42,314 nt of DNA, from positions 1 through 42,314 of the forward strand of contig JAGAEQ010000080.1 of the NCBI GenBank assembly GCA_017613015.1, written 5' to 3'. Below, piece after piece: positions 1 through 42,314 of the stretch (position 1 is the stretch's first letter; each line of letters begins with the position of its first letter). The translations under genes were made by a program, and so were the position numbers. The notes beneath the pieces are model-generated. The model did no database searches. It worked only from the letters and a program-made list of their open reading frames with translations, and had not been told where the DNA came from. The DNA is from Bacteroidales bacterium (GTDB lineage Bacteria > Bacteroidota > Bacteroidia > Bacteroidales > WCHB1-69).

Positions 1-816
1 CAGGGAAAGCGAAGCCTTCGTTTCCGACTCAGGGACAGCCGCTTCCGTCAACCAACACCCGGTAGCCTCGTTCATCATAAAGGCAAGGGTGTCGTCCTTG
101 TGCACGCAAAGCAGTATCGGAAGACTTTTGTTCATATTCCCCACCCCATAGGTGGGGCCTATGCCTTCGATAAAGGCAAGCGGGACATGGTAGCATTCCG
201 CGATACCCGAGATACCCCCACTTCTTTTACAGAAAAGTGATTTGGCATTGAGATAGGCAAAGCGGATATGCTTCCGGCCGTTGAGGTAAAACACCGTGTC
301 CACCACCATGGGTTTTCCCATTTCCCCGTAAAGATAATCCATAGCCAGATAATAGTCCCAGGTAATCGGAACCCGAGGGAAGGGCAGCCAGAAGGTGTCC
401 CCTTGGCGGAGCGACATGTCGCAAAACAGCACCTCGGTATCCAGCCGGAAATAATAGCGGTACAGCCGCCCCAAAACAGTGTCCTCCCGGAAATAAACCT
501 CATCCGTCACGGTGTTGTATCCGCATTCCTCCATGTACCGCACGCCATGGAACTCCTTTGTTTTTTCCGGACGAAAAACCCACCAGCTTGTGTTGCAACA
601 ACCCATACTTATCGGTTTCTCCGCAGTTGGTTCCGTTTTGGGGGGCGTGTGGCATGTCACAGGGAAAACCATATGGAATTCCGTCTTGTTTTTACCGAAA
701 AAAGACTGGTAGGAGGCGCGTTCCGGCAAGGTGTCGGCGGCAGGCTGCCCCAAAAGGCAGAGCGGACAGAGCAGCAACAGCAGCATATACAAGCTTATGC
801 GGGGATTTTTTCTCAT
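1..816 (-). CDS. Secreted protein of unknown function, 3' end cut by window edge
   Basis: An open reading frame starts with ATG at 816 on the minus strand and runs without a stop to base 1, giving 272 residues with the C-terminus missing. The first 23 or so residues look like a signal peptide: MRKN, a Leu-rich core, then LLGQ. The mature part is rich in aromatic residues and Cys and has beta-strand-like stretches. An ‘IEGIGPTYG’ segment resembles a motif I associate with T9SS-exported Bacteroidota proteins, but the C-terminal sorting domain that would prove this lies outside the window. A TATATTTG -7 box at 906-913 would give a leader of about 80 bases. It is divergent from pheT. I do not recognise the family. 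That it is a real gene is fairly sure from the signal peptide, the promoter and the uninterrupted frame. Confidence 0.75.
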   Translation of the reverse strand, partial: MRKNPRISLYMLLLLLCPLCLLGQPAADTLPERASYQSFFGKNKTEFHMVFPVTCHTPPKTEPTAEKPISMGCCNTSWWVFRPEKTKEFHGVRYMEECGYNTVTDEVYFREDTVLGRLYRYYFRLDTEVLFCDMSLRQGDTFWLPFPRVPITWDYYLAMDYLYGEMGKPMVVDTVFYLNGRKHIRFAYLNAKSLFCKRSGGISGIAECYHVPLAFIEGIGPTYGVGNMNKSLPILLCVHKDDTLAFMMNEATGCWLTEAAVPESETKASLSL

Positions 817-905
817 GATATGTTATTTTTTGTGTGTGTCTGAAAAACAGTTTTGCAGCAAGAACGGGCAATGGAGGCTGCTAAGAGTATCCGTCCGGCA
901 TGCGG

Positions 906-913
906 CAAATATA
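906..913 (-). promoter_or_regulatory. -7 promoter box for the secreted protein ending at the left edge
   Basis: TATATTTG on the minus strand matches the Bacteroidota -7 consensus TAnnTTTG. It lies 90 bases upstream of the ATG at 816. No clear -33 TTTG is visible. Inferred from the motif only. Confidence 0.5.
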
Positions 914-1036
914 CAAAAAAATCTGTTATGCGCCCTTGTGGGCTAAAAAAAAAATTCACAGACGGCGACAGCGAAAAGGATGACTTTTTTTGCAACTTTT
1001 GAGCGTTTCCGTAGCCACGGGTGTTCGCATTTTGAT

Positions 1037-1044
1037 TATCTTTG
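1037..1044 (+). promoter_or_regulatory. -7 promoter box for pheT
   Basis: TATCTTTG matches TAnnTTTG and lies 63 bases before the pheT ATG. TTC, one mismatch from TTG, sits exactly 10 bases upstream of the box (see the promoter finding). Confidence 0.5.
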
Positions 1045-1106
1045 CAGTTTATCCCATAGCCGGAAGAGGCTGTGTTAATTTTTTAGAAATAAAGAAATTA
1101 GTAAAC

Positions 1107-3566
1107 ATGGAAATCTCCTATAAATGGCTGAAGCGCTACCTGCCGACAGACCTGCCGGAAGCCAAAGTGTCGGCCCTGCTGACGGACTGCGGGCTGGAAA
1201 TCGAGACGATGGAAACCTATGAGAGCATACGCGGCGGACTGGAAAACGTGTGCATCGGGAAGGTGCTGACCTGTGAAGCCCACCCCAATTCCGACCACCT
1301 GCACCTCACCACCGTGGATGTGGGCCGGGAAGAGCCCCTGCACATTGTGTGCGGCGCACCGAACGTGGCGGAAGGACAGCACGTTGTCACCGCCTGCATA
1401 GGCGCCACCCTCTACCCCTCCGACGGGGAGCCGCTGACCATCAAAAAGTCCAAAATCCGGGGCGAGGTGTCGGAAGGCATGCTCTGCGCCGCCGACGAGC
1501 TAGGCATAGGCAGCGACCACGACGGCATTCTGGTGCTGCCCGAGACTGCGGTTCCCGGCACCCCGGCCAAAACCTATTTTCAGGTGGAAACCGACACGGT
1601 GTTCGGCATAGGGCTGACCCCCAACCGCAGCGACGCCATCTGCCACATCGGCGTGGCCCGCGACCTGGCCGCCTCCATCCACTGCCATTTAGGGAAAAAA
1701 ATCCCCTTGCGTCTCCCGGACCTTTCCGCTTTCCCGGAAAACGGGCACGCCAACCCCGTATCCATTGACATTCAGGATAATGAACGCTGTCCCCGTTACT
1801 CCGGGCTTCACATCCGGAACGTGCGGGTGCAGGAATCCCCGGACTGGCTGAAAAGCCTGCTGAAAACCGTCGGCATACGCCCCATCAACAACATTGTGGA
1901 CATCACCCAGTTTGTCATGCTGGAATGCGGGCAGCCCATGCACGCTTTCGACACGGGCAAAATCAAAGGAAACCAAGTGATTATCCGCCGGGCGCGGCCA
2001 GAAGAGCCTTTCCGCACCTTGGACGGCATCGACCGCAAATTGGACGTGGAGGACCTGGTGATCTGCGACAGCAACGACCCGATGTGCTTAGCCGGCGTGA
2101 TGGGCGGCGAATGGTCGGGCATTTCTGACACCACTACCGAAGTGTTTCTGGAAAGCGCGTATTTCCAGGCGGCGGGCATACGGAAAACCGCGAAACGCCA
2201 CACCCTCAAAACCGACGCCTCCTTCCGCTACGAGCGTGGCTGCGACCCCAACATCACGGTGCAGGCGCTGAAAAGAGCCGCCCTGCTGATACGGGAACTG
2301 GCCGGAGGCGAAATCTCCGCCCTTACGGACGTATACCCGAAAACCATACAGAAAGCGCAGATAATTTTCCCGTTAAGCTATTTGAACGCCTTGGCGGGGC
2401 AAACCATAGAAAAAGAAATGGTCTGCCAGATTCTGAACGATTTGGAAATAGACATCCGCAAGGACGAAAACGGTACGCTCACCTTGGCCGTGCCCACCAA
2501 CAAAGTGGATGTCACCCGTCCGGCCGACGTGGCGGAGGAAGTGCTGCGCATCTACGGATACAACCGCATCGACCTGCCGAGCCAATTCGAATACCGGCCT
2601 TCCGTCATGGAGGAGAATCCGCTGCTTGCCGTCAAGGAAAGGATGTCGGCCTACCTGTCCGACAACGGCTTTTTCGAAATCATGAACAACTCCCTGACCC
2701 GAAGCGAGTACGCGGAGCGTTTCGATTTCATTTCCCCGGAGGAGACCGTCCATCTGATGAACCCCTTGAGCAAAGACTTGCAGGACATGCGCCAGAGCCT
2801 GCTGTTCGGCGGACTGGAAAGCATTGCCCGCAACATCAACCACGGCAACACCGACCTGCGGATGTACGAATTCGGCACAGTCTACCGCAAGGACAAGTCC
2901 AAAACCCCGCAGGACAGCGTGCTGGAGCGTTACCCCCACCACCAGCGCCTCGCCCTCTGGGCCAGCGGACAGTTGCAATCCGCCTCCTGGCAGGCGGCTG
3001 CGGAGGAAAGCGACTTCTTCTATTTGAAGAACATGGTGCTGAACAGCCTGCACAAAGCCCGTTTCCAGACCCAACGCCTAAAGGTGGAGACCGTGGAGAA
3101 CACCATGGGGCTTGCCTACGCGCTGCAATACCGTTTCCGCCAGCAGCTCCTGCTGACCATAGGCGAAGTCGATACGGAAACGCTGAAATATTTCGGCATC
3201 AAACAGCCTGTGTACTACGCCGAAATCGACTGCGACGCCCTGATGAGGAGCTTGGAGCCCGCCCCCATCCGTTTCCGGGATCTCAACCGTTTTCCGGAAG
3301 TGGACCGCGACCTCGCCCTGCTGGTGGACAAAAGCGTCACCTACGCCCAGTTGGAGAAAATCGCCTTCCAGACCGACCCGGCCGTCAAGGAAGTCAACCT
3401 TTTCGACGTGTACGAAGGGAAAAATCTGGAAGCCGGAAAGAAATCCTACGCGCTCAGCTTCCGCATCAGCAACCCGGAGCGCACCTTCACCGCAGACGAA
3501 GTGCAAGCCATCATGGACAAGCTGATACGCGCCTATGAAAAAGAGGCCAACGCCAAATTACGATAA
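1107..3566 (+). CDS. pheT: Phenylalanine--tRNA ligase, beta subunit
   Basis: This is the beta subunit of the (alpha-beta)2 enzyme that charges tRNA-Phe in the cytoplasm. The 819 residues show the full bacterial architecture: an N-terminal MEISYKWLKRYL start, the EMAP-like tRNA-binding domain (about 40-150, with HPNSDHLHL), the B3/B4 editing domain (about 210-390), the B5 domain (about 400-475), the catalytic-like core, and a C-terminal FDX-ACB anticodon-binding domain (about 725-819, with RFPEVDRDLALLV). The frame stays open upstream to 990, but ATG 1107 gives the family N-terminus and lies downstream of the -7 box, so it is taken as the start. pheS is not adjacent, which is common in this phylum. 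The next gene follows after 26 bases on the same strand. Confidence 0.97.
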   Translation: MEISYKWLKRYLPTDLPEAKVSALLTDCGLEIETMETYESIRGGLENVCIGKVLTCEAHPNSDHLHLTTVDVGREEPLHIVCGAPNVAEGQHVVTACIGATLYPSDGEPLTIKKSKIRGEVSEGMLCAADELGIGSDHDGILVLPETAVPGTPAKTYFQVETDTVFGIGLTPNRSDAICHIGVARDLAASIHCHLGKKIPLRLPDLSAFPENGHANPVSIDIQDNERCPRYSGLHIRNVRVQESPDWLKSLLKTVGIRPINNIVDITQFVMLECGQPMHAFDTGKIKGNQVIIRRARPEEPFRTLDGIDRKLDVEDLVICDSNDPMCLAGVMGGEWSGISDTTTEVFLESAYFQAAGIRKTAKRHTLKTDASFRYERGCDPNITVQALKRAALLIRELAGGEISALTDVYPKTIQKAQIIFPLSYLNALAGQTIEKEMVCQILNDLEIDIRKDENGTLTLAVPTNKVDVTRPADVAEEVLRIYGYNRIDLPSQFEYRPSVMEENPLLAVKERMSAYLSDNGFFEIMNNSLTRSEYAERFDFISPEETVHLMNPLSKDLQDMRQSLLFGGLESIARNINHGNTDLRMYEFGTVYRKDKSKTPQDSVLERYPHHQRLALWASGQLQSASWQAAAEESDFFYLKNMVLNSLHKARFQTQRLKVETVENTMGLAYALQYRFRQQLLLTIGEVDTETLKYFGIKQPVYYAEIDCDALMRSLEPAPIRFRDLNRFPEVDRDLALLVDKSVTYAQLEKIAFQTDPAVKEVNLFDVYEGKNLEAGKKSYALSFRISNPERTFTADEVQAIMDKLIRAYEKEANAKLR

Positions 3567-3592
3567 TTAAAAGAAAAAGCATAACAAACACT

Positions 3593-4546
3593 ATGATTGC
3601 ATACAAAGAAAAAAAAGAAAGCCGCGCCGGTTTCGGCGAAGGCCTGCTGGAAGCGGGAAAACGGAATGAAAACGTGGTCGCCCTCTGCGCCGACCTCACC
3701 GGTTCGGTGAAAATGAACGCTTTTGCGGAAACTTTTCCGGAACGTTTTTTCCAAGTCGGTATAGCCGAAGCCAACATGATTGGCATGGCCGCCGGCATGG
3801 CGCTGAGCGGAAAAATCCCCTTTGTGGGCTCTTTCGCCAACTTTTGCACCACCCGCGTGCTGGATCAGATTCGCATGGTGGTCGCCTATTCCAACCACAA
3901 CGTGAAAATCTGCGGTTCCCACGCAGGCATCACCACGGGAGAGGACGGCGCGACCCATCAGGTGATGGAGGACATCGGGTTTGTCAAAGGCATTCCCAAC
4001 ATGACCGTGATCAACCCCTGCGACTTCAACCAGACCAAGGCGGCCACCATCGCCATCGCCGCCTACGAAGGGCCGGTCTACCTGCGCTACGGCCGTCCGA
4101 AAGTCCCGAATTTCACGGATCCCGACCAGAAATTTGTCATCGGCAAGGCCATCACCTTGCAGGAAGGCAGCGATGTCAGCCTGTTCGCCACCGGCCATTT
4201 GGTGTACCCGGCCTTGGAGGCTGCGGAAATCCTTCGCGAGAAAGGCGTTTCCGCCGAAGTGATCAACATCCATACCATCAAACCTTTGGACACGGAAGCC
4301 ATACTGCGTTCCGTCCGTAAGACCGGATGCGCGGTCAGCTGCGAGGAGCATTCCATCATCGGCGGCTTGGGCGACAGCATTGCCCAGACCTTGGTGCGCA
4401 ACCACCTCTGCCCGCTGGAATACGTCGCCATGCAGGATGCGTTCGGACAAAGCGGCACACCGGACGAGCTGCTGCACTACTACGGTTTGGACAAGGAGCA
4501 CATTGTGGAAGCCGCCCTCAAAGCCATACAGCGCAAACAGGCCTAA
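3593..4546 (+). CDS. Transketolase, C-terminal subunit (split transketolase)
   Basis: The 317-residue protein corresponds only to the C-terminal half of a transketolase: the pyrimidine-binding domain with GIAEANMIGMAAG, whose Glu activates the thiamine diphosphate, followed by the C-terminal transketolase domain (about 190-310, with IHTIKPLDTEAI). The TPP-binding N-terminal half (GDG...N motif) is not encoded in this window. In many bacteria the two halves are separate, adjacent genes forming one enzyme of the non-oxidative pentose phosphate pathway, or of a DXP-synthase-like or sugar-specific variant. Here the gene upstream is pheT (26-base gap) and downstream is typA (25-base gap), so the partner must lie elsewhere. 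The assignment to the family is firm. The substrate is inferred. Confidence 0.9.
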   Translation: MIAYKEKKESRAGFGEGLLEAGKRNENVVALCADLTGSVKMNAFAETFPERFFQVGIAEANMIGMAAGMALSGKIPFVGSFANFCTTRVLDQIRMVVAYSNHNVKICGSHAGITTGEDGATHQVMEDIGFVKGIPNMTVINPCDFNQTKAATIAIAAYEGPVYLRYGRPKVPNFTDPDQKFVIGKAITLQEGSDVSLFATGHLVYPALEAAEILREKGVSAEVINIHTIKPLDTEAILRSVRKTGCAVSCEEHSIIGGLGDSIAQTLVRNHLCPLEYVAMQDAFGQSGTPDELLHYYGLDKEHIVEAALKAIQRKQA

Positions 4547-4571
4547 AGCCAAACAACAAAAAAACAGTTCT

Positions 4572-6398
4572 ATGCAAAACATTAAGAATGTCGCGATCAT
4601 CGCGCACGTCGACCATGGGAAAACCACCTTGGTGGACCGTATACTTTACCAGTCCAAACTTTTCCGTGACAATCAGGAAGTGCAGGATTTGATTCTGGAC
4701 AACAACGATTTGGAAAGGGAAAGGGGCATCACCATTCTGTCCAAGAATGTATCGGTACATTACAAGGGCTACAAAATCAACATTATTGACACTCCGGGCC
4801 ACAGCGATTTCGGAGGTGAGGTGGAAAGGGTGCTGAACATGGCGGACGGCGTGCTGCTGATTGTGGACGCGTTTGAAGGCCCCATGCCCCAGACCCGCTT
4901 TGTGCTGCAAAAAGCGATTGATTTGAACCTCAAGCCCATTGTGGTCATCAACAAAGTGGACAAGCCCAACTGCAACCCTGAACTCACCATGGAGGCGGTG
5001 TTTGACCTCATGTTCGCCCTGGGGGCCAGCGAGGAGCAATTGAACTTTCCCGTCGTGTACGGTTCTTCGAAACAGGGTTGGATGAGCGACGACTGGCAAA
5101 AGCCCACCGACAACATTTCCTACCTGCTGGACCAGATTATCGAGCACATACCCGAATACAAAGCTCCGGAAGGCAACACCCAGATGATCATCTCGTCCTT
5201 GGACTATTCGTCCTATGTGGGGCGCATCGCCGTCGGCAAGCTCACCCGAGGCACGCTGATTGCCGGACAGAATGTTTCTCTTGTCAAGCATGACGGAAGC
5301 ATTGCCAAGGCAAAAATCAAGGAACTGTACATTTTTGAAGGCTTAGGAAAAGAAAAAATCAAGACCGAGATTCAGGCCGGGGAAATCTGCGCCATTTTCG
5401 GCATCGAAGGGTTTGAAATCGGGGACACCATCGCCGACTTCGAGAACCCGGAAGGCTTGCCGCCCATCAAAGTGGACGAACCGACCATGAGCATGCTGTT
5501 CACCATCAACAACTCCCCGTTTTTCGGAAGGGAAGGGAAATACGTCACCTCCCGCCACCTGCATGACCGTTTGGAAAAAGAACTGGAGAAAAACCTCGCC
5601 TTACGGGTGGAGCCCACCTCCTCCCCCGACGCGCACATCGTGTACGGAAGGGGCATTCTGCACCTGTCCATCCTCATTGAGACCATGCGCCGGGAAGGCT
5701 ACGAGCTACAGGTCGGACAACCCAAGGTCATCATCAAGGAAATCGACGGCAAAAAATGCGAGCCGGTGGAAGAGCTGATTGTGCTGGTTCCGGAGGAATT
5801 CTCCAGCCGCACCATTGATTTGGTAACCAAGCGCAAAGGGGAAATCCTCTCGGTAGAGACCAAAGGAGACCGCATCTACCAATGCTTCCGCATCCCGTCC
5901 CGGGGACTGATTGGCCTGCGCAGCCAAATGCTGACCGCCACGGAAGGGGAAGCCATCATGTCGCACCGCCTGATAGATTTCGAGCCTTGGAAGGGCGACA
6001 TTCCGCTGCGGCACAACGGTTCCTTGGTGGCCATGGAAACCGGCACCGCCGTTGCCTACGCCATGGACAAGCTACAGGACAGGGGCTCTTATTTCATTGA
6101 GCCTATGGACGAAGTGTATGAAGGCCAGGTGGTCGGACAGCACATCCGCCAGGACGATCTGGTGATTAACGTGACCAAAGCCAAGAAATTGAGCAACATG
6201 CGTGCCGCTGGCTCGGACGAGAAAATCTTGCTGCCTCCGGCGGTCAAGTTCTCTTTGGAGGAATACATGGAATACATCGGAGAGGACGAGTATCTGGAAG
6301 TCACGCCGAAATCCCTGCGTCTGCGCAAAATACTGCTTAACGACTTGGACCGCAAACGCCAGGCCAAACGCCTTGAATCCCAGGCCCGGAACGCTTAG
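4572..6398 (+). CDS. typA: Translational GTPase TypA/BipA
   Basis: This is a ribosome-associated GTPase of the EF-G family involved in 50S assembly and stress adaptation. The 608 residues begin with the G1 motif AHVDHGKTT (11-19), then switch I (RERGITI), G3 DTPGHSDFGGEVER and G4 NKVDKP, followed by EF-Tu-like domain 2, EF-G-like domains III and V, and the TypA-specific C-terminal domain ending in a basic tail (LDRKRQAKRLESQARNA). The frame is open upstream into the transketolase gene. The ATG at 4572 is chosen because MQNIKNVAIIAHVDHGKT is the usual family N-terminus. The length matches the family. The stop overlaps the convergent anmK stop by four bases, and no terminator lies between the two genes. 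Confidence 0.97.
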   Translation: MQNIKNVAIIAHVDHGKTTLVDRILYQSKLFRDNQEVQDLILDNNDLERERGITILSKNVSVHYKGYKINIIDTPGHSDFGGEVERVLNMADGVLLIVDAFEGPMPQTRFVLQKAIDLNLKPIVVINKVDKPNCNPELTMEAVFDLMFALGASEEQLNFPVVYGSSKQGWMSDDWQKPTDNISYLLDQIIEHIPEYKAPEGNTQMIISSLDYSSYVGRIAVGKLTRGTLIAGQNVSLVKHDGSIAKAKIKELYIFEGLGKEKIKTEIQAGEICAIFGIEGFEIGDTIADFENPEGLPPIKVDEPTMSMLFTINNSPFFGREGKYVTSRHLHDRLEKELEKNLALRVEPTSSPDAHIVYGRGILHLSILIETMRREGYELQVGQPKVIIKEIDGKKCEPVEELIVLVPEEFSSRTIDLVTKRKGEILSVETKGDRIYQCFRIPSRGLIGLRSQMLTATEGEAIMSHRLIDFEPWKGDIPLRHNGSLVAMETGTAVAYAMDKLQDRGSYFIEPMDEVYEGQVVGQHIRQDDLVINVTKAKKLSNMRAAGSDEKILLPPAVKFSLEEYMEYIGEDEYLEVTPKSLRLRKILLNDLDRKRQAKRLESQARNA

Positions 6399-7471
6399 CG
6401 TCCAGTGCCATTCCACAAGGCGCCGCAGCTGCTGTCGCGCACTGCACCGGTCACGCTGCACAGGCAGTTGGGCCTCCCGAGAAAACGCAGCAGTCCCAAA
6501 AAGGCGAAAATCAAAGCCTCCTTGTAATCTATCACTTCCTCGGAAGGAAGCACAAACTTACAGGCTGGAGCCAAGGCTTCCAGCCTTTTCCGTAAAAAGG
6601 CGTTTTTTGCGCCGCCTCCCGTAAGCAGCACCGAGCCAATGGCATACTTCCGCAGCACCTGTGCAATTTGGAAAGCCGTGTGTTCCACCGCTGTGGCCAT
6701 TTTATCCGCAACAGAAAGCGAAGCCGCGTCCAACAAGGGAAGCAAAGCAGATTCCACCCACTCCTGCCCCAAGGACTTGGGAAAAGCCGCCGCATAATAG
6801 GGCAAGGCGTTCAGCTGCGCCAACAGCGCGGCATCCGCACGCCCCCGGGAGGCAATGCGGCCGTCCCAGTCGAAAAGTTCCCCTTCGGAAGAAGCCAAAC
6901 GATTGAAAACCTGATTAGAAGGAACAATATCAAAGGCCACGCGCCGCCCTTGGCACCGGAAAGAGATATTGCTGATACCCCCGATATTCAGGCAGGCGTC
7001 GTAATCCGAAAAAAGCCATTCGTCCCCCAGTGGCACCAAGGGGGCGCCCTGCCCGCCCAAGGCCACATCGCTTACCCGGAAATCGCTGACCACCGGCAAA
7101 CCGCACTCCGCCGCCACAGCGGCCCCGTCCCCGATTTGCAGCGTGAATCCCTTTTCCGGCTGATGGAAGACCGTATGCCCGTGCGAAGCCACCAAACAAG
7201 GCGACACGGCATGACGGCGGATAAAGTCCGCCACGCTGCACCCGAGCAAATGCCCATAATCAGCATGGGCCGACGCCAAGGCAAGGCCATCGGCCTGCGG
7301 AAGCCCCCGCAGACGCGCGGTCCATTCTTCGGAATACGGCAGGGTCTCCGCCGCCTCCAAGGCATAGTCCCAGCCTTCTCCCGAAGGGGTGAAACGGCAG
7401 CAAACGACATCCAAGCCATCCAAGGAAGTGCCTGACATCAAACCTACTACAGAATAAGCGGAAACGCTCAT
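6395..7471 (-). CDS. anmK: Anhydro-N-acetylmuramic acid kinase
   Basis: AnmK phosphorylates and opens 1,6-anhydro-MurNAc, yielding MurNAc-6-phosphate in peptidoglycan recycling. The 358-residue protein has the ASKHA-fold signature MSGTSLDG near residues 12-19, the SHGHTVFHQP segment, DFRVSDVALGGQGAPLVP, the CLNIGGISN motif and the C-terminal LTGGGAKN phosphate-binding loop. Its ATG (7471) overlaps the murF stop as ATGA, a classic arrangement for translational coupling, so a synthetic ligase and a recycling kinase of the same polymer are expressed together. The 3' end interlocks with the typA stop over four bases on the opposite strand. Length and motifs are normal. Confidence 0.95.
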   Translation of the reverse strand: MSVSAYSVVGLMSGTSLDGLDVVCCRFTPSGEGWDYALEAAETLPYSEEWTARLRGLPQADGLALASAHADYGHLLGCSVADFIRRHAVSPCLVASHGHTVFHQPEKGFTLQIGDGAAVAAECGLPVVSDFRVSDVALGGQGAPLVPLGDEWLFSDYDACLNIGGISNISFRCQGRRVAFDIVPSNQVFNRLASSEGELFDWDGRIASRGRADAALLAQLNALPYYAAAFPKSLGQEWVESALLPLLDAASLSVADKMATAVEHTAFQIAQVLRKYAIGSVLLTGGGAKNAFLRKRLEALAPACKFVLPSEEVIDYKEALIFAFLGLLRFLGRPNCLCSVTGAVRDSSCGALWNGTGR

Positions 7472-8844
7472 AAGACCTCCAACACCCTTTCCATTCTCCG
7501 GCCGCGCGAGCCTTTCACCAGCATGTATTCCGGTGACTGCTGCGCCAAACGGGCCGTCAGGGCCTGTTGCAGCAATTCCATGGACTCAAACTTCCAGGCA
7601 GCGGGAGCGTCCGTCCGGGCGAACTCGGAACCAAACAGGCAGACCTCGGTGAAACCCAAGGTTTGAATCAAGCGGACCACCTGCTGATGCGCATGCAGGC
7701 TCCCCGCCCCCAACTCTAACATATCCCCTAAAACCAGCATTTTACGCTCGGAAGGGATACGGGCGAAGTTGCGCAAGGCCTGCTCCATACTGGAGGGATT
7801 GGCGTTGTAGGCATCCAATACAATATGAATACCTTGTTTATCAATAATTTGAGAACGGCTGTTCGTCGGGCGATACTGCTCCAAAGCAGCCGTGCAATCG
7901 ACGGAAGGCACGCCGAAAAAGCGGCCCACCGCGCAGGCAGCCAAGGCGTTGGAAAAATTATACCCGCCCACCAACTGGGTCTGCACCGGCCATTCGCGCC
8001 CTTCTTCCGTCCATGTGAAGCGCAGATACAAGGCGCTTTCATCCGGACGGCCGAAGCATTGGGCCTCCTCCGATTGCCCATAGGTATACACGGAAAGCCC
8101 TTGGGAGGCCTGCCAGTCCGGTCCGAAACCGTGATCCAGATACCAAGGCGTGAGGGAAGGGATGTCCGGGATGGTGGCTAAGGCTTCCGCCTTGTTTTTC
8201 AACACGCTGTCATCCGCAGAGACGAAAAGCACTCCGCCGCGTGCGGCAACTGCCTCATACAAAGCGGTTTTGGTCCGCAGAATCTCCTCCAAGGTGCCGA
8301 AACCCTCCAAATGGGCGACCCCCACATTGGTTATCAGGCCGAAATCAGGTTCCGCAATCGCACACAAGTCCGCGATTTCCCCGGGGTGGTTGGCCCCCAT
8401 CTCCACCACGGCGATTTCCGTGTCGGGCATGACGGACAAAAGGGTCAAAGGCACACCGATATGGTTGTTCAGGTTGCCGACGGTGGCACTGACTTTGTAT
8501 TTGCGGGAAAGTACCGCGCTCACCAGCTCCTTGGTGGTGGTTTTTCCGTTGGTTCCGGTGATGCCCACCACCGGAATCTTCCATTGCATACGATGATGAT
8601 GCGCCAGTTCCTGCAAGGTTTGCAGCACACTGTCGACCAATAGGCAACGGGCATCCGTCGCATAGCGGGAATCGTCCACCACCGCGTAGGCGGCCCCTTT
8701 GGCCAAAGCCTCCGCCGCAAAGGCGTTCCCGTCAAAACGCTCGCCTTTCAAGGCGAAAAACAGCACGCCATCCCGAATCTGCCGGGTGTCGGTGCAGACT
8801 TCCGGATGCTGCAAGTACAAAGCATAGAGTTCGTTGATATTCAT
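7468..8844 (-). CDS. murF: UDP-N-acetylmuramoyl-tripeptide--D-alanyl-D-alanine ligase
   Basis: MurF adds D-Ala-D-Ala to UDP-MurNAc-tripeptide, the last cytoplasmic step of the peptidoglycan precursor. The 458 residues show the N-terminal substrate domain with TDTRQI...GVLFFALKG, the ATP-binding GTNGKTT loop (97-103), a central Mur ligase domain with EMGANHPGEI, and a C-terminal domain with LDAYNANPSSM and LGDMLELG. The start at 8844 is preferred because AAGGAGA, a clear Shine-Dalgarno, precedes it by about seven bases. An in-frame ATG at 8862 lies beside the terminator of the upstream gene. It overlaps anmK as ATGA. Its own promoter was not recognised, so it may depend on read-through past the gldJ terminator. 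Confidence 0.96.
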   Translation of the reverse strand: MNINELYALYLQHPEVCTDTRQIRDGVLFFALKGERFDGNAFAAEALAKGAAYAVVDDSRYATDARCLLVDSVLQTLQELAHHHRMQWKIPVVGITGTNGKTTTKELVSAVLSRKYKVSATVGNLNNHIGVPLTLLSVMPDTEIAVVEMGANHPGEIADLCAIAEPDFGLITNVGVAHLEGFGTLEEILRTKTALYEAVAARGGVLFVSADDSVLKNKAEALATIPDIPSLTPWYLDHGFGPDWQASQGLSVYTYGQSEEAQCFGRPDESALYLRFTWTEEGREWPVQTQLVGGYNFSNALAACAVGRFFGVPSVDCTAALEQYRPTNSRSQIIDKQGIHIVLDAYNANPSSMEQALRNFARIPSERKMLVLGDMLELGAGSLHAHQQVVRLIQTLGFTEVCLFGSEFARTDAPAAWKFESMELLQQALTARLAQQSPEYMLVKGSRGRRMERVLEVL

Positions 8845-8864
8845 AGTTCTTCTCCTTTCCATTC

Positions 8865-8893
8865 AAAAAAAGCCCCAAAAAATTGGGGCTTTT
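8865..8893 (-). terminator. Rho-independent terminator downstream of gldJ
   Basis: An eight-base-pair perfect stem (AGCCCCAA at 8871-8878, TTGGGGCT at 8883-8890) with a four-base loop is followed on the minus strand by a run of six or more T. It lies between the gldJ stop and the murF start, separating the secretion pair from the cell-wall pair. The plus-strand side also has TTTT, so it may act in both directions. Confidence 0.8.
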
Positions 8894-8916
8894 CTAACTT
8901 ATCATCCGCTATTGGC

Positions 8917-10404
8917 TTATTTCTTCTTGGTGGAAGTGCCCATACGGGACATGGCGCAACGGAAACCGATGTAAGCCGTGCTTTCGTCCTGATCCAGGAA
9001 ACGACGGGTGCGCGGGCTCGCATAGTATTGGATATGTTGCCAGTCGCCACCTTTGTAAACCCTGGCATTGTCACTGACCAAGGAATAGGTTCCCGCAGGA
9101 TAGTTGGATTTGTCGTACATGGCGTTGGTCGATTCGTTGCTGGCTTTGTTCTTCCACTGTTCGGGATCCAGGCTGGAAGCCCAGTCGCCGTCCAGATAGT
9201 TGCGGTTATCGGCGGAACGGTAGTTTCTGCGACGGTCGTTTTTGAAATCGGAAACCGGCACCATGGGGACATTACCCACGGAATCCCTTTCCTCAATCGC
9301 GCCTTCGTCATCCACTTTCTTGGTCATGTACACATTACCACGGAAGGGGTTGAGTTCGGAAACATCCTCGCTGGACATCTGACGGTACACATCCATCACC
9401 CATTCGGCCACGTTGCCGCCCATGTTGTACAAACCGTAATCGTTGGGCCAGTAGGAATACACATTGTTGGTGTATTCGGCGGCGTCGTTCAAATGACCGG
9501 CCACGCCCATGTAGTCCCCACGGCCTCTGCGGGTGTTGGCGACAAAATCGCCATAGTATTTCTTGTCATCCGTACGGGTGACTTTTCCGTTCCAAGGATA
9601 GTTCCTTCTGTCAAGCACGCGCTCGTCCAAGGTGTTGCCAATCTCGGCCAAAGCGGCATACTCCCATTCGGCTTCTGTCGGGAGGCGGTAGCGCGGCAGC
9701 AGTATGCCATCCTCCATGCGGGCGTTGCGTTCCTCTCCGGTGGCGATGTATTGCAGGCGCTTGTCGCTGTTCTGCTCGTAATCGGCATAGGAAAGGTAGG
9801 CGTCCGTGCTGAAATAGCCTTCCGCCGTCGGTTCGTTCGTCATGTTGATCAGACCGGCGTCAATCAGAATCTGCTCGTTCACCCGGTCGGTACGCCAGGT
9901 GCAGTAGTTCATGGCCTGGGTCCAGGAAACGCCCACGACAGGGAATTCACGGAAATCCGGATAGCGCAGGTAGCCTTCCACATACGGTTCGTTGTAGGAA
10001 AGACGCTCGCGCCATACAGTGGTGTCGGGAAGCGCGTTGTTGTACACGGACACGAAATCGGCCGGCACGAACACGCGGTTCAGCCAATACAAATACTCCA
10101 AGTAATCGATGTTGCGCACCTCGGTCTCGTCCATATAAAAGGAGGAAACGGTCACGGTACGGGGCACATTGTCCCAATCCTTCATGACATCCTCTTCCAC
10201 ACGGCCCATGTCAAAGCGGCCGCCTTCAATAAACACCAAACCCGGTCCCGTTATCTGCTCCTGATACGGTCTGACTTCGAAACCGCCGTTCTTTGCATAA
10301 TTGTACGCCCATCCGGTTGTCTTGGAATACTCTTTCTTGCAACCGGTGAAAACGAGCGCGCTAAGCAAGGCGCATACTACGATGATTGTTCTCTGTGGCT
10401 TCAT
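8917..10404 (-). CDS. gldJ: GldJ-like lipoprotein (T9SS/gliding), SUMF1-fold
   Basis: This 495-residue outer-membrane lipoprotein has a signal peptide ending in the lipobox VFTGC (Cys22). The rest is a formylglycine-generating-enzyme (SUMF1/FGE) fold, with motifs such as FIEGGRFDMGRVEEDVM, FYMDETEVRN, YPVVGVSWTQAMNYC and the C-terminal VYKGGDW...GFRCAM. The family uses this fold as structure rather than enzyme. GldJ stabilises GldK and is needed for type IX secretion and, in gliding species, motility. I favour GldJ over its relative GldK/PorK because of the TTGWAYN N-terminus and the ‘RVEEDVMKDWDN’ segment, which follow the GldJ pattern from memory. The porP gene ends 29 bases upstream and no promoter was seen between them, so the two are probably cotranscribed. 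A terminator follows. Confidence 0.85.
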   Translation of the reverse strand: MKPQRTIIVVCALLSALVFTGCKKEYSKTTGWAYNYAKNGGFEVRPYQEQITGPGLVFIEGGRFDMGRVEEDVMKDWDNVPRTVTVSSFYMDETEVRNIDYLEYLYWLNRVFVPADFVSVYNNALPDTTVWRERLSYNEPYVEGYLRYPDFREFPVVGVSWTQAMNYCTWRTDRVNEQILIDAGLINMTNEPTAEGYFSTDAYLSYADYEQNSDKRLQYIATGEERNARMEDGILLPRYRLPTEAEWEYAALAEIGNTLDERVLDRRNYPWNGKVTRTDDKKYYGDFVANTRRGRGDYMGVAGHLNDAAEYTNNVYSYWPNDYGLYNMGGNVAEWVMDVYRQMSSEDVSELNPFRGNVYMTKKVDDEGAIEERDSVGNVPMVPVSDFKNDRRRNYRSADNRNYLDGDWASSLDPEQWKNKASNESTNAMYDKSNYPAGTYSLVSDNARVYKGGDWQHIQYYASPRTRRFLDQDESTAYIGFRCAMSRMGTSTKKK

Positions 10405-10433
10405 AGCTGTATCTTTTTTAGTTTATTGTCTGT

Positions 10434-11453
10434 TTAAAATTTGGGGCATACCATAGGACGTATGCGTTTCACTTTCTCCATACACGGCAGCTGTATCTGG
10501 AGGGACAGCTCATGGGCGCCGCCCGTCTCCGTGAACTTACTGACGGTCATGTCATAGGAATACCCTAAGGCGACATTTTCATATTCGAAGCCGAACAGCA
10601 GAATGACCGCGTCCGGATTCTCAAAGCCCATGCGGTACCACGCGCCCACCGTCAAAGGATAGGCTTTGAAATACGTGCCCGCATTCAAGGTGGTGTAGGC
10701 CGCACCATTGGACATCTTTGCCTGATACTGGAACACCAGATTGGGTGACAGGGACATGTCTCCGAAGGAATTGTGCATTTTGGAGGTCTGCTTGATGTTG
10801 AAGACCGCGCCGCCGTGGGCTGTGATTTTCATCGGAAGGTTGGACATGCTGCCGTCCGTCTCCACCAGAAAACCCTCCTTGGGCTGGGTGAAGTGGCTCA
10901 ACGCAACGCCTCCGTAGTATTTGTCGGAATAGACCACCATGCCCAAAGAGAAGTCAAGCAAGCCCTTGCTCAAGTACTTGACATCCTCCTTGGTGTCGTA
11001 GACGAAACCAAATTTAGGGTCTATCATATCGCCAAAGGTCAGTTTGGTCCAATCCAGCGTCTTCTGCTGGAAGGTCCCTTGCAACGCCATGCGCATGGCG
11101 ACTTTCTGGGTAATGTCTAAGGTATAGGCGTAAATCAGACTGAAAGCATTGGTCCTGACCGTCCCCATAGCTGCCTGATCACCAAGGAAAAGCACACCGA
11201 CACCGCCGGACAAGGCTTCAAAATGCTGGTCAAAGGAAGCGGAGTACGACATGTAGTCACCGGAAACGCTGGGCCATTGCTCCCTGAAATTGGTAATGAT
11301 GCGCGGACAGATGCGGGAGCCGGCAAAAGCCGGATTCAAATACAGGGGATTCGCATAGAACTGAGAGAAGTGCACGTCCTGGGCGTAAGTGGCATACATT
11401 CCACATAACACTGATATTCCGATAGTTAATAATATCCCTAATCTTTTTATCAT
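10434..11453 (-). CDS. porP: PorP/SprF family type IX secretion outer-membrane protein
   Basis: The 339-residue protein begins with a signal peptide (MIKRLGILLTIGISVLCG...YAQ) followed by the hallmark DVHFSQFYANPLYLNPAFAG, then amphipathic strands to the end. This is the PorP_SprF family of beta-barrel outer-membrane proteins that work with T9SS or adhesin secretion. In Porphyromonas, porP heads the porPKLMN operon. Here it precedes a GldJ-like lipoprotein instead, so it could be the core PorP or one of the many paralogues tied to particular cargo. The ATG at 11453 is preferred to an in-frame TTG at 11471, as it gives a conventional signal peptide and leaves about 30 bases after the -7 box at 11483-11490. 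Confidence 0.88.
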   Translation of the reverse strand: MIKRLGILLTIGISVLCGMYATYAQDVHFSQFYANPLYLNPAFAGSRICPRIITNFREQWPSVSGDYMSYSASFDQHFEALSGGVGVLFLGDQAAMGTVRTNAFSLIYAYTLDITQKVAMRMALQGTFQQKTLDWTKLTFGDMIDPKFGFVYDTKEDVKYLSKGLLDFSLGMVVYSDKYYGGVALSHFTQPKEGFLVETDGSMSNLPMKITAHGGAVFNIKQTSKMHNSFGDMSLSPNLVFQYQAKMSNGAAYTTLNAGTYFKAYPLTVGAWYRMGFENPDAVILLFGFEYENVALGYSYDMTVSKFTETGGAHELSLQIQLPCMEKVKRIRPMVCPKF

Positions 11454-11482
11454 CTGTGCGACAGTTTGCAATATTTAAGGTG

Positions 11483-11490
11483 CAAAGATA
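11483..11490 (-). promoter_or_regulatory. -7 promoter box for porP-gldJ
   Basis: TATCTTTG on the minus strand matches TAnnTTTG. A TTG lies exactly 10 bases upstream (11503-11501) and a TTTTTGG stretch further up could be part of a -33 element. Position and strand fit the porP start 30 bases downstream. Confidence 0.6.
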
Positions 11491-11744
11491 TATTTTTTTC
11501 CAACACCAAAAACTGTTTTGGGCTGAAAATATTTCCGCATTTCGGGTATTGTACGCAATTTCCGTCAAAAAGTTCCCTCCCCGCGGCGCACAAACCTATA
11601 GCAGGATACAAAAGTAGCCTTTTCCCAAGTGCCACGCATGCCGCCCCCTCCTATTTTTTCAACCGGCCATATTTTACATATCTAACTTATTTTCAAAATA
11701 TTGACTAAATTTTATTCACAAGGGGAAGGCATTGTGAAAATGCG

Positions 11745-11752
11745 TACTTTTG
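11745..11752 (+). promoter_or_regulatory. -7 promoter box for the U32-family gene
   Basis: TACTTTTG matches TAnnTTTG, with TTG exactly 10 bases upstream (11732-11734). It lies 23 bases before ATG 11776 and downstream of the earlier in-frame starts, and so argues for the 11776 start. Confidence 0.6.
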
Positions 11753-11775
11753 CAAGCGAAGAAAAAGAGGACAGG

Positions 11776-13029
11776 ATGCGAAAAAAAATCGAAATCATGG
11801 CACCGGTCGGATCGCGCGAAGCGCTCATGGCCGCCATTCAGGCCGGAGCGGACGCCGTTTACTTCGGCATAGGGCATCTGAACATGCGCTCCCGCTCCAC
11901 CGTCAATTTCTCCTTGGAGGATCTGGCGGACATCACCCGGATATGCCGGGCGCACAAGGTGCACACCTACCTGACGGTCAATACCGTGGTGTATTCCGAG
12001 GAGGTAGATGTGGTCCACCGGCTGTTGGACGAGGCGAAAGCCCAAAAAGTCAGTGCTGTCATTGCCTCCGACTGGGCCGTCATTTTGGCGGCGAGGGAGC
12101 GCGGGCTGCGGGTCCACATCTCCACCCAATGCAACGTGACCAACTTAGAGGCTGTCCGCTTTTTCGCGCACTACGCGGACGTGATGGTCACCGCCAGGGA
12201 ACTGAACCTGAGCCAAGTGGCAAGCCTTTGCCGGAGCATACGGGAAGAAAACATCACCGGACCGGGCGGAGAGCTGGTACAACTGGAGATTTTTGCGCAC
12301 GGGGCCTTGTGCATGGCGGTTTCCGGGAAATGCTACCTCAGCCTGGACAACCTGCACGCCTCCGCCAACCGGGGAGCCTCCCTGCAACCCTGCCGGAGAA
12401 AATACGAGGTGCGGGACGCGGACAACGAAATGGACCTGCTTGTCAGCGGAAAATACATTCTGTCCCCTAAAGACTTGTGTACCATTGGCTTCTTGGACAA
12501 AGTGCTGGAAAGCGGGGTCAGCATACTGAAAATCGAGGGGCGCGGACGCTCGGCGGAATACGTGAAGACCGTGACCCAATGCTATAAGGAGGCCGCCGCT
12601 GCCTGTTTGGACGGAAGTTACGGGGAAGAAAAGGTGAAGGGCTGGATGCAACGCCTGCGCAATGTCTACAACCGGGACTTCTGGGACGGCTACTACCTCG
12701 GGCGACGCATGGGAGAATGGACCGAACGCTATGGTTCCCAGGCCCGCAAGACCAAGCTGTACGCCGGAAGGGTCACCAATTATTTTTCAAAAATACAGGT
12801 GGCGGAAATATGCATTGAAGGGAACGCCTTGCACACGGGAGACGAAATCCTTGTCACGGGACCGGCCACCGGAGTCTACGAAGACCGCGTCCGCGAAGTG
12901 CGGGTGGAGCTGCAAAACGTGGAGGAGGCGGAAAAAGGCACGCTCTGCTCCATTCCGGTGCAGGCCAAGCTGCGCCGCAACGACAAAGTGTACCGTTTGG
13001 TGCCGACTTGCGACAGCGAAGTGTACTAA
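11776..13029 (+). CDS. U32 peptidase-family protein, TrhP/YegQ-like
   Basis: The 417-residue protein carries the U32 signature EIFAHGALCMAVSGKCYLS with its two conserved Cys residues (plus further Cys in SLQPCRRKY), after an N-terminal TIM-barrel-like half that starts IEIMAPVGSREALMAAIQAGADAVYFG. U32 proteins were named as peptidases, but characterised members hydroxylate RNA bases: TrhP on tRNA U34 using prephenate, RlhA on 23S rRNA. Length and the C-terminal beta domain (about 340-410) fit the TrhP/YegQ branch, so tRNA wobble 5-hydroxyuridine formation is the best inference. RlhA-like or protease roles cannot be excluded. ATG 11776 follows a purine-rich GAGGACAGG and lies just past the -7 box. 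The gene stands alone between minus-strand operons. Confidence 0.88.
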   Translation: MRKKIEIMAPVGSREALMAAIQAGADAVYFGIGHLNMRSRSTVNFSLEDLADITRICRAHKVHTYLTVNTVVYSEEVDVVHRLLDEAKAQKVSAVIASDWAVILAARERGLRVHISTQCNVTNLEAVRFFAHYADVMVTARELNLSQVASLCRSIREENITGPGGELVQLEIFAHGALCMAVSGKCYLSLDNLHASANRGASLQPCRRKYEVRDADNEMDLLVSGKYILSPKDLCTIGFLDKVLESGVSILKIEGRGRSAEYVKTVTQCYKEAAAACLDGSYGEEKVKGWMQRLRNVYNRDFWDGYYLGRRMGEWTERYGSQARKTKLYAGRVTNYFSKIQVAEICIEGNALHTGDEILVTGPATGVYEDRVREVRVELQNVEEAEKGTLCSIPVQAKLRRNDKVYRLVPTCDSEVY

Positions 13030-13056
13030 ACTGTCTGTGAAAAATTGGGAGTCAGC

Positions 13057-14475
13057 CTAATCCTCGTCCTTATCCTTCTTTTGCACATCGCGCTTGCCCA
13101 CGGCAATGGAGAATCCGGTTTGCAGCCCGATGTGGTGCAAATCCTTCCATTGGTAGTACCTGCCGTCGAAATTCAGGTTGAGATTATACACAGACAGGTA
13201 CCAATTGACCGGGCCGAGTTTGAGGTTGGTGCCTATGCCCAAAGTATTGTTGTAGCCGAAAGTGTTCCGGATAGTGTACATCACCGCCACATCGAAGAAA
13301 GAGGCAAAATGCCCGTTATACCCTAAAGACAAGGCGGTTCTGGCATCCCCTTCGTAGAAATCGGTGCGGCTCACCATCGCGACATGCTGGTTCTTGGTAA
13401 TGGAATAGCGTGCCTCCAGTATGAATTTCGGGGTCAGGCGGGTGGTGTAGGCCTCCCCTCCGTCCGTCAGCTCATGCGAAACCAATTGGGACAAGCTGTC
13501 CGAAAGGTTTTCGAAAGCATCGTCCGAATTCAGTATCTTGTTGATGGCATCGTAATCCAAGCCTTTGAAGGTCAGGTAGCCGTCCTCGTAATAGCGGCTT
13601 TCCTTATTGACCCCGGCGGTCAGCCGTTTAAAGGAGGAAGGGCTTTCCGGATTCCAATGGATGGAACCGAGGTCGAGCACGGAAGCGCTCAAGCCGAAAT
13701 TCATGGGTAAAACCACGTCCACCCCTGCATCCATACCGAAGCCCCGGTTGCGTCCGAAGAGCTGCTGCGCGGCGTGCCCCGCCTTTCCGCCCTTGAACGC
13801 GTCCATATCCGGCATACAGACCATAGCGTCTATGCTGCCATTGGCGTGAAGGTTCCATTCGTTATCCGTGTACAGCTCCAGATAAGCCTCCTTCGTCCGC
13901 ACGTTCGCCAGACCGCTCAGCAATTTCGGGCGTATTCCCACCGTATAGTTCTCAAAGAGGGTCTTTTGCAACATAATGCCCGTTTCCAGATAGTTCAGAC
14001 TGGTCACGGAAAAATCCGAATGCACGGGCTTCCCGACATAGGTGCCGTTGCCTTCCAACAGATAGGCGAAGGCCTCTCCCGGCAGACGCAAATGGGTTTC
14101 GGAACGCAAATTCATGGAAGCCTGCACGTAAAAGCTGCCTACAGAAAAACCCGCGCCCAGGATTTCCAGACGCAGATCCAGACTGGTCAGGCTTTTCTTC
14201 TCATCCTTAAAATTGGAAATCAGGCGGTTCACATTCAGGTATTTGTATTCCCCTTCCTGGTAAAACAAATCGTTGTACGAAAAGAGACCGGAACCGAAAC
14301 CGAGGTTCATATTACTGATTCCCAAGCCGAAATAGGCTTTTCGGAAAGCCGGTCTGCCCGGCTGGTAGGTCAGGGACTGGTTGCTGCTCCGCACAAAATA
14401 GAGGGGATCCACCTGAGCCGTCGCGACAGCGCAGAGCGACACGGCAAGAAGCAGCACACAAATGTTTTTTCTCAT
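13057..14475 (-). CDS. DUF5723 family outer-membrane protein
   Basis: The 472-residue protein has a signal peptide (MRKNICVLLLAVSLC...TAQ) and a body of alternating hydrophobic/polar strands with many aromatic residues. This is typical of a beta-barrel and matches the Bacteroidota DUF5723 pattern (GLGISNMNLGFGSGL, GRNRGFGMDAGVDV, FILEARYSI, GYNGHFASFFDVAVMYT). The tail is strongly charged (KRDVQKKDKDED). Function is unknown for the family; an outer-membrane location is inferred. It is the last gene of a minus-strand operon with two lipoproteins, starting 24 bases after the previous stop. An in-frame ATG at 14484 would add three residues. The 3' end faces the U32 gene across a 27-base gap. Confidence 0.8.
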   Translation of the reverse strand: MRKNICVLLLAVSLCAVATAQVDPLYFVRSSNQSLTYQPGRPAFRKAYFGLGISNMNLGFGSGLFSYNDLFYQEGEYKYLNVNRLISNFKDEKKSLTSLDLRLEILGAGFSVGSFYVQASMNLRSETHLRLPGEAFAYLLEGNGTYVGKPVHSDFSVTSLNYLETGIMLQKTLFENYTVGIRPKLLSGLANVRTKEAYLELYTDNEWNLHANGSIDAMVCMPDMDAFKGGKAGHAAQQLFGRNRGFGMDAGVDVVLPMNFGLSASVLDLGSIHWNPESPSSFKRLTAGVNKESRYYEDGYLTFKGLDYDAINKILNSDDAFENLSDSLSQLVSHELTDGGEAYTTRLTPKFILEARYSITKNQHVAMVSRTDFYEGDARTALSLGYNGHFASFFDVAVMYTIRNTFGYNNTLGIGTNLKLGPVNWYLSVYNLNLNFDGRYYQWKDLHHIGLQTGFSIAVGKRDVQKKDKDED

Positions 14476-14499
14476 AGCTTGCATCGTCGTTCTGTTTGT

Positions 14500-16113
14500 T
14501 TAGTGGGTTTTCCAATTCACTTTCGCATTCACCTTGGCACCCATGCGGACCCTCAAGGTCTGGTCGGCGGTCAGCACCACCCGCTGCAAATCGGTGGTGG
14601 TGGCGGCGGCATCCAAAATAAGGTAACGGGTATTCGCCAAATGGGACACCCTTTCCTTGTCAAAGGTGATGTAGTTCGGACCGGAGCGCGTGGGCGTTTT
14701 CACCAAAGCCGTCACCGGATCCACGGCAGCGCCTTGCAGCACTGAACGGTTGGTGAACAAGGAATCCAGCACCTGGTAGTTGGTGTCGGCAAAAAACACC
14801 TGCACGTCCAGGTTCAAGGGGATGCCGTTCACAAACTCGTAGCGCAGCAGCATGGATTTCACGTAATCCCAGGTGTCGTCGCCCATAGATTCGTCAATGT
14901 CGCTCAAACTGCTGAATTGCAGCGTATCGACATAATGGAACTGCTCAATGGAAAGGTCCAGAGGAAGCTCCACCCTCGCCTTCGCGTCGTAACGGGCGTT
15001 CTCATCTAAGAAAAAGCGGCCCTTCTTGAGCGTGGCGTAGGCGGAATAGTCCAGGTAGCCTTCGTTGGCGAATACGGCGTTCTTATTGATTTTCAGCGAA
15101 TCAACCGTATGCGTCACCTGACCCCGGAATTTCGGGTAATTGACATCGAAGGTGTATTTTTCCGTGGAAAGGAAGTCGTAGGTGCGCTGGGTCACGTTGT
15201 TGTGGCATTTCAAATGCCCAAGTTCGCAAGCCAGATGGATGCCGACATTGGTTTCGACATCGGTGTAGAGCGTCAGGTTGTTCAAATGCAGCCCCATGCC
15301 CAGGTTCGACGCCAGCACGGAATAATCGTACTTCCCGTTGGCCAGTTCCATGGAAGTGTCCCGAAACACCTCACCGACAACGTAATGGAACTCCGGAAGC
15401 CGCAGCACGTAGTCCACTTGCAGGGAGACGGAAGCACTGTCCGCGTAATTTCCCGTAAACGGTTTGGTCACGTATTTCAGGGTCGCGTGCACCACCGTGT
15501 CCGCAACAATAATGTATTTATCTTTTAAATCAATGTAATTTCTTCCGAAACGCAGTTTCTGGGAATAGGGTTGCAGGGTTCCGTTCTTAAACTCCAGAAT
15601 GGCGTCGCTCTGAATCTCCGCCGAAAGGCAGGCGGTGTCTTCCATGTCGGTGCGCAGCCAGCATTCCATGATACCGCTTTTCAGGTACACGGTGTCAATC
15701 CTCGCAAAGGGAAAATTCAAGTCGACATCCAGACTTGTCGAACTGACCATCTCGAAGGTCGGGTTATCGATGGAGAAATGCTCCGTGCCCACAAGTGAAT
15801 CCATTTGCAGCCAAGACTTCACATCCAAAGAGTCGGTATTGTAGTCCAGCTCGTAGGCGATTACAAAACGCTGGTCCGAAGGGTCGGTACGCAGGGAGAT
15901 GCCATTGACGGAGGTGTCGGAAATAAAGTCCCGTATCTCCACCTCGGCGTCCACCAGATTCGCCACCCAGGCGGCCTCGTAGTCCTTCACGCCCATTTTG
16001 CTGAAATCAAAATCCTTGTCCTCGAACTTGAGGCAGGAGGCCCCCAGCAAAGCCAACGCGACACAACCGCACACGCATGCCAGCATGCGAATGCGCAAAC
16101 CTTCTTTTTTCAT
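14500..16113 (-). CDS. Large lipoprotein of unknown function
   Basis: The 537-residue protein has a basic N-terminus, a hydrophobic core and a lipobox LLGASC (Cys27), so it is predicted to be lipid-anchored. The mature protein is almost all short beta-strand-like segments with frequent VDTVYL/DSLxV patterns and few helices. It resembles surface or periplasmic beta-sandwich proteins, but I recognise no named domain. It lies between a small lipoprotein (19-base gap upstream) and the DUF5723 protein (24-base gap downstream), and the spacing argues for one transcript and a shared envelope task. The start gives a standard signal peptide. That the gene is real is secure; the function is unknown. 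Confidence 0.8.
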   Translation of the reverse strand: MKKEGLRIRMLACVCGCVALALLGASCLKFEDKDFDFSKMGVKDYEAAWVANLVDAEVEIRDFISDTSVNGISLRTDPSDQRFVIAYELDYNTDSLDVKSWLQMDSLVGTEHFSIDNPTFEMVSSTSLDVDLNFPFARIDTVYLKSGIMECWLRTDMEDTACLSAEIQSDAILEFKNGTLQPYSQKLRFGRNYIDLKDKYIIVADTVVHATLKYVTKPFTGNYADSASVSLQVDYVLRLPEFHYVVGEVFRDTSMELANGKYDYSVLASNLGMGLHLNNLTLYTDVETNVGIHLACELGHLKCHNNVTQRTYDFLSTEKYTFDVNYPKFRGQVTHTVDSLKINKNAVFANEGYLDYSAYATLKKGRFFLDENARYDAKARVELPLDLSIEQFHYVDTLQFSSLSDIDESMGDDTWDYVKSMLLRYEFVNGIPLNLDVQVFFADTNYQVLDSLFTNRSVLQGAAVDPVTALVKTPTRSGPNYITFDKERVSHLANTRYLILDAAATTTDLQRVVLTADQTLRVRMGAKVNAKVNWKTH

Positions 16114-16132
16114 ACGTTACGGAAAGAGGTTT

Positions 16133-16711
16133 TTACAATTTCGGTTTGAGCTCCATGCCCATCACGCCGCCGACCAAGACATTCACCTCCGACACTTCGG
16201 TGGGAACGGCATCCATGTCAACGCTTCCGTAGATGCGGACGCGGACAGAGTCTTTGGTGCGCATGAATTTCGTCACATCAGACGCATCGATGAACAGACC
16301 CAGCACAGATTTGGCGGGACGCTCGGCCTTGGGGGTCAGGTGCGCGATGGTCTCTTCCGGCAGGTTGTCGGTGGCGAAAGTCAGACGGGCGCTGTCAATG
16401 AAATCAAAGTTTTTGGTATAGGTGGTGTCCTTCAGCTCGAAGAAGAGGCTCCTCACAGCCATAAGGTTCAGACATTTGACCAAATCGAAGGAACCGTAGT
16501 CGATAGCGGCGAGCACACTGTCCAAATTCAGAAGAATTTTCTCATCCATCAGCGTGTCCGGACCCTCGGCTTTCTGCTGGTCGCGTTCTACGGTGAAATC
16601 CATGGGAGGCATAGAAACATCCTGCTTAACATCCACAGAATCAACAACATCATTACAAGACATGGCCAAGAAAGCCAAACCTAACAACAAAAAACTGACT
16701 GATTTTTTCAT
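16133..16711 (-). CDS. Small lipoprotein of unknown function
   Basis: The 192-residue protein has the N-terminus MKKSVSFLLLGLAFLAMSC, a clear lipoprotein signal with Cys19. After a short linker the mature part (about 70-190) is beta-rich, with a ‘LDSVLAAIDYGSFDLVKCLNL’-like stretch and paired strands up to VLVGGVMGMELKPKL. It is the promoter-proximal gene of the three-gene envelope operon. The frame is open a further 21 codons upstream to 16774, but those residues would bury the signal peptide, so ATG 16711 is preferred. Part of its strand pattern looks similar to the large lipoprotein that follows; whether they are homologous cannot be told by eye. No family was recognised. Confidence 0.78.
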   Translation of the reverse strand: MKKSVSFLLLGLAFLAMSCNDVVDSVDVKQDVSMPPMDFTVERDQQKAEGPDTLMDEKILLNLDSVLAAIDYGSFDLVKCLNLMAVRSLFFELKDTTYTKNFDFIDSARLTFATDNLPEETIAHLTPKAERPAKSVLGLFIDASDVTKFMRTKDSVRVRIYGSVDMDAVPTEVSEVNVLVGGVMGMELKPKL

Positions 16712-16739
16712 GCTTTTAGAGTTTATTAAAATGAATGTG

Positions 16740-16747
16740 CAAATGTC
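16740..16747 (-). promoter_or_regulatory. Possible -7 box for the lipoprotein/DUF5723 operon
   Basis: GACATTTG differs from TAnnTTTG at the first base. It lies 29 bases upstream of ATG 16711, and TTT (not TTG) stands 10 bases further up. A weak call. Confidence 0.3.
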
Positions 16748-16877
16748 TGAAAAAATTAAATACAATATTTTCATCTTCCCTGTTTTTTTTCAAAAAAAAT
16801 TTTCATACGCTTTTCGGGCGGTTGGTGCAAAGGAAAAAATTTTTGGCAGACATGGAAAAGGATATTGCTTTTTAAGG

Positions 16878-16885
16878 TACTTTTG
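16878..16885 (+). promoter_or_regulatory. -7 promoter box for the trkA-trkH operon
   Basis: TACTTTTG matches TAnnTTTG, with TTG exactly 10 bases upstream (16865-16867). It lies 30 bases before ATG 16916. Confidence 0.6.
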
Positions 16886-16915
16886 TCTTTTGGATAATTG
16901 CGAAAATACAAAAAA

Positions 16916-17602
16916 ATGCAGACAGGAAGATTTGCCGTCATCGGCATCGGAAACTTTGGGAAATCAATTGCCGTCAATTTGGCCAAGAAAGGCGCGGAAG
17001 TCATGGCGATTGACATCGACTATGACAAGGTGGAGAACATCAGCGAGGATGTGGCCTATGCGGTCACCCTGAACGCAACGGACCGAAGAGCCCTGATTTC
17101 CCAGGACATCAAGAGCTTTGACGCGGTCATCGTCGCCATAGGGAACCCCTTCGAACAGCGGCTGCTGTGCACGGCCCTGCTGCTGGATTTTGGCGTGAAA
17201 CGCATCATCTGCCGTGCCGTGGGACGCAACCAGCGCTTCATTTTACAGAAAATGGGCATCACCGAAATCATCTCCCCCGAGCAGGAAATCGGTCTGTCTG
17301 TCGCCCGCCGGCTCATCAACCCCAGCCTGGTCTCCTACCTTGACCTTCCGGACGATTACAGCGTGGCGGAAATCATCGCGCCCAAGCACATCTGCAACAT
17401 GGAATACGGGCAAATCGACTTCCGGGACAAATACAAGCTCAGCCTCATCACCATACGCCGCAACACGGAGGAGTGGAACGGACAGAAACGGCAGCACGTG
17501 CTCGGCGTGCCGGACACCAAGACCCTGATGATGGAAAACGACATTCTGGTGCTTTTCGGAAAGAACAAGGATATTGAAAAATTCGTGGAAATCAACAATT
17601 AG
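16916..17602 (+). CDS. trkA: Potassium uptake regulatory subunit, TrkA/KtrA family
   Basis: This is the cytoplasmic nucleotide-binding regulator of a Trk/Ktr K+ channel-like transporter. The 228 residues comprise an RCK_N Rossmann domain (about 1-125) starting FAVIGIGNFGKSIAVNLAKKG, with a GxGxxG nucleotide loop and an acidic residue after the second strand (MAIDIDYDK), and a C-terminal RCK_C domain (about 140-225). With one RCK pair it is the KtrA-like short form, not the double TrkA of enterobacteria. ATG 16916 is used because it gives the standard MxxxRFAVIGIG start. An in-frame TTG lies at 16898. Two bases separate its stop from the GTG start of the membrane subunit, so cotranslation and 1:1 operon coupling are expected. 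Confidence 0.95.
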   Translation: MQTGRFAVIGIGNFGKSIAVNLAKKGAEVMAIDIDYDKVENISEDVAYAVTLNATDRRALISQDIKSFDAVIVAIGNPFEQRLLCTALLLDFGVKRIICRAVGRNQRFILQKMGITEIISPEQEIGLSVARRLINPSLVSYLDLPDDYSVAEIIAPKHICNMEYGQIDFRDKYKLSLITIRRNTEEWNGQKRQHVLGVPDTKTLMMENDILVLFGKNKDIEKFVEINN

Positions 17603-17604
17603 GC

Positions 17605-19404
17605 GTGAAACCAAAATTTCTCCATTCGTTACGGGAAGACTACAAGTTCTTTATCTGGGACTACATTGACAAAGTCCACGGCACCCTGAAGACGGCCAGT
17701 ATTTTTGTGTCCTTCTTCACGATATGCGTGATTGCCTATTACTATGGCTTTCCCCAGACAGGGACTTCGGCCTTCACCTGCAAGGTCCTCATCCATTGCA
17801 GCCTGATTTTCTACATTCTGAAATACCTGCTGTCGGCCTTCTTCTCCATACACGTTTGGGAGCACATACGGAAGAACAAGGTGGAAGGCATTGTAATTCT
17901 TTGCATTCTGCTTTGGTACATCCTGACCTACCTGCTGAAGCCCGCACATTTGGGGAGTGAATTCAGCCGGAACGACATCAACGACATCAGCGACATCACC
18001 ATGCTGCTGATTCAGATATACTTCTTTTTCATGATGCTTTTCGACCTGTCGAACATGGGACAGTTGTTCAACCGCTTCCATTTTGGCCCTAGAGGCTGGA
18101 TGATAGGCTCTTTCCTGCTGCTGATACTTTCGGGGACCCTGCTGCTGATGCTGCCCGAAATGACACATAACGGCATAGGTTTCTGCAACGCCCTGTTCAC
18201 GGCCACCAGCGCCAGCACCATCACTGGCCTGACCGTAGTGGACACGGCCACCGCCTTCACCCGCAAAGGGCATGTGGTTCTGCTGATTCTCATGCAGTTG
18301 GGAGGTATCAACATCATCTGCTTCGCCACCTTCCTCTCCACTTCCTACCGGGAGAAAAAAGTGCGTTCCCAGTCGGTGATGCAGGAAATCCTGAACACCA
18401 GCTTTTCCGGCTCCAAAACCATGCTGCGCACCATTTTGGGCTACACCTTCCTCCTTGAGCTGATCGGTTTCATACTGTTTTTCCTGCATTGGAACCACAC
18501 GCAATACTACAGCAACTCCATCACCCAGAACATTTTCCTTTCGGCTTTTCACGCCATTGCCGCGTTCAACAACTCCGGCATTTCGGTGCTGGAGGGCGGC
18601 ATGATGAACCCGCTGTACAGCCAGGACTATTACGTGCAAATTGTCACCTTGGTGCTGTTCACCTTGGGCAGCCTCGGGTTTGTCACCCTGCACGATCTGG
18701 TCAGCAACCATTTCCACCGCTACCGGGGCAAAAACTACTGGAGGCAGTTGAAAGTGACATCGCGCATCACCTTGGGAATGACCGCGGTATTGGTCGTAAT
18801 CGGCACCTTGTGCTTCTTTTTCTTCGAGCCTGCGGGCGACCGCTCCTTCGGAAAGCATTGCATGGACTCCCTCTTCATGGCCTCGTCTGCACGTTCCTGC
18901 GGTTTCAACACCTTGGACATGAACATGCTGAGCCTGCCTACCCTGTTGGTGTTCACCTGCCTGATGTTTATCGGAAGCTCCCCCACCTCCACCGGCGGCG
19001 GCATCAAGGTGACCACGTTCTACATTCTGCTCAAATCCATCAAGGCCACCATCAAAGGAAACAAGGAGGTGAACATCTCCAACCGCGCCATCCCCGGGCA
19101 TCTGATTGACAAATCCTACACCGTCGCCATGCTGGCCATCGGACTGTTGGTGGGAAGCGTGTTCCTGCTGTCCGTCTCCGACCCCCGCTTCGGATTGGAG
19201 AAAATACTGTTTGAGACCGCCTCCGCCCTCGGCAACGTGGGCATGTCGGTCAATATCAGCGCGGGGTTGAGCAATTTCGGCAAATGCGTGCTGATTGTCC
19301 TGATGTTCATCGGGCGCATCACCATTCTCACCATGGCCATTTCGGTCACCCGCAAAGCCAGCCAGAACTATTCCTTAGTCAAAACCAATTTGAGCATTTC
19401 CTAA
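17605..19404 (+). CDS. trkH: Potassium uptake membrane subunit, TrkH/KtrB family
   Basis: This is the ion-conducting membrane subunit paired with the RCK protein just upstream. The 599 residues contain the four filter regions of the family, each with its Gly: TSASTITGL, FNNSG, SSARSCGF and SALGNVGMS. The family core begins near residue 160 (GPRGWMIGSFLLL). About 150 residues precede it and hold four or so extra hydrophobic segments, which are absent from Bacillus KtrB but seen in other Bacteroidota homologues as far as I recall. Translation starts at GTG 17605, two bases after trkA; no ATG gives a sensible N-terminus. The stop TAA is directly followed by the ATG of the next gene. An inner-membrane location is certain; Na+ or H+ coupling is unknown. 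Confidence 0.95.
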   Translation: MKPKFLHSLREDYKFFIWDYIDKVHGTLKTASIFVSFFTICVIAYYYGFPQTGTSAFTCKVLIHCSLIFYILKYLLSAFFSIHVWEHIRKNKVEGIVILCILLWYILTYLLKPAHLGSEFSRNDINDISDITMLLIQIYFFFMMLFDLSNMGQLFNRFHFGPRGWMIGSFLLLILSGTLLLMLPEMTHNGIGFCNALFTATSASTITGLTVVDTATAFTRKGHVVLLILMQLGGINIICFATFLSTSYREKKVRSQSVMQEILNTSFSGSKTMLRTILGYTFLLELIGFILFFLHWNHTQYYSNSITQNIFLSAFHAIAAFNNSGISVLEGGMMNPLYSQDYYVQIVTLVLFTLGSLGFVTLHDLVSNHFHRYRGKNYWRQLKVTSRITLGMTAVLVVIGTLCFFFFEPAGDRSFGKHCMDSLFMASSARSCGFNTLDMNMLSLPTLLVFTCLMFIGSSPTSTGGGIKVTTFYILLKSIKATIKGNKEVNISNRAIPGHLIDKSYTVAMLAIGLLVGSVFLLSVSDPRFGLEKILFETASALGNVGMSVNISAGLSNFGKCVLIVLMFIGRITILTMAISVTRKASQNYSLVKTNLSIS

Positions 19405-20199
19405 ATGAACCGAGAAAACAACGGATGCCTGCCTCTGTTCTGCGCCCTCATCGGCATGCTGATTCTGGGTCCCATCGGATCCATCATCGGTTTTCTGCTG
19501 GGCAGCGCGTTCAACATGAAAAAGAAAGCCGACATCAGCGACAGTGTGCTGCGTGCCATCGCCACCCTTTTTGCCGCCCTTATGAAAGCGGACAACCGCA
19601 TCATGAAATCCGAGCTGTACTCCTACCGGGACATACTGTTGCAGCATTTCGGCCCGGAAGCGGCGGGCAAGGCCTTGGATTACCTGAGTGAGTTGAAGGA
19701 CAAGGATATTCAGATACAGGAGCCGATTGCCCTGCTGAACCTGAAACTGAACTACACCGAACGCCTGGAGATTTTGCGCTACCTGTTCCAGCTCGCCTAC
19801 GCCGACGGGGACATCAGCGCCAATGAAATGGAAGTGATACGACGGACCGCCGTGTATTTCCAAATCCGCACTTCGGACTACGAATACCTGCGGAACTCTT
19901 ACAGCTACTACTACCAATGGCAGCAGCAATACCGCTCCTCCGGCTACCAGTCAGGCGGATACCAGTCGGGAGGCGGCAGCGGAAGGGTCAGGGACACGGA
20001 TGCGGACTACGCCCTGCTGGGAGTTCAGCGCAGCGATTCCGATGAGACCATCAAGAAGGCCTACCGCCGCTTAGCCATTGACAACCATCCGGACAAGGTG
20101 GCCCACCTCGGGGAAGCCGCACGCAAGGAAGCTGAAGCAAGGTTTGCGCGAATCAACGAAGCGTATCAGCGGATTAAGGATGCGAGGGGGATAAGTTAG
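19405..20199 (+). CDS. TerB-domain J-protein (DjlA-like co-chaperone)
   Basis: The 264-residue protein has a short N-terminal hydrophobic hairpin (about 9-35, GMLILGPIGSIIGFLLGSAF), a TerB-like helical domain (about 45-160, with ALMKADNRIMKSEL and LAYADGDISANEMEVIRR), a Tyr/Gln/Ser/Gly-rich linker (about 165-195), and a C-terminal J domain (about 200-262) with the essential HPD in NHPDK. This order is that of DjlA, a membrane-anchored DnaJ partner of DnaK. It starts at the base after the trkH stop (TAAATG), so it is in the K+ uptake operon. That position suggests, without proving, a chaperone role in transporter biogenesis or envelope stress. The domain call is firm; the partner is inferred. 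Confidence 0.9.
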   Translation: MNRENNGCLPLFCALIGMLILGPIGSIIGFLLGSAFNMKKKADISDSVLRAIATLFAALMKADNRIMKSELYSYRDILLQHFGPEAAGKALDYLSELKDKDIQIQEPIALLNLKLNYTERLEILRYLFQLAYADGDISANEMEVIRRTAVYFQIRTSDYEYLRNSYSYYYQWQQQYRSSGYQSGGYQSGGGSGRVRDTDADYALLGVQRSDSDETIKKAYRRLAIDNHPDKVAHLGEAARKEAEARFARINEAYQRIKDARGIS

Positions 20200-20276
20200 G
20201 GGGAGAAGACGGAAGACAGGTTGATAGTTAATAGTTAAAAAACTTGAACATCTTAACATCTTAACAATTTAACAGT

Positions 20277-20879
20277 ATGTTTACAGGAATTGTGGAAGGG
20301 ACAGGCATCGTCAGGGAGATTATCCGGTATCAGACGAATGTGGATTTTGTGATTGAGGTGCCTTTTATCGATGAGCTGAAGATTGACCAGAGCATGGCGC
20401 ACGACGGTTGCTGCCTGACCATTGTGCGGATTGACCGGAAAAAAAAGCAGTACGTGGTGACGGCCATGGACGAGACCCTGCAAAAGACCAATCTGGGGCA
20501 TTGGACCGTTGGGTATGAGGTGAATCTGGAACGGAGCATGCGCATGGACGGACGCTTCGACGGACACATCGTGCAAGGCCACGTGGACCAGACTGCCGTC
20601 TGCACCAAAGTGACAGACGAGAACGGCAGCTGGCGCTACTATTTCCGCTACGAGCCCAAGGAGGACTACCTGACCGTCCCCAAAGGCTCCATCACGGTCA
20701 ACGGAGTCAGCCTGACAGTGGTGGATTCGGAGCCGGACCTGTTTTCCGTCGCCATCATCCCCTACACCCATAAGGTGACCAACTTCCACAATATCAAGGA
20801 AGGAAGCGTCATCAACATGGAATTTGACATTTTGGGCAAATACATCGCCCGTCTCATGGAAACCTATCTGAAAAAATAA
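20277..20879 (+). CDS. ribE: Riboflavin synthase, alpha subunit
   Basis: This enzyme dismutates two molecules of 6,7-dimethyl-8-ribityllumazine into riboflavin. The 200 residues are two tandem lumazine-binding barrels, as usual: the first starts with the family hallmark MFTGIVEGTG, the second near residue 95 with FDGHIVQGHVDQ. SITVNGVSLTVV and a C-terminal helix (DILGKYIARLMETYL) follow. Other rib genes are not adjacent. The 77-base leader is AT-rich with short tandem repeats and is too short for an FMN riboswitch. adk follows after 12 bases on the same strand. Confidence 0.96.
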   Translation: MFTGIVEGTGIVREIIRYQTNVDFVIEVPFIDELKIDQSMAHDGCCLTIVRIDRKKKQYVVTAMDETLQKTNLGHWTVGYEVNLERSMRMDGRFDGHIVQGHVDQTAVCTKVTDENGSWRYYFRYEPKEDYLTVPKGSITVNGVSLTVVDSEPDLFSVAIIPYTHKVTNFHNIKEGSVINMEFDILGKYIARLMETYLKK

Positions 20880-20891
20880 ATCCTTTTCCCC

Positions 20892-21464
20892 ATGATGAAT
20901 ATTGTGTTGTTCGGCCCTCCGGGAAGCGGAAAGGGCACCCAGTCCAAGCGTTTGCAGGAAAAATACCATTTGAGCTACATCTCCACCGGGGATGTGATTC
21001 GCGAACAAATCGCCAAAGGAACGCCCCTCGGCTTGCAGGTGAAAAACCTGTCGGAACAGGGCATTCTGGCACCGGACGAACTGGTGATTAAACTATTGGA
21101 GAGCAAGATGGACGAAAGCCCTGATACCAAGGGATTTCTGTTTGACGGATTTCCGCGCACCCACGCGCAGGCGGAGGCCTTGGACCGGCTGCTGGACCAA
21201 CGAAACACCGCCGTCCACACCATGCTCGCCTTGGACGTGCCGCAGGAGGAGCTGTTGAACCGCCTGTTGAAACGCGCTGAAATCGAAGGGCGCAAGGATG
21301 ACACCGAAGAGGTCATCCGGAAACGTTTTGTCGAATACGAGCAAAAGACCATGCCGGTAATTGATTTTTACCGCAAACAGGAAAAATACCACCGCATTGA
21401 AGGCGTGGGGAGCATGGAAGCGATTTTCCAACGCCTGTGCCAGGTGATAGACACGCTGCCGTAA
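20892..21464 (+). CDS. adk: Adenylate kinase
   Basis: Adenylate kinase converts AMP and ATP to two ADP in the cytoplasm. The 190 residues include the P-loop GPPGSGKGTQ (about 8-17), the NMP-binding region (ISTGDVIREQI), the FLFDGFPRTHAQ motif, and R-rich lid segments (LLKRAEIEGRKDDTEEVIRKR). The lid is the short type without the zinc-binding Cys cluster, which explains the length below that of E. coli Adk (214). The start could be either Met of MMN. It is followed by mnmE after one base, suggesting a ribE-adk-mnmE transcript. Confidence 0.97.
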   Translation: MMNIVLFGPPGSGKGTQSKRLQEKYHLSYISTGDVIREQIAKGTPLGLQVKNLSEQGILAPDELVIKLLESKMDESPDTKGFLFDGFPRTHAQAEALDRLLDQRNTAVHTMLALDVPQEELLNRLLKRAEIEGRKDDTEEVIRKRFVEYEQKTMPVIDFYRKQEKYHRIEGVGSMEAIFQRLCQVIDTLP

Positions 21465-21465
21465 G

Positions 21466-22824
21466 ATGGAACAGGACTGCATTTGCGCCCTTGCCACCCC
21501 CGGCGCCGGTGGCGCGTTAGGCATGGTTCGGATTTCCGGAAAAGGGACGAAAGACATTGTCTCCCGCATTTTTACGCCCAAGCGTGGAACTTTCCCATTG
21601 CCGGACAGGCAGGTATGCTACGGGGACATCCTTGCGGACGGGCAATGCCTGGACGAGGTGCTGCTGTGGACCTTTTCCGCCCCGCACTCCTACACGGGAG
21701 AGGACATGGCGGAAATCTCCTGCCACGGCTCCCCCTACATCCAAGAGCAACTGCTGGCGCTGCTGCTGCAAAACGGCTGCCGCATGGCCCAGCCCGGTGA
21801 GTTCACCCGACGCGCCTTTCTCAATGGAAAAATGGACTTGTCCCAGGCCGAAGCCGTCGCCGACCTTATCGCGACCTCTTCCAAAGCCGCTCACCAATTG
21901 GCGTTCAGTCAGTTGAAAGGAGGCTACGCGCAGGAACTGGGCCTTTTGAGGGCGGAATTCATCCGACTGGCCTCGCTGCTGGAGCTGGAACTGGATTTCA
22001 GCGAGGAGGATGTGGAGTTCGCCGACCGCAACCAATTGAAGGAACTGACCTCCATCCTTTCCGCAAAGGTGGAAAGGCTCATCCGCTCCTTCCGTATGGG
22101 CAACGCTCTCAAGCATGGCATCCCTGTGGCCATTGTGGGACGGCCCAACGCCGGGAAGTCCTCCCTGCTCAACGCCCTGCTTGCCGACGACCGCGCCATT
22201 GTCAGCCCCGTGCCGGGAACCACCCGCGACACCATAGAGGAATGCCTGAACATTGAGGGCATCACCTTCCGCTTCATTGACACCGCCGGATTGCGGGAAA
22301 GCGACAACGAAGTGGAAAACATGGGGATTGAACGCAGCCGCAAAGCCATGGAAGCCGCCGAAATCGTGCTGCACGTCACCGACCCGCGCGACGCGGACAA
22401 TGAAACGGAAGCGACACTGCAAGCTTGCGAAACACCAGGCCAAAAACAGCTGTTGGTCTGCAACAAGGAGGATTTGGAGGAAACGCCCCGCTACGGGAAC
22501 GTGCCGCAAGGCTCCAAGGCATACCGCATTTCGGCCTTGCAGGGAAAGGGCTTGGACGATCTCAAAAGCGGCATCGTCCAACTGACAGGCTACCAAGGAA
22601 ATAATGGAGAAGTACTGCTCACCAACGCCCGACACTACGAAGCGTTGCGTAACGTCCGTTCGGCACTGGAGGAAGTGGCGAAGGGGCTGGAAAGCGGCCG
22701 CACACCCGATTTATTGAGCATTGATCTGCGCCGCGCCATCTGGCATCTCGGGAGCATCACCGGAGAAGTCACGAACAATGAGATACTTGGAACCATATTT
22801 TCCAAGTTCTGCGTGGGGAAATAA
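21466..22824 (+). CDS. mnmE: tRNA modification GTPase MnmE
   Basis: MnmE, with MnmG, installs the aminomethyl/carboxymethylaminomethyl group on wobble uridine 34 of tRNAs. The 452 residues have the N-terminal formyl-THF-binding domain (CALATPGAGGALGMVRISG), a helical domain, and an inserted Ras-like G domain with the P-loop GRPNAGKSS (225-233), G3 DTAG and G4 NKED. The chain closes with FCVGK, containing the catalytic Cys of the C(I/V)GK motif. The length is standard. The gene ends the collinear ribE-adk-mnmE group. Downstream, the GC-rich coding density breaks into a 508-base gap. Confidence 0.97.
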   Translation: MEQDCICALATPGAGGALGMVRISGKGTKDIVSRIFTPKRGTFPLPDRQVCYGDILADGQCLDEVLLWTFSAPHSYTGEDMAEISCHGSPYIQEQLLALLLQNGCRMAQPGEFTRRAFLNGKMDLSQAEAVADLIATSSKAAHQLAFSQLKGGYAQELGLLRAEFIRLASLLELELDFSEEDVEFADRNQLKELTSILSAKVERLIRSFRMGNALKHGIPVAIVGRPNAGKSSLLNALLADDRAIVSPVPGTTRDTIEECLNIEGITFRFIDTAGLRESDNEVENMGIERSRKAMEAAEIVLHVTDPRDADNETEATLQACETPGQKQLLVCNKEDLEETPRYGNVPQGSKAYRISALQGKGLDDLKSGIVQLTGYQGNNGEVLLTNARHYEALRNVRSALEEVAKGLESGRTPDLLSIDLRRAIWHLGSITGEVTNNEILGTIFSKFCVGK

Positions 22825-23332
22825 TTCATTTTTTCAAAAAAGCAGAGGCGTTACATGGAACGTCCCGTCAACACTGGATTTTTGAAACGTCCTGCCGATA
22901 ATGATCCTTATTGCGTTTTTGTGTAAACAGCAACGAAACCGCGAGGATGTAAACCTGTAAACCTCCCCAAAAACCGGACGGTCAAATGATAGAACAACCC
23001 TACCGATGGATGACGCAGATGATATCAGGATGCGGATTGTTACCGCACAACAGAAATGATTATGTGTGTATTGGCGTCATCAAATCCGCCATCACCAGAT
23101 CTGCCAATGTCAACGACATCCCATTTGCATGGCGACACAGATTTCACGAGCACATTATCCGAAACACAGACGAAAAAAAAACGATGCCTGATAGAGACGC
23201 GATTAATCGCGTCTCATTTTTATCCGCCGGAACAGGATAGAGAAATTGTCTGTCAAAGCCACAAACGGGACAGATATACATATTGTCTTTCAGCACATTC
23301 TAGCGTTTCCTGTTTATCCACAATCGTGACGG
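22825..23332. other. 508-base gap without a convincing gene
   Basis: This stretch after mnmE is AT-richer than its surroundings. It holds a tandem GTAAACCT pair (22949-22964), a 22-base perfect palindrome (23194-23215), and one exact TTATCCACA nonamer (23314-23322). An 84-codon frame (22986-23240) crosses the palindrome, has no recognisable start context or protein family, and is not called. No tRNA or riboswitch fold was recognised. Confidence 0.6.
23194..23215. repeat. 22-base perfect palindrome, possible terminator or dispersed repeat
   Basis: GAGACGCGATT and its exact complement form an 11+11 inverted repeat with no loop bases, followed on the plus strand by ATTTTTAT. As RNA it would fold into a hairpin with a minimal AUUA loop and a short U-rich tail. 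That could end a transcript reading through from mnmE, although the T-run is short. The same core, GAGACGCGAT...ATCGCGTCTC, resembles dispersed palindromes I have seen in several bacterial genomes, so a repeat-family member is an alternative. Confidence 0.6.
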
Positions 23333-23617
23333 TTATAACTTTGCCCTTTCCGTGAAAATCACATGCACCGTATCGCCGAAGGTCTTGCATAACTGTTTGC
23401 GGATGTCTTTCCTAACACCGATGATGTAGCACGGCGTTCCCATCTTCACGATTTGGCCGTCGTAAGGCACATCATCGAAAGTGGCATGCACCAACAACCG
23501 TCCTTTACCAAAGAGAGCCTTGATGTCGTATGGCACCTTCACGTAAGCGGCATCCAAGCCCTCGTTTTGGAGGATAATGGCGTCGAATTCAAATATACAA
23601 GTCTTTTCTGTATTCAC
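23333..23617 (-). CDS. DUF1905 domain protein
   Basis: The 94-residue protein is a single DUF1905 domain. It shows the family pattern FEFDAIILQNEGLDAAYVKVPYDIK...FGKGRLLVHATFDDVPYDGQIVKMGTPCYIIGVRKDIRKQL...GDTVHVIF, a small beta-barrel of unknown function often found with YdeI-type domains. The start is GTG at 23617 (MNTEKT...). No ATG precedes the conserved block. It lies 36 bases downstream of ogt on the same strand and is probably cotranscribed. Its 3' side faces the gene-free gap. Confidence 0.85.
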   Translation of the reverse strand: MNTEKTCIFEFDAIILQNEGLDAAYVKVPYDIKALFGKGRLLVHATFDDVPYDGQIVKMGTPCYIIGVRKDIRKQLCKTFGDTVHVIFTERAKL

Positions 23618-23653
23618 ACGATTACGACAAAAGATAATTGTTTTCTGCTGTTT

Positions 23654-24175
23654 TTATTCACAAGACTTTTGATTAGGTTGCAAAACTCCCTCCATCTGAA
23701 GCAGGTGCAGTTTTCTGTCGATGCCTCCGGCGTAGCCGGTGAGCGAACCGCCTGTGCCGACAACACGGTGGCATGGAATGATGAGCGAAATGCTGTTGTG
23801 GCCCACCGCACCGCCGACGGCCTGGGCCGAAATCGTTGGGACATCGCGCTCGCGGGTAATCTGACGGGCAATGTCGCCGTAGCTCATCGTCTGCCCGAAG
23901 GGAATGGCGAGCATGATTTCCCATACCCGTTTCCGGAAGCCACTGGCTTTCATGCCGAGCCTCGGCGTAAAGTCTGGAGCCTTGCCGCTGAAATAAATGT
24001 CAAGCCAGCGGCGTGTCTCGTCAAATATGGGGAGGTCGTCACACTCTTCGTGCTGCTCCGCGAGTGCATCAGCAAAGTGTTTCTGCCCGTCGAACCACAA
24101 CCCGACGAGTGCCTCGCCGTCAGATGCCAGTGTGATGCCGCCAAGGGGTGACTTGTAGTGTGTCGTGTAATCCAT
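23654..24175 (-). CDS. ogt: Methylated-DNA--protein-cysteine methyltransferase
   Basis: This suicide DNA-repair protein transfers the alkyl group from O6-alkylguanine (and O4-alkylthymine) to its own Cys. The 173 residues comprise a short N-terminal ribonuclease-like domain and the C-terminal ATase domain, with the recognition segment SYGDIARQI, the Arg/Asn-containing AVGGAVGHNSIS, and the active-site PCHRV (Cys135). The extra N-terminal AraC/Ada half is lacking, so it is the Ogt/AGT type. It precedes the DUF1905 gene by 36 bases. Base composition is closer to the core genes than to the AT-rich ATPase gene upstream. Confidence 0.95.
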   Translation of the reverse strand: MDYTTHYKSPLGGITLASDGEALVGLWFDGQKHFADALAEQHEECDDLPIFDETRRWLDIYFSGKAPDFTPRLGMKASGFRKRVWEIMLAIPFGQTMSYGDIARQITRERDVPTISAQAVGGAVGHNSISLIIPCHRVVGTGGSLTGYAGGIDRKLHLLQMEGVLQPNQKSCE

Positions 24176-24270
24176 AAACTTTATAACGCTGAAAAAACGA
24201 TTCTATTGCACGCACAATGGCCCTATATGTTCATGTCGTTTTTCATGGATATGAAAAAAATAAAATTCCA

Positions 24271-25428
24271 CTATTCAAATGGGATATTTCTGAAATTGTA
24301 AAGTCCGTTCACCTCGCTTTCAATCGTATCCCTGCCATCATAGATTACTGCGGATTTTGTCACCCTGTCGCCAAAGATTTTTGATACGCTCTTTATGTTG
24401 TCAAAAAACTTGGCGTTGAATGTCTGCGACGATTTGATTTCGTAGAAATACAATTCGTTGGCCACCGTCTGGACGAGGTCAATTTCTGTGCCGCGACAGT
24501 CGCGATAGAAGTGGAAATTCGGCATCCTGCCTTCGTTGAGGCGTGACTTGACAAACTCCGTGATGACAAGATTTTCAAATATGGCTCCACGCAACGGATG
24601 GGTTTCCAGCTGCTTGGCATTCTCAATACCGAGCAGGAAGCACAGGACACCTGTGTCATAGAAATAAATCTTAGGAGTCTTCACCAAACGTTTGCTTATA
24701 TTGGCGTGATAAGGTTGCAGCTTGAAAACAATGTAGGATGCTTCCAGAATGCTGAGCCATTCTTTTAATGTGGGCGACGAAACACCTGTTTCATTTGTCA
24801 ATGACGACAGGTTGCATTCTGAGCCTACCCGACCGGCACACAGCCGAATAAACAGTTGAAATGCAGATAGATTGCTAACTTTTATCAATTGCCTGACATC
24901 ACGTTCGATATAAGTGTTGTAGTAGTTGGAATACAATCTTTCGGAATATGTCCCGTTGGCATAAGCGGCAGGATACAGCCCCTTGTACAACAACTCGTCG
25001 GTTGTCATTCCGGAGACAACGTCAGGAATCTCCCTTATAGAAAGAGGTGGAAGCGTATACAAATCCACACGGCCGGCCAGAGACTGGGTAATGTTCTGCA
25101 ACATGGAGAAATTGCTGCTGCCCGTAATCACAAAACGCCTGTCGGGATGTTCGTCAACGGCTACCTGTATATAGGAAAACAATTCCGGTAAAAGCTGTGC
25201 CTCATCAATTATCATCCCTTTTTTTACATTGTTGATAAATGCAATCGGGTTGCGTTGGATGGTGTCACGTGTCGTTAATTGTTCAAGATTCACATAGTCA
25301 TAATCGGGAAAAATATGCTTGCAAAGAGTGGTTTTTCCTGATTGACGGGGACCCGTTATGGCAGTTACACCAAAATACTGCGCACCTTTTATTATTGAAT
25401 CTGTGATAGTTCTGTTAATATACCCCAT
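24271..25428 (-). CDS. AAA-type ATP-binding protein with DUF4143 domain
   Basis: The 385-residue protein has an N-terminal AAA domain with Walker A TGPRQSGKTTL (about residues 25-35), Walker B MIIDEAQLLPEL and sensor-like FVITGSSNF, a winged-helix-like middle, and a C-terminal DUF4143 region with the nuclease-like pattern ...GTEIDLVQ...LYFYEIKSS (E-I-D...E-x-K). This is a widespread orphan family of unknown role that spreads horizontally. Proposed links to toxins or defence are unproven. The gene is visibly richer in A+T and in ATA/AAT codons than its neighbours, which supports recent transfer. ATG 25428 is used; the frame is open upstream, but that sequence carries the promoter box at 25466-25473. 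Some relatives are called ‘archaeal ATPase-like’. Confidence 0.9.
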   Translation of the reverse strand: MGYINRTITDSIIKGAQYFGVTAITGPRQSGKTTLCKHIFPDYDYVNLEQLTTRDTIQRNPIAFINNVKKGMIIDEAQLLPELFSYIQVAVDEHPDRRFVITGSSNFSMLQNITQSLAGRVDLYTLPPLSIREIPDVVSGMTTDELLYKGLYPAAYANGTYSERLYSNYYNTYIERDVRQLIKVSNLSAFQLFIRLCAGRVGSECNLSSLTNETGVSSPTLKEWLSILEASYIVFKLQPYHANISKRLVKTPKIYFYDTGVLCFLLGIENAKQLETHPLRGAIFENLVITEFVKSRLNEGRMPNFHFYRDCRGTEIDLVQTVANELYFYEIKSSQTFNAKFFDNIKSVSKIFGDRVTKSAVIYDGRDTIESEVNGLYNFRNIPFE

Positions 25429-25465
25429 GTTTTTCACAATTTTAAAATACAACTTTAAATTTGTG

Positions 25466-25473
25466 CAAAAATA
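25466..25473 (-). promoter_or_regulatory. -7 promoter box for the AAA/DUF4143 gene
   Basis: TATTTTTG on the minus strand matches TAnnTTTG, with TTG exactly 10 bases upstream (25486-25484). It lies 38 bases before ATG 25428 and inside the open frame upstream of that ATG, supporting the shorter start. Confidence 0.6.
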
Positions 25474-25616
25474 CAACTTTTCCCAAATGGAATCTGTGTG
25501 GAAATGCAAAAAAACATCACATCCCGCAATCCGCCCCTGACAGGTATTTTCCTCATGTCCAATTCTGGAAGGTGCTTGTGGGTATCTATTGCACAAACTG
25601 CAAAATTCCTTCCGAA

Positions 25617-26285
25617 CTATCCTTCCCTTCTCCTAATCAGCCGAAAAGAAAAATACATCACGTTCAGAAAGACTCCCATCAGCAGTGTCATTCCCCATGT
25701 GCGGGGATGTGCGAAGGGGTTGACGAACCTGTCGCCGATGTCGTACAGCAATTGGAAAGGCGAGGTAAGTATGTCCCAGCTGTTCCAACGCAAAAAACGT
25801 CCGATATAGATGCCGAAACTGCCCGCGAACAGCAGCACCACCGAAATTGCGGTTACCATCCACGGCTTGACACGTTTGCGCAACACGCTCTCGATGTCCC
25901 ACAGGCTGAGGAATCCGAACAGCAGCCCCGCCCAGGCGTACAGCAGGATCAGCACCAAATCGAACCAAACGGGCATGGAGCTGTTGAGCCGCAGGTGGAA
26001 CAAATCGGTGAGGATGTACGGAGCGTTTGGGAAAAAGAGCAGCCACACGCAGAGCAGCAGCGCGAGCATCCATTTGGACTGGCGCAAGCGCGGACGCAAA
26101 ACCACCACACTCGACAACGCCCAGGGGACGAAAGCCAGAAACAGGTTCCAGTTAAGGAAAAGGAACACCTTGGTGTCGGTGTAAACGAAACGGAACAAGG
26201 ACACCGCCAGACAGAGCAGTGAAAGTCCGCCAAGGAACAGCGTCTCGTTCAGGCGGTTGTTGTCTTTCAGGGTTTTCAGCAACAT
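25617..26285 (-). CDS. DUF1361 integral membrane protein
   Basis: The 222-residue protein has six or so hydrophobic segments and the DUF1361 hallmark FFPNAPYILTDLFHL near residue 85, with conserved WDIESVLRK and GRFLRWNSWDI later. The family is an inner-membrane protein of unknown function. The first 10 bases of the gene overlap the 3' end of dgkA, so the two are very likely cotranscribed and translationally linked. This hints at a lipid or envelope role but does not prove it. The C-terminus is basic (RLIRRREG). No alternative start gives better context. Confidence 0.88.
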   Translation of the reverse strand: MLLKTLKDNNRLNETLFLGGLSLLCLAVSLFRFVYTDTKVFLFLNWNLFLAFVPWALSSVVVLRPRLRQSKWMLALLLCVWLLFFPNAPYILTDLFHLRLNSSMPVWFDLVLILLYAWAGLLFGFLSLWDIESVLRKRVKPWMVTAISVVLLFAGSFGIYIGRFLRWNSWDILTSPFQLLYDIGDRFVNPFAHPRTWGMTLLMGVFLNVMYFSFRLIRRREG

Positions 26286-26665
26286 AAGTCAATGATTTTT
26301 GGTAAGAAAATGATGATTCCGACCACGGCGGCGGCGATGGCGCAGACCAGGACGGCGGCAGCACCGAGGTCCTTGATGTCACGTTTGCGGTCATCCCGCT
26401 CCGCCTTTACGAAATCAGCGGTCCGCTCTATGGATGAGTTGATAATTTCGGCGGCGAACACCATCCCGATGACGATGACCACGGCTATCCACTCCGTCGG
26501 CGAGATGCGGAAAAGGAAACCCAAGGCAACGGCCAAAACAGCCGCCACCGCGTGAATCCGCGCATTGTGTTCCTCGCGGAACAGCACCCGCAGCCCGGCA
26601 AAGGCGTAGGAGAAACTTTTAATGCGTTTACGTATAGAGAATTTTTCGTTGTTTGTATTGTACAT
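26276..26665 (-). CDS. dgkA: Diacylglycerol/undecaprenol kinase family protein
   Basis: This is a small trimeric inner-membrane kinase of the DAGK_prokar family. In Gram-negative bacteria it recycles diacylglycerol to phosphatidic acid, while many relatives phosphorylate undecaprenol; the sequence alone does not decide between them. The 129 residues have an N-terminal amphipathic stretch (KRIKSFSYAFAGLRVLFREEHNARIH), three membrane segments, and the catalytic motif EIINSSIERTADFV with the ExxNxxxE metal and substrate residues. It lies first in a two-gene unit with the DUF1361 protein, overlapping it by 10 bases. No -7 box was found in the AT-rich 92-base gap upstream. Confidence 0.92.
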   Translation of the reverse strand: MYNTNNEKFSIRKRIKSFSYAFAGLRVLFREEHNARIHAVAAVLAVALGFLFRISPTEWIAVVIVIGMVFAAEIINSSIERTADFVKAERDDRKRDIKDLGAAAVLVCAIAAAVVGIIIFLPKIIDLCC

Positions 26666-26757
26666 ATTTGATTTATATATTATTATGTATTATAAGGAAA
26701 TTCGGAGCCCGCTCTACCTGTTCTCGTATGTACCGTTGTTTGGGTCATATGTCAACG

Positions 26758-28464
26758 CTACTTTTTCACCACTTGACGCACTTGGCAGCCTGCGTTGCCG
26801 GAAAGCAGCAGCCAATAGGTTCCAGCCGGAAAGGCTTGCAGGTCCAAAGTGATTTCCGTTTGGTCCACGACACGGCGGAGAAGACGTTTTCCGGAGGCGT
26901 CGTACACATACAGCCAGGCCCCCACCCCTTCCGGATGGGCGGTAATGCGGACCGGACCCTCCGTCGGGTTGGGCGAACAGTCAAACGACAGCCGCTCCGA
27001 AAGTGGCAGGGAGGCACCGCCTTTCAGCAAACGATAGGCCTTTTCGTAATCGGGAACACCGTATCCCAAAGTGTCGTTCCAAGCTGGGTAGGTGTGCGCG
27101 CTCTGACGCACCGCTTCCATCACTTCCACCGCCGTTTTTTCCGGAAACGCCTGCCACAGACAAGCCGTCAGACCGGCATTGAGCGGCGAGGCAAAGGAAG
27201 TGCCGTTGCCTGGAAGAATCTCGTCCTTCTCATCGCAATGCATGGTGCCCCAACCCACCGAGGCGATATCGGGTTTTTTCCAGAATGAAATTCCCCGGGA
27301 ACTGAAATCAGCAGTCAGCGAATCCGTATTCATGGCGGCGATACACAAGACCTCGGGAGCGTCGGAGGGAACGCCGTAGAAACGCCAGGTATTCTTCCCT
27401 TCGTTTCCGGCCGCCACATTGACAATGCAGCCCTTGTGCGTCATTTTTCCGGCGGCGATGGAAGCCACGCTGCGGGTTCCGGACAAATCCGTCCAGTAGT
27501 GGTTCTGCTCCTTAGTGTCAAAAGTGGTGTAGCCCAAGGAGGAATTGACCACATCCGCACCGGCGCTGTCGGCGTATTCCGCACCGGCCACCCAAAAATA
27601 TTCCTCTATACGGTCCTCATAAGCGGACACTTCCGTGCGAATCAGCAGGTAATCGGCATCCGGAGCACTCCCAATGTACTGGTACGGCTCCTTGACCGCC
27701 ATAATGGACAACACCTTCTGTCCGTGGGTTTCCGTCACGGAAAAAAAGTCAGAATCCGCCGCCAAAGTGACGTCCTTCACCGCACGCAAACGGCCTTCCT
27801 GCCGGAAAGCGGAAAAGCGTTCCAGAGAATCCACCCGGGCAAAACCGCCATCCAGCACCGCCACGAGCATGCCGTTTCCCGTATACTGCCTGCGATGCAG
27901 AAACAATCCGTTCAGACAGGCCAGCTGCGGGGCCGTAGCGCCCCAATAGTCCAAATCCCCCGTGGTGTCCGGCTCATCTTCCGTCAAACGGCGCATGCCG
28001 CGTTGCGGCTGTGAGGACGCTATCAGCGTGGAGCCTGTCCATTCCGCATACAGACTGTCCGGAACCTTGTGGAGCGCATACACGCCCCTCACCCAGGGAA
28101 AGACCTCCACCTTCCGCCAAAGCGAATCCGGGACGCCCAAGGTGTCAAAACTTCCTAAAACCACGTAATTGAACCATTTGGACGAGGTCAGCACGCGCAG
28201 GGAAGTGTCAATGCGGCGCAATGTGTCCAAATAGGCGGGATGTACCGGAATATCCTCGTAGGTAACCGGAATATGGAAACGCTGCCGTTTCTCCAAAGCC
28301 CGTTGGGAGAGAAAACGCAAGGGCTGCGACAGCGGATAGGTCAGGGTATCCTTCCCTTCCAACACCACCACCCGCGCATCCGGCGCGGAAACCGCCGCTT
28401 CCTGCTGCGCCTGCGCGCGAAGGCCCAGGCAAAGCGCCAAACCGAACAAAATCCAGCGTTTCAT
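26758..28464 (-). CDS. Secreted S8 subtilisin-like protease with T9SS sorting domain
   Basis: The 568-residue protein has a signal peptide (MKRWILFGLALCLGLRAQAQ), a propeptide-like region, and a subtilisin (S8) domain (about 195-470). The catalytic triad is Asp205 (VAVLDGG), His247 (ETHGQKV) and Ser423 (NGTSFASP), with the oxyanion Asn354 (AAGNEG). The last 85 or so residues (from FDCSPNPTEGPVRI to GNAGCQVRQVVKK) are a type A T9SS C-terminal domain, so it is predicted to cross the outer membrane through T9SS and be released or surface-attached. It is thus a likely substrate of the secretion machinery encoded elsewhere in this window. Its ATG lies three bases after the EF-hand gene stop, implying tight operon coupling. 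The substrate is unknown. Confidence 0.93.
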   Translation of the reverse strand: MKRWILFGLALCLGLRAQAQQEAAVSAPDARVVVLEGKDTLTYPLSQPLRFLSQRALEKRQRFHIPVTYEDIPVHPAYLDTLRRIDTSLRVLTSSKWFNYVVLGSFDTLGVPDSLWRKVEVFPWVRGVYALHKVPDSLYAEWTGSTLIASSQPQRGMRRLTEDEPDTTGDLDYWGATAPQLACLNGLFLHRRQYTGNGMLVAVLDGGFARVDSLERFSAFRQEGRLRAVKDVTLAADSDFFSVTETHGQKVLSIMAVKEPYQYIGSAPDADYLLIRTEVSAYEDRIEEYFWVAGAEYADSAGADVVNSSLGYTTFDTKEQNHYWTDLSGTRSVASIAAGKMTHKGCIVNVAAGNEGKNTWRFYGVPSDAPEVLCIAAMNTDSLTADFSSRGISFWKKPDIASVGWGTMHCDEKDEILPGNGTSFASPLNAGLTACLWQAFPEKTAVEVMEAVRQSAHTYPAWNDTLGYGVPDYEKAYRLLKGGASLPLSERLSFDCSPNPTEGPVRITAHPEGVGAWLYVYDASGKRLLRRVVDQTEITLDLQAFPAGTYWLLLSGNAGCQVRQVVKK

Positions 28465-28467
28465 GGC

Positions 28468-30744
28468 CTAACGAAAACGCAAGCCCATAAAGGACAAGCA
28501 GTTGGTAAAATACAAAACAGCAAATACCGCCGCTATGAACAGCACCAGCATCAGCACCTTCGCCCAAACGGGAACGCCCTTGCGGGCAAATGGGTCTGAC
28601 AAGGCGGGGAAGGATGCGATTTTGGTCAAAGTGGGGCCGAACACAATGTTCACCAAGACTTTGGCATTGACCGCCCATCCGTTGGCGTTCAGCAAGGGAG
28701 CCAAATCGCGTTTGCGGAGCTTCAACCAGGCCAGCAGCATGGAAGGGCCGGAAATAATCAGCATCAGGGCGACAAACACCCCAATCATTTTATACCATTT
28801 CAACTTGAAGAAAGCGGTCAGCAAATCAAGCATGAAGCCGCAAATGGTGCCCAAGGCCATACCCAAAACGGCAAAAAGACCGAGGAACTTGCTGATGTCA
28901 AAGGCCTGCTTTGTTTTGGCTGCCGGAGAAAGCACCGGCTGGGCGGCCGCCGAATCCGCCGGGGTTTCCGACAGCTGCGTTCCCGCGTTCGAGATTTTGG
29001 AGGTCATTTCGGAAGTGACCTGGTTGTCCTTTTCCGAAGCGAACTTGCTGATCTGCTCGTTCACAAAACGGCCCATTTTACGGTAGGGCGACCAGAACGC
29101 TTGGCGCACACTGATGGGGTTGTCTATGATTTTCACCACCGTGGCGTCCCAATCCAAACCGCTGCGGTCGTAGAAAATGGCGTTTTTCCCTTCGCGCAGG
29201 TCGTCAATGTCCCCGTCGGTCATGGCCGCCACAATGGTCATGGTCTCGTTCTTGCTCTTGGAACGGCACTCGCAATAAATCAGGAACATGCCGCTCAAGG
29301 CCGCCATAAGGTTGTGTTTCGGCATGTCGGTCACTTTCATGCACAAATCGCAACTGCGCTGGTCGATATACAGGGTGCCCGCCTGAAAAATGGCCTTCAC
29401 CCCTTTGTCCCGGCTGTAAAAATCGGAAAAAGTGATGAAATTTTTCAGCAAAACGTAAAAATCCCGGTAATAATGCAGCAATTTGTCCACCTCATGGATG
29501 TCGTTGGCCGCCGTCTCCAAGGCCTTGTCCTGCGCAATCAGGCTGCGCAAGGCGTCCTGTCGCCCTTGCTGCAACGCCTCTTGCAGCAAACCGGCGTCCA
29601 AACCTTCCACTTCGCCTCCTTTTTTCGCGGCCAACCATTCCTCATAGGGGCGGAAACGCGCTTTCTCCTGCTTCCACTCGGCTTCTGCCAGCGACGCATG
29701 CTGCGGGAACTCCACATCCAACACCTCTTGCTTGAAAACGAAAAAAGCCTGCTCCCAGGCCGGATTCCATCCGCCCTGCAAGGGCAGTTCCCCATCCTTG
29801 CGCACACGGGCCAAAGGATAAGAGGCGATTTCCTCCATGCGTTCCGTCAGGTTGTCCCGCACAATCCCCTCCAAAGCGGTCAAAGAAACATCCAAGGTAG
29901 GGACAGCCTCTTCGTTGAATGCGGCGAAACGGCAACGGATGTAATAGTCCTCCACCTTTTCCCGGACCGCCTGATAAGCCGCATAGGCCTCCGCCGTCCG
30001 TTCGCCATAGGGAAGCGTCCCGTTTTCGGACGAAGCCAGGGCCTTCCATTCGACAAACTCCCGGCAATGGGTGAAAAAGGCCTCCAACTGCTCCTCCTGC
30101 ACGCCGGGCTCCCCGCTACGGTCGGGCACACTCCCCTCCACCTGCATGCAGGCGGCGACCAAAGCGGCCAAGGTCTCATCCCCGCAGGTCTGTCCGGTGA
30201 TGACCCCGTCGCCATTGAAGCGGGTCTGGGCAAAAATCGCCAGCATGTCCGCCGTATCGGCCACCGAAATCTCATCCCTCTCCTGATTCAGATAGGAAAG
30301 CACCTGACGGGCAGAGGCGTACAGCCGCATTCCCGCTTCGTTCTCCTGATTGATGGCCGACAGGGGCAAACGGTCTTCCTGCTTCAGCAGGTCATCGGGG
30401 TTCTTCAACACGGAAGTGAGCCAGGATGCGGTCGCAAGTATTTCGTTCACACGGATTTTTCCATCGTAATCAGCATCCATTAGCTGCAAGGTGTGCTCGT
30501 CGATTTCCAGTCCCTTGACCGGACAGCTCAACACCGTCCACATTTTCTGGTCCAACTCGCCCAGATGGGCAATGTCCTCTCCGGAGGTGATACTGACCCG
30601 GGTGGCGCCGCCCACATTGGCGAATTTCCAGTTATAGCCGGTTTTGCCCGCCACAAGGCTTAAGGCTTTGCTTACTTTTTTTGGAGTCATTTTATGTTGT
30701 TTTTCGTATGGTTTTTCTGTCATCTCACCCTTCCTCTCCGCCAT
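28468..30744 (-). CDS. EF-hand-containing large membrane protein of unknown function
   Basis: The 758-residue protein has no signal peptide. Near the N-terminus is a perfect EF-hand loop, DADYDGKIRVNE (90-101), with Asp at 1, 3 and 5, Gly at 6 and Glu at 12. A degenerate second loop (FNGDGVITG) lies near 176. A long, mostly helical middle with many Glu and Gln residues follows, and a conserved-looking block near 450-560 contains paired Cys (DQRSCDLCMKV, CECRS). The last 150 residues hold about three hydrophobic segments, the final one near the C-terminus. This suggests a cytoplasmic Ca2+-responsive body anchored in the inner membrane. I recognise no named family beyond the EF-hand. Starts at 30744, 30723 and 30690 are all possible. 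It precedes the subtilase by three bases. Confidence 0.82.
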   Translation of the reverse strand: MAERKGEMTEKPYEKQHKMTPKKVSKALSLVAGKTGYNWKFANVGGATRVSITSGEDIAHLGELDQKMWTVLSCPVKGLEIDEHTLQLMDADYDGKIRVNEILATASWLTSVLKNPDDLLKQEDRLPLSAINQENEAGMRLYASARQVLSYLNQERDEISVADTADMLAIFAQTRFNGDGVITGQTCGDETLAALVAACMQVEGSVPDRSGEPGVQEEQLEAFFTHCREFVEWKALASSENGTLPYGERTAEAYAAYQAVREKVEDYYIRCRFAAFNEEAVPTLDVSLTALEGIVRDNLTERMEEIASYPLARVRKDGELPLQGGWNPAWEQAFFVFKQEVLDVEFPQHASLAEAEWKQEKARFRPYEEWLAAKKGGEVEGLDAGLLQEALQQGRQDALRSLIAQDKALETAANDIHEVDKLLHYYRDFYVLLKNFITFSDFYSRDKGVKAIFQAGTLYIDQRSCDLCMKVTDMPKHNLMAALSGMFLIYCECRSKSKNETMTIVAAMTDGDIDDLREGKNAIFYDRSGLDWDATVVKIIDNPISVRQAFWSPYRKMGRFVNEQISKFASEKDNQVTSEMTSKISNAGTQLSETPADSAAAQPVLSPAAKTKQAFDISKFLGLFAVLGMALGTICGFMLDLLTAFFKLKWYKMIGVFVALMLIISGPSMLLAWLKLRKRDLAPLLNANGWAVNAKVLVNIVFGPTLTKIASFPALSDPFARKGVPVWAKVLMLVLFIAAVFAVLYFTNCLSFMGLRFR

Positions 30745-30867
30745 GCGCCCTCCGCAGGCATTTCCTCTCCCCCTCCCTCCCGGAAGGAAGGATGCGGGCT
30801 GCCGTGTCCAAGCGATGAAAACCTGGCTTCACGGAAGTTGCATGGGCGAATCCGCCGAATGAATCCG

Positions 30868-30875
30868 CAAATTTA
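30868..30875 (-). promoter_or_regulatory. -7 promoter box for the EF-hand/subtilase operon
   Basis: TAAATTTG on the minus strand matches TAnnTTTG. TTG lies exactly 10 bases upstream (30888-30886), and TTTTTGG lies about 19-20 bases upstream as a conventional -33 element. It gives a leader of about 115 bases or more. Confidence 0.55.
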
Positions 30876-30951
30876 CAAAATTCCGCAACACCCGCCAAAA
30901 AATGGGAAAAATAATTTCTCCCCGCCCCGCACTCCCTGCCGGAAAAAAGAC

Positions 30952-30959
30952 TACTTTTG
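30952..30959 (+). promoter_or_regulatory. -7 promoter box for the flippase gene
   Basis: TACTTTTG matches TAnnTTTG, 25 bases before ATG 30985. It is divergent from the box at 30868-30875, with about 75 bases between the two. Confidence 0.6.
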
Positions 30960-30984
30960 CAACTTTCACTTCAAAAAGCACAAG

Positions 30985-32493
30985 ATGGGCAATCTGAAAA
31001 AACTGCTGGGAGAATCCGTCATCTACGGCGTGAGCAGCATCATCGGACGTTTTCTGAACTACTTGCTGGTTCCTTTGTACACCTATAAAATCGCCGCATC
31101 CTCAGGCGGATACGGCCTTGTCACCAACATTTACGCCTACACGGCGCTGCTGCTGGTGCTGCTAACCTTTGGCATGGAAACCACCTTTTTCTATTTCGCC
31201 AACCGGCAGCAGGACAAGGACCCCGGGCGCATTTTCTCCACGGCCTTAGGCAGCGTGGGCTGCGTAGCCCTGCTGTTTGTGCTGCTCTGTTTCGGCTTCA
31301 CCGGATCCATCGCCTCCGCCCTGCACTACGAGACGCATCCCGAATTCATCCGCATTATGGCCGCCGTGGTCGGACTGGACGCTTTTCAGGCCATACTGTT
31401 CGCCAAACTGCGTTTTGAACACAAAGCCTGGAAATTCGCCCTGCTCAAACTGGCGTTCATCGTAGGCAACATCGGACTCAACCTCTTTATTTTCCTGCTT
31501 GCGCCGGCACTCTCCGCAAGCCACCCCGCATGGATGGCATGGTACCGCCCTGACTATCAGGTGGGCTATATCTTTGTAGTGAACCTAATCTGCACCGCCA
31601 GTGTCACTTTCGGCTTCCTTCCGGAACTGAAGAGCCTGCGCCACGGCATCGACTTCCCGCTACTGAAACAAATGCTGAAATACACCTGGCCGCTGCTGCT
31701 GATGGGCATCATCGGCATACTGAACCAAGTGGCCGACAAAATCTGCTACCGCTTTCTCGTGCCGGGGGCGGAAGGGGACGTGCAGTTAGGCATCTACGGC
31801 GCCTGCGTGAAAATCGCCATGATTATGGCCATGATCACCCAAGCCTTCCGCTACGCCTACGAGCCCTTCGTTTTCGGAGAGAAAAAAGGGAAGCAAAGCA
31901 AAGACGACCAGGCCGCCGTCATGAAATACTTCGTGATGTTCACCCTTTTCGCCTTTTTAGTGGTGGTCCTATACCTTGACATTCTGAAATACATTATCAA
32001 AAGGGATTACTGGGATGGCCTGCGTGCTGTGCCCGTGGTCATGATAGCGGAGATTTTCATGGGCATTTACTTCAACCTGTCCTTCTGGTACAAACAGACG
32101 GAAAAGACCTGGTGGGGCGCCATTTTTTCAGGTTTGGGATGCATTGTCCTGCTGGCCATCAACTTCCTGTTTGTCCCCAAATACGGATACATGGCCTGCG
32201 CCTGGGGCGGATTGGCCGGATATGGTGTCTGCATGCTGCTCTCCTTCGTGGCGGGACTGCTGCTGCAAAACAAGGAGCCTTACAAAGCCTACATCGTGCG
32301 CTATCCCCTGAAATCCATCTTCGCCTACTTCACCTTAGCCATGCTGCTTTACGGCCTCAGCACGTGGCTGCACCCGCAAGGCACCGGTTTGACCCTCGCG
32401 TTCAACACCCTGCTGCTGTTAGTGTACATGACCGCTATCTGCTACGGGGAACGGGAGCTGTTGAAACGCTTGCTCCACCGCAGAAAAAACTGA
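30985..32493 (+). CDS. Polysaccharide flippase, Wzx/MATE-like (MOP superfamily)
   Basis: The 502-residue polytopic protein has about 14 hydrophobic segments and an N-terminus typical of oligosaccharide flippases (MGNLKKLLGESVIYGVSSIIGRFLNYLLVPLYT). It belongs to the polysaccharide biosynthesis/MATE branch of the MOP superfamily and likely flips lipid-linked glycans for LPS, capsule or glycoprotein assembly across the inner membrane. The substrate cannot be read from the sequence, and no glycosyltransferases are nearby, so it is not in a polysaccharide locus. The frame is open upstream to about 30694, but ATG 30985 fits the family start and the promoter. A strong terminator 30 bases after the stop ends this single-gene unit. 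Confidence 0.9.
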   Translation: MGNLKKLLGESVIYGVSSIIGRFLNYLLVPLYTYKIAASSGGYGLVTNIYAYTALLLVLLTFGMETTFFYFANRQQDKDPGRIFSTALGSVGCVALLFVLLCFGFTGSIASALHYETHPEFIRIMAAVVGLDAFQAILFAKLRFEHKAWKFALLKLAFIVGNIGLNLFIFLLAPALSASHPAWMAWYRPDYQVGYIFVVNLICTASVTFGFLPELKSLRHGIDFPLLKQMLKYTWPLLLMGIIGILNQVADKICYRFLVPGAEGDVQLGIYGACVKIAMIMAMITQAFRYAYEPFVFGEKKGKQSKDDQAAVMKYFVMFTLFAFLVVVLYLDILKYIIKRDYWDGLRAVPVVMIAEIFMGIYFNLSFWYKQTEKTWWGAIFSGLGCIVLLAINFLFVPKYGYMACAWGGLAGYGVCMLLSFVAGLLLQNKEPYKAYIVRYPLKSIFAYFTLAMLLYGLSTWLHPQGTGLTLAFNTLLLLVYMTAICYGERELLKRLLHRRKN

Positions 32494-32520
32494 ACACGCT
32501 TCCTAAATCCCAAGACAAAA

Positions 32521-32551
32521 AAAACGCGGGCTTTCAGCCCGCGTTTTTTTT
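32521..32551. terminator. Bidirectional rho-independent terminator
   Basis: ACGCGGGCT (32524-32532), loop TTC, AGCCCGCGT (32536-32544) is a nine-base-pair GC-rich stem flanked by A-runs on the left and T-runs on the right. It therefore terminates both the plus-strand flippase and the minus-strand porE. The porE stop is 18 bases to the right. Confidence 0.92.
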
Positions 32552-32568
32552 CTATCCGTCCATCGTGC

Positions 32569-34605
32569 CTATTTCACAATGATGAACTCCACACGGCGGT
32601 TGTGCTGACGTCCTTCATCCGTATCGTTGGTGTCGATGGGGCGGGTTTTGCCGTAGCCCTTGGAGGTCATGCGGCTGCGCTCAATGCCCTTCTCCACCAG
32701 ATAGTCCACCGCAGTTTTGGCGCGGCTCTCGGACAACGTCTGGTTATAGGCGTCCGTACCCATGTTATCCGTATGTCCGGCGATAATCACCTTCACCTGG
32801 GGGTTGCGGGTCATAAAGTCGGCCACCCTGTCCAAACGCTCTGCCGCCACGCTGCCCTGCAAAGAGGACTTGTCGAAGTCGAACTCGATGTTCTCCAAAC
32901 CTTCCGGTATGCGGGAACCGTCCGATTCCAAATCAATGACAATCTCCTTGTTCTGGAAACCGGAGGAATCCGGAATGTCGAAATCTTCTTCACGCGCAAT
33001 ATAGCCCGGAGCGGACACCTTGATGTGGTAATGGTGACCCGCAGGCATGGACATCAGGAATTTGCCCGTATTTTCATTTGTTTCAAAATCACCGATTTTG
33101 CGGTTGGAATCCACATCATAGAGCTCAATGGAGGCAGCCAGGGGACTGTGGCTGTCCTTGTCACGGGTCAGTCCGTTCAGCAGGGTCATGTGGTGCGCCG
33201 GCATGGCTTTCTCCTTCACTTCGCTCTCCTCCTCGTAAAGGTCATCGTCCGCCAACAGGTTCTCTTCCGTGGCAGCCACAAACACCTTATCAGACTTGAA
33301 GGCAATGCAATAAATGTCCTCCTCCCCGAAACCGTTCGGCTGGGCGGAAGCGTAATAGGCGTTCTTGCCGTTGGCCGTAATCACAAAGGAAATGTCGTCA
33401 CCCGGGGTGTTGATGGGCAAGCCCAGATTGCGGGGCTTGGTCCATTTGCCGTTTTCCAAAGTTGTCACATAAATGTCGAAACCGCCCATTCCGTCATGTC
33501 CTCTGGAACTGAAATACAATGTTTTTCCATCAGGATGGGCAAAAACGGTAATCTCGTCATCCGGGGTATTGACCACATTGCCAAGGTTCTCCACATTTTT
33601 CCATTTACCCTTCTCGTCTTTGGTGACTTTGTAAATGTCGTGTCCGCCAAAGCCCATGTCGCTGCGATCGGAGCAGAAATAAATGGTGTTTCCATCGTAG
33701 GAATAGGAGGCGGAAGTCTCATGCGCCTTGGAGTTCACGCACCTCGGAAGGCGTTTGGCGCAACCAAAGGAAGTCCCCTTCAATTCGGACTCGTACAGGT
33801 CGCCGCCGCGCTTATCCTTATAAAGAATCACCTTGCGCCCGTCGTTGGACACGCCCTGCACAGCCATGTGTCCACGGAAATTGGCGCCCAAGGTCAGCAC
33901 CGCCTTTTGCCACGCGGTGTCCCGGCTGGAACGGTAAATCTTCTCCACGTATTTGCCGTCGGAGGCGTAGCCCCGGTTCTGGTTGCGTTTCGTCGTGCGG
34001 CGGGAGGTGAAGAACAACAGGCTGTCATCCGCGGAAACGGCCGGGCCGTACTCGTCATACTTCCCATTGACCGTGGTGTCCAGAATGTATATTTTGCAGG
34101 GAATCTCCCCTCTTTTCAGCAGCATTCTGCCGTTCTCGCACTCCTTGATGCGCTGGTTGGCCTTGAGGTTGCCCTCGCGGGTCACGCCCGGAGTGGAAAG
34201 GTAGCGCCGGTAATAGCGGATGGCAGGCACAAACTCATACCGCATCTGGTGCGCACAGCCTTTGTAGTAAATCAGATCCACAGCCACCAAAGAATCCAGT
34301 CCATACGCCGTTTCCGCATAGCTGACGGCTTCCGACAGCTGGCTCAGGTGTTCGTAGCAGCTGGCGATTTCGTAGTTCAGTTCCGCGTTTTGGGGATTGA
34401 ACTGCTGGGCTTTCAGCAAGAAATTCACAGCGGTGCGGTAATCGCCCGCCTTTAGAATCTTTTCACCCATTTTCTTGTTTTTCACCGCCGATTTGAATTC
34501 CCTCTTCGTGTTGTTCGGGAAATTGGCTTGGCGGAACTCCACATTCTGCGCAACCAATCCGCAGAGAATCATTTGGAAAAACAATATAAACAAACTCTTT
34601 CTCAT
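32569..34605 (-). CDS. porE: PorE-like OmpA-family T9SS protein (TPR, beta-propeller, CRD, OmpA)
   Basis: The 678-residue protein has a signal peptide (MRKSLFILFFQMILCGLVAQ), TPR repeats (about 40-155), PD40/WD40-like propeller repeats (about 185-420; DGNTIYFCSDR, DGKTLYFSSRGHDGMGGFDIYV), a carboxypeptidase-regulatory-like fold (about 475-560) and a C-terminal OmpA peptidoglycan-binding domain (about 565-678; IIAGHTDNMGTDAYNQTLSESRA...RRVEFIIVK). This order and length match P. gingivalis PorE (PG1058), a T9SS component thought to tie the outer-membrane machinery to peptidoglycan. OmpA-propeller paralogues also exist in Bacteroidota, so a non-T9SS role is possible. An in-frame ATG at 34626 would lengthen the signal by seven residues. 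A TPR protein precedes it by 33 bases, probably in one transcript. Confidence 0.88.
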   Translation of the reverse strand: MRKSLFILFFQMILCGLVAQNVEFRQANFPNNTKREFKSAVKNKKMGEKILKAGDYRTAVNFLLKAQQFNPQNAELNYEIASCYEHLSQLSEAVSYAETAYGLDSLVAVDLIYYKGCAHQMRYEFVPAIRYYRRYLSTPGVTREGNLKANQRIKECENGRMLLKRGEIPCKIYILDTTVNGKYDEYGPAVSADDSLLFFTSRRTTKRNQNRGYASDGKYVEKIYRSSRDTAWQKAVLTLGANFRGHMAVQGVSNDGRKVILYKDKRGGDLYESELKGTSFGCAKRLPRCVNSKAHETSASYSYDGNTIYFCSDRSDMGFGGHDIYKVTKDEKGKWKNVENLGNVVNTPDDEITVFAHPDGKTLYFSSRGHDGMGGFDIYVTTLENGKWTKPRNLGLPINTPGDDISFVITANGKNAYYASAQPNGFGEEDIYCIAFKSDKVFVAATEENLLADDDLYEEESEVKEKAMPAHHMTLLNGLTRDKDSHSPLAASIELYDVDSNRKIGDFETNENTGKFLMSMPAGHHYHIKVSAPGYIAREEDFDIPDSSGFQNKEIVIDLESDGSRIPEGLENIEFDFDKSSLQGSVAAERLDRVADFMTRNPQVKVIIAGHTDNMGTDAYNQTLSESRAKTAVDYLVEKGIERSRMTSKGYGKTRPIDTNDTDEGRQHNRRVEFIIVK

Positions 34606-34638
34606 CTGTTTGAAATATTTATGCATTACTCTGTTTTT

Positions 34639-35394
34639 TTATTCTTTACAATGTTCCAGGCAAACCTGCGCCTGCCCGACCCCCAAAGCAGCCGCCCGGC
34701 TCCAGTCCGCACAGGCCCCCGCCTCGTCATCCAGCATTTCCTTCAAATTGCCCCGGTGCAGATAAGCGTTGCCGTAATTTTCCCGCAGGGAGATGGCCTT
34801 GTCGAAATCCGCAATGGACAAGTCAAAGGCTTTCAGCTTGTAATAGGCGATGCCACGGTTGTTGTAAGCCAAGTAGGAATCCGGATTCCAGCGTATGCAG
34901 GCGCTGAAATCGGTCACGGCCTGACGGTACTCTCCGGTGTTCAGAAAGGCGATGCCACGGTTGTTCAGGGTCGGATAGTAGGTGGAATCCAAGGCATAGG
35001 CAATGGTATAGTCGGCTATGGCCGCTTCCAAATCATCCATTTTCATCCTCACCCCCGCCCGATTGTTGTAGAAAATGGCGCAAGGCTCGTAGCGGATGGC
35101 TTGGGAGTAATCGGCCAAGGCCTTCTCATACAGCCCCATGCGACGGTAACAACTGCCCCGGTCATTATAAGCCCGGGCGAAACCCGGCTTCAGAGAAAGC
35201 ACACGGGTGAAAACCTCTGCCGCCTGCGTGTACGCGCCGGCCTTAAAAAAGGAGGTCGCCTCGCCGTACAAGGCATCCAACACACTATCCTGCGGCAAAA
35301 CCGCACCGGCCGCACCGGATTCCGAAGACGGGACCGTCTGTGCAAACGTTAGGGAACAGCCTAACAATAAACCTATTACAACTCCTATACGCAT
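34639..35394 (-). CDS. Exported TPR-repeat protein
   Basis: The 251-residue protein has a signal peptide (MRIGVVIGLLLGCSLTFAQ), then about six tetratricopeptide repeats from residue 40 (AYTQAAEVFTRVLSLKPGFARAYNDRG and similar units), and a short Cys-containing C-terminus (ACADWSRAAALGVGQAQVCLEHCKE). LLGC could also be a weak lipobox, so it is either periplasmic or lipid-anchored. TPRs bind proteins; the partner is unknown. Co-directional placement 33 bases before porE, with its own -7 box at 35433-35440, suggests that it acts with PorE in the T9SS or envelope. An open frame runs upstream to 35457 but crosses the promoter box, so ATG 35394 is used. Confidence 0.88.
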   Translation of the reverse strand: MRIGVVIGLLLGCSLTFAQTVPSSESGAAGAVLPQDSVLDALYGEATSFFKAGAYTQAAEVFTRVLSLKPGFARAYNDRGSCYRRMGLYEKALADYSQAIRYEPCAIFYNNRAGVRMKMDDLEAAIADYTIAYALDSTYYPTLNNRGIAFLNTGEYRQAVTDFSACIRWNPDSYLAYNNRGIAYYKLKAFDLSIADFDKAISLRENYGNAYLHRGNLKEMLDDEAGACADWSRAAALGVGQAQVCLEHCKE

Positions 35395-35432
35395 AAACAG
35401 GCACAAATTGCTTATTGTATCTAAATAAGATG

Positions 35433-35440
35433 CAAAAATA
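35433..35440 (-). promoter_or_regulatory. -7 promoter box for the TPR-porE operon
   Basis: TATTTTTG on the minus strand matches TAnnTTTG, 39 bases upstream of ATG 35394. No TTG stands at the 10-base position. Confidence 0.55.
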
Positions 35441-35514
35441 TATAAAATCTTCCACACATTTTACGGAAAGACCAAAAAAATTTCGGGATTCGTAAAAGAA
35501 ACGGAACAAAGCGC

Positions 35515-36051
35515 CTATTCCAGACCGGGATGGAGGTAAATGTCCAAAAGCCCTTGGGGAAGGGACAGGAAAATGCGGCGGTTTTTGCGGTCCACTTTAC
35601 GGATAAACGCATCCACGATGGGGACCAGCACTTCCGTCCCCCCGTAATCGATTTGGAAAAGCGCCTGCTGCGGATACTCCAGCACGCCCGTGCACGGGCC
35701 TATCTCCCCCGCTTCTTCGTCCACCATGGTGAAGCCTTTGATTTCGTGATAGTAAAAGCGGTTGCCTTCCAGAGGGGGGAGCATGGAAAGCGGCAGGTAC
35801 AGCTCCGCGTCCACATAGGACGGCGCGTCCCCGGCCTCCACCCCCTCGAACTTCACCACAAGCTGGTACTTGCTCTTGATTTTTATCGAACTGATTCTAA
35901 AAGGAATCCGTTCTTCCCCCAATTGGAGAAAAACGGATTCCATACGGTAATATTTTTCCGGTTCGTCCGTGTCCAGACTGACCGCAAGCTCGCCTTTCAA
36001 CCCGACGACTTTTGTTGTCTTTCCGACGTAATAAAAGTCAGCGGAAGGCAT
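35515..36051 (-). CDS. rimM: Ribosome maturation factor RimM
   Basis: RimM binds ribosomal protein uS19 and helps mature the 30S head. The 178 residues comprise the N-terminal RimM barrel (FYYVGKTTKVVGLKGELAVSLDTDEPEKYY) and the C-terminal PRC-barrel (about 95-175; YYHEIKGFTMVDE...VLVPIVDAFIRKVDRKNRRIFLSLPQGLLDIY). The KGEL variant of the usual HGEL/KGEV motif is normal. It follows rpsP after seven bases on the same strand, the classic rpsP-rimM order; trmD and rplS, which often follow, are not here. Confidence 0.96.
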   Translation of the reverse strand: MPSADFYYVGKTTKVVGLKGELAVSLDTDEPEKYYRMESVFLQLGEERIPFRISSIKIKSKYQLVVKFEGVEAGDAPSYVDAELYLPLSMLPPLEGNRFYYHEIKGFTMVDEEAGEIGPCTGVLEYPQQALFQIDYGGTEVLVPIVDAFIRKVDRKNRRIFLSLPQGLLDIYLHPGLE

Positions 36052-36058
36052 GGCCTGT

Positions 36059-36688
36059 TTAGGCTTCAGCGGGAGCTTCGGTTTCCGCCTGGGCTTCGGC
36101 TTCAGCGGGAGCCTCTTCCGTGGCGGGAGCCTCTTCGGCTGCCACAGGGGTCTCGCCCTCGGCTTCGGCCTTGGCCGCCGCCTCAGCGGCTTCCGCGGCT
36201 TCGCGTTCCTGACGCTCTTTTTCAGCTATGGCCTGGCGTTTCTCCGCCACAACGGCCGCTCTGGCCTCTTTCACTTTGGCTTCGGCTTCGAGACGGACCT
36301 TCATCTCCGCACGGCTGGCGTTGATGGCCTCCGTTTTGCAGTCGCTCAAGCGGCGATCCTTCGCTTCCTTCCAAGCCGCGAATTTTGCTTCGGCTTCGGT
36401 TTCCGAGAACGCGCCCTTGGCGACGCCGCCCATGAGGTGCTTTTTCATGTAAACGCCCTGGCCGCGGAGCAGCGAGCGGGCGGTATCGGTGGATTCCGCA
36501 CCACAATTGACCCAATACAGCGCGCGGTCGAAATTCAACACTACGGTAGCGGGATTGGTCAGGGGATTGTAGGTGCCTATCCGTTCAATGTAACGTCCAT
36601 CGCGGGGTGCCCGACCATCTACTACGACAATGTGGTAGAAAGGCTGGCCTTTCTTACCGTGTCTTTGTAACCTGATTTTTGTTGCCAT
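36059..36688 (-). CDS. rpsP: 30S ribosomal protein bS16 with long Ala/Glu-rich tail
   Basis: This is bS16, a small-subunit assembly protein. The first 85 residues or so are the conserved fold ([43 protein letters not shown]...[15 protein letters not shown] in outline). After that come a basic/charged helical stretch and about 60 residues made almost only of Ala, Glu, Pro and Thr, ending EAPAEA. The total of 209 is more than twice that of E. coli bS16 (82). Longer bS16 tails are usual in Bacteroidota; this one is at the long end as far as I recall. rimM follows. The promoter is probably GAATTTTG at 36734-36741. Confidence 0.96.
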
Positions 36689-36733
36689 TTTTAAGTTTTG
36701 TTTTTTGGTTTGGTTATAAAAATTTCAAGCGTG

Positions 36734-36741
36734 CAAAATTC
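36734..36741 (-). promoter_or_regulatory. Likely -7 promoter box for rpsP-rimM
   Basis: GAATTTTG on the minus strand has one mismatch to TAnnTTTG, with TTG exactly 10 bases upstream (36754-36752). It lies 46 bases before the rpsP ATG. Confidence 0.4.
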
Positions 36742-36845
36742 GTCAAAAAAACAATACAAAATGCGGTTTCCGGCATTTTTTTTGAACATGCAGCCTCCGG
36801 AGCATTAATTTTTCCTTGAAAAAGCGTTCGTATCCGTAAAGATGG

Positions 36846-36853
36846 TACTTTTG
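36846..36853 (+). promoter_or_regulatory. -7 promoter box for cinA
   Basis: TACTTTTG matches TAnnTTTG, 23 bases before ATG 36877, in the divergent rpsP/cinA gap. Confidence 0.6.
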
Positions 36854-36876
36854 CGCTTTGATTTTTCTATCACACC

Positions 36877-38127
36877 ATGAATGCAAGCATACTCAACATC
36901 GGGGACGAACTGCTGATCGGACAGGTGGTCAACACCAACGCTTCTTGGATGGCGCAGCAGCTGACGGAATGCGGCATCCGCGTCCGGGAAGTGCTCACCA
37001 TTGCAGATGAGCGTCAGGCGATTACAGAAGGTCTGGAGCGTTGCCTGAAAAACGCCGACACCCTACTCATCACCGGCGGCCTCGGCCCGACCAAGGACGA
37101 CATCACCAAGCACACGCTCTGCGCGTATTTCCATGCCAAACTGGTGGAACACGCGGAAAGTCTGCGCAATATCGAACGCATTTTCGCCCGCAGAGGCTAC
37201 CCCATGACGGAAACCAACCGCCAGCAGGCCATGGTGCCGGATTGCTGCGAAGTGATTGTAAACGAAGTCGGGACCGCTCCCTGCATGTGGTTCGAAAAGG
37301 ACGGGAAAACCGTGGTATCCCTGCCCGGCGTGCCTTCGGAAATGAAGCACCTGATGCAAAACCAAGTGCTGCCCCGGCTGAAAGCCCGGAACGGAGGCCT
37401 TTGCATTGTGCAGAAAAACCTGATTTTCCAAGGTATTGGGGAATCCTTCCTGTCCGACGCCATCGCCCCTTGGGAAGAAAAGCTCCCCTCCCATATCAGC
37501 TTGGCCTACCTGCCCCAGCACGGCATGCTGCGCCTGCGGCTGACCGCCTCCGGAAGCAACGAGGCCGCCCTGCAAAAAGCGTTGGCGGACGAAAGCCGCT
37601 ACTTGTATGAGCATGTGGGCAAATACCTTGTGGGTGAAGACATGGACTCCCTGCAAGCCATTGCCGCCGACTGTCTGGTCCGCCACGGCAAAACCCTCTG
37701 CACCGCCGAAAGCTGCACCGGAGGAAGCCTCGCCGCCCGCATGACCGCCATGCCGGGCGCGTCCCGCTACTATCTGGGCGGCATGGTCGCCTACAGCAAC
37801 GAATGGAAGGAGAAAGCGCTGCATGTCTCCCACGACACCCTTAGCCGTTTCGGAGCGGTGAGCGAGGAGACGGTAAGGGAAATGGCCGTCCACGCAAGGG
37901 AAGTGCTTGGTTCGGACTACGCCGTCGCCACCACCGGCATCGCTGGCCCCGACGGAGGCACCGCCGAAAAGCCGGTCGGCACCGTGTGGATTGGAGTGGC
38001 TTCCGCCAACGAAACCCTCACCCGCCTGCTGCATTGCAGCGACCTGCGTGCGCAAGTCATCGAGCGCACCTGCAACCAAGTGTTCAGTGATCTCATCCAA
38101 CTTATACGGAAAGAATGTGGAAAATAA
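36877..38127 (+). CDS. cinA: CinA: nucleotide pyrophosphatase / nicotinamide-nucleotide amidase
   Basis: The 416 residues join an N-terminal MoCF-like (COG1058) domain with ILNIGDELLIGQVVNTN and GGLGPTKDD, and a C-terminal CinA amidase domain (about 250-410; LCTAESCTGGSLAARMTAMPGAS, ATTGIAGPDGGTAEKPVGTVWI). Characterised enzymes hydrolyse ADP-ribose and deamidate NMN to NaMN in the pyridine nucleotide salvage cycle. The competence link implied by the name is not general. Length and motifs are complete. The last 13 bases overlap the start of the DUF486 gene, so the two are cotranscribed. Confidence 0.95.
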   Translation: MNASILNIGDELLIGQVVNTNASWMAQQLTECGIRVREVLTIADERQAITEGLERCLKNADTLLITGGLGPTKDDITKHTLCAYFHAKLVEHAESLRNIERIFARRGYPMTETNRQQAMVPDCCEVIVNEVGTAPCMWFEKDGKTVVSLPGVPSEMKHLMQNQVLPRLKARNGGLCIVQKNLIFQGIGESFLSDAIAPWEEKLPSHISLAYLPQHGMLRLRLTASGSNEAALQKALADESRYLYEHVGKYLVGEDMDSLQAIAADCLVRHGKTLCTAESCTGGSLAARMTAMPGASRYYLGGMVAYSNEWKEKALHVSHDTLSRFGAVSEETVREMAVHAREVLGSDYAVATTGIAGPDGGTAEKPVGTVWIGVASANETLTRLLHCSDLRAQVIERTCNQVFSDLIQLIRKECGK

Positions 38128-38471
38128 TCAGTAGTCCCCAAATCATCAGCATTTTCATGCTGGTTTGCTCCAACTGTTTCATGACCTACGCATGGTACGG
38201 CCACTTGAAGAACATGGCCAACAAGGCCTGGTGGATCGCCGCTTTGGTCAGCTGGGGCATCGCCCTTTTCGAATACCTTATCCAAGTGCCCGCCAACCGC
38301 ATCGGCTACACGGTGTATTCGCTTCCCCAACTAAAAATCATTCAGGAGGTCATCTCCCTCTCGGTATTCATCCCGTTTTCCATGCTGCTGATGAACCAGC
38401 CCTTCAAGCTGAACTACCTTTGGGCGGGGCTTTGCCTCTTGGGGGCCGTGTTTTTTATCTTCAGGGCTTGA
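38115..38471 (+). CDS. DUF486 family small membrane protein
   Basis: The 118-residue protein has four hydrophobic segments and the DUF486 pattern (NCFMTYAWYGHL, FEYLIQVPANRIGY, LKIIQEVISLSVFIPFS, LNYLWAGLCLLGAVFFIFRA). The family belongs to the drug/metabolite transporter clan and may work as a dimer; its substrate is unknown. ATG 38115 lies within the last codons of cinA. The 3' end overlaps the convergent YD-like gene by 11 bases, and no terminator is visible there. Confidence 0.9.
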   Translation: MWKIISSPQIISIFMLVCSNCFMTYAWYGHLKNMANKAWWIAALVSWGIALFEYLIQVPANRIGYTVYSLPQLKIIQEVISLSVFIPFSMLLMNQPFKLNYLWAGLCLLGAVFFIFRA

Positions 38472-39465
38472 GGTAGGTGATTTCCCGGGTGGTGACCTGT
38501 AGGTTAATGCCGTCGTACTCAACTTTCTCCGTCCAGTTCCCCTCCGTGTCGTAATGCACAAAAAAAGTGCGGAAGTCGGTGTCTCCGAAACGGTTCCGTA
38601 TGCTTTGCAAACGGCCGTCCCTGTCGTAGCGGTAGCGTATCTCCTGTTTCAGGCGGCCGTCCTGGGAAAGCTCCTTCACCACACGGTGACGGCGGTCGTA
38701 GGTATATTGCCGTTGTTTGTTCACAGAATCAGGCAGATGCAAGGTGGATTCAAACAGAATGCGCCCCGAATCGTCGTTACGGCGGCGGTAGTCCCACCGC
38801 TTTTCCCCTGCCTTTTCCGCATACTGGATGCGGGCGACATGCCCCTGCGCGTCATAGGTGTACAGCTTGGTATAGGCGACATTGTATTTGTACGGGTTCC
38901 ATAGGGACTCCTCCTTCATCCTACGTTTCAGGGAATCATAGGTGTACTGCACGCGGGAAATCTCCGTGTAAACGCGGTTGTACGTCACTTCCTCCGCCAA
39001 AAGCCCGTCGCGGTAGCAGTACACGGTCTCGCAGAACAGACCGCCGGTATCGTCATACTGCCGTGCGTTGGACAAGTGTCCTATAATATTGTACACATAC
39101 TCCTCCCGCCCCTGCAGAACCCCTCCGGATCCCCAGTAGCAGGCACGCAGACGATGGGCTCCGTCGAACACAAAGGAATCGTATTGGTCACGGTAGGGCG
39201 TCTGCTGGAAAAGGCGGCAAACGGCCATCCGGCCGGAAGTGTCGAAACGGTATTCGCTGAATCCGGTGAGTGAGGTTTTTTCCGCAAACACAAAATGCAG
39301 GTCCTCCACCTGAAAGCTATGGGAAAGGTAGACCGACTCCTTGAGGTTGGAAACCTTGCCGTTCAGCCCCATGGAAGCCCAATCGCGAACAGCCCCCCCC
39401 TGAGCGCGGACAAACAACAGCGGCAGGCAGCAAAGGGCCAGCAGAAATGCCTTCCGATACGCCAT
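38461..39465 (-). CDS. Secreted protein with YD-like repeats, unknown function
   Basis: The 334-residue protein has a signal peptide (MAYRKAFLLALCCLPLLFVRAQ) and then repeated units with the pattern Y-x-Y/F-D-x(2)-G-R/H (EYRFDTSGRM, QYTYDSLKRR, YTYDAQGHV, RYRYDRDGRL). These are degenerate RHS/YD-type beta-hairpin repeats. It is much shorter than RHS toxins and has no toxin tip. Exported proteins of this kind are common in Bacteroidota without known function. The start overlaps the smpB stop as TGATG, and AAGGAGGAGG, a strong Shine-Dalgarno, lies just upstream; a GTG one codon earlier (39468) is also possible. The 3' end overlaps the DUF486 gene on the other strand. Confidence 0.8.
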   Translation of the reverse strand: MAYRKAFLLALCCLPLLFVRAQGGAVRDWASMGLNGKVSNLKESVYLSHSFQVEDLHFVFAEKTSLTGFSEYRFDTSGRMAVCRLFQQTPYRDQYDSFVFDGAHRLRACYWGSGGVLQGREEYVYNIIGHLSNARQYDDTGGLFCETVYCYRDGLLAEEVTYNRVYTEISRVQYTYDSLKRRMKEESLWNPYKYNVAYTKLYTYDAQGHVARIQYAEKAGEKRWDYRRRNDDSGRILFESTLHLPDSVNKQRQYTYDRRHRVVKELSQDGRLKQEIRYRYDRDGRLQSIRNRFGDTDFRTFFVHYDTEGNWTEKVEYDGINLQVTTREITYLKP

Positions 39466-39932
39466 CACCGGACCTCCTCCTTGTAGGCCAAGCTGCGGCG
39501 GTATTCCTTCTCTTTCAGGGTTTCGCGCTTGTCGTACATTTTTTTGCCCCTTGCGACCGCTATCTCCAGTTTGGCGTAGCCGCTTTCGCTGATGAAAAGC
39601 AAGGTGGGAATGACCGTAAAGCCCTTCTCGTTCAGTTTGGACTGGATTTTCCGCAGTTCCTTTTTCGTCAGCAGCAGCTTGCGGTCCCGTTTGGGCTCAT
39701 GGTTGTTGTAGCTGCCCGCCTTGTATTCGGAGACATGCAGTCCCCTTACCCACAATTCGTTCTGTATAAACAGGCAATAGGCGTCCGTCAGGTTGGCCTT
39801 ACCCGCGCGTATGGCTTTGATTTCCGTCCCCGCCAGCACTATCCCCGCCGTGTATTTGGTGGTGAGAAAATACTCGAACTCCGCCTTGCGGTTCTTGATA
39901 TTGACGGGATTCTGCTGTTTTTTGGCTGCCAT
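39465..39932 (-). CDS. smpB: SsrA-binding protein SmpB
   Basis: SmpB carries tmRNA to stalled ribosomes for trans-translation. The 155 residues match the family: IKNRKAEFEYFL, AGIVLAGTEIKAIRAGKANL, EYKAGSYNNHEPKRDRKLLLTKKEL, and the basic C-terminal tail GKKMYDKRETLKEKEYRR, which acts as a codon mimic. tmRNA itself (ssrA) is not in the window. It follows dsbD by 42 bases and overlaps the next gene by one base. Confidence 0.97.
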   Translation of the reverse strand: MAAKKQQNPVNIKNRKAEFEYFLTTKYTAGIVLAGTEIKAIRAGKANLTDAYCLFIQNELWVRGLHVSEYKAGSYNNHEPKRDRKLLLTKKELRKIQSKLNEKGFTVIPTLLFISESGYAKLEIAVARGKKMYDKRETLKEKEYRRSLAYKEEVR

Positions 39933-39974
39933 CTGAACGTGTGTTAGAGAGGTTCTTCCTTTCCAAGCCTCCGC

Positions 39975-42053
39975 CTAAAGGGAGGACTTTTGCCGGTAAT
40001 TTTCCAATCCTTCCGTCAGGAAGTCAATAAAATGCTGCACGTTCTTGTCGTACTGGTGGTTTTGCTTCGTCAGCACCTTGCCGTCCGCATCCATCAGCAC
40101 GTAGTAGGGCTGCGCATTGATGTTGAAATAGGTTTCCTGATATTGGATATTCTTCTGTCCCAATGTTTTAACATAACGACCCTTGGCATCCTTCACCCAT
40201 TCCGAATCCGGCAGCCGGTTTTTCGCATCGGCATAGAGGGAGCACATCACAAACTCCTGTTGCAGCAGACGGGTCACCTCCGGATCCGACCAGACGTACT
40301 GCTCCATTTTCCGGCAGTTGGCACAGGTCTTTCCGGTAAAGTCAATGAAAATAGGCTTGTTCACCTTTTTTGCATAAGCCTTGGCTTCATCCAAATCGAA
40401 GAAGGCTTCAAAACCGGCGGGAACCTCCAGCTCATCCGCATATTTCCGGTCGGCGGGCAAGAGGGAGACGGTCTGGTTCCCAGTCCCTACCGTCGCGGCT
40501 TTGCTTTGTTCTATCACCAGACGGTTGATGTCAAAATCCTGGGTGCTCATGGGCGGGATGAATCCGCTGATGGCGTTCAGGGGCGCACCGAACATGCCCG
40601 GCAGCATGTAAAGGGTGAACGAAAAGGTCAGTATGGCCAAAAAGAGCCGAAGCACAGACACTTCCTTCACCTCGCTGTCGCCATGGAAACGCAGTTTGCC
40701 CAAGAGGTAGAAGCCCAAAAGGGCGAAAATCACAATCCACAAGGCCAAATAGACTTCGCGGTCGAGGATGTGCCAGCCGCAATAAAGGTCGGCCATGCTC
40801 AAAAATTTCAGGCCGAACGCCAGTTCCAAAAAGGCAAACACCACCTTCACCGTATTCAGCCAGCCGCCTGATTTCCATTTGGTCAGCACACTGGGGAACA
40901 TGGCCAAAAGGGTGAAAGGCGCGGCAAAGCCGATGCCGAAGCCCAACATGGAGAGCAGCGGAATCAGCCGGTCGGTGCCGCTGGTGCAAAGCCCCACCAA
41001 GGCAGCGCCCAAAATGGGTCCGGTGCAGGAGAAGGAGACCAGCACCGTGGTCAGCGCAATGAAGAAGGGTGCTATCCATCCGCCCATGTCCGCCTTGGCG
41101 TCCGATTTGTTGACCATCCAACTGGGCAGCGTGATCTCGAACAGGCCGAAGAACGAGAGGGCGAAAAAGATGAACACCACAAAGAAAATCAGGTTGGGAA
41201 TCCAGTGGGTGCCGAGCAGGTACATCACCTTCGGTCCGAAAACCAGCGCAAGCAGCACCCCCAACACCACATAGATGAACACGATGGAGCCGCCGAACAG
41301 CCAGGCCTGCTGCATACCCTTGTTCCGGTCGCCGTCATTGCCGTGCATGAAGAAATTGATGGTCATCGGTATCAGCGGGAACACACAAGGGGTCAGCAGG
41401 GTCAGCAGCCCCGCACCCAAGGCGATGAAAAAGACCGTCCAAAGGGAAATGCGCTTCGCTTCGCCATTTTCCGTTTCAGCAACAGCAACTGTCTCCGCTT
41501 CCCCAATGGCTTCCGTCGCTTCCGAAACCTCAGCGGCACTGTCCATCACCGCCTCCCCCACTTCGGCTCCGTTCTCCGGAGCGGCTTGCGGCACCCCTTT
41601 CACGGGAATCTCCAATTCCGTCCCCACCATGACGCATTTTCCCTCCGTACAGGACTGTGCGTCAATGGAAAGCGAAATTTTGAAGTCTTTTTCGTCCAAC
41701 ACCTTGATTTTCTGTGTGAACACCACTGGCGAAGTCTCGAAATACCGCTCCGTGCCGAACTCATCGGTCAGTTCCGCATACTTGGGTTCCGTCGTTTTGC
41801 CGACCAAAGCATAATGAGCGGATTTTTCATACGTGAACACCGTCTGCTGGGTGATGCCCTCGGTGTTGTATTGCGAATAGAGGTGCCATCCCGGTTCCAC
41901 GGTGGCCACAATGCGAATGCGCGCCTCCGCGTTTGGCAGTGCCTCCACCTTATAACTCCAACGGACCGGCTCGCTCAACTGCGCATGGGCAGCCATAGCG
42001 AAACCTAACACAGAAATCACAGATAACAACAGTCTTACGATACCCTTACGCAT
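39975..42053 (-). CDS. dsbD: Thiol:disulfide interchange protein DsbD
   Basis: DsbD moves reducing power from cytoplasmic thioredoxin to periplasmic proteins. The 692 residues comprise a signal peptide (MRKGIVRLLLSVISVLGFAMAAHAQ), an N-terminal DsbD-alpha domain with the Cys pair CTEGKC, an Ala/Glu-rich linker (about 175-205), the membrane beta domain of about eight segments with its two conserved Cys (LLTPCVFPL and FSCTGPILG), and a C-terminal thioredoxin gamma domain with FTGKTCANCRKM. All three Cys pairs are present. The frame is open upstream to 42095, but ATG 42053 begins the signal peptide and lies 16 bases after the -7 box. It heads a dsbD-smpB-YD unit. Confidence 0.95.
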   Translation of the reverse strand: MRKGIVRLLLSVISVLGFAMAAHAQLSEPVRWSYKVEALPNAEARIRIVATVEPGWHLYSQYNTEGITQQTVFTYEKSAHYALVGKTTEPKYAELTDEFGTERYFETSPVVFTQKIKVLDEKDFKISLSIDAQSCTEGKCVMVGTELEIPVKGVPQAAPENGAEVGEAVMDSAAEVSEATEAIGEAETVAVAETENGEAKRISLWTVFFIALGAGLLTLLTPCVFPLIPMTINFFMHGNDGDRNKGMQQAWLFGGSIVFIYVVLGVLLALVFGPKVMYLLGTHWIPNLIFFVVFIFFALSFFGLFEITLPSWMVNKSDAKADMGGWIAPFFIALTTVLVSFSCTGPILGAALVGLCTSGTDRLIPLLSMLGFGIGFAAPFTLLAMFPSVLTKWKSGGWLNTVKVVFAFLELAFGLKFLSMADLYCGWHILDREVYLALWIVIFALLGFYLLGKLRFHGDSEVKEVSVLRLFLAILTFSFTLYMLPGMFGAPLNAISGFIPPMSTQDFDINRLVIEQSKAATVGTGNQTVSLLPADRKYADELEVPAGFEAFFDLDEAKAYAKKVNKPIFIDFTGKTCANCRKMEQYVWSDPEVTRLLQQEFVMCSLYADAKNRLPDSEWVKDAKGRYVKTLGQKNIQYQETYFNINAQPYYVLMDADGKVLTKQNHQYDKNVQHFIDFLTEGLENYRQKSSL

Positions 42054-42069
42054 ATTCGGAAATTTTTTG

Positions 42070-42077
42070 CAAAAATA
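42070..42077 (-). promoter_or_regulatory. -7 promoter box for dsbD-smpB
   Basis: TATTTTTG on the minus strand matches TAnnTTTG, 16 bases before ATG 42053, so the leader would be only about 10 bases. It supports the start at 42053 over 42095. Confidence 0.55.
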
Positions 42078-42120
42078 ACAAAAAGCGGCATACACATCCG
42101 CGTTCCCGGAAGTGTTTTCA

Positions 42121-42150
42121 TAAAAAAAGGCCGGTTTTGCAACCGGCCTT
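42121..42150 (-). terminator. Rho-independent terminator of pnp
   Basis: AAGGCCGGTT (42127-42136), loop TTGC, AACCGGCCTT (42141-42150) is a perfect ten-base-pair stem. On the minus strand it is followed by TTTTTT. It lies eight bases past the stop of the gene entering from the right. Confidence 0.92.
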
Positions 42151-42157
42151 GAAAAGT

Positions 42158-42314
42158 TTACGCCTCTTGGGTGTCCGGCCCGTCCCCGTGACGGTGCTCC
42201 TTGTTCCCGTGACGACGGCCACGGTCGCGGCGGTCCTTGTCGGAACGGCCTTCCCTGCGCGGGCCACGCTCGCGCTTCGGCTCTTCGTAGCCTTCGGGCT
42301 TGGGCAGCAGGGCG
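42158..42314 (-). CDS. pnp: Polyribonucleotide nucleotidyltransferase, C-terminal end (partial)
   Basis: The right edge holds the last 51 codons of a minus-strand gene, read in the frame ending with TAA at 42158-42160. The residues ALLPKPEGYEEPKRERGPRR, followed by a His/Arg/Gly/Asp-rich tail ending PDTQEA, fit the end of the S1 domain and the basic tail of Bacteroidota PNPase, which follow an LSRKALLPKPEG-type sequence. PNPase degrades RNA 3' to 5' by phosphorolysis. Only the tail is visible, so another RNA-binding protein with an RGR-type tail is possible. A terminator follows at once. Confidence 0.65.
   Translation of the reverse strand, partial: ALLPKPEGYEEPKRERGPRREGRSDKDRRDRGRRHGNKEHRHGDGPDTQEA

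Follow-up and report, generated by a model that had tools for sequence, protein, structure and literature searches.

Among the closest described systems is EfhP (PA4107) of Pseudomonas aeruginosa, an inner-membrane EF-hand protein for which a Ca2+-responsive role is proposed (PMC4053335) and which is described as having one N-terminal transmembrane (TM) segment, residues 13-32, and EF-hands predicted to be periplasmic. The same paper names CasA, calerythrin, CabC and CabB as bacterial EF-hand proteins. Bacterial Ca2+-binding motifs are listed in a review (PMC10574481), whose reference list cites work on the Dx[DN]xDG motif in new contexts.

The stretch of DNA analysed here in its whole length of 42,314 nucleotides (the window), from a Bacteroidales bacterium, encodes a protein that has neither a single N-terminal TM segment nor EF-hands predicted to be periplasmic. 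An earlier note had presented this protein as an undescribed EF-hand membrane protein coupled to a T9SS-exported protease. The description was apt, as no Pfam or NCBIfam model matched the full-length protein and an EF-hand-like domain appeared both in the structural model and in the searches. The coupling did not hold as a general rule.

The gene and its family

The features of the locus are collected in Table 1. The length of 758 residues given in the earlier note is correct for the open reading frame, while the protein itself probably has 740 residues and starts at Met19, because two homologues from the same genus begin exactly there and align with it without gaps. Residues 1-36 are largely missing from the other members in the 95-member alignment. 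The listed reading frame overlaps, in its part 30690-30744, a divergent MATE-like open reading frame (30694-32493), and both probably start further in, the EF-hand gene at Met19 and the MATE-like transporter at MGNLKK. The EF-hand gene is present as a single copy in its genome, which is 79.6% complete. In a simple scan, promoter-like sites were at chance level (2 found, 2.2 expected), and 15 terminator-like sites were found against 6.6 (sd 3.1) in shuffled sequences.

Table 1. Coordinates of the EF-hand gene, its predicted parts and the adjoining protease gene in the window
Feature	Position	Strand	Basis or remark
EF-hand membrane protein gene	28468..30744	minus	ATG reading frame, 758 codons; probable true start 30690
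EF-hand pair A (residues 51-113), pseudo-EF and canonical loop	30406..30594	minus	model pLDDT 90; VIA-align over model residues 15-77
Canonical Ca2+-binding loop DADYDGKIRVNE (residues 90-101)	30442..30477	minus	ligand positions conserved
EF-hand pair B (residues 175-243), loops FNGDGVIT and DRSGEPGV	30016..30222	minus	VIA-align over model residues 139-207
Mostly beta domain (residues 438-545; 454-540 in the full-length model), CDLC 465-468, C491/C493	29110..29433	minus	model and conservation
TM1 (residues 617-647)	28804..28896	minus	model and hydrophobicity
TM2 and family signature ISGPSMLLAWLKLRKRDLAPLLNANGWAVN...FG.TLT (residues 655-715)	28600..28782	minus	conservation in 95 members
TM3 (residues 726-746)	28507..28569	minus	model and hydrophobicity
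Spacer of three bases, EF-hand stop to protease start	28465..28467	minus	TAG GCC ATG
S8 subtilase, 568 aa, signal-like N-terminus, T9SS sorting domain	26758..28464	minus	local neighbour

The EF-hand membrane protein belongs to a real, conserved, widespread and unnamed family. A sequence search of the PDB with the window protein gave nothing at E < 0.8, and no paper on the family was found among the open-licence PMC papers searched. With the window genome included, homologues were present in 29 of 295 genomes of the order, in 16 of 99 genomes of the family to which the bacterium belongs (two of them fragments) and in 6 of 395 genomes of the phylum sample; in a second class, that of genome G687, they were found in 13 of 57. 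A scan of GTDB contigs with the alignment gave at least 580 relatives among the 593 pattern stretches listed. The best 80 of these were retained, and 79 of the 80 carry titles naming Bacteroidota-type organisms; the same scan with the single window protein as the query gave no relatives. The 136 homologue loci and the 95 alignment rows include duplicates, that is, the same contig from two collections (L076 and L191, for example), and one locus, L201, ends at the contig edge. A narrower alignment of 56 members comprised the window protein and 55 of the 80 named loci, after an 80% identity cut and a minimum length of 640.

In the class of G687, which is outside the sampled Bacteroidota, loci L191-L193 group together as a single clade, separate from L194-L198, the deep branches of the same class, a position in the tree that suggests transfer between phyla. 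In addition, a fragment with 43% identity over 146 residues was found on plasmid pBY3 of Aeromonas salmonicida (NZ_CP060033.1, L131 1697-2125), and the family therefore has relatives in or near Gammaproteobacteria. The fragment is unannotated; the plasmid is conjugative and carries tet(Y) and an IS91-like element close by.

The canonical loop and the predicted structure

The textbook Ca2+ loop noted earlier at residues 90-101 was confirmed. It has acidic or other oxygen ligands at positions 1, 3 and 5 and E/D at position 12, the pattern of an EF-hand loop, and in all 56 aligned members position 1 was D, position 3 D or N, position 5 D and position 12 E or D. Because the ligand positions are conserved across these 56 members, the loop is, as judged from the alignment, not a chance motif. 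All four positions were retained in 94 of the 95 members, which span at least two classes and include outgroups, a proportion that hardly changed among the non-identical rows (88 of 89) or among the rows with less than 70% mutual identity (67 of 68). The sole exception was the outgroup L200, in which position 3 was lost.

Pair A, which contains this loop, was present in all 95 members and pair B was absent in five. A degenerate second loop had also been reported earlier, and such a loop exists, but it belongs to a separate second EF-hand pair, pair B, in which N-G-D at residues 177-179 was conserved in 56/56 members and Gly180 in 55/56, while the first ligand position was mostly R or K rather than an acidic residue.

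The model of the N-domain (residues 37-245) had a pLDDT of 90, and the predicted helix 83-89, strand 96-98 and helix 99-112 would form a helix-loop-helix whose loop contains a short strand. Approximately 45 of the best 50 rows obtained with this model in Foldseek were EF-hand proteins by title (best E 0.076, probability 0.23), as were all 50 rows from VIA-align (best Z 4.5, rmsd 4.3 over 54), which covered two segments corresponding to residues 51-113 and 175-243 of the protein. Each of these structural matches is weak, and it is the uniformity of the EF-hand rows that argues for the predicted fold. Sequence models gave a similar picture: Pfam EF-hand_7 matched 49 of the 56 member N-domains with a best E of 3.6e-6, the window N-domain matched only EF-hand_5 (E 0.1, 12.6 bits against a cut-off of 25.9), and the N-domain profile retrieved 16 PDB sequences, EF-hand or dockerin by title, all with E > 0.1. 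We infer that the protein binds Ca2+. Work on the Dx[DN]xDG motif in new contexts calls for caution, to which the predicted helix-loop-helix provides a partial answer. Loop conservation alone is no proof of sensing, since the Ca2+ could be structural or the loop could bind Mg2+ or Mn2+.

The order of the remaining domains was read from the sequence and from a full-length model with a pLDDT of 83 and a pTM of 0.67. In the model, a helical part (residues 247-437) is followed by the mainly beta domain, a long helix (546-590) and a disordered linker (589-616) ahead of the membrane helices. The C-terminal membrane segments of the earlier note were recovered as three hydrophobic segments, which coincide with the model helices 617-647, 650-676 and 726-746. 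Residues 655-715 are among the most conserved parts of the protein; in the 95 members, 22 of the 61 columns are at least 90% conserved, and the segment after TM2 reads RKR-x-L-A-P-x-L-N-A-N-G-W-A-x-N. In 55 of 56 members, the window protein included, the first 60 residues contained no hydrophobic segment. Topogenic signals in membrane proteins follow the positive-inside rule, and because a run of Lys and Arg follows TM2, the N-domain with its EF-hands is predicted to face the cytosol.

The Cys pairs pointed out earlier are conserved without being universal: C74, C468, C491 and C493 were each present in 87 of the 95 members and C465 in 80, with T, L, F, S or I in the other 15. A fold search with the whole protein gave no convincing match: the best E was 0.38, and the VIA-align match with Z 5.4 covered a single long helix. 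Residues 483-542 gave weak Tudor/SH3-like rows with Z about 3. A PHROGs search gave nothing above noise.

The adjoining protease and other neighbours

The gap of three bases to a T9SS-sorted subtilase was found as the earlier note had it. The protease matched PF00082 (Peptidase_S8) with E 3e-27 and has D-H-S motifs, LDGG from residue 204, THG from 246 and GTSFASP from 421. Its sorting domain scored 31.7 bits with TIGR04183, above the cut-off of 23, and 22.7 bits with PF18962, below the cut-off of 27.

When all open reading frames were searched in all 136 homologue loci, some of which are short, so that both flanks are not always visible, an S8-like reading frame adjoined the EF-hand gene in only two, G722 and G711, both from the genus of the window. 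A third, in L174, was weak (17.8 bits) and more than 3 kb away. In G722 the protease starts 2 nt after the stop of the EF-hand gene, and G711 has the same junction, so that three of the four genomes of the genus carry a tight pair with gaps of 2-3 nt. The flanking MATE gene is common to all three pairs, which may for this reason represent one event. G722 and G711 also share a 569-aa reading frame 18 nt upstream; in G711 it encodes an aldo/keto reductase that carries ferredoxin-type domains. In the fourth genome of the genus, G698 (L167 8640-10964), the homologue is preceded at a distance of 112 nt by the gene for a T9SS-sorted M1 peptidase, and the best S8 match sits on another contig; this second exported peptidase beside a homologue in the same genus is perhaps due to chance.

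The distribution of the secretion system was compared with that of the EF-hand gene. S8 proteins were matched in 99 of 99 genomes of the family, against 16 with the EF-hand gene. SprA was over the cut-off in 32 of 34 homologue-bearing genomes as compared with approximately 277-278 of the 295 genomes of the order, so there was no enrichment. The EF-hand gene also occurred where SprA was not found, namely in the carrier G126 and in the carriers of the second class (0/13); there the blank alone is no proof of absence, but the same SprA model matched 278 of the 295 genomes of the order. Conserved linkage to genes for T9SS substrates was likewise not seen across the 136 loci, and Por_Secre_tail was absent from the 25 commonest of 101 families (76 same-strand neighbours). 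The neighbourhood survey that the earlier note had proposed for protease co-occurrence thus turned up many homologue loci with no protease beside them. A general link to the T9SS was rejected on the two S8 neighbours, the lack of SprA enrichment and the result in the second class. The link to the protease is at most a property of one genus, and in the window the protease is a local neighbour of the gene rather than a regular partner of the family.

Clustering of the neighbours gave no partner gene for the family as a whole, only repeats at the level of subgroups. In six rumen loci (L069 7117-8001 and related) the genes in front of the homologue encode a metallophosphatase and an outer-membrane-like protein, and in another subgroup a TetR gene recurs beside it, together with genes that we take to be an SDR and a pseudouridine-synthase-like protein. 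Many of the neighbours are housekeeping genes. VTC-domain and DUF4956 genes directly precede the homologue in L202 (5330-6782) and were seen only in this lineage; in L203 (5404-6856), genes of like length and N-terminus occupy this place. At 32569-34626 the window itself encodes an OmpA/PD40/TPR protein that resembles the NCBIfam models CHU_0125 (301.7 bits, cut-off 620) and PorE (229 bits, cut-off 600), with scores far under both cut-offs.

Possible modes of action and known systems

We propose, with even confidence for and against, that the protein is a stand-alone, membrane-anchored and Ca2+-responsive inner-membrane protein that faces the cytosol and acts on its own conserved membrane module. 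The large cytosolic part would consist of the two EF-hand pairs, the helical domain and the Cys-containing beta domain, anchored by the three C-terminal TM helices with the near-invariant segment between TM2 and TM3. Ca2+ binding at the single canonical loop would change the conformation of pair A, and the helical and beta domains would relay this signal to the membrane module and so determine its state. The module is the likely effector and may serve in conductance or transport, or as a scaffold in the membrane. No partner gene would be needed. A bolder version, which we regard as distinctly unlikely, is that the family represents a class of Ca2+-gated membrane protein not previously described in bacteria. 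A double EF-hand sensor in the cytosol would be joined to a self-contained module of three TM segments, in which the near-invariant R-N-L-A-P-x-L-N/D-A-N-G-W-A-x-N would be the gated element, either a re-entrant loop or a membrane-lipid site. If this were true, a complete Ca2+ sensor-effector would be encoded by one gene, found throughout Bacteroidota and in one or more further classes.

A serious rival, possible if somewhat doubtful, is that Ca2+ is a constitutive, structural ligand of the EF-hand domain and that the protein works as a transporter, an enzyme or a scaffold that Ca2+ does not regulate. A single canonical loop in a very large, otherwise conserved protein would fit this reading, as would the beta domain and TM2 signature, which are conserved as strongly. 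Against it, pair A is kept even where pair B is lost, which is as consistent with sensing as with structure. The DxDxDG loop might also be a relic of the fold or a site for another divalent metal, with the Cys cluster as the real metal site. The conservation of C465, C468, C491 and C493 lends this some weight, but the loop is better conserved than any of the cysteines and C465 varies, making this explanation improbable.

The patchy occurrence within the order and the family, the L191-L193 clade apart from the deep branches of its own class and the plasmid fragment all recall a mobile, defence-like or stress effector, self-contained and membrane-active on a trigger, and 7 of 26 members gave weak PADLOC matches to LeoBC, the best with E 6.5e-4. 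However, these may reflect generic helices, the window protein had no PADLOC match, no member was found in 50,697 phage records or confirmed in a scan of viral contigs, and many neighbours have housekeeping roles. We consider such an effector very improbable. Least probable of all is that a Ca2+-sensing membrane protein controls whether the T9SS protease, translated immediately after it, is exported or activated. The short gaps in the window and its two genus mates and the M1 peptidase in the fourth genome of the genus speak for this control, but the S8 neighbour is confined to that genus, the pairs may go back to one event, SprA is unenriched in carriers and was not found in those of the second class, and cytosolic EF-hands, as predicted, would sit away from an exported protease. 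For the family at large, the T9SS idea may be dropped.

The reading as a stand-alone Ca2+-responsive protein makes the family a directly testable candidate Ca2+ sensor: its loop is almost invariant, the sensor part is predicted to be cytosolic, and it carries a conserved membrane module of its own. To our knowledge, few membrane effectors with an identified sensor are available in bacterial Ca2+ signalling. Segments 51-113 and 175-243 aligned to calmodulin, NCS-1, S100 and centrin chains of the calmodulin/neuronal calcium sensor superfamily, but with weak scores, and the window protein has one canonical loop within a large membrane protein. It would share with CasA, calerythrin, CabC and CabB the character of a bacterial EF-hand Ca2+ binder; we know of no membrane architecture in those four like that of the present family. 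The likeness to EfhP is that of a bacterial inner-membrane EF-hand protein with a proposed Ca2+-responsive role. Compared with the description of EfhP, the window protein differs in that its TM segments are C-terminal (residues 617-746) and its EF-hands are predicted to be cytosolic, and its family has in addition a large helical part, a Cys-containing beta domain and a conserved TM2 signature.
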